64,000 nt of DNA from Dokdonella koreensis DS-123 (GTDB taxonomy: Bacteria; Pseudomonadota; Gammaproteobacteria; Xanthomonadales; Rhodanobacteraceae), in NCBI RefSeq assembly GCF_001632775.1, contig NZ_CP015249.1, positions 3,266,686 to 3,330,685 on the forward strand, given 5' to 3'. A model generated the notes under the pieces. It saw only the letters and a program-made list of their open reading frames with translations. It ran no database searches and was not told where the DNA came from. Numbering within the stretch: the stretch's first letter is position 1; each line of letters starts with the position of its first letter. Below, in pieces: positions 1 to 64,000 of this stretch. The translations under genes were made by a program, and so were the position numbers.

Positions 1-109
1 ACGCCAGCAGTACCCATCCCGCGCCGACCGCGAAACGCGACGGCACGCGCCGCCCGGCACGCACGCTACGGCGGAAAGCCAAGGGTCCTCCGCGGTCCGG
101 CTCATGCAT
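1..109 (-). CDS. Partial membrane or secreted protein, N-terminus only
   Basis: An open frame runs off the left edge of the window on the minus strand. It begins at an ATG whose first residues are MHEPDRGG, followed by an Arg-rich stretch and then a hydrophobic run ([11 protein letters not shown]). That is the layout of an N-terminal signal anchor or signal peptide. Only 36 codons are visible, so no family can be named. It would be divergent from the dehydrogenase gene to its right. Chance open frames are common at this GC content, so this is a weak call. Confidence 0.3.
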
Positions 110-322
110 CGATGCGACCTCCAGCGCAACAAAAGCGGCAACGATAGCAGCGTGTCGCGCAATGCCCGCAGCACGTTGCGACGGCGAGGCTCCGCAGCGC
201 CGGAACGCGTTCGCGATGCGACGTCGAATCAGCCGCCGGCCCACGCGGGGCAGCGGCCGTGTTCACGGCCCAGCAGCCGAGCCGGCATCATGATCGACGC
301 CTTCCACGTCAGAGGACTCGTC

Positions 323-1666
323 ATGAACGGTAGAACCCCACCGTGGCGCTGGGTATGGGCCGGTGCCGTCCTCGGCGCGGTCGCGCTGGCCGGCTGCGCG
401 CTCTTCCCGCCCCGGGCCGCGCTGACGGTGGACGCCGGCACCGGGCCGGCGCCGGTGCTGCCGGCGCCGAAGCGGACGCTGCTGCCGACCCTCGACATCG
501 CGCCGGCCGTCGGCTGGCGCGACGGCGCCACGCCGCAGGCCGCCGCTGGCCTGCGCGTCGCCGCGTTCGCGCGCGACCTGGCGCATCCGCGCTGGCTGTA
601 CGTGCTGCCCAACGGCGACGTGCTGGTGGCCGAGTCCAATGCGCCGCCGCAACCGGCGGATGCACCCTCGCGTGGTCTCAAGGGCTGGTTCGCCGGCAAG
701 GCGATGGCCCGCGCCGGTGCCGGCGTGCCGAGTGCCGACCGCATCACCCTGCTGCGCGATGCCGATGGCGACGGCGTGCCCGAGCAGCGCAGCGTGTTCA
801 CCGAGGGTCTCGCCTCGCCGTTCGGCATGGCCCTGGTCGGCGGCGACTTCTACGTCGCCAACGCCGATGCGCTGGTGCGCTTTGCGTACCGCGACGGGCA
901 GACCCGTCTCGACGCGCCGTCGCAGAAGGTCGTGGACCTGCCGGCCGGCATCAACCATCACTGGACCAAGAACGTCATCGCCAGTGCCGACGGCCGCCGG
1001 CTCTACGTCACGGTCGGCTCCAACAGCAACGTCGGCGAGAACGGCCTGGCCATCGAGGAAGGCCGGGCGATGATCTGGGAACTGGACCGCGCCAGCGGCC
1101 GCCTGCGCGCCTTCGCCACCGGCCTGCGCAATCCCAACGGCCTGGCCTGGGAGCCGGCGACCGGCGCGCTGTGGACCGCCGTCAACGAGCGCGACGAGAT
1201 CGGCAGCGACCTGGTCCCGGACTACATCACCGCCGTGAAGGACGGCGCCTTCTACGGCTGGCCGTACAGCTATTTCGGCCCGCACGTGGACGTGCGCGTG
1301 CAGCCGCCGCGCCCGGACCTGGTCGCCCGCGCGATCGCGCCCGACTACGCGCTGGGGCCGCATACCGCCTCGCTCGGCATCGTCTTCACGCACGGCAGCG
1401 CCCTGCCGGCCGCATGGCGGCAAGGCCTGGTGGTGGCCCAGCACGGTTCGTGGAACCGCAAGCCCAAGAGCGGCTACAAGGTGATCTACGTGCCGTTCGC
1501 CGACGGCCGGCCGGCCGGTCCGCCGGTGGACCTGCTGACCGGCTTCCTCGATGCCGGCGAGAACGCGCAGGGGCGGCCGGTCGGCGTGGCGATCGACCGC
1601 CACGGCGCGCTGCTGGTGGCGGACGACGTCGGCAACACGGTCTGGCGCGTCAGCGCCGTGCCGTAG
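323..1666 (+). CDS. PQQ-dependent sugar (L-sorbosone) dehydrogenase-family lipoprotein
   Basis: Predicted 447-residue periplasmic lipoprotein of the soluble PQQ glucose/sorbosone dehydrogenase beta-propeller superfamily, whose members oxidise sugars or related carbonyl compounds using pyrroloquinoline quinone. The ATG at 323 is preceded by AGAGGA and opens a signal sequence ending in a lipobox (LAGC, Cys25); an upstream in-frame ATG lacks these features. Propeller signatures include [15 protein letters not shown] (residues 91-105), NHHWTKNV (211-218), YVTVGSNSN (228-236), NPNGLAWEP (270-278) and a late HGSWNR motif. The substrate cannot be told from sequence, and no PQQ synthesis genes are nearby. 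It converges with the TonB receptor 30 bp downstream. Family assignment is firm, exact chemistry is not. Confidence 0.85.
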
Positions 1667-1696
1667 CCGGCGCTGGCCGCGTCCATCCGCGGGCGC

Positions 1697-3742
1697 TCAC
1701 GGCCGGCGCCACTCGAAGCCGACGTATACCGAGCGGCCCTCGCCCGGCAGGAAGTTGGCCGCGTCGCGGCCGCCGGCATCGGCGACCACGTTGGTGCTGG
1801 CGATCCAGCGCCGGTCCTGCAGGTTGCGTGCGTCGACGAACCAGCGCCAGCGCGCCGCGACGTCGCCGCCGATGCGCAGCCCCAGCAGGTGGTAGCCGGG
1901 CGCGCGGAACGTGTTGGCGTGATCGATGAAGGTGTCCTGCACCACCCATTCGGCGTTGGGCGTCAGGTACAGGTGCTCGCCCACCTGCCAGCGCAGCTCG
2001 GTGCGCAGCAGCTGGCGCGGCACGCCGGCCAGGCGGTTGTCGCCGAAGACCGGATCGCCATCGAAGCGGAAATCGTTGAACAGGTAGCTGACCGACCCGG
2101 TCAGCGACGCAGCCAGTGGCCAGTCCAGGCCCAGCTCCACGCCGCGATGGCGCGTGCGGTCGGCGTTGATCGTGCCGAGCGGGTTGCCGTTGCCGTCGGT
2201 CAGCGCCAGCAGCTCGTTCCTGACGCGTGCGTCGTAGACCGACACGTCCAGCGACAGCGCCTCGCCGCGCGTGCGGTAGCCGAGCTCCAGCGTGGTGGCG
2301 CGCTGGGCGTCGACCAGGGTCGCGGCCGGGCCACCGGTGATCTCGCCGAAGCTCGGCGGCTCGCGGCTGCCGCTGAGGTTGACGTAGGCCTGCGTCTGCG
2401 CGGCCGGCTGGAACAGCAGGCCGAGCTTGGGACTGACGCCGGAGAAGTCGATGTCGAAGCTCTCGTCGGCGCCGCCGCTGATGAAGCGGTCGCGCGAGCG
2501 GCGCTCGGACTTCAGTCCCTGCGCACCGATCGACAGCGCCCAGCGGGCGTCGAACCAGGTCTGGTTCTCGGCGTAGAGCTTGGTGTTGCGCGCACGCTGG
2601 TCGAGCCGGTTGGTGCGTGCGCCGGCGTGGCCGCCGACGTTGACGAACCGGTCGTCGTCGATGTCGCCCTGGGCCAGCGCGAGGCCGGCGACCCAGACGC
2701 TGCGGCGGCCGGCGAGCACGCCCTCGCGCCGCCAGCGCAGGTCCGCGCCGGCATCCTGGCTGTCCTGGTCGAGCACCTGGAAGATCGGATGATGCAGGCC
2801 CTTGTCGGCATAGAAACCCGACAGCAGCACCGTATCGACGTCGGACGGCGTCCAGGCCAGCCGTCCGCCCAGGCGCGTCAGCCGGAAATCGCGCCGCTGG
2901 TCGCCGCTCACGTTGCCGGGATTGGCGGCGCGCGGATCGGCCAGCGCCTGCGCCAGCGTCAGGTTGCCGGGCAGCTCCGAACGCGTGTCCACGTGCGTGA
3001 TGTACAGGCGGCCGTCGAGCGTGTCGCCGAAACGATAGCCGGCGTTGCCGAACAGCCGGTAGGTTTCCTGCTTGGCGTGCTCGCGAAAGCCGTCCTGCCC
3101 GAAAGCCGAGACGCTGAGGTAGGCGTCGGCCGCGCCGGTGTGGCCGGCCAGCGCCACCTGGCCGCGCCGGTAGCCGTAGCGGCCGCCCTCCAGTCGCAGC
3201 AGCGCGGCCGGCGCGTCGTAGCCGGTCGGCGAGACGAAGTTGATCGCGCCGCCCAGCGTGGCCGCGCCGTACTCCAGTGCGTTGGCGCCACGGTAGACCT
3301 CGATGTAGCGCGCGGCCAGCGGTTCGACCGCCTGGAAGTCGAACGCGCCGTCGGCCAGGTTGAGCGGGCTGCCGTCCTGCAGCAGCTCGATGCCGCGGCC
3401 GTGGAAGGTGCGCTGCAGGCCCGAGCCGCGGATCGACAGCCGCGCCTCCTCGGCGCCGAAGCGCGTCTGCACGAACACACCGGTCGCCAGCCCGAGCGCG
3501 TCGGTCAGCGTGCTGACCCGCGCCTGGCGATAACGCTCGCCATCGACCAGGCCGGTGCCGCCGGCACGCGCGGCCAGCCGCGCCCGTGCGGCCTCGGGTG
3601 TCTCGACGGTGGCCGGTGCCGCGGACGCATGCACGTCCACGCGGTCGAGCACGGGAACGTCCTCGGCACCCGCCGGTGCACAGGCCAGCGCCGCAGCGGC
3701 GGCCAGCGGGACGAGCGGCAGCAGACGGCGGGACGGGATCAT
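1697..3742 (-). CDS. TonB-dependent outer membrane receptor, FecA-like
   Basis: A 681-residue outer membrane receptor, the usual size for siderophore or metal-chelate importers driven by TonB. The start MIPSRRLL gives a clean Sec signal peptide (about residues 1-26). The plug lies at about 60-170 and contains RLSIRGSGLQ, RGIELLQDGSPLN and IEVYRGANALEYGAATLGGA, typical of the FecA group. The 22-strand barrel follows and ends in an aromatic-rich strand (VYVGFEWRRP). There is no N-terminal signalling domain, so it probably does not control an ECF sigma factor. It lies 138 bp downstream of the subtilase on the same strand, with a strong hairpin in the gap. The ligand is unknown; ferric citrate or another ferric chelate is a guess from the subfamily. 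Confidence 0.9.
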   Translation of the reverse strand: MIPSRRLLPLVPLAAAAALACAPAGAEDVPVLDRVDVHASAAPATVETPEAARARLAARAGGTGLVDGERYRQARVSTLTDALGLATGVFVQTRFGAEEARLSIRGSGLQRTFHGRGIELLQDGSPLNLADGAFDFQAVEPLAARYIEVYRGANALEYGAATLGGAINFVSPTGYDAPAALLRLEGGRYGYRRGQVALAGHTGAADAYLSVSAFGQDGFREHAKQETYRLFGNAGYRFGDTLDGRLYITHVDTRSELPGNLTLAQALADPRAANPGNVSGDQRRDFRLTRLGGRLAWTPSDVDTVLLSGFYADKGLHHPIFQVLDQDSQDAGADLRWRREGVLAGRRSVWVAGLALAQGDIDDDRFVNVGGHAGARTNRLDQRARNTKLYAENQTWFDARWALSIGAQGLKSERRSRDRFISGGADESFDIDFSGVSPKLGLLFQPAAQTQAYVNLSGSREPPSFGEITGGPAATLVDAQRATTLELGYRTRGEALSLDVSVYDARVRNELLALTDGNGNPLGTINADRTRHRGVELGLDWPLAASLTGSVSYLFNDFRFDGDPVFGDNRLAGVPRQLLRTELRWQVGEHLYLTPNAEWVVQDTFIDHANTFRAPGYHLLGLRIGGDVAARWRWFVDARNLQDRRWIASTNVVADAGGRDAANFLPGEGRSVYVGFEWRRP

Positions 3743-3799
3743 CGGAAGCTCCGGGCGGCGGCGAGCCCTCCGTGATACCCGCCGGCACGGCATCCGACG

Positions 3800-3828
3800 G
3801 CAGGGTGCGAACTTCGGTCGCACCCTGC
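3800..3828 (-). terminator. Hairpin between subtilase and TonB receptor genes
   Basis: A perfect 11-bp stem (GCAGGGTGCGA / TCGCACCCTGC) encloses a 7-nt loop. It starts 52 nt past the subtilase stop. No U-tract follows on either strand. It could end subtilase transcription or act as an attenuator or mRNA-stabilising hairpin for the receptor gene. Confidence 0.5.
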
Positions 3829-3880
3829 GGGCCGGTCGATCCGGCGCGCGGCGGTCCGCCGCCGCGCGCCGTGGCACCCG

Positions 3881-6800
3881 CTAGGGCAGCGGGCAGGCCT
3901 GCACGGTCACCGCGTCGATCGCCCAGTTGACGCCGAGCCGGTGCTCGAAGCGGTCGTGCCCCAGGCGGAAGCGCACCTGCACCGTGCGGCCGGCGTAGGC
4001 GTCCAGGGCCGCCACCGAGCGCACATAGCCGCGCGGGTCGCCGCACCAGCCCGGGCGACCGGACAGCGGGTTCTGGAATGCGCCGCTGACCGGACCGTCG
4101 TAGGGCGTGGCTTCCAGCGTCGTGAGCGGACTCCAGGTCTGGCCGCCGTCGGCGGAGACCTCCAGCAGGCCGGCGTCCTGGCAGTTGGCACCGCTGCTCG
4201 ATGCCTTCAGCGACTGCCGGTGCCAGAACCGCAGGCTGGGACGGGCGAGGTTCGCCGGCAGCGCGATGGGAGCGGTCGCCAGCCACTGGTCGTTGGCGGT
4301 GCCGGCCGCGGGCGCCGCGACCTGCCAGGCGAATGCGCCGTGCAGCGCGGCGGACCCGAGCTGCCAGCCGTCGCTGCCGGCCAGCGCACCGTGCGTCCAG
4401 CCGGCTGCGCCGTTCTCCATGCCGTCGGCCCAGAGCACGGTCGGCACTTGGTCGAGCGGACAGTCGGACGGCAGTGCCGCGGTGACGAAGGCCTGCGTGT
4501 CGGGCAGCGCGGCCGCGATCTCGAAGCCGTCGCGGAACAGGCTGTCCTGCGGCGCCAGCGGCGCACTGGCACCGCAGGCATTGAGCGTCACCACGCGCCA
4601 CCAGTAGCGGCGGTTGGAGTCCAGCGCCTCGGCCGGCGTCAGCGTCCAGGTGGTGGCGGTGGTGCGTGTCTGCGCGACGACGCGGGTGAACCCGGCATCG
4701 GTCGCCACCTGCACCAGGTAGCCGTAGGCATCGGCGGAAGCAGCCCAGCTGAAGGTCGGCAGCGTGCCGATGCTGCCGGCACCGTCGGCCGGCAGCGGCG
4801 ACGCAGCGACGGCCGGGAGGCCGTCGAACACCGTCAGCGCAAGGTCCAGCGTCTTGGTGGCGCTGCCGGCCTGGCCGGTGATCGACAGCGTCTGCGCCCC
4901 GGCGACGGCAGCGGCCGGCGCACCCAGGTGCAAGGTCGCATCGGTACCGGGAACGGCCGGGTTGGGATCGAACGCGAACGTGGCGCCGGGCAGCGAACTG
5001 GCGGCGCTCAATGCCACCGGATCGGGGAAGCCGGCGATCTGGCCGACGTGGATCGGCGTGGCCACCGGCTGGCCGGCACAGGCGTAGGCGGTCGGCGATC
5101 CGGCCTCGATCGTGAAGCCGGGCGCGCGCACGCAGTTGTAGCAGACCAGGGCGAAGTCCTGGCTGAGGCCGCCGCCGTTGAGCGCATCGCCGGCGATGTT
5201 GCGGGCGGTCACGGTGATCTGGACGTCCGCGGCGGTACCGGCCGGCAGGAACACGGCCTCGTAGTTGTTGAGCGCGTCGGCGGCGCCGCCTTCCTGGCTC
5301 CAACCGCCGGCGAAGACATTGCCGAGCCAGCTGCGTGCGCCGGCGCTCACGGCCAGGTCCAGGTCGTTGACCTGCGGGCTGGTACCGAGCAGGCCGGGCG
5401 CGTCGGTGTACGCCAGCGCGATGCGGACCGGGCGCGACGGATCGAGCACCGCCCAGCGATAGCTGGCGCTCTGGCCGGTGGCGGTGAAGACCGCGGTCTG
5501 GTCGACCACCACCTTGGTCACGGTATCGAACATCTGGCCCATGTCGGGCATGCCGTAGCCCTGGGTCGGGCTGGGCAGCGCGTCGTTCGCGCTGACGCCG
5601 GTAAGGTAGATCGGGTGGGCCATCAGCCAGGCCTTCATCGCGGCCGGACTCGGCGGATGAGCCGGCGCGTCCACGCGATCCACGCTGCCGGCCGCACTGC
5701 CGGCGCCGCCCTGTGCCATCCACCAGTACGCCAGCGAGGCGATGCCGGCCACCGCCGGCGCCGAATGGCTGGTGCCGGAGGACGCGGCGAACTCGGTCTG
5801 GCCGCTCGGATAGTAGGTATCGCAGACGCCGCGGCCGTCGTACCCGGAATACAGCGAGGCGCCGGCCTGGACATGCGTGCCCGGTGCGATCGCTTCGGGC
5901 TTCGCGCGGCCGTCGCGGGTCGGGCCGCGGCTGGAGAATATGGCCACGTCGTTGGGATTGTCGGCGCTGGCCGGCCCATGCCCGCAGCCGTCGGTCCATT
6001 GCGGCCGCACGCTCTCGGATGCGCCGACCGCGATGACGTTCTTGGCCGCGGCCGGCGAACTGACCGTGGACGCGCCGCCGGTGCCGAGGTTGCCGGCGGC
6101 CATCACGTAGATCATCGGCTGGCTGCCGGCCACGCTGTTGTTGGCATCGCGCACGCCGGCGTCGTAGAGCTGCTGCACGGCCTCGTAGGTGGCCGGCGGC
6201 GGATTGCTGCCCCAGGAGTTGTTGCTGATGCGCGCGCCGGAGCGGCCATTGGCCTGGACCAGGCCAGCCGGGCCGCCGCCGCAGGCGCTGGTGTCGAAGC
6301 CGGGCCCGAAGATCGCGGTGGAGCCCACGCGCGCGAACGGGTTGACGCCCAGGCCGCGCTGCCAGCCGTCGCCGTCCTGGAACGGTGCGCCGGCGCGCGT
6401 GTCGTAGCCGACGGCGATGCCGGCATTGAGCGTGCCGTGGCCGGTGATGTCACCGGACGCCGCTGCGGCCGTGGACGTGCAGTTGGTGAAATAGGCCACG
6501 CGCGAGGCATTGGCGGTGTCGCCCTCGACGTAGAACTTGCGGTCGGCGGTGGCGAGGACGGTGGGGCCGCTGCCGCCTTCCTGCAGCGGGCTGTCGGTGA
6601 TGTCGACGATCGGGTAGTCGAGCGGGTTCTCGCTGAAGCCCCAGTCGCGCAGGCGATCCAGATAGCGCGGCGCGCCCGGCGCCGGAAACAGGTCGCCGGT
6701 CAGGATCAGGTTCTGCTTCTCGTCCATCGGCTGCATCGACAACTGCTCGCCGACGAAGGTGACGTCGGGCTGCTGTGCGATCAGCGGGATGTCCGCCACG

Positions 6801-7546
6801 CGCACGCGCAGCGCGAGATTCTCGTACGCCAGCACCGGCTCCCAGGCGAGCGTCGCGACGCCGCTGCCGAGCGGTCCCTGCTGCGCCGGCGCGAGCCGGG
6901 CGAGCCCTTCGACGAAGACGCGCGTGGCGGCATCACCGCCGTGCCGGTAGATCTGCACGATCACGTCGACTTCAGCCTGATCGGCCGCCTCGCCGCGATC
7001 CAGGCGCTGCTGCAGCAGCGGATCCACCTTGAGGAAGGCATACAGCGGCGCGGCGTACTGCAGCCACGGTTGCGTGCCACGCAGCCCGGCCAGCCGCGCG
7101 CGCGCGGCCGCGTCCACCCAGACCACATAGCCATGACTGGCGACGTAGTGCACCGGCACGATGCCCTGCGCGGACAGCTCGGCCAGCCATTCCTCGCGCA
7201 CCGGCCCGACGAACTGCACCACCTGCAGCCCGGCGCCGTCCGGCGCGTCGAGTGCGAACGGTGCCGGCGGCGCCAGCGTCTCGCGCTGGGTGTCGAACGG
7301 CTGCGCGCTGAAGGCCAGCCGGTCGAAGCCCGGATCGGCCTGCCAGCTGCGACCGGCCAGTTCGAGTACCGGCGTGGGCGAGGCATACAGGGCGAAGCTG
7401 CCGTAGTCGTGCAGCTTCACCAGCCCGGCGGCGCCGGCCGCCACGTCATGGTCGGACAGCAGGAACTTGTACGAAGCCGCCGTGGCCGGCGTGCCGAAGG
7501 CGGTCAGCAGCGCCAGCGTGATGGCGGACCGGAGTGGCTTGAGCAT
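3881..7546 (-). CDS. Secreted subtilisin-like (S8) serine protease with C-terminal beta-sandwich domains
   Basis: A 1221-residue exported subtilase. The ATG at 7546 (MLKPLRSA) has GAGGA eight bases upstream and gives a good signal peptide cleaved near ATAA-SYK (residue 24). A propeptide-like region of about 280 residues precedes the catalytic domain. The triad is Asp318 (VDITDSP), His370 (TGHGT) and Ser593 (SSGTSHSAP), with oxyanion Asn486 (MAAGN). Beyond about residue 650 come beta-rich modules, one of them FN3-like (YGYLVQVATD, RRYWWRVV). An LFRDGFE tag follows at about 1003-1009, then a jelly-roll/MAM-like module opening with VLWADGMENG. It probably degrades extracellular protein. It is the middle gene of three same-strand genes for exported proteins. 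Catalytic assignment is firm; the domain boundaries are estimates. Confidence 0.9.
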   Translation of the reverse strand: MLKPLRSAITLALLTAFGTPATAASYKFLLSDHDVAAGAAGLVKLHDYGSFALYASPTPVLELAGRSWQADPGFDRLAFSAQPFDTQRETLAPPAPFALDAPDGAGLQVVQFVGPVREEWLAELSAQGIVPVHYVASHGYVVWVDAAARARLAGLRGTQPWLQYAAPLYAFLKVDPLLQQRLDRGEAADQAEVDVIVQIYRHGGDAATRVFVEGLARLAPAQQGPLGSGVATLAWEPVLAYENLALRVRVADIPLIAQQPDVTFVGEQLSMQPMDEKQNLILTGDLFPAPGAPRYLDRLRDWGFSENPLDYPIVDITDSPLQEGGSGPTVLATADRKFYVEGDTANASRVAYFTNCTSTAAAASGDITGHGTLNAGIAVGYDTRAGAPFQDGDGWQRGLGVNPFARVGSTAIFGPGFDTSACGGGPAGLVQANGRSGARISNNSWGSNPPPATYEAVQQLYDAGVRDANNSVAGSQPMIYVMAAGNLGTGGASTVSSPAAAKNVIAVGASESVRPQWTDGCGHGPASADNPNDVAIFSSRGPTRDGRAKPEAIAPGTHVQAGASLYSGYDGRGVCDTYYPSGQTEFAASSGTSHSAPAVAGIASLAYWWMAQGGAGSAAGSVDRVDAPAHPPSPAAMKAWLMAHPIYLTGVSANDALPSPTQGYGMPDMGQMFDTVTKVVVDQTAVFTATGQSASYRWAVLDPSRPVRIALAYTDAPGLLGTSPQVNDLDLAVSAGARSWLGNVFAGGWSQEGGAADALNNYEAVFLPAGTAADVQITVTARNIAGDALNGGGLSQDFALVCYNCVRAPGFTIEAGSPTAYACAGQPVATPIHVGQIAGFPDPVALSAASSLPGATFAFDPNPAVPGTDATLHLGAPAAAVAGAQTLSITGQAGSATKTLDLALTVFDGLPAVAASPLPADGAGSIGTLPTFSWAASADAYGYLVQVATDAGFTRVVAQTRTTATTWTLTPAEALDSNRRYWWRVVTLNACGASAPLAPQDSLFRDGFEIAAALPDTQAFVTAALPSDCPLDQVPTVLWADGMENGAAGWTHGALAGSDGWQLGSAALHGAFAWQVAAPAAGTANDQWLATAPIALPANLARPSLRFWHRQSLKASSSGANCQDAGLLEVSADGGQTWSPLTTLEATPYDGPVSGAFQNPLSGRPGWCGDPRGYVRSVAALDAYAGRTVQVRFRLGHDRFEHRLGVNWAIDAVTVQACPLP

Positions 7547-7613
7547 GGGGATCATCCTCGCGGGTCGGTGCCGCCGGATGCGGCGCAGCGGCACACGGTC
7601 GAATCGTCGGTGG

Positions 7614-7653
7614 CCGGCACCGGTGGCCGCACGAGGCGGGCCACCGGTGCCGG
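7614..7653 (-). terminator. 15-bp GC-rich hairpin after the secreted propeller gene
   Basis: A perfect 15-bp stem (CCGGCACCGGTGGCC pairing with its complement) with a 10-nt loop starts 16 nt after the stop codon at 7670. There is no U-tract. This is the longest hairpin in the window and most likely a terminator for the gene upstream. Confidence 0.6.
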
Positions 7654-7669
7654 AGCGGTCGCGCTGCGC

Positions 7670-10012
7670 TCAGGGCGTGCCGTCGAAACCATCGCGGAAC
7701 AGCAGGTCGCCGCTGTTCACGGTCAGGCTGACCGGCACCACCAGGCGTGGCTGATCCGGATCGTTGCTGTAGAAGCACAGGTTCGCCTGGTAGCTGCCGG
7801 GCGCCAGCGTCGCGGCATCGAAGCCGATGTCCGTGTTCGCGCTGGCGGCCGCTGCGACCGTACCGCCGCCGTCGGCGAAGCGGATCCACGGCGTGCCGGT
7901 CTCGCTCGCGCAGACCGTGCCCGAGGTGGCGATCGAGAAACCGCCGACCTCGCCGAAGCTCGGCCCGACCAGGGTGGCCTGGCCGGTCGTCGTGTCGATC
8001 GTGTAGACGTTGCCGACGGTCTGGTCGTAGGCGGCCAGATAGAGCGTGCCGGTACGATCGTCGAAGTCCAGGCCTTGCGAGAACCACAGCGAGAGACCGG
8101 TCGGGCCGATCGTCTGCGCCTCGGCAGTTGTCTTGTCGATCGCGACGAGCACGTCGTTCTGCACGTCGATGCCGTACATCAGACCGCTGGCGTCGATCGC
8201 GATGTCGTTGATCATGCGCTGCTGGATCGTGCCGATCAGCGTGGCGTCGCCGTTGGTGAGGTTCACCGTGTAGATCGCCGTGGACAGCGTGCCGAACGTC
8301 GGCGCGGTCACGTACATCGTGTGGGTCACCGGATCCCAAGCGGCACCGTAGGGATTGTTGGCGACGCCGGTGGCCGGAATCGACACCGGTGCGATCAGCT
8401 CGGCCTCACCGGTCTGCGTGTCGGTCGTGTAGAGATTGGGCAGGCCCGCGAATGCGGTGATGCCGTACTGCTTGCTGAAATCATCGTTGATGAAGTCGGC
8501 CGCGAACGTCGTCGGATGCCCCACGTTGAGCACGCTAAGGTCGGTCGCGTCGAGCACGTCGAAACTGACGAAGGCGATCGTGGCGGCAGTGCCGTTGCGC
8601 AGACCATAGGCCGGCACCGAGTCGACACCGCGCGGATGGGCCGCCAGCTGGCCGCGGCGGTCCGGCGAAGCCAGCGCCCGGCCGGCAGCCGAGCGTGCGA
8701 AGTCCTCGATCGCGCGACGCGGCGAAACCGGAAAGTGCGCGCGTGTCGACGGTGCCTGCCAGCTCCAGTGCAGGTCGCGGTCGCCGAGGTTGGCGATCGT
8801 CAACGGCTGGCTGATCAGAGCACCGGCCGACACCACCGGGTTGAAACCGGTGCCCGGCGAGGGCGTGAGGCTGACCCGCGGCGCACCAATGTCCAGTACG
8901 GCGTCGGCCGTGGCCGTCGCACTGGCCGGCAGGATCGGGGTCCAGCTGATCGTCATGCCGTCGGTGAGATTGGCCGTGTTGTACGAGAACTGATTGGCCA
9001 TGCTGGCGTCTTTCTGCAGGCCCACCGTGGCCGAAGCGCCGTTGTCGTAGCTGGCCGCCGGACCGCCGAAGCTCGCCGTGCGATACGCGAACAGCAGCGT
9101 GTCGCTGGACTCGTTGAAGACCACCTCGAACGTCGCGCCGTGCTGGCCGGCACTGGCGCCGGTATCGCCATAGTTGGCCTTGTCGTGCCAGGCGACGACG
9201 AACTGCCGGTTCGGCGCACTGCCGACCGCACCGTGGTAGACCGTGCCGGTTGCCATCAGGTCGTCCCAGTACGGCAGCAGCGACGCGCCGGTCAGATTGG
9301 TCGCCGGCAGCGCGCGATTGCCGTACGGAAAGGTCGAGCAGGCGCCGCCGCCGAAGACCAGGCCGCCGTTGTTGCCGATGCACAGGCTGGTCGACTCCGC
9401 GCCGTAGAAGCGCAACGGGAACGGCGCGGTGATCGCCGTCGCATTGTCGTCGCCGATGCTGAGCGCGGTGCCGCTGGTGCTGATGTCGATGAACGGTGGC
9501 GGCGCGGCGGTGCTGGCCGCGTAGCCGGGCCGCACGTCGGTGGCGGTCCAGGTCGAGGTGAAGTCGCCGCTGGTCGCGTTCTGGCTGGTGCTGGCGACGA
9601 TCACGCGGTTGTATTGAAAGCTCGCGTGAGGGGCGACCGCCTGTACGTGGTTGGACAGCAAGGTGCCGACGTCGCCGTCGACCAGGGTGTGGTAGTTGAA
9701 GGTGGTGGCCGTATGGTTGGTCAGCGTGTAGCAGATGTTGACCTCGTCCCCCACCGTCACGTCCAGCGTCGTGGCCGTGCCGCACAGCGCGGGATTGCCG
9801 GGGTCGGCCAGGGCCAGCGTCACCGTCAGGCACAGGCCGCTGGTGCAGCTGCCGCGTCCGTCGTCCTGCGCGACGCTGCGGCCTTCGCCGAAGTCCAGGA
9901 CCCGGCCGGCCGGGTTGAAACTGCCGTAGGGCAGCGGCTGGGCGGACGCCGCGGCGCCGGCCAAGGCCAGGACCAGCGTGGACACCGCCGGCAGGAGCTG
10001 TGGTGCGTTCAT
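7670..10012 (-). CDS. Secreted beta-rich protein with propeller-like region and C-terminal LFRDGFD tag
   Basis: A 780-residue exported protein of unknown function. The ATG at 10012 follows GGAGATATTG; the signal peptide (MNAPQLLPAVSTL to about ASAQ) is clear. Residues about 30-180 resemble a secreted beta-sandwich. About 190-350 carries a module with FPLRFYG and LLPYWDDL, common in bacterial surface proteins. About 500-690 contains repeated propeller-like strands (YGAAWDPVTHTMYV, LDFDDRTGTLYLAAYD). A final Ig-like/ASH-type segment (CFYSNDPDQPRLVVPVSLTV) leads to the terminal LFRDGFD. No catalytic motif was found. It lies upstream of the subtilase on the same strand and may be secreted alongside it. 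Its role is unknown. Confidence 0.75.
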   Translation of the reverse strand: MNAPQLLPAVSTLVLALAGAAASAQPLPYGSFNPAGRVLDFGEGRSVAQDDGRGSCTSGLCLTVTLALADPGNPALCGTATTLDVTVGDEVNICYTLTNHTATTFNYHTLVDGDVGTLLSNHVQAVAPHASFQYNRVIVASTSQNATSGDFTSTWTATDVRPGYAASTAAPPPFIDISTSGTALSIGDDNATAITAPFPLRFYGAESTSLCIGNNGGLVFGGGACSTFPYGNRALPATNLTGASLLPYWDDLMATGTVYHGAVGSAPNRQFVVAWHDKANYGDTGASAGQHGATFEVVFNESSDTLLFAYRTASFGGPAASYDNGASATVGLQKDASMANQFSYNTANLTDGMTISWTPILPASATATADAVLDIGAPRVSLTPSPGTGFNPVVSAGALISQPLTIANLGDRDLHWSWQAPSTRAHFPVSPRRAIEDFARSAAGRALASPDRRGQLAAHPRGVDSVPAYGLRNGTAATIAFVSFDVLDATDLSVLNVGHPTTFAADFINDDFSKQYGITAFAGLPNLYTTDTQTGEAELIAPVSIPATGVANNPYGAAWDPVTHTMYVTAPTFGTLSTAIYTVNLTNGDATLIGTIQQRMINDIAIDASGLMYGIDVQNDVLVAIDKTTAEAQTIGPTGLSLWFSQGLDFDDRTGTLYLAAYDQTVGNVYTIDTTTGQATLVGPSFGEVGGFSIATSGTVCASETGTPWIRFADGGGTVAAAASANTDIGFDAATLAPGSYQANLCFYSNDPDQPRLVVPVSLTVNSGDLLFRDGFDGTP

Positions 10013-10205
10013 CAATATCTCCGGAAGACAGCGCGGGCGGCGGGCCTCTTGCGGCCTCCCGCGTACATCGAGTCGATCCGGCGCAATCCCCCGCCGGCCC
10101 CGGGCAACGTCGACGTCGCCACCCGCCGACGATCTCCCAAAGCCTCGGCACGATTTTGTGTCAATCCTGTGCCAGATGTGATCGGCCGATGTGTCGCCTT
10201 TCCGA

Positions 10206-12647
10206 TCAAGGCGTTACGTCAGCAACACCGAGCAACTCCGCGGGCAGCAGCCGCTCGCCGGCGAGCTGGCGGGCCTGCCGGAGCGCATGCTCGGCGGCCG
10301 CGCGGTCACCCAGTGCCCGGTGCACCGCCACCTGGATCAGGGCCGCGCGCAGGTCCTGCCCGGCCCAGGGCGCGACCCGGCCGGCGATGGCGCCGGCCTT
10401 CTCGCGCTGGCCGGCGGCCAGCAGCGCCGGCACGTAGGATTCCCCGACCACCACCAGGTTCTCCGGCACGCCGGTGGCCTCGGCCAGCGACATCGCCGTG
10501 GCATAGGCGGCCAGGGCCGCGTCGCGCCGGCCCTCGGCACCGGCCTGCTCGGCCTCGGCCAGCCGGATGAACAGCACCCGCCAATCGTCCGGTGCTTCCA
10601 GGGCCTGGGCCTGCAGGTAGCGAACATCCTCGGCGGCCTCGGCGACCCGGCCGAGCCGGTGCAGGGCGCGGATGCGGGTCAGGCGCGTGGTGGCCATCGT
10701 GAGCCGGTTGCCCGGTCCCAGGGTCACCGCCAGCGCCTCCTGCGCGTGCTGGACGACCGTCTCGGGGCTGCCGCGCAGCAAGGCGATGCTGGCCAGCAGC
10801 GAATCGGCCTCGGCCCGCACGATCGCATCGTCGGTCGGGCTGCTGAGGTCGCGGATCTGGGCCGCCAGCGCCTCGGCGTCGGTCAGCCGGCCGTTGGCGG
10901 CCAGCGCCACCGCGCGCGACTGCGTCATCCACCAACGCTCGCGGGTATTGCGCGAATGCGACTCGGGCGGCCAGAAGCGCTCGCTGGTGGCCAGCGCGGC
11001 GGGGTGCTGTAACAGCATCAGCTGGGCGTCGACGATCGACCGCAGCGCGAACGCCCAGGCCTCGGGAACCGCCAGCGTCTCCAGCCGCGCGGCGGCGGCT
11101 TCGAGGATCGGCAGGGCCATCGCCGGCTGCGCGCGGTCCATCGCCACGACACCGAGGTTCAGGTCCACGCGCGCCACGCCGAACGCATCGTTGGTCTGCT
11201 CGTGCAGCATGCGGGCCGTGCCGAACAGCCGCACCGCATCGTCCAGCCGGCGGCTGCGGCCGGCCACCGCGCCGCGGCCGGTGTAGGCGCCGGCCAGCGT
11301 GCTGCGCTCGCCGAGCGGTTCGACCAGGCGGATGCCTTCGGCGAAGGCGGCGTCGGCGGCCTCGAGGCGGTCCTGCCGGAAATAGGTGGAACCGAGCGTG
11401 TGCAGCGCCCGCGCACGCAGCAGCGGCGCCGTGTCCGGCGAGAGCCGGTCCAGCAGCGCCTCGGCCCCACGCGCGCTGGCCTCGTAGTTGCCGGAGAAGA
11501 AATCGATGTTGGCCTGGGCGAGCGCGATCTCCGGCGTGCCACGGATCTCCGGCGAGGCGGCGTCGATCAGCGCTCGGGCGACATCGAGCTGGCCGGCCAG
11601 CACGGCGGCGCTGATGCGCTGGGCGGTCTCCTCGGCCACCCGCGACAGGCTCGTTTCCGTGGTGGCCGGCGGTACCCGCCCCAGCTTGACCAGCAGGCGA
11701 TCGGTGGCGGTACGGGCGGCGTGCAGCACGTCCTCGCCGACCGCGTCGGCGTAGAGCGCGCGGTGGCCGTCGCTGGCCTGCAGCGCCATCTGCCAGCTCG
11801 ATCCGGCCAGCCTCACGCGCGGCCGCACCACCCAGGCCTGCGGCGTGGCCATGCGCTCGCGCACCCAGCCGTCCTCGGTGGGCACGTCCAGTTGGGGATT
11901 GAGCAGGCCCACCACCGCCTCGCTCGGCGTCACCGCCAGGCCGCCGCGCCGCAGCTGGGTGGCCACCAGGTCCATCACGCCCAGGCGCAGCCAGGCCCAG
12001 CCGTCCGGCGCCTCCACCTGCACCGGCAGCACCAGCGCCGGTATCGAGGCCGGCGCCGACGCCGGCACCGCGGCGGTTTGCGGAGGCGGCGCCCGCCGCA
12101 GGCTCAGCGCCCAGCCGGCCAGCACCAGCGCGACCAGGGCGGCGAGCCCCCAGAGCCAGGCGCGCCGGGAGGCCGGACGCGGTACGGCGGGCACGAGCGC
12201 CGGCGGCGCCGCATCGACCGGCGCGGCGAGCGGCGCCGGTTCCACGACCGCCACGACGGCGGCCGGCAGCGGTGCCGGCGCCTCGGCGGCCGCCGGCGAC
12301 GGCGGGGCGACGGGCGCGTCCTCCGCCTCGACCACGGTGTCGTCCATGACCCAGCGGTAGCCCACGCCCCACACCGTGCGGATGCCTTCCTGCTCGCTGC
12401 CGGAAAGGCCGAGCTGGCGGCGCAGCCGCATGATCGCGTGGTTGAGCGACACGTCGCTGACGTCCACGCGTCCCCAGACGGCCGCGGTCAGCTCGTCGCG
12501 GCCGACCGGGCGGTCGCGGTGCTGGATCAGGTAGGCCAGGCAATCGATATGGCTGGTCGGCAACGCGATGCGCTCGCCGGACCGGTGCAGCTCACGGGCA
12601 TGGGGATTCAGGCGGAACGCGCCGAAGCGGTAGCAGACACGACTCAT
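10206..12647 (-). CDS. ToxR/CadC-like transmembrane transcriptional regulator with TPR-like C-terminus
   Basis: An 813-residue one-component regulator. The N-terminal OmpR/PhoB winged helix (about residues 1-103) starts with YRFGAFRLNP and contains LNHAIMRLRRQLG and the closing VWGVGYRW hairpin. An Ala/Pro-rich linker (110-160) leads to one membrane span (163-183, WLWGLAALVALVLAGWALSL). The remaining 600 or so residues are Ala-rich helices of TPR character (ARALHTLGSTYFRQDRLEAA). This is the usual plan of CadC/ToxR-like sensors that bind DNA from the inner membrane. The start is the ATG at 12647 (MSRVCYRF); its ribosome site is weak. It lies downstream of napC on the same strand, but a hairpin separates them. 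The target genes are unknown; the nearby secreted-protein genes are candidates only by position. Confidence 0.8.
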   Translation of the reverse strand: MSRVCYRFGAFRLNPHARELHRSGERIALPTSHIDCLAYLIQHRDRPVGRDELTAAVWGRVDVSDVSLNHAIMRLRRQLGLSGSEQEGIRTVWGVGYRWVMDDTVVEAEDAPVAPPSPAAAEAPAPLPAAVVAVVEPAPLAAPVDAAPPALVPAVPRPASRRAWLWGLAALVALVLAGWALSLRRAPPPQTAAVPASAPASIPALVLPVQVEAPDGWAWLRLGVMDLVATQLRRGGLAVTPSEAVVGLLNPQLDVPTEDGWVRERMATPQAWVVRPRVRLAGSSWQMALQASDGHRALYADAVGEDVLHAARTATDRLLVKLGRVPPATTETSLSRVAEETAQRISAAVLAGQLDVARALIDAASPEIRGTPEIALAQANIDFFSGNYEASARGAEALLDRLSPDTAPLLRARALHTLGSTYFRQDRLEAADAAFAEGIRLVEPLGERSTLAGAYTGRGAVAGRSRRLDDAVRLFGTARMLHEQTNDAFGVARVDLNLGVVAMDRAQPAMALPILEAAAARLETLAVPEAWAFALRSIVDAQLMLLQHPAALATSERFWPPESHSRNTRERWWMTQSRAVALAANGRLTDAEALAAQIRDLSSPTDDAIVRAEADSLLASIALLRGSPETVVQHAQEALAVTLGPGNRLTMATTRLTRIRALHRLGRVAEAAEDVRYLQAQALEAPDDWRVLFIRLAEAEQAGAEGRRDAALAAYATAMSLAEATGVPENLVVVGESYVPALLAAGQREKAGAIAGRVAPWAGQDLRAALIQVAVHRALGDRAAAEHALRQARQLAGERLLPAELLGVADVTP

Positions 12648-12717
12648 GCTCACAGGGTAGCAAGCCGGATGCACCCGGTGCGGCGCGCGCGGTATGCCGT
12701 CGCATGCACCGTCGATG

Positions 12718-12746
12718 CCGAGCGCGCATAAGCGATGCCCGCTCGG
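12718..12746 (-). terminator. Hairpin downstream of napC
   Basis: A 7-bp stem (CCGAGCG / CGCTCGG) with a 15-nt loop lies 30 nt after the napC stop codon, before the regulator gene. No U-tract is present. It may end the nap operon transcript. Confidence 0.35.
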
Positions 12747-12776
12747 TCCACGGACGACGGGCGCCGGCGCGACGCC

Positions 12777-13376
12777 TCAGCCCTGCGGTACCCCGGCCAT
12801 GTCCGGCAGCCGGTGCGCGATGCCCTTGTGGCAGTCGATGCAGGTCTTCTCGCCGCTACCCAGCCAGCGCTGGTGGATCTGCGCCGAGCGCGACGCCTGC
12901 CGCGTGAGGTCCATCGACGCGTAGTCGTGGCAGTTGCGGCATTCCAGCGAGTCGTTGGCCTTTAGCCGCGCCCATTCGTGCTGGGCCAGTTCCAGGCGGT
13001 GGTCGAGGAATTTCTCGCGCGTGTCGATGGTGCCGAACAGCTTGCCCCAGACTTCCTTGGAGGCCTGCATCTTGCGCGCGATCTTGTCGGTCCAGTCGTG
13101 CGGGACGTGGCAGTCGGGACAGGTCGCGCGCACGCCGGACCGGTTGCTGTAGTGGATCGTGGTCTTGAGCTCTTGGAACACGTTGTCGCGCATCTCGTGG
13201 CAGCCGGTGCAGAACGCCTCGGTATTGGTCGCCTCCAGCGCGGTGTTGAACGCGCCCCAGAACACGATGCCGGCGACGAAGCCGGCCACCGTCAGGAAGC
13301 CCAGGCTGTAGTGCACGCTGGGCGAGCGCAGCGTGCGCCAGGTGGTCCTGCCCTGCGCGATCAGGCGGCGCCACAT
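12777..13376 (-). CDS. napC: Periplasmic nitrate reductase tetraheme quinol-oxidising subunit NapC
   Basis: A 199-residue membrane-anchored cytochrome of the NapC/NirT family. It passes electrons from the quinol pool to NapB and NapA. One N-terminal helix (about 24-42, [19 protein letters not shown]) anchors it in the inner membrane. Four CxxCH heme sites stand at 56-60 (CTGCH), 86-90 (CPDCH), 146-150 (CRNCH) and 179-183 (CIDCH). Length and motif spacing match the family. It is the last gene of the nap operon and starts only 3 nt after the napB stop. Confidence 0.95.
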
Positions 13377-13379
13377 GGG

Positions 13380-13943
13380 CTACTGCGCCTCCGGCCGGGC
13401 GATCAGGCTGTCGATGTCGCGGAACGCATTGGCGACCAGCGGCTGGGCGTCGGTCTGGACGACGTGGCACTGGTTGCAGAAATAGCGGCGCGGCGAGACG
13501 GTGGCCAGGAACTGGTCGTCACGGTCCATGTAGTGGGTGACGCTGACCGGCGGCGCCTGGAACGTGGCGGCATTGGCGCGCGCATGGCAGAGCATGCAGC
13601 GGTTGGCGTTCTTGTCCACCTGGTAGCCGTCGATCGTGTGCGGGATCGTCGGCGGCTGCATCGGGTAGGCGCGCAGGCGCTTGATGTCGGCATTCTCGAC
13701 ACGGGCGAGCGGTGGCGGATCACCTTCCTGGTCCACCGGCACGCCGCGGCGCACCGCGTCGATCTGCGTGCCCGGCAACGGCGCGGCGATCGCCTGCCAC
13801 GCCACGGCGCCGTCGGGCGCGGCGGCCGGCGCCGAGGATGCGACAGGCCGGACCGGCTGCGATCCGAAATGCCAGCCGGCGGCGAAGACCAGCGCCGTCA
13901 CGACCAGCAGGCCGACGGCGACGAGCACGGACTTGCTGGACAT
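13380..13943 (-). CDS. napB: Periplasmic nitrate reductase diheme electron transfer subunit NapB
   Basis: A 187-residue diheme cytochrome c that donates electrons to NapA. An N-terminal hydrophobic segment (VLVAVGLLVVTALVFAAG) serves as signal or anchor. The two heme sites are CMLCH (116-120) and CNQCH (156-160). The motif HTIDGYQVDKNANRC before the first heme and HYMDRDDQ between them are typical of NapB. A strong AGGAGG lies just upstream of the ATG, in the 12-nt gap after napA. Confidence 0.95.
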   Translation of the reverse strand: MSSKSVLVAVGLLVVTALVFAAGWHFGSQPVRPVASSAPAAAPDGAVAWQAIAAPLPGTQIDAVRRGVPVDQEGDPPPLARVENADIKRLRAYPMQPPTIPHTIDGYQVDKNANRCMLCHARANAATFQAPPVSVTHYMDRDDQFLATVSPRRYFCNQCHVVQTDAQPLVANAFRDIDSLIARPEAQ

Positions 13944-13955
13944 GGGGGGTTCCTC

Positions 13956-16448
13956 CTAGACGGCCTGCACCTTGACCGCGCACTTCTTGTAGTCGGTCTG
14001 CTTGGAGATCGGGTCGGTGGCGTCGAGCGTGACCTTGTTGATGAGCTGGCCGGCGTCGAACCACGGCACGAACACCACGCCGGGCGGCATGCGGTTGCGG
14101 CCGCGCGTCTCCACGCGCGTGCGCATGGCACCGCGCCGCGAGACCACCTGCACCTCGTCGCCGCGCTTGAAGCCGCGCGCCTTGGCGTCGTCGGGATTCA
14201 TGAACACCACCGCCGCCGGGAAGCTGCGGTAGAGCTCCGGGATGCGCATCGTCATCGAGCCCGAATGCCAGTGCTCGAGCACGCGGCCGGTGACCAGCCA
14301 CAGGTCGTAGTCGGCATCGGGCGACTCGGCCGGCGGTTCGTACGGCAGCGCCCAGACCACCGCGCGGCCGTCCGGATTGCCGTAGAACTGGAAGCCGGTG
14401 CCGGGCTTCACGTACGGATCGGCGCCCTCGCGGTAGCGCCAACGCGTCTCCTTGCCGTCGACCACCGGCCAGCGCAGGCCACGCGCCGCGTGGTAGGCGT
14501 CGAACGGTGCCAGGTCGTGGCCGTGGCCGCGGCCGAAGGTGGCGTATTCCTCGAACAGGCCCTTCTGCACGTAGAAGCCGAACGCGGCCGACTCCTCGTT
14601 GGCGTAGCCGGCGGCGATGTCGGCGACCGGGTATTTGTCGACGTTGCCGTTGCGGTACAGCACGTCGAACAGGGTCTTGCCCTTGAACTGCGGATGGGCC
14701 GCCAGCAGCGCCGCCGGCCAGCACTCGTCGGTGGTGAAGCGCTTGGAGAACTCCATCAGCTGCCACAGGTCCGAGCGCGCCTGCCCCGGCGCCTTCACCA
14801 GTTGATGCCAGAACTGCGTGCGCCGCTCGGCGTTGCCGTAGGCACCCTCCTTTTCCACCCACATCGCCGCCGGCAGGATCAGGTCCGCCGCCTGCGCGGT
14901 GACCGTCGGATAGGCGTCGGAGACGACGATGAAGTTCTCGGGATTGCGATAGCCGGGCCAGGTCTCCTCGCGCAGGTTGGCGGCGGCCTGCATGTTGTTG
15001 TTGACCATCACCCAGTAGGCGTTGAGCTTGCCGTCCTTCAACGCGCGGTTCTGCTCGACCGCGTGATAGCCGGGCTTTTCCTGGATGACGCCGTGCGGCA
15101 GCTTCCAGATCTCCTCGGCGTGCCGGCGGTGCTCGGGGTTGGTCACCACCATGTCGGCCGGCAGGCGGTGGCTGAAGGTACCGACCTCGCGCGCGGTGCC
15201 GCAGGCCGACGGTTGCCCGGTCAGCGAGAACGGGCTGTTGCCGGGCGTGGCGATCTTCCCGGTCAGCAGGTGGATGTTGTAGACCATGTTGTTGGCCCAC
15301 ACGCCGCGGGTGTGCTGGTTGAAGCCCATGGTCCAGAACGAGGTGACCTTGATCGCCGGATCGGCGTACAGCGCGGCCAGCTTCTCCAGCCAGCCGCGCT
15401 CCACCCCGGTCATCGCCACCGCCTTGTCCAGCGTGTAGGGCGCGACGAAGGCGGCGAAGGCCTCGAAGTCGATCGGCTCGCCGCCGTTGGGATCCTTGGC
15501 GTGCCTGGCCTTCACTTCCAACGGGTTGTCCGGGCGCAGGCCGTAGCCGATGTCGTCGTTGCCGCGCTTGAAGCTGACGTGCTTGCCGACGAAGTCCTTG
15601 TCGACCTTGCCGGTCTTGATGATGTGGTTGGCGATGTAGTTGAGGATGACCAGGTCGGTCTGCGGCTTGAAGACGATCGGGATATCGGCCAGCTCGAAGC
15701 TGCGATGCTCGAACGTGGACAGCACCGCCACCTGCACGTGCGGCTGCGAGAGGCGCCGGTCGGTCACGCGCGTCCACAGGATCGGGTGCATCTCGGCCAT
15801 GTTCGAGCCCCACAGCACGAAGGCGTCGGCGGCCTCGATGTCGTCGTAGCAGCCCATCGGCTCGTCCATGCCGAAGGTGCGCATGAAGCCCATGACCGCT
15901 GAGGCCATGCAGTGGCGCGCGTTGGGGTCGATGTGGTTGCTGCCGAAGCCGGCCTTCCACAGCTTGTTGGCGGCATAGCCTTCGAAGATGGTCCACTGGC
16001 CGGAGCCGAACATGCCGAGCGCACCCGGCCCCTTCTCCTTGAGCACGCGCTTGAACTGCGCGGCCATGACGTCGAAGGCCTCCTCCCAGCTCACCTCGGT
16101 GAAATCGCCGTCCTTCGCGTAGACGCCGTTCTTCTTGCGCAGCAGCGGCATCGTCAGGCGGTCGGCACCGTAGAGCACCTTGGACAGGAAATAGCCCTTG
16201 ACGCAGTTGAGGCCGCGGTTGACCTCGGCATGGACGTCGCCGTGCGTGGCGACGACGCGGCCGTCCTTGACCGCCACGTTGACGCCGCAGCCGGTGCCGC
16301 AGTAGCGGCACGGTGCCTTGTCCCACTTCAGCGCGGTCCGGTCGCCCTCGGTGACGAGGTTGCTGCCGGCGCCGCTCTGCGGGAGGCCGGCCGCGGCCGC
16401 GGCGCTGGCGATCGCACTGGCACGGATGAAGTCTCGACGCGTGGTCAT
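13956..16448 (-). CDS. napA: Periplasmic nitrate reductase catalytic subunit NapA
   Basis: An 830-residue molybdopterin enzyme that reduces nitrate to nitrite in the periplasm. The start at 16448 gives a twin-arginine signal (TTRRDFIRA, residues 2-10), as expected for a folded Mo-bisMGD protein. The [4Fe-4S] ligands are Cys47, Cys50, Cys54 and Cys82 ([16 protein letters not shown]). Cys180 in [10 protein letters not shown] is the probable Mo ligand. The C-terminal MopB domain contains [16 protein letters not shown]. The ATG overlaps the napD stop as ATGA, so translation is coupled. Length and motifs are normal for the family. Sequence alone does not say whether it serves aerobic redox balancing or denitrification. 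Confidence 0.97.
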
Positions 16449-16747
16449 CGGCGGGCTCCGGCGGGAACGGGATCGGCCAGCGGCGCCGCCATCGCGGCAC
16501 GCGGCTCGGCATGGTGGTAGACGAGGACGACGTTGAGGACCCCGGCTACACCTCGCAGCATCTCGATGCGGTCCATCACGGCGCGCGTGTCGTCCGACTC
16601 GCACACGACGACGCTGCGCGTGGCGCCGGCGATCGCCAGCTCCAGGTCGGCACAGCCGGCGAGCGCCCGGTCCAGCGCCGCACCGGCGTCGGGCCGGTGC
16701 TGGACCATGAAGCTGGCGATGTGGAGCTCGGCCTCGGCGTGGCTCAT
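16445..16747 (-). CDS. napD: Nap assembly chaperone NapD
   Basis: A 100-residue cytoplasmic protein of the NapD family, which binds the NapA twin-arginine signal during cofactor loading. It opens with [16 protein letters not shown] and has the ferredoxin-like fold pattern, ending the core at [13 protein letters not shown]. Its start overlaps the napF stop (ATGA) and its stop overlaps the napA start, so three genes are translationally chained. The C-terminal 15 or so residues are Ala/Pro-rich and probably disordered. Confidence 0.9.
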
Positions 16748-17247
16748 CGGATGGCCTCCGGCGCGACGACCGCCAGCGCGATCGCACCGGCGGGACACAC
16801 CGCCACGCAGGCACCGCACCCGCTGCAGCGCTCCGGATCGACGACCGGCATCGCCGTCCGGCCCGGCGTGCGGCCGATCGCTGCTTTGGGACAGGCGTCC
16901 AGGCAGCTGGCGCAGACGATGCCGTGGTTCTGGAAGCAGCGGTCGGCAATGACGGCCGGCTGCTGCCACGGTCGCGTCACCGCGCTCGGATCGAGCGCCC
17001 GCGGCAGGCAGGCCTCGGCGCAACGGCCGCAGAACGTGCATTCACCGGCGGCCGGATCGAACTGCGGGAAACCGCCGTCGCCGGTGCCGAGCACCTGCTG
17101 CGGGCAGGCGGCGATGCAGGCGCTACAGCGCGTGCAAGTGTCCAGGAAGGCGGCGGGCGGCAGCGCCCAGGGGGGCCGCATCGCGCGGTGATCGGCCCGG
17201 CGGCCGAGGAAGAGATCGCGACGCGTGAGACGGGCGTCCGGCGGCAT
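16744..17247 (-). CDS. napF: Ferredoxin-type protein NapF
   Basis: A 167-residue cytoplasmic iron-sulfur protein linked to NapA maturation. Cysteine clusters occur as [33 protein letters not shown] and [12 protein letters not shown], enough for three to four [4Fe-4S] centres. The N-terminus [17 protein letters not shown] matches the NapF family, whose members often carry an RR-like motif there without export. It lies between napE and napD; 3 nt separate it from the napE stop. Confidence 0.9.
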
Positions 17248-17250
17248 CGT

Positions 17251-17415
17251 TCACGCGCCGCCCGGCGGACCGGCGAACATCTGCCAGATCCAGACCACGA
17301 AACCGTAGCCCGCGACGAACAGCACCGCCAGCAGCGGGAACACGACCACCGTGAGCAGCAGGAAGGCGAAGCGTTCCTGCTGGCGGCTCGACGCGGCGGG
17401 CGCTGGCTGGTCCAT
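17251..17415 (-). CDS. napE: Small membrane protein NapE
   Basis: A 54-residue protein too short for many gene callers. Its sequence begins MDQPAPAASSRQQERFAF and then forms one long membrane helix (LLLTVVVFPLLAVLFVAGYG), the pattern of NapE at the head of nap operons. GGAG lies upstream of the ATG at suitable spacing. It is the first gene of napEFDABC. Its biochemical role is not established in any organism. No FNR or NarP-like site was recognised in the 185 bp upstream. Confidence 0.85.
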   Translation of the reverse strand: MDQPAPAASSRQQERFAFLLLTVVVFPLLAVLFVAGYGFVVWIWQMFAGPPGGA

Positions 17416-17564
17416 GATGCGTCTCCGGCAGTCACGACTGGCTCGCGGCCGAGGCTAGCACAGGTGCCGGCGGCGATTCGTGACGCGGCGCGGCGACGCG
17501 GCCTTGGCACTCGTCGGCCGGCACCGCCCTGTCGATCACCTGCGCAGGGCCGTTGGCACCCGGT

Positions 17565-17582
17565 ATCGGGCGGTGTCCCGAT
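17565..17582 (-). terminator. Short hairpin after the serine hydrolase gene
   Basis: A 6-bp stem (ATCGGG / CCCGAT) with a 6-nt loop lies 18 nt downstream of the stop codon at 17601, upstream of napE. There is no U-tract. It fits the hairpin-after-stop pattern seen at other genes here. Confidence 0.35.
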
Positions 17583-17600
17583 GGCGGCTTGCGCGGACCG

Positions 17601-18971
17601 CTAACGCGTGCGCATCAGGTGGCGGGCCACTGCATCGAACGCCGGCAGGGTGGTCGGATCGTTGGCGCTGTTGGCGGCGACCGGGTGCGAGCTGAAGCGG
17701 GCGATCACCACGCGCGCGGCCGGATCGACATAGAGCGCCTGCCCGTGGACGCCACGCGCCATGTAGGCGCCGTGCGCGTCATGCGAGATCCACCACATGC
17801 CGCGATAGCTCCAGCCCGCCAGCAGCGCGTAGCCGGCCTTGGCGAAGGCGGCCCGGTCGCCACCGGCGCGGATGCGGCGGATCGCCGCCGCCGGCACCCA
17901 CCGGCGGCCATCGACCGTTCCCTCGTCGAGCATCAGCTGGCCGATGCGCGCGAGGTCCCGCAGGCCGGCGCTGAAGCCACCGCCGGCGTACGGCGTGCCG
18001 GTCGAGTCGACCGTGTAGTAGCCGTCCTGCTCGGCGCCGATGCGGCTCCAGATCCGCTCGGACAGGAGGTCGGCCACCGACCTTCCGCTCACGCGCGCGA
18101 TGATCCAGCCCAGGGCATCGGTATTGATCGTCTTGTAGCCGAACGCCTCGCCGTGCCGTCCCTGCTTGCGCACGGTCTTCAAGTAGTCGAAGTAACCCCG
18201 CGGCCCGGTGTAGCCGGCCGGCCGCGGCAAGGGGCTGCCGGCGGCGGCATAGGTCCACACGTCCGCGTCCGGATCGGCGTAGTCCTCGCTGTAGCGCAGG
18301 CCGGTGGTCATCTCCAGCACCTGCCTCACGGTGGCGTCGGCGAAGGCGCTGCCCGCCAGTTCCGGCACGATCGAAGCCACCTTCGCGGACTCGTCCAGCG
18401 TGCCTTCGGCCACCAGCATCTCGCCGAGCAGGCCGGTCAGCGACTTGGTGACCGACATCGCCGCATGCTGGCCGGCCGCGTCCAGGCAGCCGAAGTAGCG
18501 CTCGTAGACCAGGACGCCCTCATGCAGGACCACGATGCCGTCGGTGTAGTTGGCCGGCAGCGAGTCGGCCCAGGTCATGGCCGTGTCCGCACCCAGCGGC
18601 GTGAACGTGACCGCATCGATCGACGGGTCGATCCGCCGCTTCATCGGTGACGCGCCGCCCGGTCCCCGCGCCACGCCGACCGTGGGCATCAGCTGCCGGA
18701 AATGGCAGACCGTCCAGCGCAGCTTCGGAAAGGCGAAGTAGTCCGCGTCCGAGAACCGGATCGTCTTGTCTTCGGGCGGCGGAAAGCCGGTCATCCAGCC
18801 GAGCCGGCGCGGGTCGGACTGCTCGGCCGACGCGAACGCGGCCGCGCCGGGCGGTGCCGGTGCGGCGGCCGGCGCGGCAACGCAGGCCGATGCGAGCACC
18901 AGGCCGAGCAGATGACACGACGCGACCAGGCGCCTGGCCGGATACGCGAATGCGGCGACGGGCGTTGCCAT
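17601..18971 (-). CDS. Exported serine hydrolase, class C beta-lactamase/NylB family
   Basis: A 456-residue hydrolase of the beta-lactamase/esterase fold, closest in pattern to 6-aminohexanoate-dimer hydrolase (NylB). The N-terminus has a signal sequence ending near LASACVAA, possibly a weak lipobox at Cys30. The nucleophile motif SVTK is at residues 173-176, and the NylB-like GLRYSEDYADPD segment follows at about 224-235. A later HGQALYVDP matches the third active-site motif. AGAGGGA precedes the ATG at 18971. It could act on amides, esters or peptides; true beta-lactamase activity is not implied. It stands alone upstream of the nap operon. Confidence 0.85.
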   Translation of the reverse strand: MATPVAAFAYPARRLVASCHLLGLVLASACVAAPAAAPAPPGAAAFASAEQSDPRRLGWMTGFPPPEDKTIRFSDADYFAFPKLRWTVCHFRQLMPTVGVARGPGGASPMKRRIDPSIDAVTFTPLGADTAMTWADSLPANYTDGIVVLHEGVLVYERYFGCLDAAGQHAAMSVTKSLTGLLGEMLVAEGTLDESAKVASIVPELAGSAFADATVRQVLEMTTGLRYSEDYADPDADVWTYAAAGSPLPRPAGYTGPRGYFDYLKTVRKQGRHGEAFGYKTINTDALGWIIARVSGRSVADLLSERIWSRIGAEQDGYYTVDSTGTPYAGGGFSAGLRDLARIGQLMLDEGTVDGRRWVPAAAIRRIRAGGDRAAFAKAGYALLAGWSYRGMWWISHDAHGAYMARGVHGQALYVDPAARVVIARFSSHPVAANSANDPTTLPAFDAVARHLMRTR

Positions 18972-19177
18972 GGGCGATCCCTCTGGCCGTAGCGGCGGCG
19001 ACCCAGGGTACGCCCGATGGCAGCGCCAGGGACAGGTCCGCCGGCCCGCGGCGGCGAACGCTGAAAGGATTCGGTGTCTTCGTCAGGACATGACTGGCGT
19101 CGACGTCCGCGCACGTCCTCGAAACGCGCGCGTTAGAGACCGGCGTGACCTGCCGGCCCGAACGGGGACCACCCGTC

Positions 19178-19780
19178 CTAGGCCGATCCGAACTCGTCGG
19201 CCAGCAGCCACAGCGCAGTACCGGCCAGCAGCCCCGCCATGCCGAGGTTGAACGCCTGCAGCGCCCACGGCCGATGCAGCCAGCGGCGCAGCCGCTCGCC
19301 GCCCCAGGCCCACAACGCCAGCGACGGCAGGCCCACGGCGATGCCGATCAGCGCGACGAGGAGAATCAGCGCCAGCGAGGCCTGTGCCGGCAGGAACAGC
19401 ACCGCCGTGTTGAGCACCATGATCCAGGCCTTCGGGTTGACACACTGGAACAGCGCGCCACCGAAGAAGCCGATCGGTCCCGGCGCCGCCGCCTGCCCCG
19501 GCGCATCGGCACGCGCCAGCTTGAACGCCATCCAGATCAGGTAGGCGCAACCCGCCGCCGCCAGCGGCTTGCGCACGGCGGCGATCCATTCCGTCGCCGC
19601 GTTCAATAGCAGCGCGCACAGCACGAACAGCGCGGCACTGCCCAGGCAGATGCCGATGATGTGCGGGATCGTGCGCCGGAAGCCGAAGTTCACGCCGGAG
19701 GCGGTCAGCATGATGTTGTTGGGGCCCGGCGTGACGGTCATCGCCAGGAGGTAGCTCAGCAGCGGCAGCAGGTCGGTCAT
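19178..19780 (-). CDS. LysE/RhtB-family amino acid exporter
   Basis: A 200-residue inner membrane exporter of the LysE superfamily, with about six helices. The conserved N-terminal motif TPGPNNIMLTASG (about 17-29) and the central CVNPKAWIMVLNT are diagnostic. The ATG at 19780 (MTDLLPLLSYLL) fits the family start. It is divergent from a MocR-type regulator across 112 bp that contain a pair of direct repeats. This arrangement suggests that the regulator controls export of an amino acid or amine. The substrate is unknown. Confidence 0.9.
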   Translation of the reverse strand: MTDLLPLLSYLLAMTVTPGPNNIMLTASGVNFGFRRTIPHIIGICLGSAALFVLCALLLNAATEWIAAVRKPLAAAGCAYLIWMAFKLARADAPGQAAAPGPIGFFGGALFQCVNPKAWIMVLNTAVLFLPAQASLALILLVALIGIAVGLPSLALWAWGGERLRRWLHRPWALQAFNLGMAGLLAGTALWLLADEFGSA

Positions 19781-19829
19781 TCCAGCGGGGGTCCGGAGCG
19801 GAGCCACGATGCTAGGGCGGCGATGGCGA

Positions 19830-19869
19830 TGGGTACAGATACAGCAGGTTCGTGGTTGAATGGGTACAG
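19830..19869. promoter_or_regulatory. Direct-repeat operator between LysE and MocR genes
   Basis: Two identical TGGGTACAG copies begin at 19830 and 19861, 31 bp apart or about three helical turns. The first is followed by a partial copy (ATACAG). They lie in the only intergenic space between the divergent exporter and regulator genes. MocR dimers such as GabR bind direct repeats at similar spacing, so this is the likely regulator site. Confidence 0.55.
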
Positions 19870-19892
19870 TTCCGTTCGCTACGGAGTAGCGC

Positions 19893-21374
19893 ATGACCGC
19901 TGCCGCCCCCCGCTACCAGTCGCTCGCCGACGATCTCGGCCACGCCATCCGTAGCGGCCGCCTGCCCGCCGGTGCCGCGCTGCCGTCGCTGCGCGACTGC
20001 GCCGCGCAGCGCGCGCTCAGCCTCAACACGGTGACCGCCGCCTACCGCCTGCTGGAGGATCGCGGGCTGATCGTGGCGCGGCCGCAATCGGGCTTCTACG
20101 TGCGCAGCGCGCTGCCCGAACCGCGGCAGTCGCTGCGCAGTGCGCCGAGCCAGGCGATCGGCAGCGCGCAGGACGACCTGCTGGCGCTGGTGCTGGAGGC
20201 GCGACGGCAGCCGGATTGCCTGGAACTGGCGCTGGCCTGCCCGCGCGGGCGGTCGTTCTACCCCGGCGAGCGCCTCGCGCGGCTGACCCACACGGTCCTG
20301 ACGCGCCAGGCCGGCGTGGCGTCCGGGTATGCGCTGCCGCCGGGCTCGCTACGGCTGCGCGAGCAGATCGCGCTGCGCGGCCAGCGGCTGGGCATGACGC
20401 TGGCGGCCGACGATATCGAGCTGACCCACGGCGCGACCGAGGCGCTGCAGCTGGCGCTGCGCGCCGTGGCCCGCCCCGGCGACGGCATCGGCATCGAGGC
20501 GCCGGCCTACTTCAACCTGTATCCGCTGCTGGCCAGCCTGGGCCTGAAGGCGATCGAGATCCCGACGCATCCACGCCACGGTTTGGATCTCGACGCCGTG
20601 GAACGGCTGCTCGAACAGCGGCAGCTGGCCGCGCTGGTGGCGATGCCGACCGTGCACAACCCGCTGGGCTGCACGATGCCGCCGGCGGCCAAGCAGCGCC
20701 TGGCGGACCTGGTCGCGCGACACGGCGTGCCGCTGATCGAGGACCTGGTCTACGCGGAGCTGCAGTTCGCCGATCCGCCGGAACCGGCGGTCAAGGCGTT
20801 CGACCGCGACGGCTGGGTGCTGGCCTGTTCGGGCTTTTCCAAGACGCTGGCACCGGACTACCGCGTGGGCTGGCTGGCCGCGGGCCGGTTCGCACCGGCG
20901 GTCCGGCGCCTGAAGTTCGCCTCCAGCGGCGCCGAGCCGCTGCTGCTCGGCGAAGCAGTGGGCCTGTACCTGGAGAGCGGCGGCTACGCGCATCACCTCA
21001 AGCACCTGCGGCGGCTCTGCGAGGCGCAGGTCGCCACCGTGCGCGGCCTGGTCGCCGACCATTTCCCGGCCGGCACCTGCGCCACCCAGCCCACCGGCGG
21101 CTTCCTGCTGTGGATCGAGCTGCCGGCCGCCGTCGACAGCGCCGCGCTGTTCCAGGCCGCGCTGCGCGAGCGCATCGTGATCCTGCCCGGGCGGGTCTAC
21201 TCGAAGGGCACGCGCTACCGCCACTGCATCCGGCTGTCCTGCGGCCAGGCGATCGATACGCGGTTCGTCGCCGCGATGCGCACGCTCGGGCGTATCGCCC
21301 ACGGCCTGGCGCGGCGCCGGCCGGTGAAACAGGCCGGCGCACGGCAACGCCGGCGGGGCACGGATCAGGCGTAG
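19893..21374 (+). CDS. MocR-family regulator (GntR helix-turn-helix plus aminotransferase-like domain)
   Basis: A 493-residue fusion of an N-terminal GntR winged helix (about 1-75, with LPSLRDCAAQRALSLNTV) and a fold-type I PLP-binding domain. The PLP lysine is Lys317 in SGFSKTLAPDYRVGW; IEAPAYFN and HNPLGCTM are further cofactor-pocket motifs. Such proteins use PLP, often as an adduct with an amino acid, to switch transcription. It is divergent from the LysE exporter and probably regulates it and itself. Its 3' end overlaps the convergent methyltransferase gene by 10 nt. Confidence 0.9.
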   Translation: MTAAAPRYQSLADDLGHAIRSGRLPAGAALPSLRDCAAQRALSLNTVTAAYRLLEDRGLIVARPQSGFYVRSALPEPRQSLRSAPSQAIGSAQDDLLALVLEARRQPDCLELALACPRGRSFYPGERLARLTHTVLTRQAGVASGYALPPGSLRLREQIALRGQRLGMTLAADDIELTHGATEALQLALRAVARPGDGIGIEAPAYFNLYPLLASLGLKAIEIPTHPRHGLDLDAVERLLEQRQLAALVAMPTVHNPLGCTMPPAAKQRLADLVARHGVPLIEDLVYAELQFADPPEPAVKAFDRDGWVLACSGFSKTLAPDYRVGWLAAGRFAPAVRRLKFASSGAEPLLLGEAVGLYLESGGYAHHLKHLRRLCEAQVATVRGLVADHFPAGTCATQPTGGFLLWIELPAAVDSAALFQAALRERIVILPGRVYSKGTRYRHCIRLSCGQAIDTRFVAAMRTLGRIAHGLARRRPVKQAGARQRRRGTDQA

Positions 21375-22048
21375 GCCACCCAGCCGCGGAAGGTGAAGCC
21401 GGTATGGAACAGCTCTACGCCGGAGAAGCCGGCCTCGCGCAGCAGCGCCTCGTCCTGGGCCGGCGTCAGGAGGCTCAGATGCGCCTCGACCGCCGCGCGC
21501 CCGTCCGCCGCCCTCACCGGGTCCACGCCCGACGCCACCGCGAAGGCGGCATAGCGCGACAGCCAGCGGTCGCGTGCGCCGTCCTCCTGCGGAACGCTGG
21601 CATGGACCGCCACGAACGGCGCGCCGGGCAGCAGACGGCGGTGGATCCCGGCCAGGGTGCGGCGGCGCTCGTCGATCGGCAGGAAGTGCAGGGTCAGCAG
21701 GCTGGTCGCGGCATCGAACGGCCCTTCCGGCGCGTCCTCGATGAGGCCGTGATGCAGGCGGGCGCGCGGCGCCAGCGGCCCCAGTGTCCGCGCGGCCAGC
21801 CCCAGCATGTCGGCTGACGGATCGACACCGGTGAAAGTCCAGGCCGGATGCGCCTCGGCGAAGGCCTTCAGTTCCAGGCCGCCGCCCGCGCCGTGGACCA
21901 GCACGTGAGCGGCCGGCGGGGTGCGTTCGGCCAGCAGGACGGCGGTCATGCGATGCAGGCTGGCATAGCCGGGCACGAGGCGCGGCGGGCCGTCCGCATA
22001 GTGCGCGACGGCGGCGGCATCGGAGAACGGGGCGAGCGATTCACGCAT
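21365..22048 (-). CDS. SAM-dependent methyltransferase, class I
   Basis: A 227-residue Rossmann-fold methyltransferase. Motif I reads VLVHGAGGGLELKAF (about 49-63), with the acidic SAM-ribose strand FTGVDPS and post-motif LLTLHFLPIDERR. The ATG at 22048 (MRESLAPF) fits the family; a longer upstream extension would be Arg-rich and non-conserved. The substrate cannot be predicted. A 37-bp AT-centred palindrome lies about 92 nt upstream, so a dedicated repressor may control it. Confidence 0.8.
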   Translation of the reverse strand: MRESLAPFSDAAAVAHYADGPPRLVPGYASLHRMTAVLLAERTPPAAHVLVHGAGGGLELKAFAEAHPAWTFTGVDPSADMLGLAARTLGPLAPRARLHHGLIEDAPEGPFDAATSLLTLHFLPIDERRRTLAGIHRRLLPGAPFVAVHASVPQEDGARDRWLSRYAAFAVASGVDPVRAADGRAAVEAHLSLLTPAQDEALLREAGFSGVELFHTGFTFRGWVAYA

Positions 22049-22139
22049 GAGGCGATCCGGAGCGGTGAGAGCGGGACGAGGGCGCTGGCGGGCACGAGAA
22101 CGAGCGCGTCGCCGCGCAGCGATGCCCGGCCAGCGGCCA

Positions 22140-22176
22140 GCGCCATCACGTAACAAATTATGTTACATGATGGCGC
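22140..22176. promoter_or_regulatory. Long palindromic operator upstream of the methyltransferase gene
   Basis: A 37-bp near-perfect dyad has arms GCGCCATCA-C-GTAACA and TGTTAC-A-TGATGGCGC around an AATTA core; only one base pair is mismatched. It is locally AT-rich in a GC-rich context. The core GTAACA-N5-TGTTAC is the size of a TetR- or GntR-type operator. It sits in the 211-bp gap between the methyltransferase and pdxY genes, both minus strand. A terminator is less likely because no U-tract follows. Confidence 0.55.
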
Positions 22177-22259
22177 GAGTCAACGCCCTCACCCGCCGCA
22201 AGCGTCTCCACCGGCGCAAGGCCACCGCGTGGGCCCCACGCGCCGGTGGCGGGCGTGGC

Positions 22260-23366
22260 TCAAAGCGCCGTCGGCCGGAACAGCGGCTCGCGCCCCAGCA
22301 GGCGCACCCCGTCCGGGCTGCTTTCCAGCAGGCGGCGCTCGCCATCGGCCACCCACAGCTCCAGCTGGTAACCGTCGGCCGCATGCAGCCGCGCGGCGAT
22401 GTCGCGGACGGCCGCCGCGGCGTCGGGGACATCGGACTCGAACTGGCCCAGCCGCTTGCCGTGGCGATGGACGACCAGGCGATAGCAGGGCATGGGCTCA
22501 GCCCCCGCACCACCGCCGGCGACCGGCGGCAGCAGCAGTTCCGCGCAGCGCGCCCGGTGCGTGCGCTCCAGCGCGGCGACGACCTGGTCGCAGGCGTGTG
22601 CCGCCGCATCGAAAACCGCGGCCCCCTCCAGCAGCCGCGCGGCCAGCACGGCGCTGAACAGGTCGCCGGTGCCCTTGGGCATTGCGTCGATACGCGGATG
22701 GCGCAGGATGCGCGCCTCCTCGTGCGTGACCACCGCCACCTGCATCTGGCCCGGTGCCCAGGCTGCCGGCGCGGCACTGGTCACCACCACCCAGCGGGTG
22801 CGCCCGCCGAGCAGCGTCCGTGCGGCAGCGATCACGTCCGCCTCGTCCGCGACCGGCCGGCCGGTCAGCTGCTCCAGCTCGAAGCCGTTCGGCGCCAGGC
22901 CCTGGGCCCGCGGCAGCAGGTGCGTACGGCAGGCCGCGATCAGGCCCGGATCGACATAGATGCCGTGGTCGTGGTCACCGATCACCGGATCCACGATCAC
23001 GCGCAGGCCCGGATGCATCGCTTGCACGCGATCGATCCAGTGCGCCAGCGCCGCCGCCTGGGCCGGGCTGCCGAGATAGCCGACCAGGACCGCTCGCAGG
23101 CTGCGCAGCGCATCGCGCGCGATCAGGTCCTGCAGGTAGCCGTCGAACCAGTCGATCGGCAGCGCACCGCCGTGCAGCGTCGGGTAGTGCGGCGTGTTGC
23201 TGAAGACGACCGTCGGCACCGCGGCGACGGTGAGACCGTGCGCCTGCAGCGCCGGCACCGCCACGCTGTTGCCGACGCGGCCGTAGACCACCTGCGACTG
23301 CACCGACACGACGTCGATGGCCAGCGGCTGCAGCGGCTCGGGAAGCGCGGTCGGCGGCGGCGTCAT
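22260..23366 (-). CDS. pdxY: Pyridoxal kinase PdxY with extra C-terminal domain
   Basis: A ribokinase-fold enzyme that phosphorylates pyridoxal to PLP in the vitamin B6 salvage pathway. The family start region [18 protein letters not shown] (21-38), [10 protein letters not shown] (58-67) and the anion-hole/catalytic [11 protein letters not shown] (232-242, Asp235) are intact. The usual kinase is about 285 residues; here 368 are encoded. The extra segment of about 75 residues (from [11 protein letters not shown]) looks like a small alpha/beta module and is unrecognised. The start overlaps the yggS stop as ATGA, so the two B6 genes are translationally coupled. Confidence 0.88.
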
Positions 23367-24190
23367 GCGTCCGGCTCCACCGCGCCGCCGGTCGGCCAGT
23401 AGTGGGCATCGGGCGTGCTGCGCGCGCCGAAGATCGCCTGCCCCACGCGCACGACGGTGGCCCCTTCCTCGATCGCGATCTCGTAGTCGCCGGACATCCC
23501 CATCGACAGTGCATCCAGCCCGATGCCGGCCGGCGTCTGCTGGCGCAGGCGGTCGCGCAGCGTCCGCAGCCGGACGAAGCAGGCGCGCACGCGCGCCGCC
23601 TCCGCGGAGAACACGGCCAGCGTCATCAGCCCGCGCACGCGCAACGCTGCATAGGCCGGCAGTGCCTGGACGAAGGCGGCGACCGCCTCCGGCGCCAGGC
23701 CGTACTTGCTGGCCTCGCCGGAGGTGTTGACCTGCACGAACACGTCCAGCGCGCGGCCTTCCGCCTGCAGCCGGCGATCGAGCGCCTCGGCCACGCGCAG
23801 GCTGTCCAGCGCCTGGAACTCGGCCGCAAAGCGTGCCACCGCCTTGGCCTTGTTGGTCTGCAGGTGGCCGACGATCGACCAGCGCAGGTCGGTCAGGTCG
23901 GCCATCGCCTCCCACTTGCGCTGCGCCTCCTGCACCTTGTTCTCGCCGAGCCAGCCGCAGCCGGCCGCATGGGCCAGGCGGATGCGCGCCTCGTCGACGG
24001 TCTTGCTGATCGGCAGCAGGCGCACCTCGGCCGGGTCGCGGCCGGCACGCTCGCAGGCCGCGGCGATGCGCGCATCCACCGCGGCCAGGTTGCGACGGAA
24101 ATCCTCGACGGTTTCCGCCCGGGGCCAGCGGTCGTGCTGGTCGTGCCGGGTCGGGGTGCCGGGCGCTGCGCCGGCGTGTGACTCGCTCAC
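23363..24190 (-). CDS. yggS: PLP homeostasis protein, YggS/PROSC family
   Basis: A 275-residue fold-type III PLP-binding protein that buffers free PLP rather than catalysing a known reaction. The PLP lysine is Lys63 in [38 protein letters not shown] and [13 protein letters not shown] are all family motifs. The GTG at 24190 is chosen because GAGG lies eight bases upstream; another GTG 51 nt earlier lacks this. The N-terminus is about 25 residues longer than in E. coli. It heads a coupled pair with pdxY, divergent from a PtsJ-like regulator. Confidence 0.88.
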
Positions 24191-24251
24191 TGCTTCAACC
24201 TCGCAAACGGGTGACGCTCGTCCCGCGGACGAACCCGGCACGATTCTATCA

Positions 24252-24265
24252 TTGACCTAGGACAA
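24252..24265. promoter_or_regulatory. Palindrome in the yggS/ptsJ-like divergent promoter
   Basis: TTGACCTAGGACAA is a 14-bp dyad with one mismatched pair. Its left half doubles as a plausible -35 (TTGACC) for the plus-strand regulator, with a weak -10 (TGTGAT) 17 bp on, which would make that mRNA leaderless. On the minus strand TAGAAT near 24241 is a good -10 for yggS. A regulator bound here could control both directions. Confidence 0.45.
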
Positions 24266-24287
24266 AGATCAGGCTGTGATACCCGCC

Positions 24288-25595
24288 ATGACCATCACCG
24301 GAACCACCGCCGCCGAGATCTTCGACAGCATCCGCCTGCTGGCGCGCGGCGGCGACCTGCCCCCCGGGCACGCGCTGCCGCCGGTGCGCGACCTGGCCGC
24401 GACGCTGGGCGTCAACCGCAACACCGTGGCGCTGGCCTACCGGCGCCTGGCGACCGCCGGCATCGCGACGACGCAGGGGCGCCTGGGCACCCGCATCCGG
24501 CCGCCGCACGGCGCCGGCGAGCAGGAAGGTGCCCTGCCCGGCTCGCCCCTGGTCGACCTGGCCAGCGGCAATCCCGCGCCGCGCTGGCTGCCGGACGTCC
24601 CGGCCCTGCTGGCGCAGCGCCCGTATCGGCCGCGCCTGTACGGCGAGGCGCCGGTCGCCCCCGCGCTGGACGCGCACGCGCGGCGCTGGTTCGACGGCGA
24701 CTGTCCGGCCCGCTTCGCGATCAGCCTGGCGCACGGCGCCGTGGACGCCGTCGAGCGGCTGCTGGCGGCCTGCCTGGTGCCCGGCGACACCGTGGCGGTC
24801 GAGGACCCGTGCTTCCTCGGCAGCATCAATACGCTGCGCATCGGCGGCTACCAGGCCGTGGGCGTGGCCGTCGACGCCGAGGGCATGCGCGCCGACGCAT
24901 TGGACGCGGCGCTGGCCGGCGGCGCCCAGGCCGTGATCGTCACCCCGCGCGCGCAGAACCCCACCGGTTGCAGCCTGAGCGCGGCGCGCGCACGGCAGCT
25001 GCGTGCCGTGCTGGCGCGCCACCGGCACGCGCTGGTGATCGCCGACGACCATTTCTCGCTGCTGTCCGCCGCCGGCTACCACGACGTGATCCCGCGCGGC
25101 GCCCGGCGCTGGGCCGTGGTCCGCTCGGTCTCCAAACCGTTCGGGCCCGACCTTCGCCTCGCCTTCGTCGCCAGCGACACGCAGACCGCGCAGCGGCTGC
25201 AGCTGCGCCTGGCGCCCGGCACCGGCTGGGTCAGCCACCTGCTGCAGGACGTGGTCGGCGCCTGCCTCGCCTCACCGGCCGTCACCCGGCGGATCGCAGG
25301 CGCGCGCGCCGACTACGCGCGCCGCCGCGACGCCCTGCGCGCCGCCCTCGCCGCCCAATCCGTACCGGTCCTGGCCCCGGCCGACGGCCTCAACCTCTGG
25401 CTGCCGCTGCCGGCGGACAGCCGCCCGGTCACCACCGCCCTGGCCCGGCGCGGCTGGCGCGTCCGCGGCGGCGAGGCCTTCGGCGTGCAGGCCCCCGCCC
25501 ACGGCCTGCGCATCACGGTCTCGACGCTGGACCCCGCGCAGGCCCGGTGCCTGGCGCGCGACCTCGGGCAGGTGCTGGCCGCCGAAGCGGACTGA
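24288..25595 (+). CDS. PtsJ-like MocR transcriptional regulator of vitamin B6 genes
   Basis: A 435-residue GntR plus aminotransferase-like regulator. The winged helix (about 1-70) reads LPPVRDLAATLGVNRNTVA and TTQGRLGTR. The PLP domain has NPTGCSL, IADDHFSLLS and the PLP lysine Lys283 in RSVSKPFGPDLR. From memory, these resemble Salmonella PtsJ, a PLP-sensing repressor of pdxK; the family start MxxGxTAxEIF favours the ATG at 24288 over the in-frame GTG at 24276. It is divergent from yggS-pdxY, so control of PLP salvage is the natural inference. The palindrome at 24252-24265 is the candidate operator. Confidence 0.85.
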   Translation: MTITGTTAAEIFDSIRLLARGGDLPPGHALPPVRDLAATLGVNRNTVALAYRRLATAGIATTQGRLGTRIRPPHGAGEQEGALPGSPLVDLASGNPAPRWLPDVPALLAQRPYRPRLYGEAPVAPALDAHARRWFDGDCPARFAISLAHGAVDAVERLLAACLVPGDTVAVEDPCFLGSINTLRIGGYQAVGVAVDAEGMRADALDAALAGGAQAVIVTPRAQNPTGCSLSAARARQLRAVLARHRHALVIADDHFSLLSAAGYHDVIPRGARRWAVVRSVSKPFGPDLRLAFVASDTQTAQRLQLRLAPGTGWVSHLLQDVVGACLASPAVTRRIAGARADYARRRDALRAALAAQSVPVLAPADGLNLWLPLPADSRPVTTALARRGWRVRGGEAFGVQAPAHGLRITVSTLDPAQARCLARDLGQVLAAEAD

Positions 25596-25638
25596 TACCC
25601 CCAGGCCAGTTAACGCTGCAACGGCCTGTGCAGCCCGG

Positions 25639-26451
25639 TCATTCCCGGCCGACCGCGCCGTCCAGCCAGGCCGTCACCCGCGCGCGCACGGCCTCGGGCT
25701 GTTCGCGATGCGGAACATGGCCGCAGTCCGGCAGGATCACCACCGTGGCCGGTCCGGCCACCTGCTCGGCGATGCGCCGGGGATGGCGGACCGAGCCGTA
25801 CGCGTCGTGGTCGCCGTGCAGCGCCAGCACCGGGCAGCGCACGCCGCGCAGGTCCGCATCCAGGTTCCAGCCGGCGAAGTCCGGCGCCAGCCAGGTCTCG
25901 ATCCAGGCGGCCAGCACCCAGTCCGTCTTGTCGCCGTGGTACTTCACCAGGCGATCGCGCTGGCCCGCCGCCTGGAAGCTGCGCCGTGCATCGCCGATGC
26001 CCTGGATCGTGCGGTCCTCGACGAACGCCTGCGCGGACTCGGTGACGAGCGCAATGCACGCGGGCGCGTGGCGTGCCGCACAGGCCACCGCCATGCCGCC
26101 GCCGACGCTGTGGCCGAAGGCGATGAAGCGCTCGATCCGCAACTGCTCGCGGACTGCGGCAAACGCGCCACGCGCCTCGTCCTGGACGAAATCGCGGTCC
26201 AGCCGGCCGGGATGCGGATCGGACCGGCCGAAGCCGAGCCGGTCATAGGCGATGACGGTCCGGCCCGAGGCCTGCGCCAGGCGCTCCGGGAAGTCGCGCC
26301 ACAGCGCGACGCAGCCCAGCGAGTCGTGGAACAGCACGATCGGGACATCGCGCCCGGGATTACCGGCGCCGGGACTCCAGCAACGGGTGAAGAGCCGGCC
26401 CTGGGGCGTGCTCACCCAGCGCTCCTGCGCCGGGATGGGGGACAATGGCAT
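25639..26451 (-). CDS. Alpha/beta hydrolase
   Basis: A 270-residue alpha/beta-hydrolase-fold enzyme. The nucleophile elbow GHSVGG places Ser115; Asp216 (GDHD) and His245 (CGHVPH) complete the triad, and FHDSLGC near residue 42 lies at the oxyanion-hole position. The ATG at 26451 is favoured because GGAG lies nine bases upstream. It has no signal peptide, so it is cytoplasmic. Substrate unknown; esterase or lactonase activity is possible. It converges with the PtsJ-like gene 43 bp away and is divergent from the PLD-like gene. Confidence 0.85.
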   Translation of the reverse strand: MPLSPIPAQERWVSTPQGRLFTRCWSPGAGNPGRDVPIVLFHDSLGCVALWRDFPERLAQASGRTVIAYDRLGFGRSDPHPGRLDRDFVQDEARGAFAAVREQLRIERFIAFGHSVGGGMAVACAARHAPACIALVTESAQAFVEDRTIQGIGDARRSFQAAGQRDRLVKYHGDKTDWVLAAWIETWLAPDFAGWNLDADLRGVRCPVLALHGDHDAYGSVRHPRRIAEQVAGPATVVILPDCGHVPHREQPEAVRARVTAWLDGAVGRE

Positions 26452-26546
26452 GCGCATGGACTCCGATTTCAACGCCCACCCCGCAAGGCCGGCCCCGAGC
26501 CGCGATCGGCTCGAACGCCGCTGGATCAACCGCAAGGACGTCGCAC

Positions 26547-27920
26547 ATGAAGCTGATCGGGCTCGAAAAGGCTGGGTATCCTTTGCCCAACCTCAACCAG
26601 GACTGTCTTCCCGATTGCGAGGAAGTGAAGGCGGCAATCCCTTACGCCGAACATGGAAATGGCGACCTGCTGCTCTTCGATGCAGCACAGCGGCTGGACA
26701 AGCCCGTGACATTCTACGGGCGCATCGACGGCACCTGCCCGATCGATCCGGCGGTGCTGCGCTGGTTCCTGATGCGCCAGCGCAACAGCGCGGACGTCGA
26801 GTGTCGCCTGGTCCCTCACTGGCTCCACGCCAAGGTGATCTGGTGGGTCGGCGTCGGCGCCTACATCGGCTCGGCGAACCTCACCGATCGTGCGTGGAAC
26901 CAGAACCACGAGGCCGGCGTGTTCCTGACGCAGGACGAACTCGACGCGCAAGGCATGACCGAGCGGCTCGACGGGTTCTTCGATCAGGTGGCGGCGCAGT
27001 CGATCCCGCTCGACGAGACGATCTACCGCGCTCAGCGGCAGCTGCACGAGCGCCTCAAGCAGATCCGCAAGGATGCCTACCTCGTCCAGAAGGAATTCGA
27101 GGACGGGCACGCGGCCTTGATGGACCGGAACAGCCCCATCGCGCATCAGCCGGCCCGCAGCTCTTTCACGATGAGGAAAAGGAGATTCGTGGCCGAGTGG
27201 CACGAGACGCTCGCCTACCTGCGCCCCCTTGCACTGCGTGTCGCCAGTCCCGAGAACCGCCCCGGATGGATCCGGGAAGGGATCCCGCCCGGCGTGCAGT
27301 GTGACCAGTTCCTGCACGCCTACTACTACACCATCGTCGATCCGCGATCCGAAAAGGACGCCTATCTCGGCCACTACGAGCGCAACAGCCGCCATGCCGA
27401 AGCCGCGATGCAGGACGCCCTCGCGTGGTGGAAGACCTCGGATTTCGACTACGAGAACGAACGCGACATGATGGAGAGAGTCGCGCCTCTGTTCGTGGAG
27501 CATTTCGCCGAAGATCGCATCCTGGCGCTGGACCAGGAAACCTTTGCCGAGACGCTTGCGTGCTCCCACGCGTTCGGCATGCATTCCACGCGCAAGGGCG
27601 TGGAAGAGCTCGGCTTCACCCGCAGTCCCGGCGCATGGCCCAAGATCCTCGCTCACGCCCGCATGATCTACGACGCCCGTTCGGCCAGCGGCTCTCACTC
27701 CGGGCCCGAGGTGTTCCGCTACGTGATATGGGGGCCGGGCGACGTGGCCGAACGCATCTGGAACGCCATCCACGAACCCGACTACCGCCTGGACGGCGTT
27801 GGCGTTTCCACCCTGGGGGAGGTCGTCGGCTGGACTCGCCCCAACGACTTTCCCCCGCGTAACCAGCGCACCAACAAAGCCATCAAGGCCCTGGGACGCA
27901 AGATCAAGATCGCTCCTTGA
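26547..27920 (+). CDS. Phospholipase D-like protein with one HKD-type motif
   Basis: A 457-residue cytoplasmic protein. A single PLD-superfamily motif appears near the N-terminus: HAK at 94-96, GAYIGSANLTDRAW at 104-117 and Glu122 in NHEAGV. The usual Asp after HxK is replaced in a hydrophobic run (VIWWVGV), so this is a variant. The remaining 330 or so residues match nothing I recognise; the last 90 include YVIWGPGDVAERIW and a Lys-rich tail. Single-HKD proteins are often dimeric nucleases and occur in restriction or defence modules, but nothing else defensive lies next to it. The start at 26547 (MKLIGLEK) is the first ATG outside the divergent promoter. Confidence 0.6.
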   Translation: MKLIGLEKAGYPLPNLNQDCLPDCEEVKAAIPYAEHGNGDLLLFDAAQRLDKPVTFYGRIDGTCPIDPAVLRWFLMRQRNSADVECRLVPHWLHAKVIWWVGVGAYIGSANLTDRAWNQNHEAGVFLTQDELDAQGMTERLDGFFDQVAAQSIPLDETIYRAQRQLHERLKQIRKDAYLVQKEFEDGHAALMDRNSPIAHQPARSSFTMRKRRFVAEWHETLAYLRPLALRVASPENRPGWIREGIPPGVQCDQFLHAYYYTIVDPRSEKDAYLGHYERNSRHAEAAMQDALAWWKTSDFDYENERDMMERVAPLFVEHFAEDRILALDQETFAETLACSHAFGMHSTRKGVEELGFTRSPGAWPKILAHARMIYDARSASGSHSGPEVFRYVIWGPGDVAERIWNAIHEPDYRLDGVGVSTLGEVVGWTRPNDFPPRNQRTNKAIKALGRKIKIAP

Positions 27921-28081
27921 GCCGATGTCCGGGTAACCTCTGCGCAGCGCGAGCACCGTTGCGATAGCGACACGCCCCATGCGATGGTGCGCGGCCGCCG
28001 CGGCGCCGCGCGCCATCGTTGCCCGGCGATCCGGGCGCGGCACCCTCAAGACAACGATTCGAGCCCCGGAGCGCTCGCCCC

Positions 28082-28549
28082 ATGAGCAAGGTCACGCGGC
28101 TGTTCCACGCCGTCAGCTATCTGCAGTACCCGCTGCTGCTGGTGTCGTTGTTCTACGTCGTACAACCGTATTTCACGGGTTTCGACGGGTTCTGGCAGGG
28201 CCTCAACAAGGCGCTGGTCGTCGCCGGCGTGGCGATCAGCTTTTCGACGCTGCAGGACACCACCACGACGCAGAACGCGTTCTCCAAACGGATCTGGCAG
28301 GACCCGCGCAAGGGCCGGCTGGCCCTGATCGCGTTGGCGGCCTCCGCGGCGGCCATGCTGGTCGCGGGCCTGTACGGCTTCCTGGTTTCGTCCGGAGGCA
28401 TCATCCAGGAAGTGGCGTTCGGCGTGCTGATGCTCGGCATCGGCTACATCGGGCTGTTGAAGGCCGCGATCGAGATGTACGAGAACCACCGACTGGACAA
28501 GCACGCGCCCGACGCATCGGGCGGGTCCGGCGCCGCCCGGCGCAGCTGA
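28082..28549 (+). CDS. Small integral membrane protein, unknown function
   Basis: A 155-residue protein with four likely membrane helices: about 13-29 (YLQYPLLLVSLFYVV), 43-56, 80-101 (LALIALAASAAAMLVAGLYGF) and 107-125. A conserved-looking cytoplasmic loop holds FSTLQDTTTTQNAFSKRIW. The Ser/Gly/Arg-rich C-terminus is probably disordered. GGAG lies upstream of the ATG. I do not recognise the family and no partner gene is adjacent. Confidence 0.65.
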   Translation: MSKVTRLFHAVSYLQYPLLLVSLFYVVQPYFTGFDGFWQGLNKALVVAGVAISFSTLQDTTTTQNAFSKRIWQDPRKGRLALIALAASAAAMLVAGLYGFLVSSGGIIQEVAFGVLMLGIGYIGLLKAAIEMYENHRLDKHAPDASGGSGAARRS

Positions 28550-28849
28550 AAAGCCCAGGTCACCGCTGCGCGGCCGGCTCCACGCCATGCCGCCACCGTG
28601 GCGCTACGCGAATCCCGCATCACGTCGATCGCGAGCGTCATCCCGGAACGCGCACGCCAAGCGCCGGTCGTGCGTGCGCCGGCTCCGGCCCGGCACGTCG
28701 GCGGCCTGCTCCCGCATCGATCCGGCGAGCGCGGGAGTTCCCCGATAGGCGCCGCACGCGGGCCGGTCGCCGCAAGGCGATCGAGCGCACGGCGGTGCAG
28801 CAGGTAGCGGAGCGCGCGCGCCGCAGGGTGCGGCTCAGGTTGCCGCCGC

Positions 28850-29184
28850 GCCGCGCCACCAGCACCGGCCCTGCACCGTGCGACCGCCACCACCGCCTGC
28901 ATCGGGCCCAGGCGGAACGCGTCGTCGAACAGCATCAGGCAGAACCACCATAGGAACACCGCCGCGCTGCCGCTGAGCACACCGGCCACCACGGCCGCCG
29001 TGCCCGGCAGCAGCAACGCCGGCTGCACCGTAGTGCCGGCCAGGAAACCCACCAGACCCAGCGCCAGCGGGACGAACAAGCGCACGACGCGTTCGCCGCC
29101 CGCCGCCCACACCAGCCGCCAGGCCAGCAGCAGCCACAGCGTGGCCGCCACCGCCCGAACGATCAGATCCAACGCCTGCAACAC
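28850..29184 (-). pseudogene. Remnant of a membrane-anchored regulator
   Basis: About 110 codons encode a convincing three- to four-helix membrane domain (LQALDLIVRAVAATLWLLL, FVPLALGLVGFLAGT, AVFLWWFCLMLFDDAFR). In my recollection the last motif occurs in the membrane N-terminus of some AraC-type regulators. The frame then drops into Arg/Ala/Pro-rich sequence with no helix-turn-helix, so the DNA-binding half appears lost or eroded. A GTG at 29184 is a possible start. It could instead be a short intact membrane protein. Confidence 0.4.
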
Positions 29185-29288
29185 CGTCTCCGGCCCAAGG
29201 ACAGCCGTCCCGTGGACGCGGAAGTGAAACCGAGCCGCCGGAGGCCCGCAAGCACCGCGCGCAAGGCCCTGTTGATGTCCGGGCATAT

Positions 29289-29311
29289 CTGTGTATACTC
29301 ACTATACACAG
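29289..29311. promoter_or_regulatory. YtrA-type GntR operator and promoter
   Basis: A perfect inverted repeat, CTGTGTATA / TATACACAG, encloses 5 nt (CTCAC). It contains TATACT, a good -10 element, and lies 18 nt before the GntR start codon. This suits autorepression of the regulator and its ABC transporter operon. Confidence 0.7.
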
Positions 29312-29329
29312 TGAGGCCTGATCCTATGC

Positions 29330-29719
29330 ATGCGTGATGCACTCGTTCTCTCCAGCCACTCCGGCACGCCGATGTATGCGCAGATCGTCGAGCAGGTGGT
29401 GGCGAAGGTGATGGCCGGCGAATGGCCGTCCGGCCATCCGTTGCCGTCGATCCGCGAACTGGCCAGCGCCAGCCGCGTCAGCGTGATCACCGTCAAGCGC
29501 GCCTACCTGGAACTGGAACGCGCCGGCGTGATCGTGACGCAGCAGGGCAAGGGCTCGTTCGTGGCCGACCAGCCCGACGCGTCTCGGGCCGTACTGATGG
29601 ACACGTTCCGCACGCAACTGGCCGAGCTGGTCACCACCGCGCGAACGCTCGGCCTGGAACCCCAGGACGTGCTGACGCAGGTCGAAGAAGCCTTGTCCCA
29701 CCCTTCCGACAGTCCCTAA
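29330..29719 (+). CDS. GntR family transcriptional regulator, YtrA subfamily
   Basis: A 129-residue regulator with the GntR winged helix (about 13-80: MYAQIVEQVVAKVMAGEW, LPSIRELASASRVSVITV, GKGSFVAD) and only a short C-terminal helical part, as in the YtrA subfamily. It is first in an operon with an ABC ATPase and a permease. YtrA proteins usually repress such transporter operons and respond to cell-envelope antibiotics; that is family knowledge, not shown here. The palindrome just upstream is its likely operator. Confidence 0.9.
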   Translation: MRDALVLSSHSGTPMYAQIVEQVVAKVMAGEWPSGHPLPSIRELASASRVSVITVKRAYLELERAGVIVTQQGKGSFVADQPDASRAVLMDTFRTQLAELVTTARTLGLEPQDVLTQVEEALSHPSDSP

Positions 29720-29744
29720 CCGCCTCCGGACCCTTGCAGGAACC

Positions 29745-30638
29745 ATGGACATCCAATCTCCCGCCATCGCCCTCTCGGGCGTGCAAAAGCACTACGGCGA
29801 ATTCGCGCTCCACGACATCGACCTGGTCGTGCCCACCGGCCAGATCATGGGCCTGGTCGGCGTCAACGGCGCCGGCAAGTCCACGCTGCTGCGGCTGCTG
29901 GTCGGCCTGATCCGCGCCGACGACGGCGCGGTGGCGGTGCTCGGCCAGCGGCTGCCCGAGGCACAGGTCGCGGTGAAGCGCGACATCGGCTACGCCTCGG
30001 ACGACATGCGCCTGTACCGCGGCCAGACGCTGCGCTGGCACATGGATTTCGTCGCGCGGATCTATCCCGGCTGGGACGAGGCCTATGCGCAGACACTGCT
30101 GGCGCGCTTCGACCTGCGCCCGCAGCAGAAGCTGGCCGGCTTCTCGCACGGCCAGCGGGTCAAGGCGCTGCTGCTGCTGATCTTCGCGCGGCACCCGCGG
30201 TTGCTGCTGCTGGACGAGCCCACCACCGGCCTGGACCCGATCGCGCGCGGCGAGGTGCTGGACGCGCTGGCCGAGGTCCTGCGCGACGAGGAGCGGTCGG
30301 TGCTGTTCTCCTCGCACAACACCGCCGACATCGAACAGCTGGCGGACGCGATCACGTTCCTGCATCGCGGCGGGATCGTCGCCTCGCGCGACAAGGAGTC
30401 CTTCCTCGACAGCTGGCGGCGCATCCTGTGCCGCGGGCCGGCGATCGGGCCGCTCGACGCGATCGCCGGCATCGCATCCGTCCGCGAAAGCCCGCCGCTG
30501 ATCGAGATCAAGACCGGCGCCTTCGACGAAGGGCTGCTGCAGCGGCTGAAGGCGCAGGGCCTGGAGGTCACGGCAGTGGAGCCGATGACGCTGGAAGACA
30601 TTTTCGTGACGACGGTGCGTGGAGGAACGAGCCGATGA
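29745..30638 (+). CDS. ABC transporter ATP-binding protein
   Basis: A 297-residue ATPase. Walker A is GVNGAGKST (39-47), the signature is the unusual FSHGQ (133-137) and Walker B is LLLLDEP (153-159). The C-terminal 80 residues form the regulatory tail seen in ABC-2 exporters (EPMTLEDIFVTTVRGG). It starts 25 nt after the GntR gene and overlaps the permease start as ATGA. Likely an exporter or bacteriocin/antibiotic-resistance type, controlled by the YtrA-like protein. Confidence 0.92.
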   Translation: MDIQSPAIALSGVQKHYGEFALHDIDLVVPTGQIMGLVGVNGAGKSTLLRLLVGLIRADDGAVAVLGQRLPEAQVAVKRDIGYASDDMRLYRGQTLRWHMDFVARIYPGWDEAYAQTLLARFDLRPQQKLAGFSHGQRVKALLLLIFARHPRLLLLDEPTTGLDPIARGEVLDALAEVLRDEERSVLFSSHNTADIEQLADAITFLHRGGIVASRDKESFLDSWRRILCRGPAIGPLDAIAGIASVRESPPLIEIKTGAFDEGLLQRLKAQGLEVTAVEPMTLEDIFVTTVRGGTSR

Positions 30639-31321
30639 ACCTGTTCGCCTGTGATGCCCGCCTGGTCGGGCGGCTGATCGTCAAGGACTGGCAGGTCTGC
30701 CAGAAGCAGCTGGCCGGCTACCTGGCCGGCATCGTGCTGGCGCTGGGCCTGATCGGCACCGGCGCGCCGTGGGCCGCTGCCGCCGGCGCGTTGTTGCTGC
30801 TGGTGCTACTGGTCGTGTGCGGCTCGTACACGATCGAGACGTCCCTGCTGGCCGAGCGCAAGCAGCAGACCCTCGCCTTCGTCATGAGCCTGCCGGTCTC
30901 GCCGATGGACGTGTACTGGGGCAAGCTGCTGGCGAACCTGGTGATCTACCTGGTGCCGTTCGCCGTGGTCACCGGCGGCATGATCGTGCTGATCCTGACC
31001 ACGCCGATCCCCGACGGCACCGTGGTCTGGACCGTACTGACCGCCGGTTTCATGCTGGCCAGCTTCTGCGCCTCGCTGGGCTTCGCGATCGCCTGCGAGT
31101 CCGAGGGCTGGAACATCTTCGTCATGCTGGGGCTGATGACGCTGATCGGGCCCTTCATGTACCTGGTGAGCCGGCTCGACGGCGTCGCACCGTTCATCCG
31201 GACCGAGGACATCGTCTGGAGCGCCACGGTGCTACGCGTACTGGCGGCGGAGCTCGCGGCGATCGTGCTGGCCCTACTCGCGAGCAGTTGGTTCCACACG
31301 CGCAAGACCGCGTTCCTCTGA
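30635..31321 (+). CDS. ABC-2 type transporter permease
   Basis: A 228-residue inner membrane protein with about six helices (YLAGIVLALGLIG, AGALLLLVLLVVCGSYT, LVIYLVPFAVVTGGMIV, VLTAGFMLASFCASLG, FVMLGLMTLIGPFMYL, LAAELAAIVLALLASSWF). The motif TLAFVMSLPVSPMDVYWGKL after helix 2 is typical of ABC-2 permeases. GGAGG precedes the ATG, which overlaps the ATPase stop. It partners the ATPase at 29745-30638; the transported substrate is unknown. Confidence 0.85.
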   Translation: MNLFACDARLVGRLIVKDWQVCQKQLAGYLAGIVLALGLIGTGAPWAAAAGALLLLVLLVVCGSYTIETSLLAERKQQTLAFVMSLPVSPMDVYWGKLLANLVIYLVPFAVVTGGMIVLILTTPIPDGTVVWTVLTAGFMLASFCASLGFAIACESEGWNIFVMLGLMTLIGPFMYLVSRLDGVAPFIRTEDIVWSATVLRVLAAELAAIVLALLASSWFHTRKTAFL

Positions 31322-31331
31322 GCACCCGGCC

Positions 31332-32507
31332 ATGACCACGACATCGCGCATCCACTACATGGACAACCTGCGCGCGCTGGCGATGCTCGCCGGCGTGGTG
31401 TTCCACGCCGCGCTCGCCTACAGCCCGCTGATCCGGCCCTACTGGCCGCCCGCCGATGCCGCCGGTTCCGCGGCCGTGGACATGGTGGCCTGGTGGCTGC
31501 ACGCGTTCCGGATGCCGCTGTTCTTCGTCGTGGCCGGCTTCTTCAGCGCATTGCTGGTGCAGCGCCGCGGGCTGGCCGGCCTGTTCCGTACGCGCCTCGT
31601 GCGCGTGCTGCTGCCGCTGCTGGCCGGCGTTCCGCTGGTGGTGCTGGGCATGTACCGGCTGACCGTCTACGCCGCGACGACCGTGCAGCACCCCTCGCCG
31701 GTGCTCGCCTGGCTGCGCGACTACGCCGCCACGCAAGGCAGCGTGCCGCTGATACCCAGCCTTGCGCACCTGTGGTTCCTCGCCTACCTGATGCTGTTCA
31801 CGCTGCTGGTCTGGGTCGTCGCCGCCATCGAGCCGCAGCGCGCCTACGCCCGGATACGCGCGCTGCCGGTCTCCTGGCCGACGGTCCTGGTCGCCCCGCT
31901 GCTGCTGGCGCCTGCGCTGGCGATGACGACCAACCCATGGCCGGCGCCCGAAGCGCTGCTGCCGCAGCTGTGGGCCGTGGCGTACTTCGGCGCGTACTTC
32001 GCGCTCGGCTATCACCTGTACCTGCAGCCCGCGCTGATCGACGGCCTGCGGCGCTTCGGGCCGCTGCTGCTGGTCGGCGCGCTCGTGGCGTACGCGGCCT
32101 CGCCGTGGGTGCTCGGCACGCCGCGCCCGGTGCCGGCCGGTTGGGCCACGCGCGGGCTCGACGCCGTGCTTCAAGCCTGCGCCGGCCTGTGGATGACGCT
32201 GTGCTGCCTGATCGCCGGCCGCGCCTGGCTGGACACGTCCAATCGGGTGATGCGCTGGTTCGCCGACGCCGCCTACTGGGTCTACCTGGTGCACCTGCCG
32301 GTGCTGTTCGCGATCCAGTACCGGCTGCTGGACGTGCCGCTGCCCTGGCCCGCCAAGTTCGCGCTGGCCACCACGCTCACGCTCGTCGTTTCGCTGGCCA
32401 GCTACCAGCTGCTGGTGCGGCACACGGTGCTGGGGCGGTGGTTGAACGGCCGACGGCCGGGTCGCACGCCGGCGCACGCGACGCAGGCCGCAATGCCGGC
32501 CGACTGA
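31332..32507 (+). CDS. Membrane acyltransferase (acyltransferase 3/OpgC-like family)
   Basis: A 391-residue protein with about ten membrane helices. The N-terminal RIHYMDNLRALAMLAGVVFH (6-25) is the signature of acyltransferase 3 proteins, which transfer acyl groups to cell-surface glycans; FRMPLFFVVAGFF (about 59-71) supports this. The His in VVFH is the likely catalytic residue. It begins 10 nt after the ABC permease and is probably in the same operon, so the YtrA-like regulator may control it too. Acceptor substrate unknown. Confidence 0.85.
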   Translation: MTTTSRIHYMDNLRALAMLAGVVFHAALAYSPLIRPYWPPADAAGSAAVDMVAWWLHAFRMPLFFVVAGFFSALLVQRRGLAGLFRTRLVRVLLPLLAGVPLVVLGMYRLTVYAATTVQHPSPVLAWLRDYAATQGSVPLIPSLAHLWFLAYLMLFTLLVWVVAAIEPQRAYARIRALPVSWPTVLVAPLLLAPALAMTTNPWPAPEALLPQLWAVAYFGAYFALGYHLYLQPALIDGLRRFGPLLLVGALVAYAASPWVLGTPRPVPAGWATRGLDAVLQACAGLWMTLCCLIAGRAWLDTSNRVMRWFADAAYWVYLVHLPVLFAIQYRLLDVPLPWPAKFALATTLTLVVSLASYQLLVRHTVLGRWLNGRRPGRTPAHATQAAMPAD

Positions 32508-32522
32508 CGCCGCGCACGCGCC

Positions 32523-32556
32523 GCCCCGACGCCCGGCCTGCCGGCGTGGGTCGGGC
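32523..32556 (+). terminator. GC-rich hairpin after the acyltransferase gene
   Basis: A 7-bp outer stem (GCCCGAC / GTCGGGC) and an inner GC stem lie 15 nt after the stop codon. There is no U-tract. It probably ends the GntR-ABC-acyltransferase operon. Confidence 0.45.
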
Positions 32557-32811
32557 ATGTTTTCGCCGGGCGCACTGAACATCCGAGCCGTCCATGGGCC
32601 TGCCGCCCGCACGAGGACAGCCCATCGTCCAGCCGGCGGAAACGACCGGCCAGGCGGCCTTGATCCCTCGACGGGCGTCACTCAAGATGCAGGCGGGTGA
32701 CGGTGCACGCCCGCAGCCGCTGCCGGGATCGGGCAGGGAAGCTCGCAGCGTCCGCCGCCGGCCCGCCGGCAAGCCTGTCCCGAACCAAACGCGGCCCTGA
32801 GGAGCGAACCC
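32557..32811. other. Intergenic region before a secreted-protein gene
   Basis: No gene was recognised here. The stretch is GC-rich and shows no strong sigma-70 promoter. Only the ribosome site TGAGGAG near its end, serving the GTG at 32812, is clear. A promoter for the downstream gene must lie here but could not be pinpointed. Confidence 0.3.
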
Positions 32812-34137
32812 GTGAAACCGACGACACCGATTGGCGGCGCCAGACCCCTTCTCGCCCTCGTGCTGCTGGCCGTGCCGCTGGCGGCCGGTGCCCAGACGGT
32901 GACGACGACGAACGTGCTGACGCAGGCGCCGCAGTTCAGCATCTACTCCGACGACCTGCCACCGCTCTACACCACGCCGCCCGGCATCGTCCTGCTGCGC
33001 GGCAATGAGTCCTGGTACACGCTGACGCTGCTGAGCGCGCAGCAGAAGGCGCAGCTCGGTGCGGACCTGGCCGCCAAGGTCACCAAGTTCGCCGGCTGCG
33101 ACGCCTTCGACCGCATCGAAAGCATCGTCTACCTGCCGAAGGCCGCCGGCGCCGTCCCCACCACCGCCGACATCCCGCGCACGATCGAGATCGCGCGCTT
33201 CATGACGACGTTCAGCACCTACAACCGCGACAGCAATCCGTCGCCGTACGTGTCGCCGCTGATGGACGTCAGCGCCTACGCACCGCACCTGGCCGATCCG
33301 ACGCAGGACATCTGGGTCGGCTTCGCCGGCGGCTCCTACCCGACCTACCCTAATGGATCGGGCACCTACAACCCGTGCTGGACCAACGCCGGTGCCCAGG
33401 TGGCGAACCTGCCGCTCGCGCCGTATCCGCCGGGCCTGACCACCGAGGAGGCCCAGGCGATCTTCGCGCGCACCGGCTTCAGCTTCTCGCTGGACCTGCT
33501 CTCCACGCAACCGCCCGGCCCGCCCGCGCCCGGCCCCGCGGTGCGCGCCGCGCTCAACGCGCCGACCGGCCCTGCCTCCGGCGCGTCGCTGACGATCGCC
33601 GGCACGCTCGACGTGCCCGACCCGGGCGACGGCAGCACCACCGTCGACGGCACGCTGCATCTGATCGTCACCACGCACGGCGGCAACTCCGAGTACGGCT
33701 TCAGCACCGGCAACACCGTGCAGGTCAACGGCGCTCCGGTCGGCGACGCGTTCAGCACGCAGACCAATTGCAATGCGTTCGTCGGTACCGCGATCAATCC
33801 GCTCAACGGCTCGATCAGTTCCGGCACCGTCGGCGCCAATCCGACCAACCCGCGCAACTGGTGCCCGGGCGGCCCGGTGCGCACCACCGTGGCCAATCCC
33901 GGCACCACCAACCCGACCGACGCCAACCCCGGCGTGCCGGTGCGTTCCAACCGCTTCCACAGCGTGCGGCTCAACGTCGGCGCCAACCCCGTCCAGCTCG
34001 ACCTCGGTCCGTTCGTGACGCGCTTCGGCGGGCCCTACGATCCCGGCTGCGGCAACTGCTACCCGACCTCGATCGTGTTCGTGCCGGTGATCGACGCGCT
34101 GTTCGACGACGACTTCGAGGCCGCCGGACGCCCCTAG
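32812..34137 (+). CDS. Secreted protein of unknown function with C-terminal LFDDDFE tag
   Basis: A 441-residue exported protein. The GTG start has TGAGGAG upstream and a good signal peptide (to about AGAQ, residue 28). A beta-rich N-terminal part includes SIYSDDLPPLY and RGNESWYTLTLLSAQQKAQ. It has paired cysteines (CDAF, NPCW, NCNAF, WCPGG, CGNC). After a Pro-rich linker (PPGPPAPGPAV) comes a second beta-sandwich-like half. The last residues are LFDDDFEAAGRP, matching the tag on other secreted proteins here. No catalytic motif was recognised. Confidence 0.7.
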   Translation: MKPTTPIGGARPLLALVLLAVPLAAGAQTVTTTNVLTQAPQFSIYSDDLPPLYTTPPGIVLLRGNESWYTLTLLSAQQKAQLGADLAAKVTKFAGCDAFDRIESIVYLPKAAGAVPTTADIPRTIEIARFMTTFSTYNRDSNPSPYVSPLMDVSAYAPHLADPTQDIWVGFAGGSYPTYPNGSGTYNPCWTNAGAQVANLPLAPYPPGLTTEEAQAIFARTGFSFSLDLLSTQPPGPPAPGPAVRAALNAPTGPASGASLTIAGTLDVPDPGDGSTTVDGTLHLIVTTHGGNSEYGFSTGNTVQVNGAPVGDAFSTQTNCNAFVGTAINPLNGSISSGTVGANPTNPRNWCPGGPVRTTVANPGTTNPTDANPGVPVRSNRFHSVRLNVGANPVQLDLGPFVTRFGGPYDPGCGNCYPTSIVFVPVIDALFDDDFEAAGRP

Positions 34138-34168
34138 ACCGCGAGGCTTCGGAGCCGCCCCGCGCGCG

Positions 34169-34969
34169 TCAGAACCCGCGCGAGAGGCCGAAGAACACCG
34201 ACGCGGTACCCTTGGCGTCCGCATCGATCAACGGACTGTCCTTGATCTCGTCGGGCAGGCTGCTGTACTTGACCGAGGCCAGCAGCGACCACTTCTGGCC
34301 GATCGGCCGGAAGTAGTTGAAGCCGACATGGCCGATCGCGACCGAGCCGGGCTTGTAGTCGACGACGCCGCGCGCGACTTCCTTGTCGAGCGTGCCGTAG
34401 TAGTAGTTCGCCATGTCCTTGGACTGCCAGGTGGCGCCCACGATCGGCGTCAACTGGCCCTGGCCGAGCGCGAACGGGTAGCCGTACTGGATCGAGACCT
34501 CCTGCCCGCCGCTGGTGTCGGTCGCGTCGGCCAGCAGCTCGACCTCCAGCTCGCCGGCGCGGCCGCTCCACTTCATGCCCAGGCCGAGGTCGAACGCGAG
34601 GTCGCGGTCTTCCAGCAGCCGGTAGTCGACGCCGTTGTCGGCCAGTTCGCGCCGGCCGAGGTCCTTGACGTCGAAGCCGTCGAAGCGGAGCTTTCCGATC
34701 GCGGCCAGCTCGAACGACTCGCTGCTGACGAAACGCCAGCCGGCGGTGATGCCGCGGAAGTAGAAGCGCTCGCCTTCGTAGGTCACCAGCGGGACCGGCA
34801 TCACCCGCGTGCCCTCGCCGGCAAACGGGCTGTCCGAGACCATCGCGGCGATACCCAGGCTCCAGCGCGGCGGGTGTTGTTCCGCCGGCACCTCGTCGGC
34901 CGCGCCCGGCTGGGCGACGGCGTTGAGCGACAAGCCGGACAGCACGAGGGACCACAGTCGTTTCTTCAT
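34169..34969 (-). CDS. MipA/OmpV family outer membrane protein
   Basis: A 266-residue outer membrane beta-barrel protein of the MipA/OmpV family, variously linked to murein-enzyme scaffolding and to antimicrobial resistance. The start MKKRLWSLVLSGLSLNAVAQ gives a signal peptide. Family features include RWSLGIAAMVSDSPF, PVPLVTYEGERFYFRG and a terminal strand (ASVFFGLSRGF). Its promoter carries the same 11-bp-spaced TGTCG repeat as the RND pump operon, so the neighbouring two-component system probably regulates both. Confidence 0.88.
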   Translation of the reverse strand: MKKRLWSLVLSGLSLNAVAQPGAADEVPAEQHPPRWSLGIAAMVSDSPFAGEGTRVMPVPLVTYEGERFYFRGITAGWRFVSSESFELAAIGKLRFDGFDVKDLGRRELADNGVDYRLLEDRDLAFDLGLGMKWSGRAGELEVELLADATDTSGGQEVSIQYGYPFALGQGQLTPIVGATWQSKDMANYYYGTLDKEVARGVVDYKPGSVAIGHVGFNYFRPIGQKWSLLASVKYSSLPDEIKDSPLIDADAKGTASVFFGLSRGF

Positions 34970-35073
34970 GGGACGCCTGACCTCATCGAGTGGGGGAATG
35001 TCATGTGCGTCCACCGGCGCGCACCCGTGCGGCGGGTGCGGTGGCAAACGTCCACCCCAGCATGAATCGGTCG

Positions 35074-35089
35074 TGTCGCCGAAATGTCG
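35074..35089 (-). promoter_or_regulatory. Probable response-regulator site upstream of mipA-like gene
   Basis: On the plus strand the site reads TGTCGCCGAAATGTCG, two TGTCG half-sites exactly 11 bp apart. It lies about 105-120 bp upstream of the mipA-like start, and 14 of its 16 bases match the site before the pump operon (41884-41899). OmpR-family regulators bind direct repeats with this spacing. Confidence 0.6.
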
Positions 35090-35124
35090 TGTCCCGCACC
35101 GGCCGCCAGCCGGTGGTCCGCCGC

Positions 35125-36468
35125 CTACGGCGTGATGACGCTGGCGGTCACGTCGAGGCGGGCACGCGTGCCCGACAGCCCGCCCGGTTCGATCGCCAGC
35201 GTCCAGCCGAAGCGATCGCAGATGCGGCCGATCAGGAACAGTCCCAGGCCCTGCCCGCGCACCGGTGCGGCCTGCCGCAGGCTGTCGCGATAGCGCCGCG
35301 CGGCCTCGACCGGATCGAACCCGCTGCCGGAATCGGCGACGGTGACCACACCCTCGCTCAGCGCGATCTCGACATAGCCCGCCTCGGTGCTCTCTATCGC
35401 GTTGCGCAGCAGGTTGCTGACGGCGATGCGCACGATCGCCTCCGGCACGGCGATGAAGGTGGGCACCAGCTCGCCCAGCTCCAACCGCGCCGGTTTCCCG
35501 TGCAGCAGGTGCTCGTGGTCGCGCGCCAGGCGCGGCAGCAGCTCGTGCAGCACGGTGACGTCCGCCGGCTCGGTCGCAGGGTCGGGCTCGCGCGCCAGGT
35601 ACAGCAGGGCGACCATCGTCTCGGACAGGTCCGCCACCGCGTGCTCGATGCGGCCGAGCACCGGCCGCGACGCCTCCGGCAGCGGCATCTGCCCGAGCAC
35701 GTCGGCGGCGCCGGCGATCACCGCGATCGGCGTGCGGAACTCGTGGCTGGCCTGGTCGAGCAGGCTGCGCTCGCGCGCGATGAACTGCGCCACGCGCTCC
35801 AGGTGCGCATTGCTGGCCTGCGCGATGACCTGGATCTCCTCGCGCGGGTACGTCGTCGGCAGCCGCGCCGCGGTGTCGCTGGGGTCGATCGCCTGCATGC
35901 GCTCGGCCAGGTCGCGCACCGGCCGCACCAGGTTGGCGTGCAGCCAGCCGATGACCCCCGCGATCAGTACGGCGAAGACGACGGCCCAGCCGGTGCTGAG
36001 CAGGGAGTCGTGGTTCTGCTGGTCCTCCAGCGCCTGGATGTCGAGCGTGGTGACCAGCCGGCCGTGCGGCAGATCGGCGACCCGCGCATGGAAGCTGCTC
36101 TCGCCGGGAAAGTCGTCGAGCGATTGGAACGAACCGAAAAAGCCGCTCTCGGTCGAGTAGTAGCCGGCCGGCAGATCGGCCAGATACGCCGGATCCGGCA
36201 AGGTGCTGCCGCCTTCGGCCAGGTACCAGGACCGGACCAGTCCGCGCTGCGGCAGCGAAGCGCCCTGCCCCTGCTCGACGCGCGCGACTTGGTCGGCCGA
36301 CAGCGACGCCAGCAAGTCGGCCCAGAAGCGGTGCTCGATCAGGCGCTGGCTGCTGAAGCTCTGCGCCGCCAGCGCCGCCAGCATGGTCAGCCCGAATACG
36401 ACCAGCGCGGCGCTGATCCAGGCGTGGATGCCGCGCGACCGGCCCGGCGGGACGTCGCGCCTAGCCAT
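35125..36468 (-). CDS. Sensor histidine kinase of the pump operon
   Basis: A 447-residue membrane kinase. Helix 1 (about 16-37) and helix 2 (about 157-177) flank a periplasmic sensor of about 120 residues with no named domain. A HAMP-like segment follows (LVRPVRDLAERMQAID). The phosphoacceptor is His242 (LDQASHEFRTPIAV). N-box SNLLRNAIES, G1 DSGSGFD and G2 GQGLGLFLIG are intact. Its start overlaps the response-regulator stop by 8 nt. It presumably senses an envelope or antimicrobial signal and controls the RND pump and MipA. Confidence 0.92.
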   Translation of the reverse strand: MARRDVPPGRSRGIHAWISAALVVFGLTMLAALAAQSFSSQRLIEHRFWADLLASLSADQVARVEQGQGASLPQRGLVRSWYLAEGGSTLPDPAYLADLPAGYYSTESGFFGSFQSLDDFPGESSFHARVADLPHGRLVTTLDIQALEDQQNHDSLLSTGWAVVFAVLIAGVIGWLHANLVRPVRDLAERMQAIDPSDTAARLPTTYPREEIQVIAQASNAHLERVAQFIARERSLLDQASHEFRTPIAVIAGAADVLGQMPLPEASRPVLGRIEHAVADLSETMVALLYLAREPDPATEPADVTVLHELLPRLARDHEHLLHGKPARLELGELVPTFIAVPEAIVRIAVSNLLRNAIESTEAGYVEIALSEGVVTVADSGSGFDPVEAARRYRDSLRQAAPVRGQGLGLFLIGRICDRFGWTLAIEPGGLSGTRARLDVTASVITP

Positions 36469-37156
36469 GTTCGCAGAGCCTGTAGCCGGAGCCCGGCACG
36501 GTGTACAGCAGCGGCGGCTCCGTGTCGCGCTGGATCGCACGGCGCAGCACGTGCATGTGCGAGCGCAACAGGTCCGTCGCCGGCACGGCGTCGCCCCAGG
36601 CCGCGCGCTCCAATCGCACCCGCGTGACGACGCGCGGGCTCTCGCGCATCAGCAGCTCCAACAGGTGCCGTCCGGTGCGGCTCAGCGCGATCGGCCGTCC
36701 GGCGCGCCGGATTTCCAGCGTACCGAGGTGGAACGTGAGATCACCCACCGTGAGCACGTCCTCCGGCGCAACCGACTGCCGCAGGCGCGCCACCAGCGAC
36801 CGCAGGCGCACCTCGATCTCGGGCAGGGCGACCGGCTTGACCAGGTAGTCGTCCAGGCCCGCCTCGAAGCCGTCGATCTTGTCGGCCAGCTGGTCGCGTG
36901 CCGTCAGCATGATCACCGGTACGCGCTGCTTCGCCTCGCCGCGCAGCTTGCGCAGCACGGTCAGGCCGTCGAGGCGCGGCAGGTTCCAGTCGAGCACGAT
37001 CGCGTCGTAGTCCCGGGTCGCGGCCAGGTGCAGGCCGGACAGCCCGTCGGGTGCGGCATCCAGGCTGTGTCCGCAGCCTTCCAGGTAGTCGTAGAGGTTC
37101 GCCGCGAGCTGCGCGTTGTCCTCGATGATCAGGATCGAGAGGGGATGCGTGCTCAT
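36461..37156 (-). CDS. OmpR-family response regulator of the pump operon
   Basis: A 231-residue two-domain regulator. The receiver has acidic residues Glu12-Asp13, phosphoacceptor Asp56 (IVLDWNLPR), a Thr switch (MLTARD) and Lys107 (VKP). The C-terminal winged helix ends with the typical YTVPGSGYRLCE hairpin. It is fourth in the order MFP, RND, small ORF, RR, HK. Its ATG overlaps the stop of the small ORF. Its likely sites are the TGTCG direct repeats at 41884 and 35074. Confidence 0.93.
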   Translation of the reverse strand: MSTHPLSILIIEDNAQLAANLYDYLEGCGHSLDAAPDGLSGLHLAATRDYDAIVLDWNLPRLDGLTVLRKLRGEAKQRVPVIMLTARDQLADKIDGFEAGLDDYLVKPVALPEIEVRLRSLVARLRQSVAPEDVLTVGDLTFHLGTLEIRRAGRPIALSRTGRHLLELLMRESPRVVTRVRLERAAWGDAVPATDLLRSHMHVLRRAIQRDTEPPLLYTVPGSGYRLCEHG

Positions 37157-37476
37157 GGTTCGTCCGCCGATGGGCGCGCGGCCGGGCCGCATGAAGGATT
37201 GCACGCGCCATCGCCGGGCACGACGCCGGCGGCGCGCGCGATCCACTCTAGCATGGCCCTTGCGCGCGCGAAGGCGAGGCCGAGGTCCTGCTCGGGCGTC
37301 GCGCGCGGCAGCCGGCGGCCGCTGTCCGCCGCGCAGGATTCTCGATCGACGCTGCCGGCAGCGACGCCCGCAGCGCGCCGTTCGGCCGCATCCGGCGGCG
37401 TGCCCGGCGCGGCGCGCTCCGGCGCATCCCGGTCACGTGCCGGGGCCGGTGCGGTCTGCCCGGGGATCGGTGCCAT
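37153..37476 (-). CDS. Small hypothetical protein between RND pump and response regulator
   Basis: A 107-residue hydrophilic protein rich in Ala, Pro, Arg and Asp. Support comes from position: the ATG lies 4 nt after the RND stop and the TGA overlaps the regulator start (ATGA), so the five-gene operon has almost no untranslated gaps. A short helical segment (EQDLGLAFARARAMLEWIARAAG) is the only structured-looking part. No family was recognised. It could merely be a coupling ORF that feeds ribosomes to the regulator gene. Confidence 0.5.
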   Translation of the reverse strand: MAPIPGQTAPAPARDRDAPERAAPGTPPDAAERRAAGVAAGSVDRESCAADSGRRLPRATPEQDLGLAFARARAMLEWIARAAGVVPGDGACNPSCGPAARPSADEP

Positions 37477-37479
37477 GCC

Positions 37480-40400
37480 TTATACCTCGACCGCGTAGCC
37501 GCCGACTGCGCCATCCAGGCGCTGCCGCATCGAGACGCGCGCATACCCTACCAGGTCGTCCACCAGGCTGTAGACGACCGGGATCACCAGCAGGCACAGC
37601 ACGGTCGACGTCACGAGCCCGCCGATCACGACGATCGCCATCGGCGCGCGGAAGCTCGGATCGGCGCCGATGCCGAGCGCGACCGGCAGCATGCCGGCCC
37701 CCATCGCGATCGTCGTCATGACGATCGGCCGGGCGCGCTTGCGGCAGGCATCGACGATCGCGCACCGGCGGCCCTTGCCGTGGTCCCGGCGGGCGATGAC
37801 GACGTAGTCCACCAGCAGGATCGCGTTCTTGGTGGTGATGCCCATCAGCATGATCAAGCCGATCATCGACGGCATCGACAGGCTGGCACCGGTCACCCAC
37901 AGCGCAAGGAACGCGCCCGGGATCGACAGCACCAGCGCCACCAGCACGGTCAACGGCTGCGCGAAGTCCTTCAGCAGCAGCACCAGCACCATGTACACGC
38001 ACAGCACGCCCGCGGCCATCGCCAGCAAGAAGCCCCGGGCCAGCTCGCCCATGGCTTCCGCGTCGCCGGTGGCGGCCTGGACGATGCCGTGCGGCAGGTT
38101 GCGCAGGCTCGGCAGCGCCGCCGCCGCACGCTCGACGTCGCCCAGCGGGCGGCCGTTGAGCTCCACCTTGAGGGTGACGTTGCGCTGGCGGTCGTAGCGC
38201 GTCAGCTCGGACGGGCCGCTGGCGATCGCCAGGTCCGCGACGCTCTCCAGCGGCACCGGCCCGCGCGCGCCGGGTACCGGCAGCCGTCGCAGCACGTCCA
38301 GGTCGTCGCGGCCCCGATCGGCCAGCCGTACCACCACCGGCACCTGGCGCTCACCGAGATTCAGTTTGGCGAGGGCCTGGTCGTAGTCGCCCGCGGTGGC
38401 GATCCGCAGCGTCTCGGCGATCGCCGCCGAGGTGACGCCGAGGTCCGCGGCGCGTGCGAAATCGGGCTGGACGACCAGCTCCGGCCGCACCAGGCTGGCC
38501 GAAGAGGTCACCGCGCCGACACCGGGAATCCCGCGCAGCTCGCGCTCGACGCGGCCGGCATGACGCGCCAGCAATGCCCCGTCCTCCGAGGCCAGCACCA
38601 GCTGGTAGCCCTCGCTGTCGCCACCGGCGCCCACGCCGATCCGCACGCCCGGCAGCACCGACAGCGCCTGCCGCAGCGTGGCCTCGATCATCGCCCGGGT
38701 CAGGCCGTCGCGCTGGCCGCGCGGTACCAGGTTCACGGTGAGCACGGCCGTCGTCACGCTCGCGACCGGCGCCGCCTCGTCCGGATCGCCGCTGCCACCG
38801 CTGCCGCCACCGACGGCGGTGTAGACCGAGGTCACGTACGGAAGCGCACCGATCCGCGCGCGCGCCTGCTCGGCGACGGCCAGCGTATCGCCCAGCCGGC
38901 TGCCCGGCGGCAGCGCGACGGTCACCTGCGTATGGTCGCCGTCATCAGCCGGAATGAACTCGCCGGGCAGCTGCGTGGCGACGAGCAGGCCGAGGGCCAC
39001 CAGCAGCGCGGCCGTGCCGATCGTCAGCGCGCGATGGCGCAGGCACGTCCGCACGATCCACAGGTACCGCGCCAGCCAGCGCGGCGCGGCCGGCGGGCGC
39101 TGCGGCGCCGCCAGGAAATACGCCGCCAGCGTCGGCGTCAGCATGCGGGCGACCACCAGCGAGAAGAACACCGCCACCGCCGCGGTCCAACCGAACTGCA
39201 CGAAGTACTGGCCGACCGTCCCGCCCATCAGCGACGTCGGCACGAACACCGCGATCAGCGTGAACGTGGTCGCGATCACCGCCAGCCCGATCTCGTCGGC
39301 CGCCTCCGTCGCCGCGCGCAGCGGTGTCTTGCCCATCCGCCGGTGCCGCTCGATGTTCTCGATCTCGACGATCGCATCGTCCACCAGCACGCCGATCACC
39401 AGCGACAGCGACAGCAGCGAGACCGTGTTCAGCGTGAAGCCCAGCAGGTGCATGACCGCGAACGTCGGGATCGCCGACAGCGGCAGCGCCACCGCGGCGA
39501 TCAGTGTCGCCCGCCAGTCGCGCAGGAACCCCAACACCACCAGCACCGCCAGCGCAGCGCCCTCGACCATCAGCATCATCGAGCCGCGGTAGTTCTCGGC
39601 GATCGGGCCGACGTGGTCGACCGCCTCGGCGAACGCGATATCCGGATGCGCGGCCGCCAGTTCCGCGATCGTGGCGCGCGCGGCCGCGGCCACCTCCAGC
39701 TCGCCGGCACCGCGCGCACGCAGCACCTCGAACGCCACCACCGGCCTGCCGTCCATCAGCGCGGCCGCACGCGGCTCCGCCGTGGTATCCGACACCGTCG
39801 CGACCTGGGCCAGGCGAATCCGGCGCCCGTCGCCCAGCGCCAGATCCAGGTTCTCGATTGCCTGCGCGGATGCCACCGTGCCCAGCGTGCGCACCGACTG
39901 CTCGGCCCCGCCGAGCGTGACGCGCCCGCCGGACGCCTCCTGCTGCAGCGCGCGCAACTGCCGGGAGATGTCGGCCGCGCCGGCGTTCAGCGCCAGCAGC
40001 CGCTGCGGGTCGAGCGCGACGCGGATCTCGCGGTCCAAGCCGCCGACGCGCGACACCGCGCCGATGCCCGGCACCGCCAGCAGCCGCCGCGTGACCTGGC
40101 CGTCGACGAACCACGACAGCGCCTCGTCGTCGCGCCGTGTCGAGGACACCGTGTAGATCGTGACTGGTGTGCTGGCCAGCTCGAGCTTTTCGATCACCGG
40201 GTCCTGCAGGTCTGCCGGCAGCCGGGCGCGCGTGCGTGCCACCGCGTCGCGCACGTCGTCCATCGCCGCCTGCACCGGCGTGCCGACGCGGAACTCCGCC
40301 GTGATGCGCGCTGTGCCGTCGCTCAACACGCTGGTGAGGTGCTTGAGGCCCTGCACGTTCGCCAGCGCGTCCTCGATCTTGCGCGCCACGTCGTTCTCCA

Positions 40401-40581
40401 GCTGCGCCGGCGAGGCACCCGGCAGCACCGCGGTGACCGTGACCACGGGGAAGTCGATGTCCGGGAAGTTCTGCACCTTCATCGCCGCGAAGCCCGCCAG
40501 CCCCGCCAGCGTCAGCAGGATGAAAAGCAGCGTGACGGCGACCGGGTTGCGGATCGACCAGGCCGAGACGTTGAGGTTCAC
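37480..40581 (-). CDS. RND efflux transporter permease (HAE-1 type)
   Basis: A 1033-residue inner membrane proton antiporter of the AcrB/MexB class. It starts MNLNVSAWSIRNPVAVTLLF and carries PNFPDIDFP-like docking text (VQNFPDIDFPVV), two large periplasmic loops and twelve membrane helices. The proton-relay pair is in VLVDDAIVEIEN at about residue 400. The length is typical. The ATG overlaps the adaptor-gene stop. No TolC-type outer membrane gene lies in the operon, so it probably borrows one encoded elsewhere. Confidence 0.95.
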   Translation of the reverse strand: MNLNVSAWSIRNPVAVTLLFILLTLAGLAGFAAMKVQNFPDIDFPVVTVTAVLPGASPAQLENDVARKIEDALANVQGLKHLTSVLSDGTARITAEFRVGTPVQAAMDDVRDAVARTRARLPADLQDPVIEKLELASTPVTIYTVSSTRRDDEALSWFVDGQVTRRLLAVPGIGAVSRVGGLDREIRVALDPQRLLALNAGAADISRQLRALQQEASGGRVTLGGAEQSVRTLGTVASAQAIENLDLALGDGRRIRLAQVATVSDTTAEPRAAALMDGRPVVAFEVLRARGAGELEVAAAARATIAELAAAHPDIAFAEAVDHVGPIAENYRGSMMLMVEGAALAVLVVLGFLRDWRATLIAAVALPLSAIPTFAVMHLLGFTLNTVSLLSLSLVIGVLVDDAIVEIENIERHRRMGKTPLRAATEAADEIGLAVIATTFTLIAVFVPTSLMGGTVGQYFVQFGWTAAVAVFFSLVVARMLTPTLAAYFLAAPQRPPAAPRWLARYLWIVRTCLRHRALTIGTAALLVALGLLVATQLPGEFIPADDGDHTQVTVALPPGSRLGDTLAVAEQARARIGALPYVTSVYTAVGGGSGGSGDPDEAAPVASVTTAVLTVNLVPRGQRDGLTRAMIEATLRQALSVLPGVRIGVGAGGDSEGYQLVLASEDGALLARHAGRVERELRGIPGVGAVTSSASLVRPELVVQPDFARAADLGVTSAAIAETLRIATAGDYDQALAKLNLGERQVPVVVRLADRGRDDLDVLRRLPVPGARGPVPLESVADLAIASGPSELTRYDRQRNVTLKVELNGRPLGDVERAAAALPSLRNLPHGIVQAATGDAEAMGELARGFLLAMAAGVLCVYMVLVLLLKDFAQPLTVLVALVLSIPGAFLALWVTGASLSMPSMIGLIMLMGITTKNAILLVDYVVIARRDHGKGRRCAIVDACRKRARPIVMTTIAMGAGMLPVALGIGADPSFRAPMAIVVIGGLVTSTVLCLLVIPVVYSLVDDLVGYARVSMRQRLDGAVGGYAVEV

Positions 40582-41777
40582 GGACTACTCCGCGGCGGTG
40601 CGGACCGCTCCGGCGGCGGCGCGTTCGATTCGGTCACGTCCGCGTCGGCCGTGCTCGACACCGGCACGGCGGCCGCACCCGGCCCCAGCTCGCCGACCAC
40701 GCGCACCGTGTCCCCCTCGCTCAGGAAGCCCAGACCCGCGGCGATGACCGGCTCCGACGCCGCGAGTCCCGCCGTGATCTCGATCCGGTCGTCGACCGAC
40801 CGGCCGACGTCCACCTTCTGCACGACCACGCGCGACGCGACACTCACGCGCATGACGGTGTGGAAGCCGTCGCGCAGCAGCACCGCGCTGCGTGGCAGCG
40901 TCAGCGCCCAGCGATCACCCACCGCGATATGGCCGCTGACGAACGCACCCGCACGCACCGCGCTGCCGCGCGGCAGGTCCGCATAGGCCAGGCCCGTATG
41001 CGTCGCCACGTCGATCACCGGCCCCAGCCTGCGCAGCGTGCCGTGGATCGGCGCGTGGCCCGGCAGGCTGATCGTCGCCGCCTGGCCGGGCGCGAGCGCA
41101 TCCAGGTCCGCCGCCGACACCGCCGCCCGCCATTCGAGGCGGCCATCGCGGATCAGGCGGAACAGCTCCTGCCCCGCAGTGACCACCGCCCCCACCGTCG
41201 CCGGCCGCGCCGTGATGACACCGTCGCTCGGCGCCAGCACGCGCGTCTGCGCCAGGCGCAGGCCGACGCGCCGCTCCACCGCCCGCGCCGCGTCCAGCCG
41301 CGCCCGCGCCGTCGCCGCGCCGGCCGCGTATTGCCCCACCTGCTGCGCGGCGATCGCGCCGGTGGCACCCAGCCGTCCCGCGCGGCGATGGTTGGTCTCG
41401 GCCTCCCCGGCCTCGGCCGCCGCCTGCGCGACCGCCGCGCGCACCTCCGCCAGCTCCGCCTCGATCGTGTCGGCCTTGAACAACGCCAGCACCTGGCCGC
41501 GCGTCACCGTATCGCCGACATTGACGCGCACCTCGGTCAGGCGCAGCCCGTCCGCCTCCGCGCCGACGCTCGCCTCCTGCCAGGCCACGACATGGCCCGT
41601 CGCCGACACGCGTACCGGCAGCACGCTCTCCTGTGGCCGGATCAGCGTCACCGACAGCACCGGTACCGGCGATGCGTCCACCCCGCCGTCGGCCTCGCGC
41701 GCCCGGCCCTGCCCGAACAGCGCGAGCGCAACAACGGCAAGCCCGGCGCAGGCCAGGGCGATCAAACCACGCTTCAT
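40578..41777 (-). CDS. RND efflux periplasmic adaptor (membrane fusion protein)
   Basis: A 399-residue HlyD-type adaptor that links the RND pump to an outer membrane channel. An N-terminal signal/anchor (GLIALACAGLAVVALALFG) is followed by the lipoyl half-motif EASVGAEADGLRLTEVRVNVGD, a coiled-coil hairpin rich in Ala and Glu (about 110-185), the second lipoyl half (RVLAPSDGVITARPA) and a beta-barrel domain. The ATG at 41777 (MKRGLIAL) was preferred to a GTG 18 nt upstream. It is first in the pump operon. Confidence 0.92.
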   Translation of the reverse strand: MKRGLIALACAGLAVVALALFGQGRAREADGGVDASPVPVLSVTLIRPQESVLPVRVSATGHVVAWQEASVGAEADGLRLTEVRVNVGDTVTRGQVLALFKADTIEAELAEVRAAVAQAAAEAGEAETNHRRAGRLGATGAIAAQQVGQYAAGAATARARLDAARAVERRVGLRLAQTRVLAPSDGVITARPATVGAVVTAGQELFRLIRDGRLEWRAAVSAADLDALAPGQAATISLPGHAPIHGTLRRLGPVIDVATHTGLAYADLPRGSAVRAGAFVSGHIAVGDRWALTLPRSAVLLRDGFHTVMRVSVASRVVVQKVDVGRSVDDRIEITAGLAASEPVIAAGLGFLSEGDTVRVVGELGPGAAAVPVSSTADADVTESNAPPPERSAPPRSSP

Positions 41778-41883
41778 GTCGCGACGGGACCTCACGGATC
41801 GGATGCGGGACGACCCGTCGCCGCCGGCGAGGGGGCAGGCTCGCCGTGGCGGCTTCGGGTCGGTGCCGATCGTGGGGCGGGGA

Positions 41884-41899
41884 TGTCGGTGAAATGTCG
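41884..41899 (-). promoter_or_regulatory. Probable response-regulator site upstream of the pump operon
   Basis: The plus strand reads TGTCGGTGAAATGTCG, a direct repeat of TGTCG with 11-bp period. It lies about 107-122 bp upstream of the adaptor start codon. Orientation and distance match the copy upstream of the mipA-like gene, and 14 of 16 bases are identical. Confidence 0.6.
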
Positions 41900-42031
41900 C
41901 GCGGCGCGGTCACGCGCACGACGGCGAGCACAGGCATGCAAGCCTGCGGGCGGCTACCGGTCCGATCGACATTCCTTCGCGGCCGGTCGGGGCCGGTGCC
42001 GGCCGCCTTGTGGCGCGCGATCTTTTCCGCC

Positions 42032-42054
42032 GGGCCTGACGGCCGAGCAGGCCC
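42032..42054 (-). terminator. Hairpin after the ABC-M1 fusion gene
   Basis: A 6-bp stem (GGGCCT / AGGCCC) lies 53 nt downstream of the fusion-gene stop, in the 329-bp gap before the pump operon. It has no U-tract. The gap contains nothing else recognisable except the response-regulator site nearer the pump operon. Confidence 0.3.
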
Positions 42055-42106
42055 CGGCGATCCTCGGGCGGTGCCCGGCGTGGCCGGCGCCTCGTGGCGC
42101 GGCGCG

Positions 42107-45100
42107 CTACGGGCCGACCGGCGCGACGTTGTCGCGGGCGTTCCGGTCGATGTAGGCGTTGTACGGGTCCACGCCGGCGTGGGTGGGCCTTGCGTCGGTG
42201 ACGAAGCGGAAGACCTGCGATCCGCTGCGCACCGGCTGCCGCTCGATGAGGATCACGCGCGCGCCGTCGAAGGCGCGGCTCCCCGGCTCGGCGGTGAACA
42301 GGCCCAGCTCGATGGCCTCGTCGAGGGGCGCGTCCTGCTCTGCGCCGCGACCGTCCGCATGGACCTTGCGCGCCTCCACCGGCACGGTCACGTCCCATCG
42401 CCCGTCGGCCCGCTGCACGGCCCGGGGCTGTGTGACCTTGAGGTCGTAGAGCGTGATCCGCTCGAACAGGTCGGTGATCAGCGCCTGCTGCTCGGGCGTG
42501 CGCGCTTCCTCGCGCAGCAGGGCGACCAGGTCCACCGAGCGCGGGTACGGCGGCGTCGTGAAGCGGTAGCGGTCGACGAAGCGCTTCAGCGCGCGGTTGA
42601 CCGCGTCCTCGCCGAGCCGTTGCTGGAGCAGGTACATCGCGAGCGCACCCTTTCCATAGGCGACGTGTTTCTGGCTGATCTCGACGCTGACGAGCGGCGC
42701 CTCCTCGATCACCTGGGTGCGGCGGCCGCTCAGGTAGCGGTCCAGCTGGAACTGCAGGAAACGGCGGATCCTGTCCTCCCCGTGGAGGCGCTTCATCACC
42801 ATCAGCGCGGAGTACTGCGCCAGCGTCTCGTACAGCAGGCCGGCGCCCTGCATCCGGGCCCCCAGGACCTGGTGCCCCCACCACTGGTGGGCGAGCTCGT
42901 GAGCGGTGACCATCGTGACCACGTCGATCGCGTCCGGGTCCTCCAGGTCCATCGCGAAGCCGGCCGTCTCCCCGAGCGGAATGGTGTTCGCAAAGGCCTG
43001 GGCGCCCGACCGGTAGGCGGGCGTCTCGACGATCCGCGCCTGGTCGAATTGGTAGGGACCGAAGGCCTGGCCGTAGTAGTCGATGGAGGCCTGCATCGCC
43101 GTCATCATGCGATCGACGTTCCAGGGGTGCGCAGGATGGAAGTAGATCGCGTGCTCGACGCCCGCGTGGACCTGCCGCCTGACGGCGTAGCGGCCCGACT
43201 GGATCGAGAAGTAGTTCTTGATCGGCGTGTCGGACACGAAGCGGACGATGCGGCGGCCGTTCTCGACCCGCTCCGACACCGGCTTGCCGGGGGCGATCGG
43301 GACCTGGTCGGCGGTGGTGGAGACGGTGATGTCCGCCGTGGTCCAGCCGACGTCGCCGCCGGGCAGGAGGTAGGTGGCCGCCACATCGTCCAGCCGCGGC
43401 AGCGGTTGCAGATCCGGCAGGCCGAGTGCGCGGCGCACCGCCGGCGACTCGATCAGGCCCACGTCGCTCATGCCGATCCGCGGCGTCAGCTCGAACGTGT
43501 CGAGGTCGGTGCCGTTCGGCGCCAGGCCGGTCTCGGTGCCGGCGGCCCGGAACCCGACCTGCTCGCGGCGGGTGTGGAAGGCGAGCGAGCGCGCCTCCCC
43601 CGGCTGCATCGGCGTGTCGAGGCGATAGATGCGGTAGCCGAACGCTGCGTCGTCGCGTTCCAACCGCGCCGCCGGGAATTCCAGCTCGACCAGCACGAGA
43701 TCGCGATTCACGAGGCGCACGTGCACCTGCTCGATCGGCGATCCGGTGTCGTTGACCAGCCGGTAGCGGCCGCGCACCTCGGCACGGATCGCCTCCGGGT
43801 ACAGCGCCACGTCCAGTTCCACGCGCCTGACCGCCGGTTGCGGCAAGCGCGCGTAGCGGAAGAAGCGCTTCTCGTACTCGGCCAGGTAGCGCTGCGTGTC
43901 CGCGTCGGTGCGGAAGTCGTTCAGGACCAGCGTGTTGTAGACGATCCAGGCGCCGCTCAGCACGCACAGCGCCGCTGCCCCGGCGGCCGCCAGCCCGGCC
44001 GGGCCGGCCAGCCGCGCGGGCATCCGGCGCAGCCGCGGCATCAGGCGCGCCTCGGCGCCGCGCGGCCAGAGCCGCTGTGCCGCCACCAGCAGCAGCACCG
44101 CCGTCGCGGCCCAGAACAGCCGGAACCACCAGGCCGCCTCCCAGAAGAGGCCGGCACCGGCCAGGTCGGACAGCGGTACGGCCGGCACGCTGCCGTACAC
44201 GAACAGCGGATGCTCCAGCCCCAGCGAGGGTCCGAAGAAGCGCAGCGCGAGGTACAGCACCATCACGCCCCAGCCGGCGTACTTGCTGGGGCTGAGCGCC
44301 TGGACGAACACCGCCAGCGCCGCGATCAGCAGCGCGTCCACCGCGCCCGGCAGCAGATACCAGAGCAGGTAGCCGCCGGGCGCGAGGTCCACGCCGCCCC
44401 ACAGCAGCTGCACGGCCATGCCGACCGCCGCGCCGACGAGCAGCGTCGAGAACAGCACCAGCGCCAGCCCGAGCACCTTCGGCAGCATCAGGGACCACGC
44501 CGGGAGCGCCGTCGCGTCGATGATCTCGTGCATCCGGCGTTCGCGCTCGCGCCACACCAGCTCGCCGCCGTAGTAGGTGGCGATGACGACCAGGAGCGTC
44601 TCGAAGCTGGCCCCGATGATCGGTACGGACACCGACGTCAGCGGACGGAGCGCCGCGCCGACCCAGCCCGACGCGGTCAACAGGTTCGCGAGCGTGACCA
44701 CGCAGGCGACGAGCAGGAGGATCAGGAACAGCGAGCTGCCGAGGATGTAACGCGCCTCCATCGCGGCGCGTGCGACGAACTGCGTCCGCGCGGTACGGCC
44801 ATCGAAGCGTGGCTCCGCCAGCCGCGCGAAGCGCGCGCCTGTGCCGGCCTCGCAGGACGACACGACCGGCGCACCCCGTCGATGCAGCCGGCGTTGCCGG
44901 CGCCGCGACAGGCGCCGCTCCGCGAACCGGAACCGGTGCCAGGTCAACGCCAGCAGGGCGATCGACAGGCCCACCCACAGCAGCCGGCTCTGCAGCATCA
45001 GGGCCGTGATGGGAATCGCCCCGGCGTTGAGCTCCGCCGCCGTGTAGTAGCGCGATGTCGCCATGTAGGCCGACAGGCCGAGGGGATCGGCCAGCACGCG

Positions 45101-45712
45101 CAGGCCGGCGAGCTGCGGCTGCCCCTCCATCAGCCGCTGGGAGACCAGGTACAGGGCCAGCAGTAGCACCACCCCGACGAAGGTCCCGGCCGTCGAGCGC
45201 GTCGCGGTGGCCAGCGCGAACAGGATCGCGCAGATGATCAGCGCGTTCGGTAACGCGAACAGCCCGTAGCCGTACGCGAAGGCGGCGAGCCGGTGGGGCC
45301 CGAGCATCGTCGGGTCGGCGAACGGCATCAGCGTGCCGAGCCACTGGCCGGCGGTCGCGGCCGCCAGGAGGAGCGCAGCCACCGCGAAGGCGCCGAGAAA
45401 ACGGCCGAACAGGTAGCTCGCCTTGCTGATGCCCGTGGTGCGCAGGATCGGACCGAAGCCCGTCTGGTCGTCGCGCACGATGACGTTCGAGACGAAGGCC
45501 GCGCCGACGAACAGGAACACGAGCGACACCAGCAGGTGGGACACGATGATCGAATGCGGGCTGTTGTACAGCACGTTCCCGCCGCCGATGGTCAGGAGCT
45601 TCGCCACCGCCATGTCGACGAAGGCCCCCAGGAAGAGCGCCGCCGCAGACACGGCGAACAGCGGGCTGCGGACCTGGTAGCGGAATTCGAACGCCGCGAT
45701 CGTGCCGAGCAT
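42107..45712 (-). CDS. ABC-2 permease fused to an M1-family metallopeptidase
   Basis: A 1201-residue protein. The N-terminal 590 or so residues form two sets of membrane helices of ABC-2 type, separated by an Arg-rich cytoplasmic loop near residue 270 (RRLSRRRQRRLHRR). The C-terminal 570 or so residues form an M1 (gluzincin) peptidase domain: the zinc motif HELAHQWW at about 936-943 and the third ligand Glu in LLYETLAQYSA about 19 residues on. The peptidase domain should face the periplasm. Such fusions occur in several Proteobacteria and pair with an ABC ATPase, here 12 nt upstream. Substrate and purpose are unknown; peptide or bacteriocin handling is a guess. Confidence 0.88.
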   Translation of the reverse strand: MLGTIAAFEFRYQVRSPLFAVSAAALFLGAFVDMAVAKLLTIGGGNVLYNSPHSIIVSHLLVSLVFLFVGAAFVSNVIVRDDQTGFGPILRTTGISKASYLFGRFLGAFAVAALLLAAATAGQWLGTLMPFADPTMLGPHRLAAFAYGYGLFALPNALIICAILFALATATRSTAGTFVGVVLLLALYLVSQRLMEGQPQLAGLRVLADPLGLSAYMATSRYYTAAELNAGAIPITALMLQSRLLWVGLSIALLALTWHRFRFAERRLSRRRQRRLHRRGAPVVSSCEAGTGARFARLAEPRFDGRTARTQFVARAAMEARYILGSSLFLILLLVACVVTLANLLTASGWVGAALRPLTSVSVPIIGASFETLLVVIATYYGGELVWRERERRMHEIIDATALPAWSLMLPKVLGLALVLFSTLLVGAAVGMAVQLLWGGVDLAPGGYLLWYLLPGAVDALLIAALAVFVQALSPSKYAGWGVMVLYLALRFFGPSLGLEHPLFVYGSVPAVPLSDLAGAGLFWEAAWWFRLFWAATAVLLLVAAQRLWPRGAEARLMPRLRRMPARLAGPAGLAAAGAAALCVLSGAWIVYNTLVLNDFRTDADTQRYLAEYEKRFFRYARLPQPAVRRVELDVALYPEAIRAEVRGRYRLVNDTGSPIEQVHVRLVNRDLVLVELEFPAARLERDDAAFGYRIYRLDTPMQPGEARSLAFHTRREQVGFRAAGTETGLAPNGTDLDTFELTPRIGMSDVGLIESPAVRRALGLPDLQPLPRLDDVAATYLLPGGDVGWTTADITVSTTADQVPIAPGKPVSERVENGRRIVRFVSDTPIKNYFSIQSGRYAVRRQVHAGVEHAIYFHPAHPWNVDRMMTAMQASIDYYGQAFGPYQFDQARIVETPAYRSGAQAFANTIPLGETAGFAMDLEDPDAIDVVTMVTAHELAHQWWGHQVLGARMQGAGLLYETLAQYSALMVMKRLHGEDRIRRFLQFQLDRYLSGRRTQVIEEAPLVSVEISQKHVAYGKGALAMYLLQQRLGEDAVNRALKRFVDRYRFTTPPYPRSVDLVALLREEARTPEQQALITDLFERITLYDLKVTQPRAVQRADGRWDVTVPVEARKVHADGRGAEQDAPLDEAIELGLFTAEPGSRAFDGARVILIERQPVRSGSQVFRFVTDARPTHAGVDPYNAYIDRNARDNVAPVGP

Positions 45713-45724
45713 GTTCTTCGCGCC

Positions 45725-46603
45725 TCAGGCCGCGCGGCGGGCGTGCGCCAGGGTGCAGAAGTAGACGTCCTCCAGGTCGCCCTCGTGGGGCGTGAAGCCG
45801 TCGCCCGGGTCCGTATCGGAAAGCACGTGGACCATCGTTCGCCCGGCGGACAGGCGGGTCGAGACCACCGGGTGGCGCGCCTTGTAGCCCTCGAGCTCGG
45901 CCCGCTCGATCGTCTTCGTCCAGAGCCGGCCGCGCGTGCCGCGGATCAGCTCGAGCGGTGCGCCCTCCAGCTGGATGCGCCCGCCCGCGAGCACCGCCAT
46001 GCGCGGGCACAGGTCCGCCACGTCGCCGACGATGTGGGTCGAGAGGATGACGACCACGTTCTCGCCGATCTCCGCGAGCAGGTCGAGGAAGCGGTTGCGC
46101 TCCTCCGGGTCGAGGCCCGCCGTCGGCTCGTCGACGACGATGAGCCAGGGGTTGCCGATCAGCGCCTGGGCAATGCCGAAGCGCTGGCGCATGCCGCCCG
46201 ACAAGCCCGCCAGCGCCTTCTTGCGGACACCCCAGAGGTTGACCTGGTGCAGCAGGGCCTCGACCGTCTGCCGGCGCTCGGCCGCCACCCCGATGCCTTT
46301 CAGCGCGGCCATGTGATGGAGCATGTCGTAGGCCGAAACCCGCGGATAGACCCCGAAATCCTGCGGCAGGTAGCCCAGCCTGCGCCGCAGCCGCTGGGGT
46401 TCGGCGATCACGTCGATCTCCCCGAAACGGATGCTTCCTTCCGTTGGCACCTGCAACGTGGCGATCGTCCGCATCAGGGTCGACTTGCCGGCACCGTTCG
46501 GCCCCAGCAGCCCGTACATGCCCCGCGGGATCGACAGCGTCACCTGATCGAGCGCGCGCGTGCCGTTGCCGTAGACGTGGCTGAGGTGGGTGAGCTCGAG
46601 CAT
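45725..46603 (-). CDS. ABC transporter ATP-binding protein partnered with the M1-fused permease
   Basis: A 292-residue ATPase with Walker A GPNGAGKST (34-42), signature LSGGM (134-138) and Walker B LIVVDEP (154-160). The C-terminal region is that of ABC-2 exporters (EGDLEDVYFCTLAHARR). The ATG at 46603 has AGGGG seven bases upstream. It is the first gene of a two-gene operon with the permease-peptidase. A promoter-like AT-rich patch with an imperfect dyad lies about 35-55 nt upstream. Confidence 0.92.
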   Translation of the reverse strand: MLELTHLSHVYGNGTRALDQVTLSIPRGMYGLLGPNGAGKSTLMRTIATLQVPTEGSIRFGEIDVIAEPQRLRRRLGYLPQDFGVYPRVSAYDMLHHMAALKGIGVAAERRQTVEALLHQVNLWGVRKKALAGLSGGMRQRFGIAQALIGNPWLIVVDEPTAGLDPEERNRFLDLLAEIGENVVVILSTHIVGDVADLCPRMAVLAGGRIQLEGAPLELIRGTRGRLWTKTIERAELEGYKARHPVVSTRLSAGRTMVHVLSDTDPGDGFTPHEGDLEDVYFCTLAHARRAA

Positions 46604-46637
46604 GGGGCGCCCCTGGGACCAGTTCCGCGGCACACTG

Positions 46638-46657
46638 ACATAGTGTTCTACTAATGT
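46638..46657 (-). promoter_or_regulatory. Imperfect dyad and promoter region of the ABC-M1 operon
   Basis: ACATAGT-GTTCT-ACTAATGT is an imperfect inverted repeat in a short AT-rich patch 35-54 nt before the ATPase start. On the minus strand TTGGTG and CTATGT, 18 bp apart, could serve as -35 and -10, so a protein bound to the dyad would block the promoter. The regulator is not evident nearby. Confidence 0.35.
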
Positions 46658-47003
46658 AAATCACCAATTCAGCACTGGCGCAGCGCGCTGTGCGGCGCTC
46701 TCGGAGCTATGGACTTGCGTCTGGAGGTAGCTGCCCCTGCCCTCGCGTTCGGCCCGCCCGTGGTCGCGCTTCCTTCCTGGATGGGCGTCGGGCGGGCACA
46801 CGCAGCTGCCGGGACCGCGGCGGCCGAGGCGGGCAACCGCAGAGGCAAGCCCCTCGGACGGGGGCAGCGAGCGGATCTCAAGTCGGACGTAGTGGAACCG
46901 ATTCCCTAGGGGTGCTGTCCGGAGGGCGGCTCACGCACGACCGCGCAAGTGAGAACCCCAGCGCCGACAACGGCACCTGGAACCATCGATCGTGAAGTGA
47001 AGG
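46658..47003. other. Intergenic region without recognised features
   Basis: About 345 bp between the ABC-M1 operon and the secreted-protein cluster. Short open frames occur on both strands, but none has a plausible start or a recognisable product. No repeat or terminator stands out. It marks the left edge of a region with visibly lower GC content. Confidence 0.3.
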
Positions 47004-47696
47004 TCAGCGATGTGAGGCGCCCCACATCCCGCATCGTCGCCGGTGCGCAAAGGCCAGCACAGACAGGCCGATCGCCAAGCCCATCAGCGTCCACCGCGAT
47101 AGCGAGGGAACCGGTTCTGGCGGGACGTAGGGCTCGCCGGCGACGATCGTGTAGAACACCTCGTTGTTGGCGGGGTTCGTGTCCTCCTGCGCCGCACTGA
47201 TCGTATAGCTCCAGCGTGTCTCAAAGGTCTCGAACGGCTCCTGCAGGAACTGGATGTCGAACGTGCAAACCCGCGATTCACCAGGCGGAATCACCTCGAA
47301 GTAGAACTGGAACACCAGCGCAAAGAAGAAATCCGGCGGCGGACCGGGACCGATGACATCGTAGGTAGCAACGCAGCCACTGACGGTACTCCACAAGATG
47401 TCGAACGGCCCCCAATCCCACGTAGTGGGAAGCCTGAATCCAGGACCGATGACGTAATTGGCAAACTGGTCGCCAAAAGGCCCGGGCTGCGCAACACCCG
47501 CCGCAGTGGGGCCAGCGTTGTGCAAGGTCAACGTCACCGTTCCGCGATCGCCCGGCTGGAACGCCGAAGGCGTGACCGAAACGGCGATCGAGACGTCGAT
47601 CTGCGGCCACGCACCTGTCCCTGCATAGGCAAGCTGTGGCAGTACTGCGGCACAGATCGCCAAAGACCTCACCAGCCATTGATGACCGCGATTCAT
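47004..47696 (-). CDS. Secreted DUF11-like protein with IPTL-type C-terminal sorting signal
   Basis: A 230-residue exported protein. After a signal peptide (to about AYAG), one Ig-like module of DUF11 character (ISIAVSVTP-like strand VSIAVSVTPSAFQPGDRG, VTLTLHNAGPTAAG, DTNPANNEVFYTI) fills the mature part. The C-terminus reads VPSLSRWTLMGL, a hydrophobic helix, then AHRRR. This is a variant of the IPTL-CTERM tripartite signal that directs proteins to envelope sorting. The start overlaps the stop of the metalloprotease gene (ATGA). It is a paralogue of the protein at 49342-49965. Function unknown. Confidence 0.7.
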   Translation of the reverse strand: MNRGHQWLVRSLAICAAVLPQLAYAGTGAWPQIDVSIAVSVTPSAFQPGDRGTVTLTLHNAGPTAAGVAQPGPFGDQFANYVIGPGFRLPTTWDWGPFDILWSTVSGCVATYDVIGPGPPPDFFFALVFQFYFEVIPPGESRVCTFDIQFLQEPFETFETRWSYTISAAQEDTNPANNEVFYTIVAGEPYVPPEPVPSLSRWTLMGLAIGLSVLAFAHRRRCGMWGASHR

Positions 47697-49210
47697 GGAA
47701 GTCCCGGCACGTATGTAATGGATGGGCACGCAGCAAGACTGTCAAAACCGTTAGAAAAAATAACATTCGGCCGAATACGTAGCGCCTCGATGCCGGCCGT
47801 GAGATTGTTGATGGCAAGCGCATTGTTTGTCGTAGCAGTTCCCGTTGGGCGCCCACCACTGAGAACGCCAGGATTCGAGAACTGGAGAAGCCGCATGGGA
47901 GCCCCTGGGGAAAAATTTTGCGCCATCACGGTCTGGAACCAAGGAGGGTCGTTGTATCCAAACGCGTAAGGAAAAGACGCTTCATGATCAGCCGCCGCGC
48001 CAGCACCTCGATTGTGCTCGGCGCCAAGCACATGCCCGAGTTCGTGCGTAAAAACGTCGGCACTCGACGAGCATTCCGCTGTACTTATGTAGTAGGTGTA
48101 CTCGGAAAAGTTGATCCCTGTGCAGGGCGAAGTAGGAATGCCCTGGCTGGCGCACTCCGTTCGCTGAACATACGCGACGCCGCAGGGACCAAAGGTAGCT
48201 TGCGAAGCAGGGATCACTGCAACAACGTCAGCGCCTACGGCGTTCCGAAAAGCCTTGATGGAAGGACTTGCTTGTATCTGGTTTCGGCTTTGAAGAGCTT
48301 CCCGGTAGTCCCAACTGCCAGCATAAGGAACCGGTTCCCAACCAGCGAGCTTCGAGATGGTCACCACACCCACCCGCGCATCGATGGCGCTGTTTCTGAA
48401 AGCGTCATTGATGTCCCCTATGCCGTTCTGAATCAGACCGACGATGCCGCCCGTATCGCTGCACACCGCCGGATTTCCGCCGGCTGCGATCCGTCCCTGC
48501 TCGGTGAACAACACCACCATATCGATCATTCGCGGCGTGGATGACGGCCCCACAGGAGAAAGTGGCCGAGGAGAAATCCTCATCAGCGTAGCTGCGTCCG
48601 CCTCGGCCGCAGTCATGACAGGGACTGGCCTATCCGCCACATCGCCGACTCTCGTGCTGGACTCAGCCGCTGCCGATGTTCCAACGGGATCATCGAGCCG
48701 GAAGTACTCCATTCGCAGTTCCTTGACGACTTCCCGAGACAGAGCGAAGCGTCCCGCCGCGCCAGCAACGATACCGACGACATGGCCGCGATGGACGTTG
48801 ATTCTTAGTTCGTACCCGTCTCCTCGACCAGACCACCTGTAGGAAAATTGGTCCGCAGGCAGATTCGGGATAGGTATCAGCTCACATCCGACGAGATCGC
48901 CCTGATGACAACCCCAACCATCGCGCTGCACGAATCCGTCGCGCCGATCGGTGGCCTCCAGGTCGATGACAACATCAACCGCGCCACCATGAGGCCGAGG
49001 GATCTGAACTCTGACTTGGTCGGGCATCGCCGCCAGTGCCGGGATGTCTATGGTGGAGTAATAGATCTCCAGTGCATCCGGTATGGGAGGCGAGAGTGGC
49101 GCCGAGTTCCACTTGATGTCACTGAAGAGCGGAACTGGCTGACCTCCGGCGAAAGCGGGAGCCGCGATACAGGCAACTACCCACAGCATCGTGCTGAAAC
49201 GCATTTTCAT
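47693..49210 (-). CDS. Secreted zinc metalloprotease, reprolysin-like
   Basis: A 505-residue exported metzincin-type protease. The ATG at 49210 (MKMRFSTMLW) follows AAGGA and gives a signal peptide ending near AFAG. A propeptide-like beta-rich region spans about 25-220; the catalytic domain begins near IDMVVLFTEQGR (229-240). The zinc motif HELGHVLGAEH has ligands His389, His393 and His399, with Glu390 as the base. The C-terminus carries IFSNGFD followed by 15 residues, a variant of the DGFE tag on other secreted proteins here. It is flanked by two DUF11-like paralogues on the same strand, and the downstream one is coupled by ATGA. The first gene may form part of the same operon. Confidence 0.8.
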   Translation of the reverse strand: MKMRFSTMLWVVACIAAPAFAGGQPVPLFSDIKWNSAPLSPPIPDALEIYYSTIDIPALAAMPDQVRVQIPRPHGGAVDVVIDLEATDRRDGFVQRDGWGCHQGDLVGCELIPIPNLPADQFSYRWSGRGDGYELRINVHRGHVVGIVAGAAGRFALSREVVKELRMEYFRLDDPVGTSAAAESSTRVGDVADRPVPVMTAAEADAATLMRISPRPLSPVGPSSTPRMIDMVVLFTEQGRIAAGGNPAVCSDTGGIVGLIQNGIGDINDAFRNSAIDARVGVVTISKLAGWEPVPYAGSWDYREALQSRNQIQASPSIKAFRNAVGADVVAVIPASQATFGPCGVAYVQRTECASQGIPTSPCTGINFSEYTYYISTAECSSSADVFTHELGHVLGAEHNRGAGAAADHEASFPYAFGYNDPPWFQTVMAQNFSPGAPMRLLQFSNPGVLSGGRPTGTATTNNALAINNLTAGIEALRIRPNVIFSNGFDSLAACPSITYVPGLP

Positions 49211-49283
49211 GATGAGCTTTCCTTGCTGTCGGCTCCCCCTGGAGCCCCGTCGGGACGTTATCACACGAGTACTGCGTCTACAC

Positions 49284-49298
49284 CCACGCTTCGCGTGG
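49284..49298 (-). terminator. Small hairpin between DUF11-like gene and metalloprotease
   Basis: CCACGC-TTC-GCGTGG forms a 6-bp stem with a 3-nt loop, 43 nt after the stop codon at 49342 and before the protease start. It may reduce read-through or stabilise the mRNA end. No U-tract follows. Confidence 0.3.
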
Positions 49299-49341
49299 AC
49301 CACGGATCGTAAGCAAAGGCCAGCCGTGTATGTCTCGGAGA

Positions 49342-49965
49342 TCACGCCACAGAACGACACCTGCTCGGGCGCAGGCGCCACAGGCCCAGCCCGATCACTA
49401 CACCGATCAGCCCGATCGCGCTCCATCCCGATCCAGACGGAACCGGCAAGACGGTCTGCGCTTCCAACGTATAGCGCAACGTGTTGTTGGACGGGTCAGG
49501 ATCGACGTCGGTGTACCAAGTGAACACCGTCCACTCCAGAGGCAGTGGCGGGTGGGTAGACGGGTAGTACTCGATCTCGTACGTGCACGTACGCGATTGG
49601 CCCGCGGGGATCGAGTCGAAATAGTAGGCAAACAGGAGCGCGATGCTGTTGTCGGGTAAAGGCTCGGTAACAAAACGCTCGACCCAGCAACCTTGCGCAG
49701 TCTCCTCGACGACCTCGTAAGGCGGCGGCCGGGTGTTGATGATGTAGAACTCGCTCGCGACGCTGATCGAGGATTCCGTGCCACCACCAGCCAGGTCAGG
49801 CCCTGCATTGTGTACGGTAAGCGCCACCCTGTTGCGTCCGCCGGCGACGAATGTCGATGGTGTCACGACAACGCTGAGCGACAAATCCGCTTGCGCCGGC
49901 TGTCCCGCCGCCGGTCCGCCGACGATGAAGAAGAGACACGAGAAAAGCGGGAGCAGTCTACGCAT
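49342..49965 (-). CDS. Secreted DUF11-like protein with C-terminal membrane-sorting tail
   Basis: A 207-residue paralogue of the protein at 47004-47696. Signal peptide MRRLLPLFSCLFFIVGG, then a DUF11-like Ig module (LSVVVTPSTFVAGGRN, VALTVHNAGPDLAGGG, DPDPSNNTLRYTL). The tail VPSGSGWSAIGL plus a hydrophobic helix and LWRLRPSRCR resembles the IPTL-CTERM group but departs from its consensus. The start is uncertain: AAGGAG directly abuts the ATG at 49965, which is unusually close. It probably belongs with the metalloprotease and the second paralogue as a surface module. Confidence 0.65.
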   Translation of the reverse strand: MRRLLPLFSCLFFIVGGPAAGQPAQADLSLSVVVTPSTFVAGGRNRVALTVHNAGPDLAGGGTESSISVASEFYIINTRPPPYEVVEETAQGCWVERFVTEPLPDNSIALLFAYYFDSIPAGQSRTCTYEIEYYPSTHPPLPLEWTVFTWYTDVDPDPSNNTLRYTLEAQTVLPVPSGSGWSAIGLIGVVIGLGLWRLRPSRCRSVA

Positions 49966-50129
49966 CTCCTTGGTTCCCACTAGCAGGCAATGCCAGGACA
50001 AGCAACGGCCTCGTCGAATCCGCTCGCGAAAATTCTGCCAAGATCCATCAGACCAGTCGCCCTCTCGTGAATCCCTCTGGCAATTTGGATCGCTGCTCTG
50101 CGATCTTGCGTCTGCCCTTACGTCACAGC

Positions 50130-50162
50130 CACTGGCCGCCTCGTGCGCTGCGGCGGCCAGTG
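50130..50162 (-). terminator. 11-bp hairpin after the toxin-like gene
   Basis: A perfect 11-bp stem (CACTGGCCGCC / GGCGGCCAGTG) with an 11-nt loop lies 16 nt past the stop at 50179. There is no U-tract. It fits the long GC-hairpin pattern after stop codons in this genome. Confidence 0.55.
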
Positions 50163-50178
50163 ACTCGGCCTCGATCGG

Positions 50179-50676
50179 TTACAGGCCGCTCCAGTAACCC
50201 ATGCCGCTATATGGGCGGAACAAGGTACGCGGCAGGCCCTGCCAGGACGCCACCCCTAGGAGGTTGCGCGCAGGGTCATAGTAGAGCCGGTCCCCGTTCG
50301 CGCGCGTCTTGGTCAAGGTGCCGGCCGGTGGCCGGCGCAGGAAGGTGTTCGCCGCTTCCACGTATTGCACCGCGTTGGCGAACTCCGGCAGCCGGTGCCG
50401 GTGCTTGCGCCAGTGCTGCATCGCGACCGCCGTGGCCGGCAAACCTTGTGCCTGCTGCCAGAGCGGCAGCCGCGTGGCCGCATAGCCCGCGGTCTCTTCA
50501 TGGACCGCGTCCGGCATGGGCGCATAGACACCCCAGTACCGATCCACCACCTGCCGGAGGCGACGCACGGCCTGCGTCCGCTCCCCATCTTCAACGTCCA
50601 TGCGCCGTCGCCCGGCGCTTGCCTTACTCACCTGCCGCGCGCTGCGCGGTGTGCTTCCCGTACGTTCCTTCCTCAT
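50179..50676 (-). CDS. Small protein with RNase-toxin-like C-terminal domain
   Basis: A 165-residue protein. The C-terminal 80 residues carry HWRKHRHRLPEF (88-99), ANAVQYVEAANTFL, then GTLTKTRANGDRLYYDPARN (119-138), GLPRTLFRP (147-155) and a final GMGYW. As I recall it, this order matches C-terminal toxin domains of CDI/Rhs-type proteins that may share the barnase/EndoU/colicin E5/RelE RNase fold; this is recognition by eye, not a search. The basic N-terminal 45 residues look disordered. GAAGGGTG precedes the ATG with good spacing. No immunity gene is obvious. Upstream lie an overlapping Icd-like ORF and a C4-like RNA region, as in phage P1 c4-icd-ant. Confidence 0.6.
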   Translation of the reverse strand: MRKERTGSTPRSARQVSKASAGRRRMDVEDGERTQAVRRLRQVVDRYWGVYAPMPDAVHEETAGYAATRLPLWQQAQGLPATAVAMQHWRKHRHRLPEFANAVQYVEAANTFLRRPPAGTLTKTRANGDRLYYDPARNLLGVASWQGLPRTLFRPYSGMGYWSGL

Positions 50677-50944
50677 GGCAATCACCCTTCCATCTGTGCA
50701 GTGAACGATCCGCCGGACCGCAATCCCGCTTCCAGCGGTGCGACAGCACACCGGCGCTATCCGCGCCGGGATGCCGGGAGGTTCGAAACCGCGTGAAGAC
50801 GGTGGGCGTATTCCCCCTTGCGGGGTATTGCATTAGCCGCCCTCCCGGCACAGAACGTACCGAGGTGGCCCGCCAAAAGCTACGGGCACAAAAAACCCAC
50901 CGGATTTTCGGAGGTGGGAGCCGCTTCACGAGGAGTTTCGACAC
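50624..50944 (-). CDS. Icd-like phage-derived leader ORF overlapping the toxin-like gene
   Basis: A 106-codon open frame beginning with GTG. It contains RWVFCARSFWRATSVRSVPGG-type text (key pieces RWVFCARSF, SVRSVPGG, MQYPARGNTPTVFT), which I associate with host cell division inhibitor Icd-like ORFs in prophages. It ends 53 nt inside the toxin-like gene in another frame. In phage P1, icd likewise overlaps ant and its translation is needed for ant. It may be a coupling leader rather than a functional protein. The GTG lies only one or two bases after AGGAG, so the real start is unclear. Confidence 0.35.
   Translation of the reverse strand: MSKLLVKRLPPPKIRWVFCARSFWRATSVRSVPGGRLMQYPARGNTPTVFTRFRTSRHPGADSAGVLSHRWKRDCGPADRSLHRWKGDCHEEGTYGKHTAQRAAGE
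50678..50740. repeat. Two imperfect 21-bp direct repeats, 42 bp apart
   Basis: GCAATCACCCTTCCATCTGTG at 50678-50698 and a copy at 50720-50740 agree at 17 of 21 positions, with a 42-bp period. On the minus strand the first copy contains the toxin-like gene's ribosome site. The pair could be operator half-sites or RNA target sites. Confidence 0.5.
50890..50918 (-). terminator. Intrinsic terminator on the minus strand
   Basis: On the minus strand CCCACCTCCG and CCGGTGGG pair around AAAAT, followed by six T. This is a classic Rho-independent terminator and the only clear U-tract type on this strand in the window. It should stop transcripts coming from the AT-rich three-gene operon and may also be part of the C4-like RNA. 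Confidence 0.7.
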
Positions 50945-50955
50945 TCCTAGTTTTT
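50931..50955 (+). terminator. Intrinsic terminator-like hairpin at the island edge
   Basis: AGGAGT-TTCGAC-ACTCCT is a 6-bp stem followed by AGTTTTT on the plus strand. No plus-strand gene ends here, so it may serve an unseen transcript or be part of the C4-like RNA fold. It sits at the GC-to-AT composition boundary. Confidence 0.45.
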
Positions 50956-51013
50956 AATTTACCCCTGACATCACAGCCTGTCAAGCAAAAGCAGGTTTAA
51001 ATGGTGCGAGAAA

Positions 51014-52213
51014 TCAATGAACAAACAGGCCTTGCTGCTGATTATGTCGCTCCTTATCCAACTTCATGCTAACAAAAACTTTCATCAAGGGGCTAGAGAA
51101 ACGAAACCTTATGTTGCGAGAGTCGCCTATCCTGGAAAGGATGGAACCCCGCTCTGGCTCACATAATTTTCGGACGTTATACACCAAATCATTAGCCTTA
51201 ACTTGCTGCCCAGTCAACCTCCTATACGGAACTATTAAATCTTTTATAGCGAATGTTGAATAATCGTCGTGTGCCGCTATTGCGCAAGCCGCAATTACGT
51301 CCTCAAACTTAGACTTCTTCTTTTTAACGTCAATAGTAGCCAATTGATAACTGTGAAGAATACTTTGACTCACATCATTCAAAGCCCCATCGAGAGCGCT
51401 CCTATAATGATGGTCTCTGATTATAGAGTCGCCATTTAATATACAAACAGAAGAGGCATTCTTAGAAAGAAGATGAGTGAAGTGAGGGAACCCTGAAGAA
51501 AAATATATTATCTTAGCTTTTACCGCAGGCTCCATACCTAAGCCAAGAATCGCGAGCCCCTTATCGATAATCTGCTCAAGCTCCTCTCTCGACATCCTTG
51601 GCAGTCGAATTTGCTTTAAACAACGCTCAATAGAAGGGTGCTGACCTATAAGACCAGAAACGTCATCAGCAATTCCGACTAAAGCAATAGTTACCAAAGG
51701 AGAATTGTCGGAAAGATTCTTAATGATGTCTGCAAATTTTGCCCTAACCGCTTCATCTGCCACACTATCAAATTCATCGAATATAAAAAGAAGATGCCCA
51801 TTTACACTTTCAAATATACTTTGTATATCCAAAGAATCGAATCCGCCATCGCTCGGAAGGAACATGTCAAGCTGCACAATTTCTTCCGACACTTGCGCCG
51901 TAAACCCAGTTCCTCGGACGCTTTTAGTAAACCTTACTCTCGATAGAGCCTTTCTCCACAAATCTTGGAAGCTTTCTCCCCTACTACACGTGACCTTTGC
52001 CACCACTACATTTTCAATTTTTGTGGCTACAATATTTGCGAAGGAAGTTTTTCCAACACCACGCTCTCCATGGACCACAAAATGCTGCCCTCTTTCGCTT
52101 ATAGCATCGACCGCCTTAATTAACTGATCAAATCTACCCAAGAAAAATTCTTCGGAAGTTATGGGCGCCGACGGAGAAAAGGCAAGATTAAGCTTATCGT
52201 AATCAACATCCAT
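51014..52213 (-). CDS. ORC/Cdc6-like AAA ATPase, third gene of the AT-rich operon
   Basis: A 399-residue ATPase. Walker A is GERGVGKTS (49-57) and Walker B is LLFIFDEFD (141-149). Arg197 in QHPSIERCL is a candidate arginine finger, and GFPHFTHLLS (241-250) corresponds to the sensor-2 region of ORC/Cdc6-type proteins. The C-terminal 100 residues (KFEDVIAACAIAAHDD to RFRFSSPLMKVF) have winged-helix character. ATG at 52213 has AGGGG upstream, 8 nt past the previous stop. Codon use and base composition are far more AT-rich than in the flanking genes, so it was probably acquired by transfer. ATPases of this class occur in bacterial conflict systems. DNA-binding or nucleotide-switch roles are inference. 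Confidence 0.75.
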   Translation of the reverse strand: MDVDYDKLNLAFSPSAPITSEEFFLGRFDQLIKAVDAISERGQHFVVHGERGVGKTSFANIVATKIENVVVAKVTCSRGESFQDLWRKALSRVRFTKSVRGTGFTAQVSEEIVQLDMFLPSDGGFDSLDIQSIFESVNGHLLFIFDEFDSVADEAVRAKFADIIKNLSDNSPLVTIALVGIADDVSGLIGQHPSIERCLKQIRLPRMSREELEQIIDKGLAILGLGMEPAVKAKIIYFSSGFPHFTHLLSKNASSVCILNGDSIIRDHHYRSALDGALNDVSQSILHSYQLATIDVKKKKSKFEDVIAACAIAAHDDYSTFAIKDLIVPYRRLTGQQVKANDLVYNVRKLCEPERGSILSRIGDSRNIRFRFSSPLMKVFVSMKLDKERHNQQQGLFVH

Positions 52214-52221
52214 ATCCACCC

Positions 52222-52638
52222 CTACAGATCATCCAACTCTTTGGTAAGCCCAACTGCCTTCTCTATTATTTCTGCATTAGACACATTTAAACCATGCTTA
52301 ACACAAGCCTGAACCTTATGCAAGGCCTTCTCAAATTCTTGTATCGCAGCGACTTTCACGGGGCTTCTATTTAGATCCACGCTTAACCTGTGCAAACGGC
52401 CGCTATTGCGCCCCACATGCGCCTCAACCTTTTCACTCACGCTCCTTCTAATTGTCGCCTCTTCATCTAAATATCTAACTTCGAGTATTACTTTTCTATC
52501 GCCCTCTTCTCGAACAGTCCTTAGGCAAGTGGGAACATCGTGGGGTGAAGGGGCGACGCGTACTGATGTACCTCTGACCTCCCTTCTAACGAAGAGATCT
52601 TTATTGGCATTAACAACGGGTATCCAAGACGTGGTCAT
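52222..52638 (-). CDS. Small protein of unknown function, second gene of the AT-rich operon
   Basis: A 138-residue soluble protein. The first 75 residues look beta-rich (KDLFVRREVRGTSVRVAPS, RKVILEVRYLDEEATIRR) and the last 55 helical (IQEFEKALHKVQACVKHG, IIEKAVGLTKELDDL). GGAGGG lies six bases before the ATG. The ATG shares one base with the stop of the membrane GAF gene (TGATG), so translation is coupled. I recognise no family. By position between a sensor-like membrane protein and an ATPase, it may be an adaptor or effector. Confidence 0.65.
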   Translation of the reverse strand: MTTSWIPVVNANKDLFVRREVRGTSVRVAPSPHDVPTCLRTVREEGDRKVILEVRYLDEEATIRRSVSEKVEAHVGRNSGRLHRLSVDLNRSPVKVAAIQEFEKALHKVQACVKHGLNVSNAEIIEKAVGLTKELDDL

Positions 52639-53429
52639 CACATACCCTCCAAGAGTTTAGATAGCACCCCCGCCACGGTTTTGTAATGCTCGCGAATCTT
52701 CTCTGAATCTAATGTAGTATTTCTACTATCAACTACAATAGCACCCCAATTTTTTCCTTTAACTCGAACTGGAATACCGCATATAGAGCGAGCTAAGGGT
52801 GGCTTCTCATCTTTGATACGAGACGCGATCCTCTTCACTGGCAAGAAGGTCCGTGCAGCATAATCCTCTATCACAGCCCTCTCTGAAGACACGGAGAGAA
52901 GTGGCAGATTTTCTTGGAAAAGCATCTCCTCCATCGTCCAGGCAACTCCAGCTATCCCTTCAGCGCGATCACCATCATCCGGAGCCAAAAAGATAGCGGC
53001 GGAATTTCTATTTGTATGACAGGACCTTGCAACGGGTATCATCCAGCCACTTCCCGGCCAAGAACGCCACACCCAGCAGTAGCGTCTTCTTTTAAATAGA
53101 GTAACCCTATGGTAGTGAGTAGGATCAGTTGACCTCGGAAAAATTCTGTCGCGAAGCTCCACAAGGGCAGACTCGACAACCTTCCATGTCGCTCGAGATT
53201 CGAGTTTCCGCCGCCACCATTCAAAGAATGGCACTGCCAACAACAGCAATGGAATGAGCCAATAGGCTTGAGCTTCTATAGGTGCGGCAATTTTGCCGAG
53301 GCTTTCACTGGATGCTTGACGAGGTGTCTTTGTCAACGTGACTAATGCCACAGACACGCCAGCAAAAAGCCGATGCATAAATCGAACAAACGGCATGCAA
53401 CGTTGGCTCTTCTCGGCTTCCATGCGCAT
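52638..53429 (-). CDS. Membrane-anchored GAF-domain protein, first gene of the AT-rich operon
   Basis: A 263-residue protein. One weak hydrophobic segment (about 21-33) and one strong helix (56-72, YWLIPLLLLAVPFFEWW) anchor it. The cytoplasmic part (about 85-263) has GAF-domain text: GIAGVAWTMEEMLF (158-171) and RSICGIPVRVKGKNWGAIVVDSRN-type strands (key pieces CGIPVRV, WGAIVVDSR). GAF domains bind small ligands such as cyclic nucleotides. The ATG at 53429 lacks a clear ribosome site, and internal ATGs at 53423 and 53396 are alternatives. Only 8 nt separate it from the nrdJb stop, so it may be expressed by read-through from nrdJb or from a promoter inside it. Confidence 0.65.
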   Translation of the reverse strand: MRMEAEKSQRCMPFVRFMHRLFAGVSVALVTLTKTPRQASSESLGKIAAPIEAQAYWLIPLLLLAVPFFEWWRRKLESRATWKVVESALVELRDRIFPRSTDPTHYHRVTLFKRRRYCWVWRSWPGSGWMIPVARSCHTNRNSAAIFLAPDDGDRAEGIAGVAWTMEEMLFQENLPLLSVSSERAVIEDYAARTFLPVKRIASRIKDEKPPLARSICGIPVRVKGKNWGAIVVDSRNTTLDSEKIREHYKTVAGVLSKLLEGM

Positions 53430-53437
53430 TTTTTAAG

Positions 53438-54220
53438 CTATCCGCACTTGCTGTAACCACAATTCAAACACGTCGCACACCCATCCATCACGATAGTCGC
53501 GTTCGTATTGCACTTGTGGCAGAGGGTGGCGCCGGGCGGGAACGCGCCGGCATCGGCTTCGCCGCCCGTGGCGGCGGCGGAGGATTCGCTCTTGGGGCTG
53601 GAAGCGGGCGCGGTGGGCGCGGCTTCTACGCTAGGCTTTTTTTTTGACCGCGATTCGTACTCGGCGCGCTTCTCGGCGATCAGCGCGCGCTGGCCGGCGT
53701 CGAGTTCGGGGTCGTGCAGCAGGCCGATCATCTTCATGTGCTGCTCGATGACGGCGCCCAGCTCGGCGACGATGCTGGGCATGTAGACGCCGCCGGCCTT
53801 GAAGTAGCCGCCGCGCGGATCGAAGACGGCCTTCAACTCCTCCACCAGGAACGTCACGTCACCGCCCTTGCGGAACACAGCGGACATGATGCGCGTCAGC
53901 GCCACGATCCACTGGAAGTGGTCCATGTTCTTGGAGTTGATGAAGATCTCGAACGGGCGGCGCAGTTCGTGCGGGGTGCCCTGGTTCAGCACGATGTCGT
54001 TGATGGTCACGTACAGCGCGTGCTCGAACAGCGGGGACTTGATCTTGTAGGTGGCGCCGATGAGGGTTTCGGGGCGCTCCACCTTCTCGTGCATCTGGAT
54101 CACTTCGGCGCCGGGCGCCTGGGTGTCCTCGACGACCGGGGCCGCGGGGGCGGCGGGCTTGGCGTCCTCAGGTTTAAGGACGGCATAGCCCTTGATCTTC
54201 TTGTCGATCTTCACGGTCAT
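53438..54220 (-). CDS. nrdJb: Class II (B12-dependent) ribonucleotide reductase subunit NrdJb
   Basis: A 260-residue TSCPD-domain protein, the C-terminal half of split class II ribonucleotide reductases as known from Pseudomonas aeruginosa. The core (about 50-175) includes KSPLFEHALYVTINDI, PFEIFINSKNMDHFQWIVAL and RKGGDVTFLVEELK. An Ala/Ser-rich linker leads to a terminal zinc-ribbon-like cysteine cluster (CHKCNTNA, CATCLNCGYSKCG), likely used in disulfide exchange with the active site. AGGAG precedes the ATG. It works with NrdJa, encoded 0.8 kb upstream; the H1-like gene lies between them. Confidence 0.88.
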   Translation of the reverse strand: MTVKIDKKIKGYAVLKPEDAKPAAPAAPVVEDTQAPGAEVIQMHEKVERPETLIGATYKIKSPLFEHALYVTINDIVLNQGTPHELRRPFEIFINSKNMDHFQWIVALTRIMSAVFRKGGDVTFLVEELKAVFDPRGGYFKAGGVYMPSIVAELGAVIEQHMKMIGLLHDPELDAGQRALIAEKRAEYESRSKKKPSVEAAPTAPASSPKSESSAAATGGEADAGAFPPGATLCHKCNTNATIVMDGCATCLNCGYSKCG

Positions 54221-54347
54221 CGCGGGTGCTCCTGGATCGGTCGAACGGTGATGCCACCGCGCCGGCGCATTGCGGCGCCGGAGCGGCGATGCCGGCGGTC
54301 CGCTGCCGGCCGGCCGCGTGGGACGGCCGGCGCGGACCGGTGCCGGG

Positions 54348-55010
54348 TCAGCGCCGGCGGGCAGCCTTCTTGGCGGCCTTCTTCGCCGGGGTCTTGCGGG
54401 CCGGCGCCTTCTTCATCGGCGCCTTCTTGGCCGGGGCTTTCTTGGCGGGTGCCTTGCGGACGGCGGCCTTCTTGACGGCGGTCTTGCGCACGGCCTTCTT
54501 GGCGGCGGCCTTCTTCACCGGTGCCTTCTTGGCGCCCTTCTTGGCCGGCGCCTTCTTCACGGCGGCTTTCTTGACGGCCTTCTTGGCAGCGGCCTTCTTC
54601 GCCACCGTCTTCTTCACGGCCTTCTTGGGTGCAGCCTTCTTGGCGGCCTTCGTCGGTGCGGCTTTCTTCACGGCTTTCTTCACTGCCTTCTTGGCGGCCT
54701 TGGCGGCCTTCTTCACGGTGGTCTCGGCCTTGACGACCGCCTTCTTGGCGGCCTTCTTCTCGGTGGTGGCGGCCTTCTTGGTCTTGGCCACCACGGCCTT
54801 GACCTTGCGCGCGGCCTGCTTGCGGGCCTTCACCACGGCCTTGGCGGCCTTCTTGGCGACACTCTTGGCGGCGTCCTTCACGTCGGTCGCCGCGGTGGCC
54901 ACGGAACTGGCCAGCGCACTGGCGCCATCGACGACGGCACCGCCGGCTTCGGCGAGGCCTTCCTTGAAATTCTCGAGCGGACTGCCTGACTCATTGGCTT
55001 CGCTGTGCAT
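54348..55010 (-). CDS. Histone H1-like Lys/Ala-rich protein
   Basis: A 220-residue basic protein made mostly of Lys-Ala-Pro repeats (AAKKAVKKA, KKAPAKKAPAKK), resembling bacterial H1-like proteins such as AlgP/HctB types that bind DNA through their charge. The first 35 residues (MHSEANESGSPLENFKEGLAEAGG) are not repetitive. GGAGGGG lies well placed before the ATG. The gene stands between nrdJb and nrdJa on the same strand, so it may be co-transcribed with DNA-precursor synthesis. Repeat number is likely to vary between strains. Confidence 0.75.
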   Translation of the reverse strand: MHSEANESGSPLENFKEGLAEAGGAVVDGASALASSVATAATDVKDAAKSVAKKAAKAVVKARKQAARKVKAVVAKTKKAATTEKKAAKKAVVKAETTVKKAAKAAKKAVKKAVKKAAPTKAAKKAAPKKAVKKTVAKKAAAKKAVKKAAVKKAPAKKGAKKAPVKKAAAKKAVRKTAVKKAAVRKAPAKKAPAKKAPMKKAPARKTPAKKAAKKAARRR

Positions 55011-55056
55011 CTGACTACCCCTCCGACCTGGTTTGTGGTTGACGAAAATACGTCGT

Positions 55057-57201
55057 TCAGAACTTGCCGTAATAGCCTTCTTTCAGGGCATCGAACAGGT
55101 TGGCGGCGGTGTGCCGCTCGCCGTCGTATTCGATCTCCTCGTTGCCCTTCACCTCCACCACGGAACCGTCTTCCAGCTCGAAACGGTAGGTGGTGTTCTC
55201 CAGATCATGCTCCTTTACCAGCACGCCTTGGAAGGCCGCCGGATTGAACCTGAAGGTCGTGCAGCCCTTCAAGCCCTGCCGGTGGGCGTACCGGTAGATG
55301 TCCTTGAAGTCCTCGTAGGGGTAGTCCGTGGGCACGTTGGCGGTCTTGGAGATGGAGGAATCGACCCATTTCTGGGCCGCGGCCTGGATGTCCACGTGCT
55401 CGGTCGGGCTGATGTCGTCGGCGGCGACGAAGTAGTCCGGCAGCTTCTCTTCCGGCTTGTCGGAGAACGGCATCGCCTGGCCGTTGATCAGCTCCCGGTA
55501 GGCCAGCAGCTCGTAGCTGTAGACGGCCACCTTCTCCTTGGTCTTGCGGCCCTCGCGGATCACGTTGCGGCTGTAGTGGTGGGCGAAGCTGGGCTCGATG
55601 CCGTTGGAGGCGTTGTTGGCCAGCGACAGCGAGATCGTGCCGGTGGGGGCGATGGAGGAATGGTGGGTGAAGCGGGCGCCGACCTCGGCCAGCTCCGCCA
55701 CCAGGGCGGGGGCCACCTCAGCCACGCGCTGCATATAGCGGCTGTAGCGGGCGTGCAGCTGGGCGCCGGTGATGGTGTCGCCCAGCGTCCAGCCGTCGGC
55801 GGCCATCTCCGGGCGCTTGCGCAGCATCTCGGCGGTGACGCTGAAGGTCCGCGCCAGCACCGGGGCGGGGCCCTTCTCCTTGGCCAGGTCCAGCGCAACC
55901 TCCCAGCCGGCCACGGCCATCTCGCGGGAGACGTCCTCGGTGAAGGCGCAGGCTTCCTTGGAGCCGTAGCGATGCTTGAGCATGGTCAGGGTGGAGCCCA
56001 GCCCCAGGAAGCCCATGCCGTGGCGGCGCTTGCCGAGGATCTCGTCGCGCTGCTGCTGCAGCGGCAGGCCGTTGATCTCGACCACGTTGTCGAGCATGCG
56101 CGTGAAGATGCGCACCACCTCGCGGTACTCGTCCCAGTCGAACCGCGCCTTGGGCCCGAAAGGATCGCGCACGAAGGTGGTGAGGTTGATCGAGCCGAGC
56201 AGGCAGGAGCCGTACGGCGGAAGCGGCTGTTCGCCGCACGGGTTGGTCGCGCGGATGTGCTCGCACCACCAGTTGTTGTTCATCTCGTTGACGCGATCGA
56301 TCAGGATGAAGCCCGGCTCGGCGAAGTCGTAGGTGGACACCATGATCATGTCCCACAGGTGCCGCGCGCGGATGTGGCCGTAGACCTTGCAGGCGACCAG
56401 GCCGTCGTCGCGCACCACGTAGTTCTTGTGCGTGGGCCATTCGCGCCAGGTGACGGCGGCCGGGTCGGCCAGGTCGACCTCGCCCTGCTCCTTGACGTGC
56501 ACCGGGAACACCAGCGGCCAGTCGGCGTCGGCTTCCACCGCCTGCATGAAGTCGTCGGTGATCAGCAGCGACAGGTTGAACTGGCGCAAGCGCCCGTCCT
56601 CGCGCTTGGCGCGGATGAATTCCTTGACGTCCGGATGGGCGATGTCGAACGTGCCCATCTGCGCGCCGCGGCGGCCGCCGGCGGAGGACACGGTGAAGCA
56701 CATCTTGTCGTAGATATCCATGAACGACAGCGGCCCGGAGGTGTACGCGCCGGCACCGGAGACGTACGCGCCGCGCGGGCGCAGCGTGGAGAACTCGTAG
56801 CCAATGCCGCAGCCGGCCTTCAGCGTCAGGCCGGCCTCGTGCACCTTGTCCAGGATGTTGTCCATCGAGTCCTCGATGGTGCCCGACACGGTGCAGTTGA
56901 TCGTGGAGGTCTTGGGCTTGTGCTCCAGCGCGCCGGCGTTGGAGGTGATGCGCCCGGCGGGGATCGCGCCGCGGCGCAGCGCCCACAGGAAGCGCTCGTA
57001 CCAGTGGGCGCGCTTGGATTCGTCCTCCACCTCGGCCAGGGCGCGGGCGACGCGCTGCCAGGTGTGGTCGATCGTCTCGTCCACCGGCTCGCCCTGCTTG
57101 GATTTCAACCGGTACTTCTTGTCCCAGATGTCCCAGGAGGCCGGCTGCAGCGGGATCTCGACCGCGCCGCGCGCGACCTGTTCCAGACGTACCGTATTCA
57201 T
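55057..57201 (-). CDS. nrdJa: Class II (B12-dependent) ribonucleotide reductase catalytic subunit NrdJa
   Basis: A 714-residue adenosylcobalamin-dependent reductase that makes deoxyribonucleotides without oxygen dependence. Key motifs: Cys103 in INCTVSG, the radical site NPCGEQ at 320-325 (Cys322 and Glu324), GSCLLGSINL at 331-340, and the phosphate-binding APTGTISLSL near residue 545. The chain lacks the C-terminal TSCPD part, which is supplied by NrdJb. The ATG at 57201 is favoured because homologues start close to NTVRLEQV. A sigma-70-like promoter and an NrdR-like box lie in the leader about 225-280 bp upstream. Confidence 0.93.
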   Translation of the reverse strand: MNTVRLEQVARGAVEIPLQPASWDIWDKKYRLKSKQGEPVDETIDHTWQRVARALAEVEDESKRAHWYERFLWALRRGAIPAGRITSNAGALEHKPKTSTINCTVSGTIEDSMDNILDKVHEAGLTLKAGCGIGYEFSTLRPRGAYVSGAGAYTSGPLSFMDIYDKMCFTVSSAGGRRGAQMGTFDIAHPDVKEFIRAKREDGRLRQFNLSLLITDDFMQAVEADADWPLVFPVHVKEQGEVDLADPAAVTWREWPTHKNYVVRDDGLVACKVYGHIRARHLWDMIMVSTYDFAEPGFILIDRVNEMNNNWWCEHIRATNPCGEQPLPPYGSCLLGSINLTTFVRDPFGPKARFDWDEYREVVRIFTRMLDNVVEINGLPLQQQRDEILGKRRHGMGFLGLGSTLTMLKHRYGSKEACAFTEDVSREMAVAGWEVALDLAKEKGPAPVLARTFSVTAEMLRKRPEMAADGWTLGDTITGAQLHARYSRYMQRVAEVAPALVAELAEVGARFTHHSSIAPTGTISLSLANNASNGIEPSFAHHYSRNVIREGRKTKEKVAVYSYELLAYRELINGQAMPFSDKPEEKLPDYFVAADDISPTEHVDIQAAAQKWVDSSISKTANVPTDYPYEDFKDIYRYAHRQGLKGCTTFRFNPAAFQGVLVKEHDLENTTYRFELEDGSVVEVKGNEEIEYDGERHTAANLFDALKEGYYGKF

Positions 57202-57424
57202 CGTTTTTTCCGTCTCCCGATTGCGGGCCTCTGGGGGCCGTTTCTCGTTCTTCATGACGCGCATCCGCAGCGAGGTCGGACCGGATGTCGCGGTCGCCGC
57301 CAAGCCGGCCGGCTTGCGCAGGAACGACGACGACGCCGGTGGCGGGGCGATCCGGGCCCGGTCCGGGGGCTGTCGGCACGCCCGGTCCGTTCACCCAAAC
57401 CCTGGTATTCGCCTCGCGCTCAAC
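57202..57424. other. Long leader of nrdJa
   Basis: If the promoter at 57455-57483 is correct, nrdJa has a leader of about 245 nt. A cobalamin riboswitch would be expected in some class II reductase genes, but no convincing B12-box was recognised. A run of GGAAAAAACG precedes the start codon. The plus-strand part near 57740 holds the GGAG of the protease gene. Confidence 0.3.
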
Positions 57425-57438
57425 CACAACATCTTGTG
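57425..57438 (-). promoter_or_regulatory. NrdR-box-like inverted repeat
   Basis: CACAA-CATC-TTGTG is a perfect 5-bp dyad with a 4-nt spacer, close in form to the NrdR box (ACAC-A-AT-T-GTGT type). It lies just downstream of the predicted nrdJa -10, where a repressor would block transcription. A convincing second box was not found, although NrdR usually uses two. Confidence 0.45.
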
Positions 57439-57454
57439 CCCGATAGCAGCTTCA

Positions 57455-57483
57455 ACCCTACGCCCGCGTTTGCGTGATGTAAA
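57455..57483 (-). promoter_or_regulatory. Predicted sigma-70 promoter of nrdJa
   Basis: On the minus strand TTTACA (-35) and TAGGGT (-10) are 17 bp apart. The NrdR-like box would overlap roughly +5 to +25. This is the best promoter match in the 541-bp divergent gap. Confidence 0.45.
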
Positions 57484-57742
57484 GCAATTTTCAGTAACGA
57501 CCGGCACGGGCAACGCGCGGCGTGGACGTTCATGAAACCCCGGCAAAACCGCGGTGGCGCACGCCGGCCACAGCCCGCGACGCGCGGCCGGAACGATACG
57601 GCGGCTGAACCGGCCGGGCGCTGCCGGCGGCCGGCCGGAACCCTGCGGCGGCGCCACGGTCCCATCCGCCCGCTGCGCCCTGCGTCGCCGTGGATGGCGA
57701 CGTGGCGGATACTGCGCGCAGTCCCTCGTACCTGGAGGCCCG

Positions 57743-59149
57743 ATGCATCCGAAGAAACTCCCCGTCCTTGCCGTGTCGCTGGCGATCGCACTGGCCGGCT
57801 TCGCCGCCGGCACCGCCTGGCGCGGCACCGCGCCCTCGCTCGGCGACCACCTGATCGCGCCGGCCGGCGCGGCTCTGCCGGCGGCGGTCGACGGCCAGGC
57901 GGTGCCGTCGCTGGCGCCGATGCTCGAGCGCGTGACGCCGGCGGTGGTCAACATCAACACCAAGACGCGCGTGCGCGTGCGGCGCGATCCGTTCTTCGAG
58001 CATTTCTTCGGCCTGCCCAACATGCCGCGCGAGCGCGTGCAGCAGTCGCTGGGCTCGGGCGTGATCGTGGATGCCGCCAAGGGCTACGTGCTGACCAACA
58101 ACCACGTGGTGGAAGGCGCGGACGACGTGTCGGTCACGCTGGCCGACGGCCGCACGCTGACCGGCACCCTGATCGGCACCGACCCGGACACCGACATCGC
58201 GGTGCTGCAGATCCCGGCCGAGCGCCTGGCGGCGCTGCCGCTGGCCGACAGCACGGCCCTGCGCGTGGGCGATTTCGTCGTCGCGGTGGGCAATCCGTTC
58301 GGCCTCGGCCAGACCGTCACCTCCGGCATCGTCTCGGCGCTCGGGCGCACCGGCCTCGGCGGCCGCGGCTACCAGAACTTCATCCAGACCGATGCCTCGA
58401 TCAACCCGGGCAACTCCGGCGGCCCGCTGGTGGACCTGCGCGGCAACCTGATCGGCATCAACTCGATGATCTTCTCGCCATCGGGCGGCAACGTCGGCAT
58501 CGGCTTCGCGATCCCGGCGGACCTGGTGGCGCAGGTGATGGGCCAACTGGTGCAGTTCGGCACGGTCAAGCGCGGCGCGCTCGGCGTGGAGGCACAGGAC
58601 ATCACGCCGGAGCTGGCGCGCCTGCTGAACCTGGGCGAGGCGCGCGGTGCGGTGGTGGCGCGCGTGCGCGCCGGCTCGCCGGCCAGCCGCGCCGGCCTGG
58701 CCGCCGGCGACACCATCCTCTCGCTGGACGGCAAGTCGGTGCGCAGCGCACAGGAACTGCACAACCTGGAAGGCCTCACGCCGACCGGTGCCAGGGTGGC
58801 GCTGGGCGTGCTGCGCGACGGCAAGCCGCTGACGCTGACCACCACGCTGGAAGCGCCGACGGTGCGCAGCGTGAAGGGCGAGAGCCTGGACCCGCGCCTG
58901 GCTGGCGCGCAGATCGCCGACCAGGCCGACAGCCAGCGCCAGGCGCTGGGCGGCGTGGCGGTGACACGCGTGGCCGAGGGCAGCCGCGCCTACGCCAGCG
59001 GCTTGCGCAGCGGCGACCTGATCGCCGCGGTCAACCAGCGCGACATCGGCGGCGTGGACGACCTGGAGCAGGTCCTGCAGCGCCGTTCGCGCCAGCTGCT
59101 GCTGACGGTGGTGCGCGGGCAGAACGCGTTCTTCCTGCTGGTGGAGTAG
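57743..59149 (+). CDS. DegP/DegQ-type periplasmic serine protease (Do family)
   Basis: A 468-residue HtrA-type protease that degrades or refolds damaged periplasmic proteins. The start at 57743 has GGAGG upstream and a signal/anchor segment (LPVLAVSLAIALAGFAAG). The chymotrypsin-fold domain has His121 (TNNHVVEGADD), Asp151 (DTDIAVLQI) and Ser225 (GNSGGPLVD), preceded by the LA-loop HFFGLPNMPRE. Two PDZ domains follow at about 265-355 and 375-465. Short LA-loop and length fit DegQ/DegS-like proteins better than DegP; mature protein may remain membrane-anchored. It is divergent from nrdJa. Confidence 0.93.
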   Translation: MHPKKLPVLAVSLAIALAGFAAGTAWRGTAPSLGDHLIAPAGAALPAAVDGQAVPSLAPMLERVTPAVVNINTKTRVRVRRDPFFEHFFGLPNMPRERVQQSLGSGVIVDAAKGYVLTNNHVVEGADDVSVTLADGRTLTGTLIGTDPDTDIAVLQIPAERLAALPLADSTALRVGDFVVAVGNPFGLGQTVTSGIVSALGRTGLGGRGYQNFIQTDASINPGNSGGPLVDLRGNLIGINSMIFSPSGGNVGIGFAIPADLVAQVMGQLVQFGTVKRGALGVEAQDITPELARLLNLGEARGAVVARVRAGSPASRAGLAAGDTILSLDGKSVRSAQELHNLEGLTPTGARVALGVLRDGKPLTLTTTLEAPTVRSVKGESLDPRLAGAQIADQADSQRQALGGVAVTRVAEGSRAYASGLRSGDLIAAVNQRDIGGVDDLEQVLQRRSRQLLLTVVRGQNAFFLLVE

Positions 59150-59157
59150 CGGCCACG

Positions 59158-59199
59158 CGACCGCGCGCAGCGGCCGTAAAGCCGCCCAGCGCGCGGTCG
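59158..59199 (+). terminator. GC-rich double-stem hairpin after the DegQ-type gene
   Basis: An 11-bp stem (CGACCGCGCGC / GCGCGCGGTCG) contains a second 5-bp stem (GCGGC / GCCGC) with a 6-nt loop. It begins 8 nt after the stop codon. No U-tract is present. Likely terminator. Confidence 0.55.
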
Positions 59200-59280
59200 C
59201 CGCCGTTCAGGGCGGCGATGCGGGCGATGCGGTGGCGCGCGTGGTAAGGTGCGCGCGTTTTTAATGGACTCTTTACGTCG

Positions 59281-60522
59281 ATGCCAGCACGCCACGTCCT
59301 GATCGCCGCCCTGCTGTTCCTCGCCGGCGGCGCCTACGCCGCCGATCCCGCGCCGACGGCGCCCAAGCCGGCACCCGCTGCCAAGCCCGCCACGGCCACG
59401 CCGGCCAAGCCCGCCGCAGCGGCACCGGCCGCGGCCAAGCCCGCTGCCGCCAAACCGGCGGCCGCCAAGCCGGCGACAAAGCCGGGCGCGAAGAAGGCCG
59501 GCCCGCCGCCGAAGGCCACGCTGATCTGGCGCGGCGACCATGCCACCGGTCGCGGCCTGGTCGCCGACATCGCCGCGCTCTACGAGAAGGAACACAAGGT
59601 CCGCATCACGCTGCAGCCGTTCAGCACGATCTCGGGCCTGGACGCGGTGGCCGCCGGCAGCGCGGACCTGGCCGGCAGCGCGCGCCTCAAGCACGACGGA
59701 CGCGAGGAGGAGAAGAACCTCAACTTCATCCCGCAGGCGTTCGACGCGATCGTCCCGATCACGCACCCGAGCAACCCGGTCAACAACCTGACGCTGCGCC
59801 AGCTGCGCCAGATTTATCTGGGCCGCGTCCAGAACTGGAAGGAGGTCGGCGGCAAGGACGCGCCGATCAACGTCTATTCGGTGGCCGCGCCGATGGACGG
59901 CGTGGAATACAGCCTGCGCTACCTGCTGTACCGCAAGGGCGAGCAGCGCATCTACGCGCCGCGCCAGTACCTCAACGTGACGGTGCTGGAGGAAGGCGTC
60001 ACGCTCGACCCCAACGGCCTGGGCCTGACCTCGCTGTCGGGCGTGTACGCGCGCAAGGACCTCAAGATGCTGTCGGTGTCGGGTATCCCGGCCTCGACCG
60101 ACTCGATCGCCAACGGCACCTACCCGCTCTACATGACGCTGTACCTGGTCACCCGCTACGAGGACCCCAAGCGCGAGCTGGTCGATCCGTTCGTCGCGTT
60201 CCTGGCCACGCCCGAGGCCAAGGCGGCGATGCGCCGCCACCAGCTGCTGCCGTACGCCGACGCGGCCGGCCTGGCCGCACGCGAGCCCGAGCGCCTGGCG
60301 GCGATCGACGACGAGCTCAAGCGCGACGCCGCGCTGGAAGCGGCGGCGCCGGCCGCGGTCGCCACGAGCGCGCCGGTCTCGACCACGCCGACCGGCGCAC
60401 CGCAGGCGACGCTGGCCTCGAAGGTGGCCACGGCGCCGGGCGCCGAGTCCACGCAGGAGGCGCGCGTGCGTGCCGAGGAAGCCGCCGCCAAGAAGGCCAA
60501 GGAGAAAACCGGCGGCAAGTGA
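59281..60522 (+). CDS. PstS-like periplasmic substrate-binding protein with low-complexity linkers
   Basis: A 413-residue exported protein. Signal peptide MPARHVLIAALLFLAGGAYA; then an Ala/Pro/Lys-rich stretch (about 22-75, repeated KPAAAKPA units). The binding domain (about 78-340) has the phosphate-binding-protein fold pattern: TLIWRGDHATGRGL, LDAVAAGSADLAGSA, LTLRQLRQIYLGRVQNWKEVGG and PLYMTLYLVTRY. A second Ala/Lys-rich tail ends the protein. No PstCAB transporter genes are nearby, so it may act in phosphate sensing or outer-envelope functions instead. No ribosome site is evident before the ATG. Confidence 0.8.
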   Translation: MPARHVLIAALLFLAGGAYAADPAPTAPKPAPAAKPATATPAKPAAAAPAAAKPAAAKPAAAKPATKPGAKKAGPPPKATLIWRGDHATGRGLVADIAALYEKEHKVRITLQPFSTISGLDAVAAGSADLAGSARLKHDGREEEKNLNFIPQAFDAIVPITHPSNPVNNLTLRQLRQIYLGRVQNWKEVGGKDAPINVYSVAAPMDGVEYSLRYLLYRKGEQRIYAPRQYLNVTVLEEGVTLDPNGLGLTSLSGVYARKDLKMLSVSGIPASTDSIANGTYPLYMTLYLVTRYEDPKRELVDPFVAFLATPEAKAAMRRHQLLPYADAAGLAAREPERLAAIDDELKRDAALEAAAPAAVATSAPVSTTPTGAPQATLASKVATAPGAESTQEARVRAEEAAAKKAKEKTGGK

Positions 60523-60553
60523 CGCGGACGGCGGCGAGACAGGCATCCGCGAC

Positions 60554-61249
60554 GTGGACATCCGCGCGATCACGCTGGACCTGGACGACACGCTGTGGCC
60601 GATCGCGCCGGTCATGGCGCGCGTGGAGCAGCGGGTGGATGCCTGGCTGCACGCACACTGCCCCGCCGTGGCCGCCGCCTGGCCGATCGAGGCGATGCGC
60701 CAGCTGCGCGAAGAGGTCACGCGCGAGCATCCGCAGTACGCGCACGACTACACCATCCAGCGCAAGCTGACCCTGCGGCGCGCGTTTGCGCCGTTCGGCC
60801 TCGGCGAGGACTGGGTGGAGGCGGCCTATGCGATCTATCAGGACGAGCGCAACCGCGTGGACTGCTACGCCGATACCGAGTCCGCGCTGGCGCGGCTGGC
60901 GCGGCAGCTGCCGCTGGCGTCGCTGTCCAACGGCAACGCCGACCTGGCGCGCATCGGCCTGCACCGGCATTTCCGCTTCAGCGTGACCGCGCGCGAGGTC
61001 GGTGTCGCCAAGCCCGACCCGGCGATCTTCCTGCACGCCTGTGAGCGGCTGGGCCTGTCGCCGAACCAGGTGCTGCACGTGGGCGACGATCCGGCGCTGG
61101 ACGTGGCCGGCGCGCGTGCCGTCGGCATGCACGCGGCCTGGATCAACCGCGACCGCCTCGCCTGGCACGATGCCGATGCACCGGACCTCGATTTCCCCGA
61201 CCTGGACGCGCTCGCCGGCTGGATCGAAGCGCAGCGGCCCGCGTCCTGA
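60554..61249 (+). CDS. HAD-superfamily hydrolase
   Basis: A 231-residue HAD phosphatase. Motif I is DLDDTLW with nucleophile Asp9 and Asp11; motif II is in SLSNGNADL, motif III has the Lys of GVAKPDPAIF, and motif IV is HVGDDPALDVAGA. The cap is of the small helical C1 type. The GTG at 60554 is chosen because longer versions run into the preceding gene with low-complexity Arg/Pro sequence. It probably dephosphorylates a small metabolite. It lies 31 nt after the binding-protein gene and 30 nt before the aminopeptidase, so the three may be co-transcribed. Confidence 0.85.
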   Translation: MDIRAITLDLDDTLWPIAPVMARVEQRVDAWLHAHCPAVAAAWPIEAMRQLREEVTREHPQYAHDYTIQRKLTLRRAFAPFGLGEDWVEAAYAIYQDERNRVDCYADTESALARLARQLPLASLSNGNADLARIGLHRHFRFSVTAREVGVAKPDPAIFLHACERLGLSPNQVLHVGDDPALDVAGARAVGMHAAWINRDRLAWHDADAPDLDFPDLDALAGWIEAQRPAS

Positions 61250-61279
61250 CCCGACCCGTTTCCTGACGAGACACTTCCG

Positions 61280-62662
61280 ATGACTGCCTGGATTGCTCCC
61301 GCTGCGGCGCCCCAGCCGATCCCGCTGATCGCCGTGGATGGCGCGGCGCTGCCCGCCCTGCTCGACCGCCTCGGTGCCGAGGTGCGGCGCTGGTGCGAGG
61401 GCAACGCCTTCGCCGCGCAGCCGGGCCAGTTCCTCGGCCTGCCGGGGACCGACGGCGCCGTCACGGCCGTGCTGGCCGGCTGCCGGCCGACCGACGGCCT
61501 GTACGCGCTGGCCTCGCTGCCGCCGCGGCTGCCGGCCGGCGACTACGCGCTGGACCCGCGCGGCATCGACCTGGACGGCGACGCGGTGGCGCTCGGCTGG
61601 GCACTGGGTGCCTACCGCTTCACACGCTACCGCAGCGCGCCGCGCGCGCCGGCGCGGCTGGTGGTCGATGCGGCCACGCAGGCGCGCGTCGCGCCGTTCG
61701 TCGCCGCGGCGACCCAGGTGCGCGACCTGATCAACACGCCGACCGAGCACATGGGCCCCGCCGACCTGGCCGCGGCGGTGCGCGACCTCGCCGGCCGCCA
61801 CGGCGGCCGCTACCAGGAATGGGTCGGCGAGGACCTGCTGGCCAACAACTTCCCGACCATCCACGCCGTCGGCCGTGCCGCCGCGCCGGGCCGCGAGCCG
61901 CGCCTGGCGATGCTCACGCACGGGCCGGCCGATGCGCCGCACCTGGTGCTGGTCGGCAAGGGCGTGTGCTTCGACACCGGCGGCCTGGACCTCAAGCCCG
62001 CCGACGGCATGCGCTGGATGAAGAAGGACATGGGCGGCGCCGCGCACGCGATCGCGCTGGCCGGCCTGGTGCTCGACCAGCGCCTGCCGGTGCGCCTGAC
62101 GCTGCTGGTGCCGGCGGTGGAGAACGCGGTGTCCGGCAATGCGTTCCGGCCGGGCGAGGTCATCACGACGCGCGCGGGCCTCAGCGTCGAGATCGACAAC
62201 ACCGACGCCGAGGGGCGCCTGGTGCTATGCGACGCGCTGGCCCTGGCGGCCGAGCAAAAACCCGACCTGGTACTGGACTTCGCCACGCTGACCGGCGCGG
62301 CACGCATCGCGCTGGGCCCGGACCTGCCGGTGCTGTTCGCCAACCGCGAGGACATCGCCGCCGGCCTGCTCGAGGCGGCGCAGGCGACGCAGGATCCGCT
62401 GTGGCGCCTGCCGCTGTGGCGGCCGTACCTGACGATGCTCGACTCGCACATCGCGGACCTGGCCAATGCCGGTCCCTCGCGCCATGCCGGCGCGATCACC
62501 GCGGCGCTGTACCTGGAGCGCTTCGTGCCCGAAACACTGCCGTGGTGCCACCTGGACGTGTATTCGTGGAACGACGGCGACAAGCCCGGCCGCCCGCGTG
62601 GCGGCGAGGCACAGGGCCTGCGCGCGTACTTCGCGTTCCTGCGCCGGCGCTACGCCGGCTGA
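61280..62662 (+). CDS. M17 leucyl aminopeptidase family protein
   Basis: A 460-residue cytoplasmic zinc/manganese aminopeptidase. Metal and catalytic residues are present: Lys227 and Asp232 (GKGVCFDTGG), Lys239 (LDLKP), Asp250 (KKDMGGAA), Asp309 and Glu311 (NTDAEGR) and Arg313. The C-terminal LDVYSWND and GGEAQGLRA are also family features. It releases N-terminal residues in peptide turnover. The N-terminal domain (1-140) is divergent, as usual for PepB-like members. Confidence 0.93.
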   Translation: MTAWIAPAAAPQPIPLIAVDGAALPALLDRLGAEVRRWCEGNAFAAQPGQFLGLPGTDGAVTAVLAGCRPTDGLYALASLPPRLPAGDYALDPRGIDLDGDAVALGWALGAYRFTRYRSAPRAPARLVVDAATQARVAPFVAAATQVRDLINTPTEHMGPADLAAAVRDLAGRHGGRYQEWVGEDLLANNFPTIHAVGRAAAPGREPRLAMLTHGPADAPHLVLVGKGVCFDTGGLDLKPADGMRWMKKDMGGAAHAIALAGLVLDQRLPVRLTLLVPAVENAVSGNAFRPGEVITTRAGLSVEIDNTDAEGRLVLCDALALAAEQKPDLVLDFATLTGAARIALGPDLPVLFANREDIAAGLLEAAQATQDPLWRLPLWRPYLTMLDSHIADLANAGPSRHAGAITAALYLERFVPETLPWCHLDVYSWNDGDKPGRPRGGEAQGLRAYFAFLRRRYAG

Positions 62663-62672
62663 GCGGCCGCGA

Positions 62673-62693
62673 CGGCGGCATGCACTGCCGCCG
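62673..62693. terminator. Bidirectional hairpin between convergent genes
   Basis: An 8-bp stem (CGGCGGCA / TGCCGCCG) with a 5-nt loop lies in the 42-bp gap between the convergent aminopeptidase gene and the secreted-protein gene. It can form on both strands and may stop both transcripts. Confidence 0.55.
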
Positions 62694-62704
62694 CCCCGCC
62701 TCGA

Positions 62705-63856
62705 TCAGGGCTCGAAGCCGTCGGCGAAGATCGCCTCGCCGTCCAGGTGCACGACCGCACGACGGCGCTGGAAGTCGCCGTCCATGCCGTTCAGCAGCAG
62801 CTTGGCGCCGTCGCGCGTCATCGCGTTGACGACGAGGTCACCGAAGCCGCTGCCGTAGTCGATGCCGCGGTCGGCGAGGAAATCCACGACGTCCTCGATA
62901 CCGCCGTCGGCCTGCCAGACGAAGCCGCGGTTGGACGGCCCGAACAACGGGTCGATCGTGTAGTACGAGCCGACGATGAGTGTGCCGTCCTGGTTGGTGT
63001 CGAAGGCGTAGTACTTGGCATCGGGCAGCGCACCGGCGACGGTGCCGAGGTAGGTGACGCCGGTCGCCGCGGTCCAGCGCCAGGCCTGCGGCGAGCCGCT
63101 GGCGCCGTCGATGCCGGCGCCGACGATCACCGAACAGTCGCTGTTGCAGGCGATCGCCTGGCCGACGCGGCTGCCGCCGGCGTCGAGGATCAACTGCGCG
63201 GTGGTGCCGTCCCAGCGCGTGCCGTAGCGGGCGCCGCCGGTCGCCTCGAAGACGAAGCCGGCGGCGTGCAGCGCGCCGGGGGAAACCGCCCAGGCCTGGC
63301 CGCCGGCATGCCCGGCCGGCAGGTCCAGCGGCACCTGGCCGCCGGCCTCGGTCCAGGTCCACGGCTGCAGTGCCACGAAGCCGCCGGGCGGCGGCGGCTC
63401 GGCCGGGTAGGCGGCGCCGGCCAGCGCGCTGCCGTCGTCGGCGAGGCCGAACGGCGTGGCGTCGCCCAGCACCAGGCCGCCGATGCGCTGCCATGCGGTG
63501 CCGCTCCAGATCGCCGGGGCGGCCTCCGGCACGTCCGAGCCCTGGGTCCAGAAATAATGCGAAGCGACGATCGTCGCGCCGTCGGCCGAGATCAGCGGGA
63601 TCACGTTCTCCAGCGTGAAGGTGTCGCCGCCGAGGTTCTCCGGCGCCTGCCCCGGCCGCCAGCGCAGCACCTGTCCCACCGGCCACAGCGTGCCGACCAC
63701 GGTGCCGTCGGCGGCGATGTTGGAGACGCCGGCGGTGCCGCCCTCCGGCGGTAGCGGCAGTTCCTCGATGCGGGCCGCCGCGGCCAGGAGCGGCAGGCAG
63801 GCCAGGCCGAGGCCGATCAGGACACGGCGGGCGAGAACGAAACGGCACGGCTTCAT
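62705..63856 (-). CDS. Secreted HAF-repeat-like protein with C-terminal IFADGFE tag
   Basis: A 383-residue exported protein. AGGAG precedes the ATG; the signal peptide ends near LLAAAARIE. The body has repeated strands of the type ISADGATIVASHYF, LADDGSALAGAAY, AFDTNQDGTLIVGSYY and AMTRDGAKLLLNG, as in bacterial extracellular HAF/propeller proteins. Cys pair CNSDC lies mid-protein. The chain ends exactly in IFADGFEP, the same tag as on several other exported proteins in the window. No enzymatic motif was recognised. Confidence 0.75.
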   Translation of the reverse strand: MKPCRFVLARRVLIGLGLACLPLLAAAARIEELPLPPEGGTAGVSNIAADGTVVGTLWPVGQVLRWRPGQAPENLGGDTFTLENVIPLISADGATIVASHYFWTQGSDVPEAAPAIWSGTAWQRIGGLVLGDATPFGLADDGSALAGAAYPAEPPPPGGFVALQPWTWTEAGGQVPLDLPAGHAGGQAWAVSPGALHAAGFVFEATGGARYGTRWDGTTAQLILDAGGSRVGQAIACNSDCSVIVGAGIDGASGSPQAWRWTAATGVTYLGTVAGALPDAKYYAFDTNQDGTLIVGSYYTIDPLFGPSNRGFVWQADGGIEDVVDFLADRGIDYGSGFGDLVVNAMTRDGAKLLLNGMDGDFQRRRAVVHLDGEAIFADGFEP

Positions 63857-64000
63857 CAGCGCAGGCTCCTAGGCCAGGACGGGACGCCGGCCGGACGTGC
63901 CGGCGCGGCGTCCCGACAGTCTTGCGCTGCCGTCGCCGCGAGGCATTCCATCGGTGCTCCATCCGCGAAACAGGCGTGCTCGCAGGCAATGGGATACATC

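Follow-up and report, generated by a model that had tools for sequence, protein, structure and literature searches.

In the 64,000-nucleotide stretch of Dokdonella koreensis DS-123 DNA analysed here (the window), two near-identical direct-repeat boxes, one in front of a mipA-like gene and one in front of an RND adaptor gene, are best read as operators for an OmpR/PhoB-type response regulator whose gene lies between them. Bound as a tandem dimer, this regulator would activate both promoters in place of a -35 element and so control a private regulon for outer-membrane repair and efflux, a reading to which we assign a probability of roughly 85%. The features concerned are, by coordinate:

34169..34969, minus strand: mipA-like gene, MipA/OmpV outer-membrane family, 266 aa (Pfam MipA, 2.1e-43)
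35059..35064, minus strand: -10-like hexamer CATGCT of the predicted mipA promoter, 8 bp downstream of the box
35073..35089, minus strand: putative regulator box of the mipA promoter, CGACATTTCGGCGACAC, two half-sites with an 11-bp period; candidate operator
35125..36468, minus strand: sensor histidine kinase, 447 aa, with HAMP, HisKA and HATPase_c domains (domain search)
36461..37156, minus strand: response regulator, OmpR/PhoB-type, 231 aa (Response_reg 9.2e-25, Trans_reg_C 3.1e-15)
37480..40581, minus strand: RND efflux permease, 1033 aa (Pfam ACR_tran, 3.1e-218)
40578..41777, minus strand: RND periplasmic adaptor, 399 aa (NCBIfam RND_mfp, 4.8e-55, above cut-off)
41869..41874, minus strand: -10-like hexamer CACGAT of the predicted adaptor promoter, after an 8-bp gap
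41883..41899, minus strand: putative regulator box of the adaptor promoter, CGACATTTCACCGACAT; candidate operator

The gene cluster and its two boxes

Read along transcription, the order is adaptor, RND permease, regulator, kinase, box, mipA, with the adaptor as the first gene of the pump-regulator-kinase unit. At its 3' end the regulator gene overlaps the beginning of the kinase gene, and the four genes from adaptor to kinase would form a single operon transcript despite a 320-bp gap between the RND gene and the regulator gene. The regulator consists of a receiver and a C-terminal winged helix, the domain composition of the OmpR/PhoB family, and its solved homologues are KdpE, PrrA, PhoP and BasR at E<=1e-26; it scored below the NCBIfam cut-offs for both the PhoB equivalog (136.2 bits, cut-off 296.2) and TIGR01387, the heavy-metal CztR/SilR/CopR family (149.8 bits, cut-off 279.2). 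Beside its gene lies an intact kinase gene, as in a cognate pair: the phospho-acceptor His and the N and G boxes are present, and H242, N352/N356 and the G-box residues are conserved in 16 relatives. The extracytoplasmic sensor domain of the kinase (~residues 38-152) was modelled as mixed alpha/beta (pLDDT 82); no solved structure matched this domain significantly in a fold search (best E 0.15), and we therefore propose no ligand from structure. Structural matches to the full-length kinase model were to kinase cores only. The mipA product exceeds the Pfam MipA gathering score (149.5 bits vs 24.2), and its best NCBIfam match is OmpV-type, below cut-off.

The surroundings of the cluster (34169-41777) include a 441-aa protein (32812-34137, plus strand), encoded convergently with mipA and carrying a marginal match to the PNGase F C-terminal domain (E 9.7e-06), and a 1201-aa protein (42107-45712, minus strand) in which an ABC-2 type membrane domain is fused to an M1 peptidase domain. 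The fusion gene adjoins an ABC ATPase gene (45725-46633) and lies outside the regulon by motif.

A preliminary description of this DNA had pointed to matching TGTCG-N6-TGTCG direct repeats. Both are present, as TGTCGCCGAAATGTCG at 35074-35089 and TGTCGGTGAAATGTCG at 41884-41899, sharing one orientation and 14 of 16 bases. Their distances to the genes are nearly equal, as that description also held (box edge to ATG, 105 bp for mipA with its ATG at 34969 and 107 bp for the adaptor with its ATG at 41777), and the regulator (36461-37156) and kinase (35125-36468) are indeed encoded between them. The direction of reading had to be corrected: all cluster genes lie on the minus strand, so that the element reads CGACAT-N5-CGACA(T) along transcription. 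Within the window, chance would give 0.27 matches to the exact spaced pattern, and 1 of 100 shuffles reached two, making the signal a modest one without comparison to other genomes.

A putative composite promoter element

In an alignment of 33 sites from the window and its relatives, chosen by the box alone with the hexamer playing no part in selection, both half-sites are kept as an 11-bp direct repeat (CGACAT-N5-CGACA(T)), and a -10-like hexamer, NAYNNT, always follows 8 bp downstream. Position 2 of the hexamer (A) and position 6 (T) are invariant in 33/33 sites; these two positions are the most conserved pair of a bacterial -10. All 33 candidate operators show the direct repeat with a period of about 11 bp that marks operators of the OmpR/PhoB family. 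The earlier identification of this period as an OmpR-family trait agrees with the operators of PhoB (PMC3978041) and Mycobacterium tuberculosis PhoP (PMC4832192), each of which consists of 11-bp direct repeats.

Transcription is predicted to start at ~35052 (mipA) and ~41862 (adaptor), and the leaders computed from these predicted starts are 83 nt and 85 nt long. We found no consensus sigma-70 promoter across the region, as is expected if an activator stands in for the -35, and no good -35 hexamer that unaided polymerase could use. The box is placed in front of the -10, as PhoB operators are in class II activation. The phosphorylated regulator would bind CGACAT-N5-CGACA(T) as a head-to-tail dimer at the usual -35 position and recruit RNA polymerase to the weak -10 hexamer 8 bp downstream, in a PhoB-like activation. 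Consistent with a dedicated reader of the box, the recognition helix is DLLRSHM[HY]V[LI]RR in 18/18 regulators of the clade; in close paralogues the position of the Val is taken by N, E, D, S or G, and the regulator of a decayed cluster (G377) retains the Val.

The CAT of the hexamer is in phase with those of both half-sites (offsets 3, 14 and 25), so a degenerate third half-site is possible. This phasing, with the -10 hexamer starting where a third 11-bp repeat would, also fits a different action of the same regulator, namely repression by blocking polymerase at the core promoter, and the position of the box across the -35 is compatible with repression as well. A repressed promoter would have to be used by unaided polymerase, for which a good -35 hexamer is lacking, and a weak -10 at a constant distance of 8 bp is what PhoB-type activation would lead one to expect; we consider repression improbable and retain activation as the preferred reading.

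Occurrence in the genome and across the order

The genome scan proposed in the preliminary description gave a divided result. The literal TGTCG-N6-TGTCG, with 10 fixed bases, matched 11 times in the 4.45-Mb genome against 3 for a reversed control, so that these bases are insufficient alone, whereas CGACATTTCNNCGACA matched just twice, indicating that interior bases matter. Box plus -10 hexamer (31 bp) had two zero-mismatch matches genome-wide, both in this cluster, and the next-best match to this extended element has 2 mismatches and lies inside an ORF. Among candidates for further sites, a near-match at 1450017 was discarded as lying inside an ORF, and those at 4019812 and 2796316 were discarded since they differ by one box mismatch yet are absent among the composite-element matches. 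No box was found in the fetched flanks of this genome's lpxO and mlaA homologues, which are for this reason not claimed as targets here.

We then searched for the composite element, defined as CGACATT-N4-CGACAY-N8-SAYNNT (31 bp), in 399 genomes sampled evenly across the order, in 17 of which a related kinase was found (counted at E<=1e-60). The exact element occurred 23 times, 22 of them at the cluster and 1 elsewhere, with 0 occurrences of the reversed control. It was present in 14/17 genomes with the kinase vs 1/382 without (Fisher p ~4e-22; the pattern was tuned on the same loci, which makes its sensitivity partly circular but not its near-absence elsewhere), a distribution that supports the likely two-component regulon suggested at the outset. 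The untuned, window-derived 16-mer gave p ~2e-4 with the window's own genome excluded; both p-values overstate independence, as related genomes share ancestry. With one mismatch allowed, 15 kinase-bearing genomes yielded 29 matches, 28 of them no more than 12 kb from the kinase (control 0). None of 74 scorable non-orthologous adaptor-RND loci came within 2 mismatches of the box; the best match of one locus had 3 mismatches, and those of the others 4-7.

The full adaptor-RND-regulator-kinase-mipA order is kept at 4/80 adaptor-related loci (L021, a Lysobacter MAG; L022, Tahibacter soli; L023, Stenotrophomonas rhizophila; and L025, Stenotrophomonas sp.); in each of these, both promoters carry the box with at most one mismatch. 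Both boxes are conserved over two families whose flanks have otherwise diverged. Where the kinase is related at E<=1.5e-97, the cluster carries the element in 14/14 genomes; the box was not found at the clusters of two distant kinases (G049, G058) or at the decayed cluster of G377. G002 (L174) has an inverted, separated pump and boxes before the pump, mipA and the regulator gene; in G280 (L180), the regulator gene and an mlaA gene have boxes in front of them, with pump and mipA undetected near the regulator-kinase pair. The regulator gene's own box in these two rearranged clusters makes the box separable from the identity of the pump. A box precedes mlaA in three genomes (G280, L021 and G398) and lpxO in one (G213, where LpxO is the best NCBIfam match, below cut-off), and genus g58 has the order box-mipA-lpxO-regulator-kinase. 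Whichever cluster gene heads the transcription unit, be it adaptor, mipA, mlaA, lpxO or the regulator gene, the box is found there, and as far as these sequences tell, the box follows the regulator, not any single target.

An expanded cluster was seen at L181 (G310), which has a second kinase copy downstream and outer-membrane-factor-like and lpxO-like genes between the copies. The cluster is sporadic: G002 is the sole sampled relative within the window's genus that has it, and the window kinase is ~56% identical to the G002 copy vs 67-71% for several genomes of another family, which suggests horizontal spread of the cluster.

The same comparisons bear on whether the box is read by some other OmpR-family regulator of wide distribution, such as PhoB, ColR or a further paralogue, the neighbouring pair being incidental. 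The half-site CGACAT does resemble the core of the Pho box, G(T/A)CAT, and in some Stenotrophomonas-type genomes that lack the kinase, a similar repeat precedes a kinase-like gene. OmpR-type paralogues are, however, present in every sampled genome, yet the element occurs in 1 of the 382 that lack the kinase, and the box accompanies the regulator into rearranged clusters, standing even before the regulator gene itself. On the co-occurrence of element and kinase we reject PhoB and ColR as readers of the box, and hold this explanation in general to be more improbable still than repression. Coincidence in a GC-rich genome, or recent duplication of the sequence, is almost certainly not the origin of the two sites: the one shuffle in 100 with two matches and the 11 genomic matches of the literal pattern speak for such an origin, but conservation at both promoters in two families with otherwise diverged flanks, and zero matches for control patterns, already contradict it.

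The similar repeat of the Stenotrophomonas-type genomes (L162-L171, genus g38, all without this kinase), CGACATTTCTCCGACA, lies at ~1501-1516, upstream of a small kinase-like gene with APH/RIO-type Pfam matches, and may be read by another regulator.

Proposed regulon and its parallels

From these comparisons we strongly infer that the two boxes define a regulon of the cluster regulator. Activation at the adaptor promoter would drive adaptor, RND permease, regulator and kinase, with read-through giving positive autoregulation, a step suggested by most clusters, in which regulator and kinase follow the pump and lack a box to themselves; the mipA-promoter box would drive mipA. What the sequences show directly is the sites, how they are conserved and spaced, and their co-occurrence with the kinase; binding, activation over repression, the operon transcript and the signal are what we infer in this scheme. 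The regulon would be private to the cluster, its members across related genomes being the RND pump, MipA/OmpV, an LpxO-like protein (lipid-A hydroxylase-like) and MlaA (a phospholipid-asymmetry lipoprotein). These target identities indicate that the output is probably outer-membrane repair and efflux upon an envelope-damaging condition, and in all likelihood the cluster works as a compact, self-contained switch of familiar type that responds to envelope stress. We advance more tentatively, as a doubtful extension, a hitherto undescribed mobile envelope-stress module that carries its entire regulon and a near-private box, with MipA as a co-sensor feeding back on the kinase.

Searches of the open-access literature returned nothing relevant on the motif letters or on combinations of LpxO, MipA, MlaA or Lysobacter with two-component systems; the regulator is apparently undescribed, while the kind of system is already familiar. 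The analysis provides a complete prediction for such a regulator, comprising operator, two promoters, starts and target list, in which one local circuit would link lipid-A hydroxylation, lipid asymmetry, an OmpV-type protein and efflux. It also offers a natural test case for MipA proteins as co-sensors outside Pseudomonas, and a private regulon whose box tracks its genes through rearrangements makes a clean case for regulator specificity and for operators travelling with their regulator.

The nearest functional parallel appears to be ParRS-MipBA-MexXY of P. aeruginosa, in which an OmpR-type pair controls an RND pump and a MipA/OmpV protein via a shared promoter box (PMC10936184). As there, a conserved box is common to the mipA and RND pump promoters here, a likeness in gene content and in the sharing of a box. 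In the ParRS locus, the mip genes adjoin the regulator pair and the pump genes lie elsewhere, whereas here the pump genes are clustered together with regulator, kinase and mipA; ParRS also controls arn, pmrAB and oprD, unlike the present system, for which no off-cluster sites were found. A polymyxin response was shown for ParRS, and MipA of P. aeruginosa has been proposed as a polymyxin co-sensor (PMC10936184).

At the level of the operator, the box resembles that of PhoB, which comprises two 11-bp direct repeats in 22 bp (PMC3978041), but has a different half-site, and the NCBIfam PhoB match of the regulator is below cut-off. M. tuberculosis PhoP likewise binds direct repeats of strict 11-bp period as a head-to-tail tandem dimer (PMC4832192), although half-site, organism and regulon differ. 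Finally, BesRS of Burkholderia thailandensis is, like the pair proposed here, concerned with envelope disturbance, and its regulon includes MipA/OmpV and an efflux system; unlike the cluster-bound regulon proposed above, that of BesRS is broad and genome-scattered and includes a beta-lactamase gene (PMC9426598).
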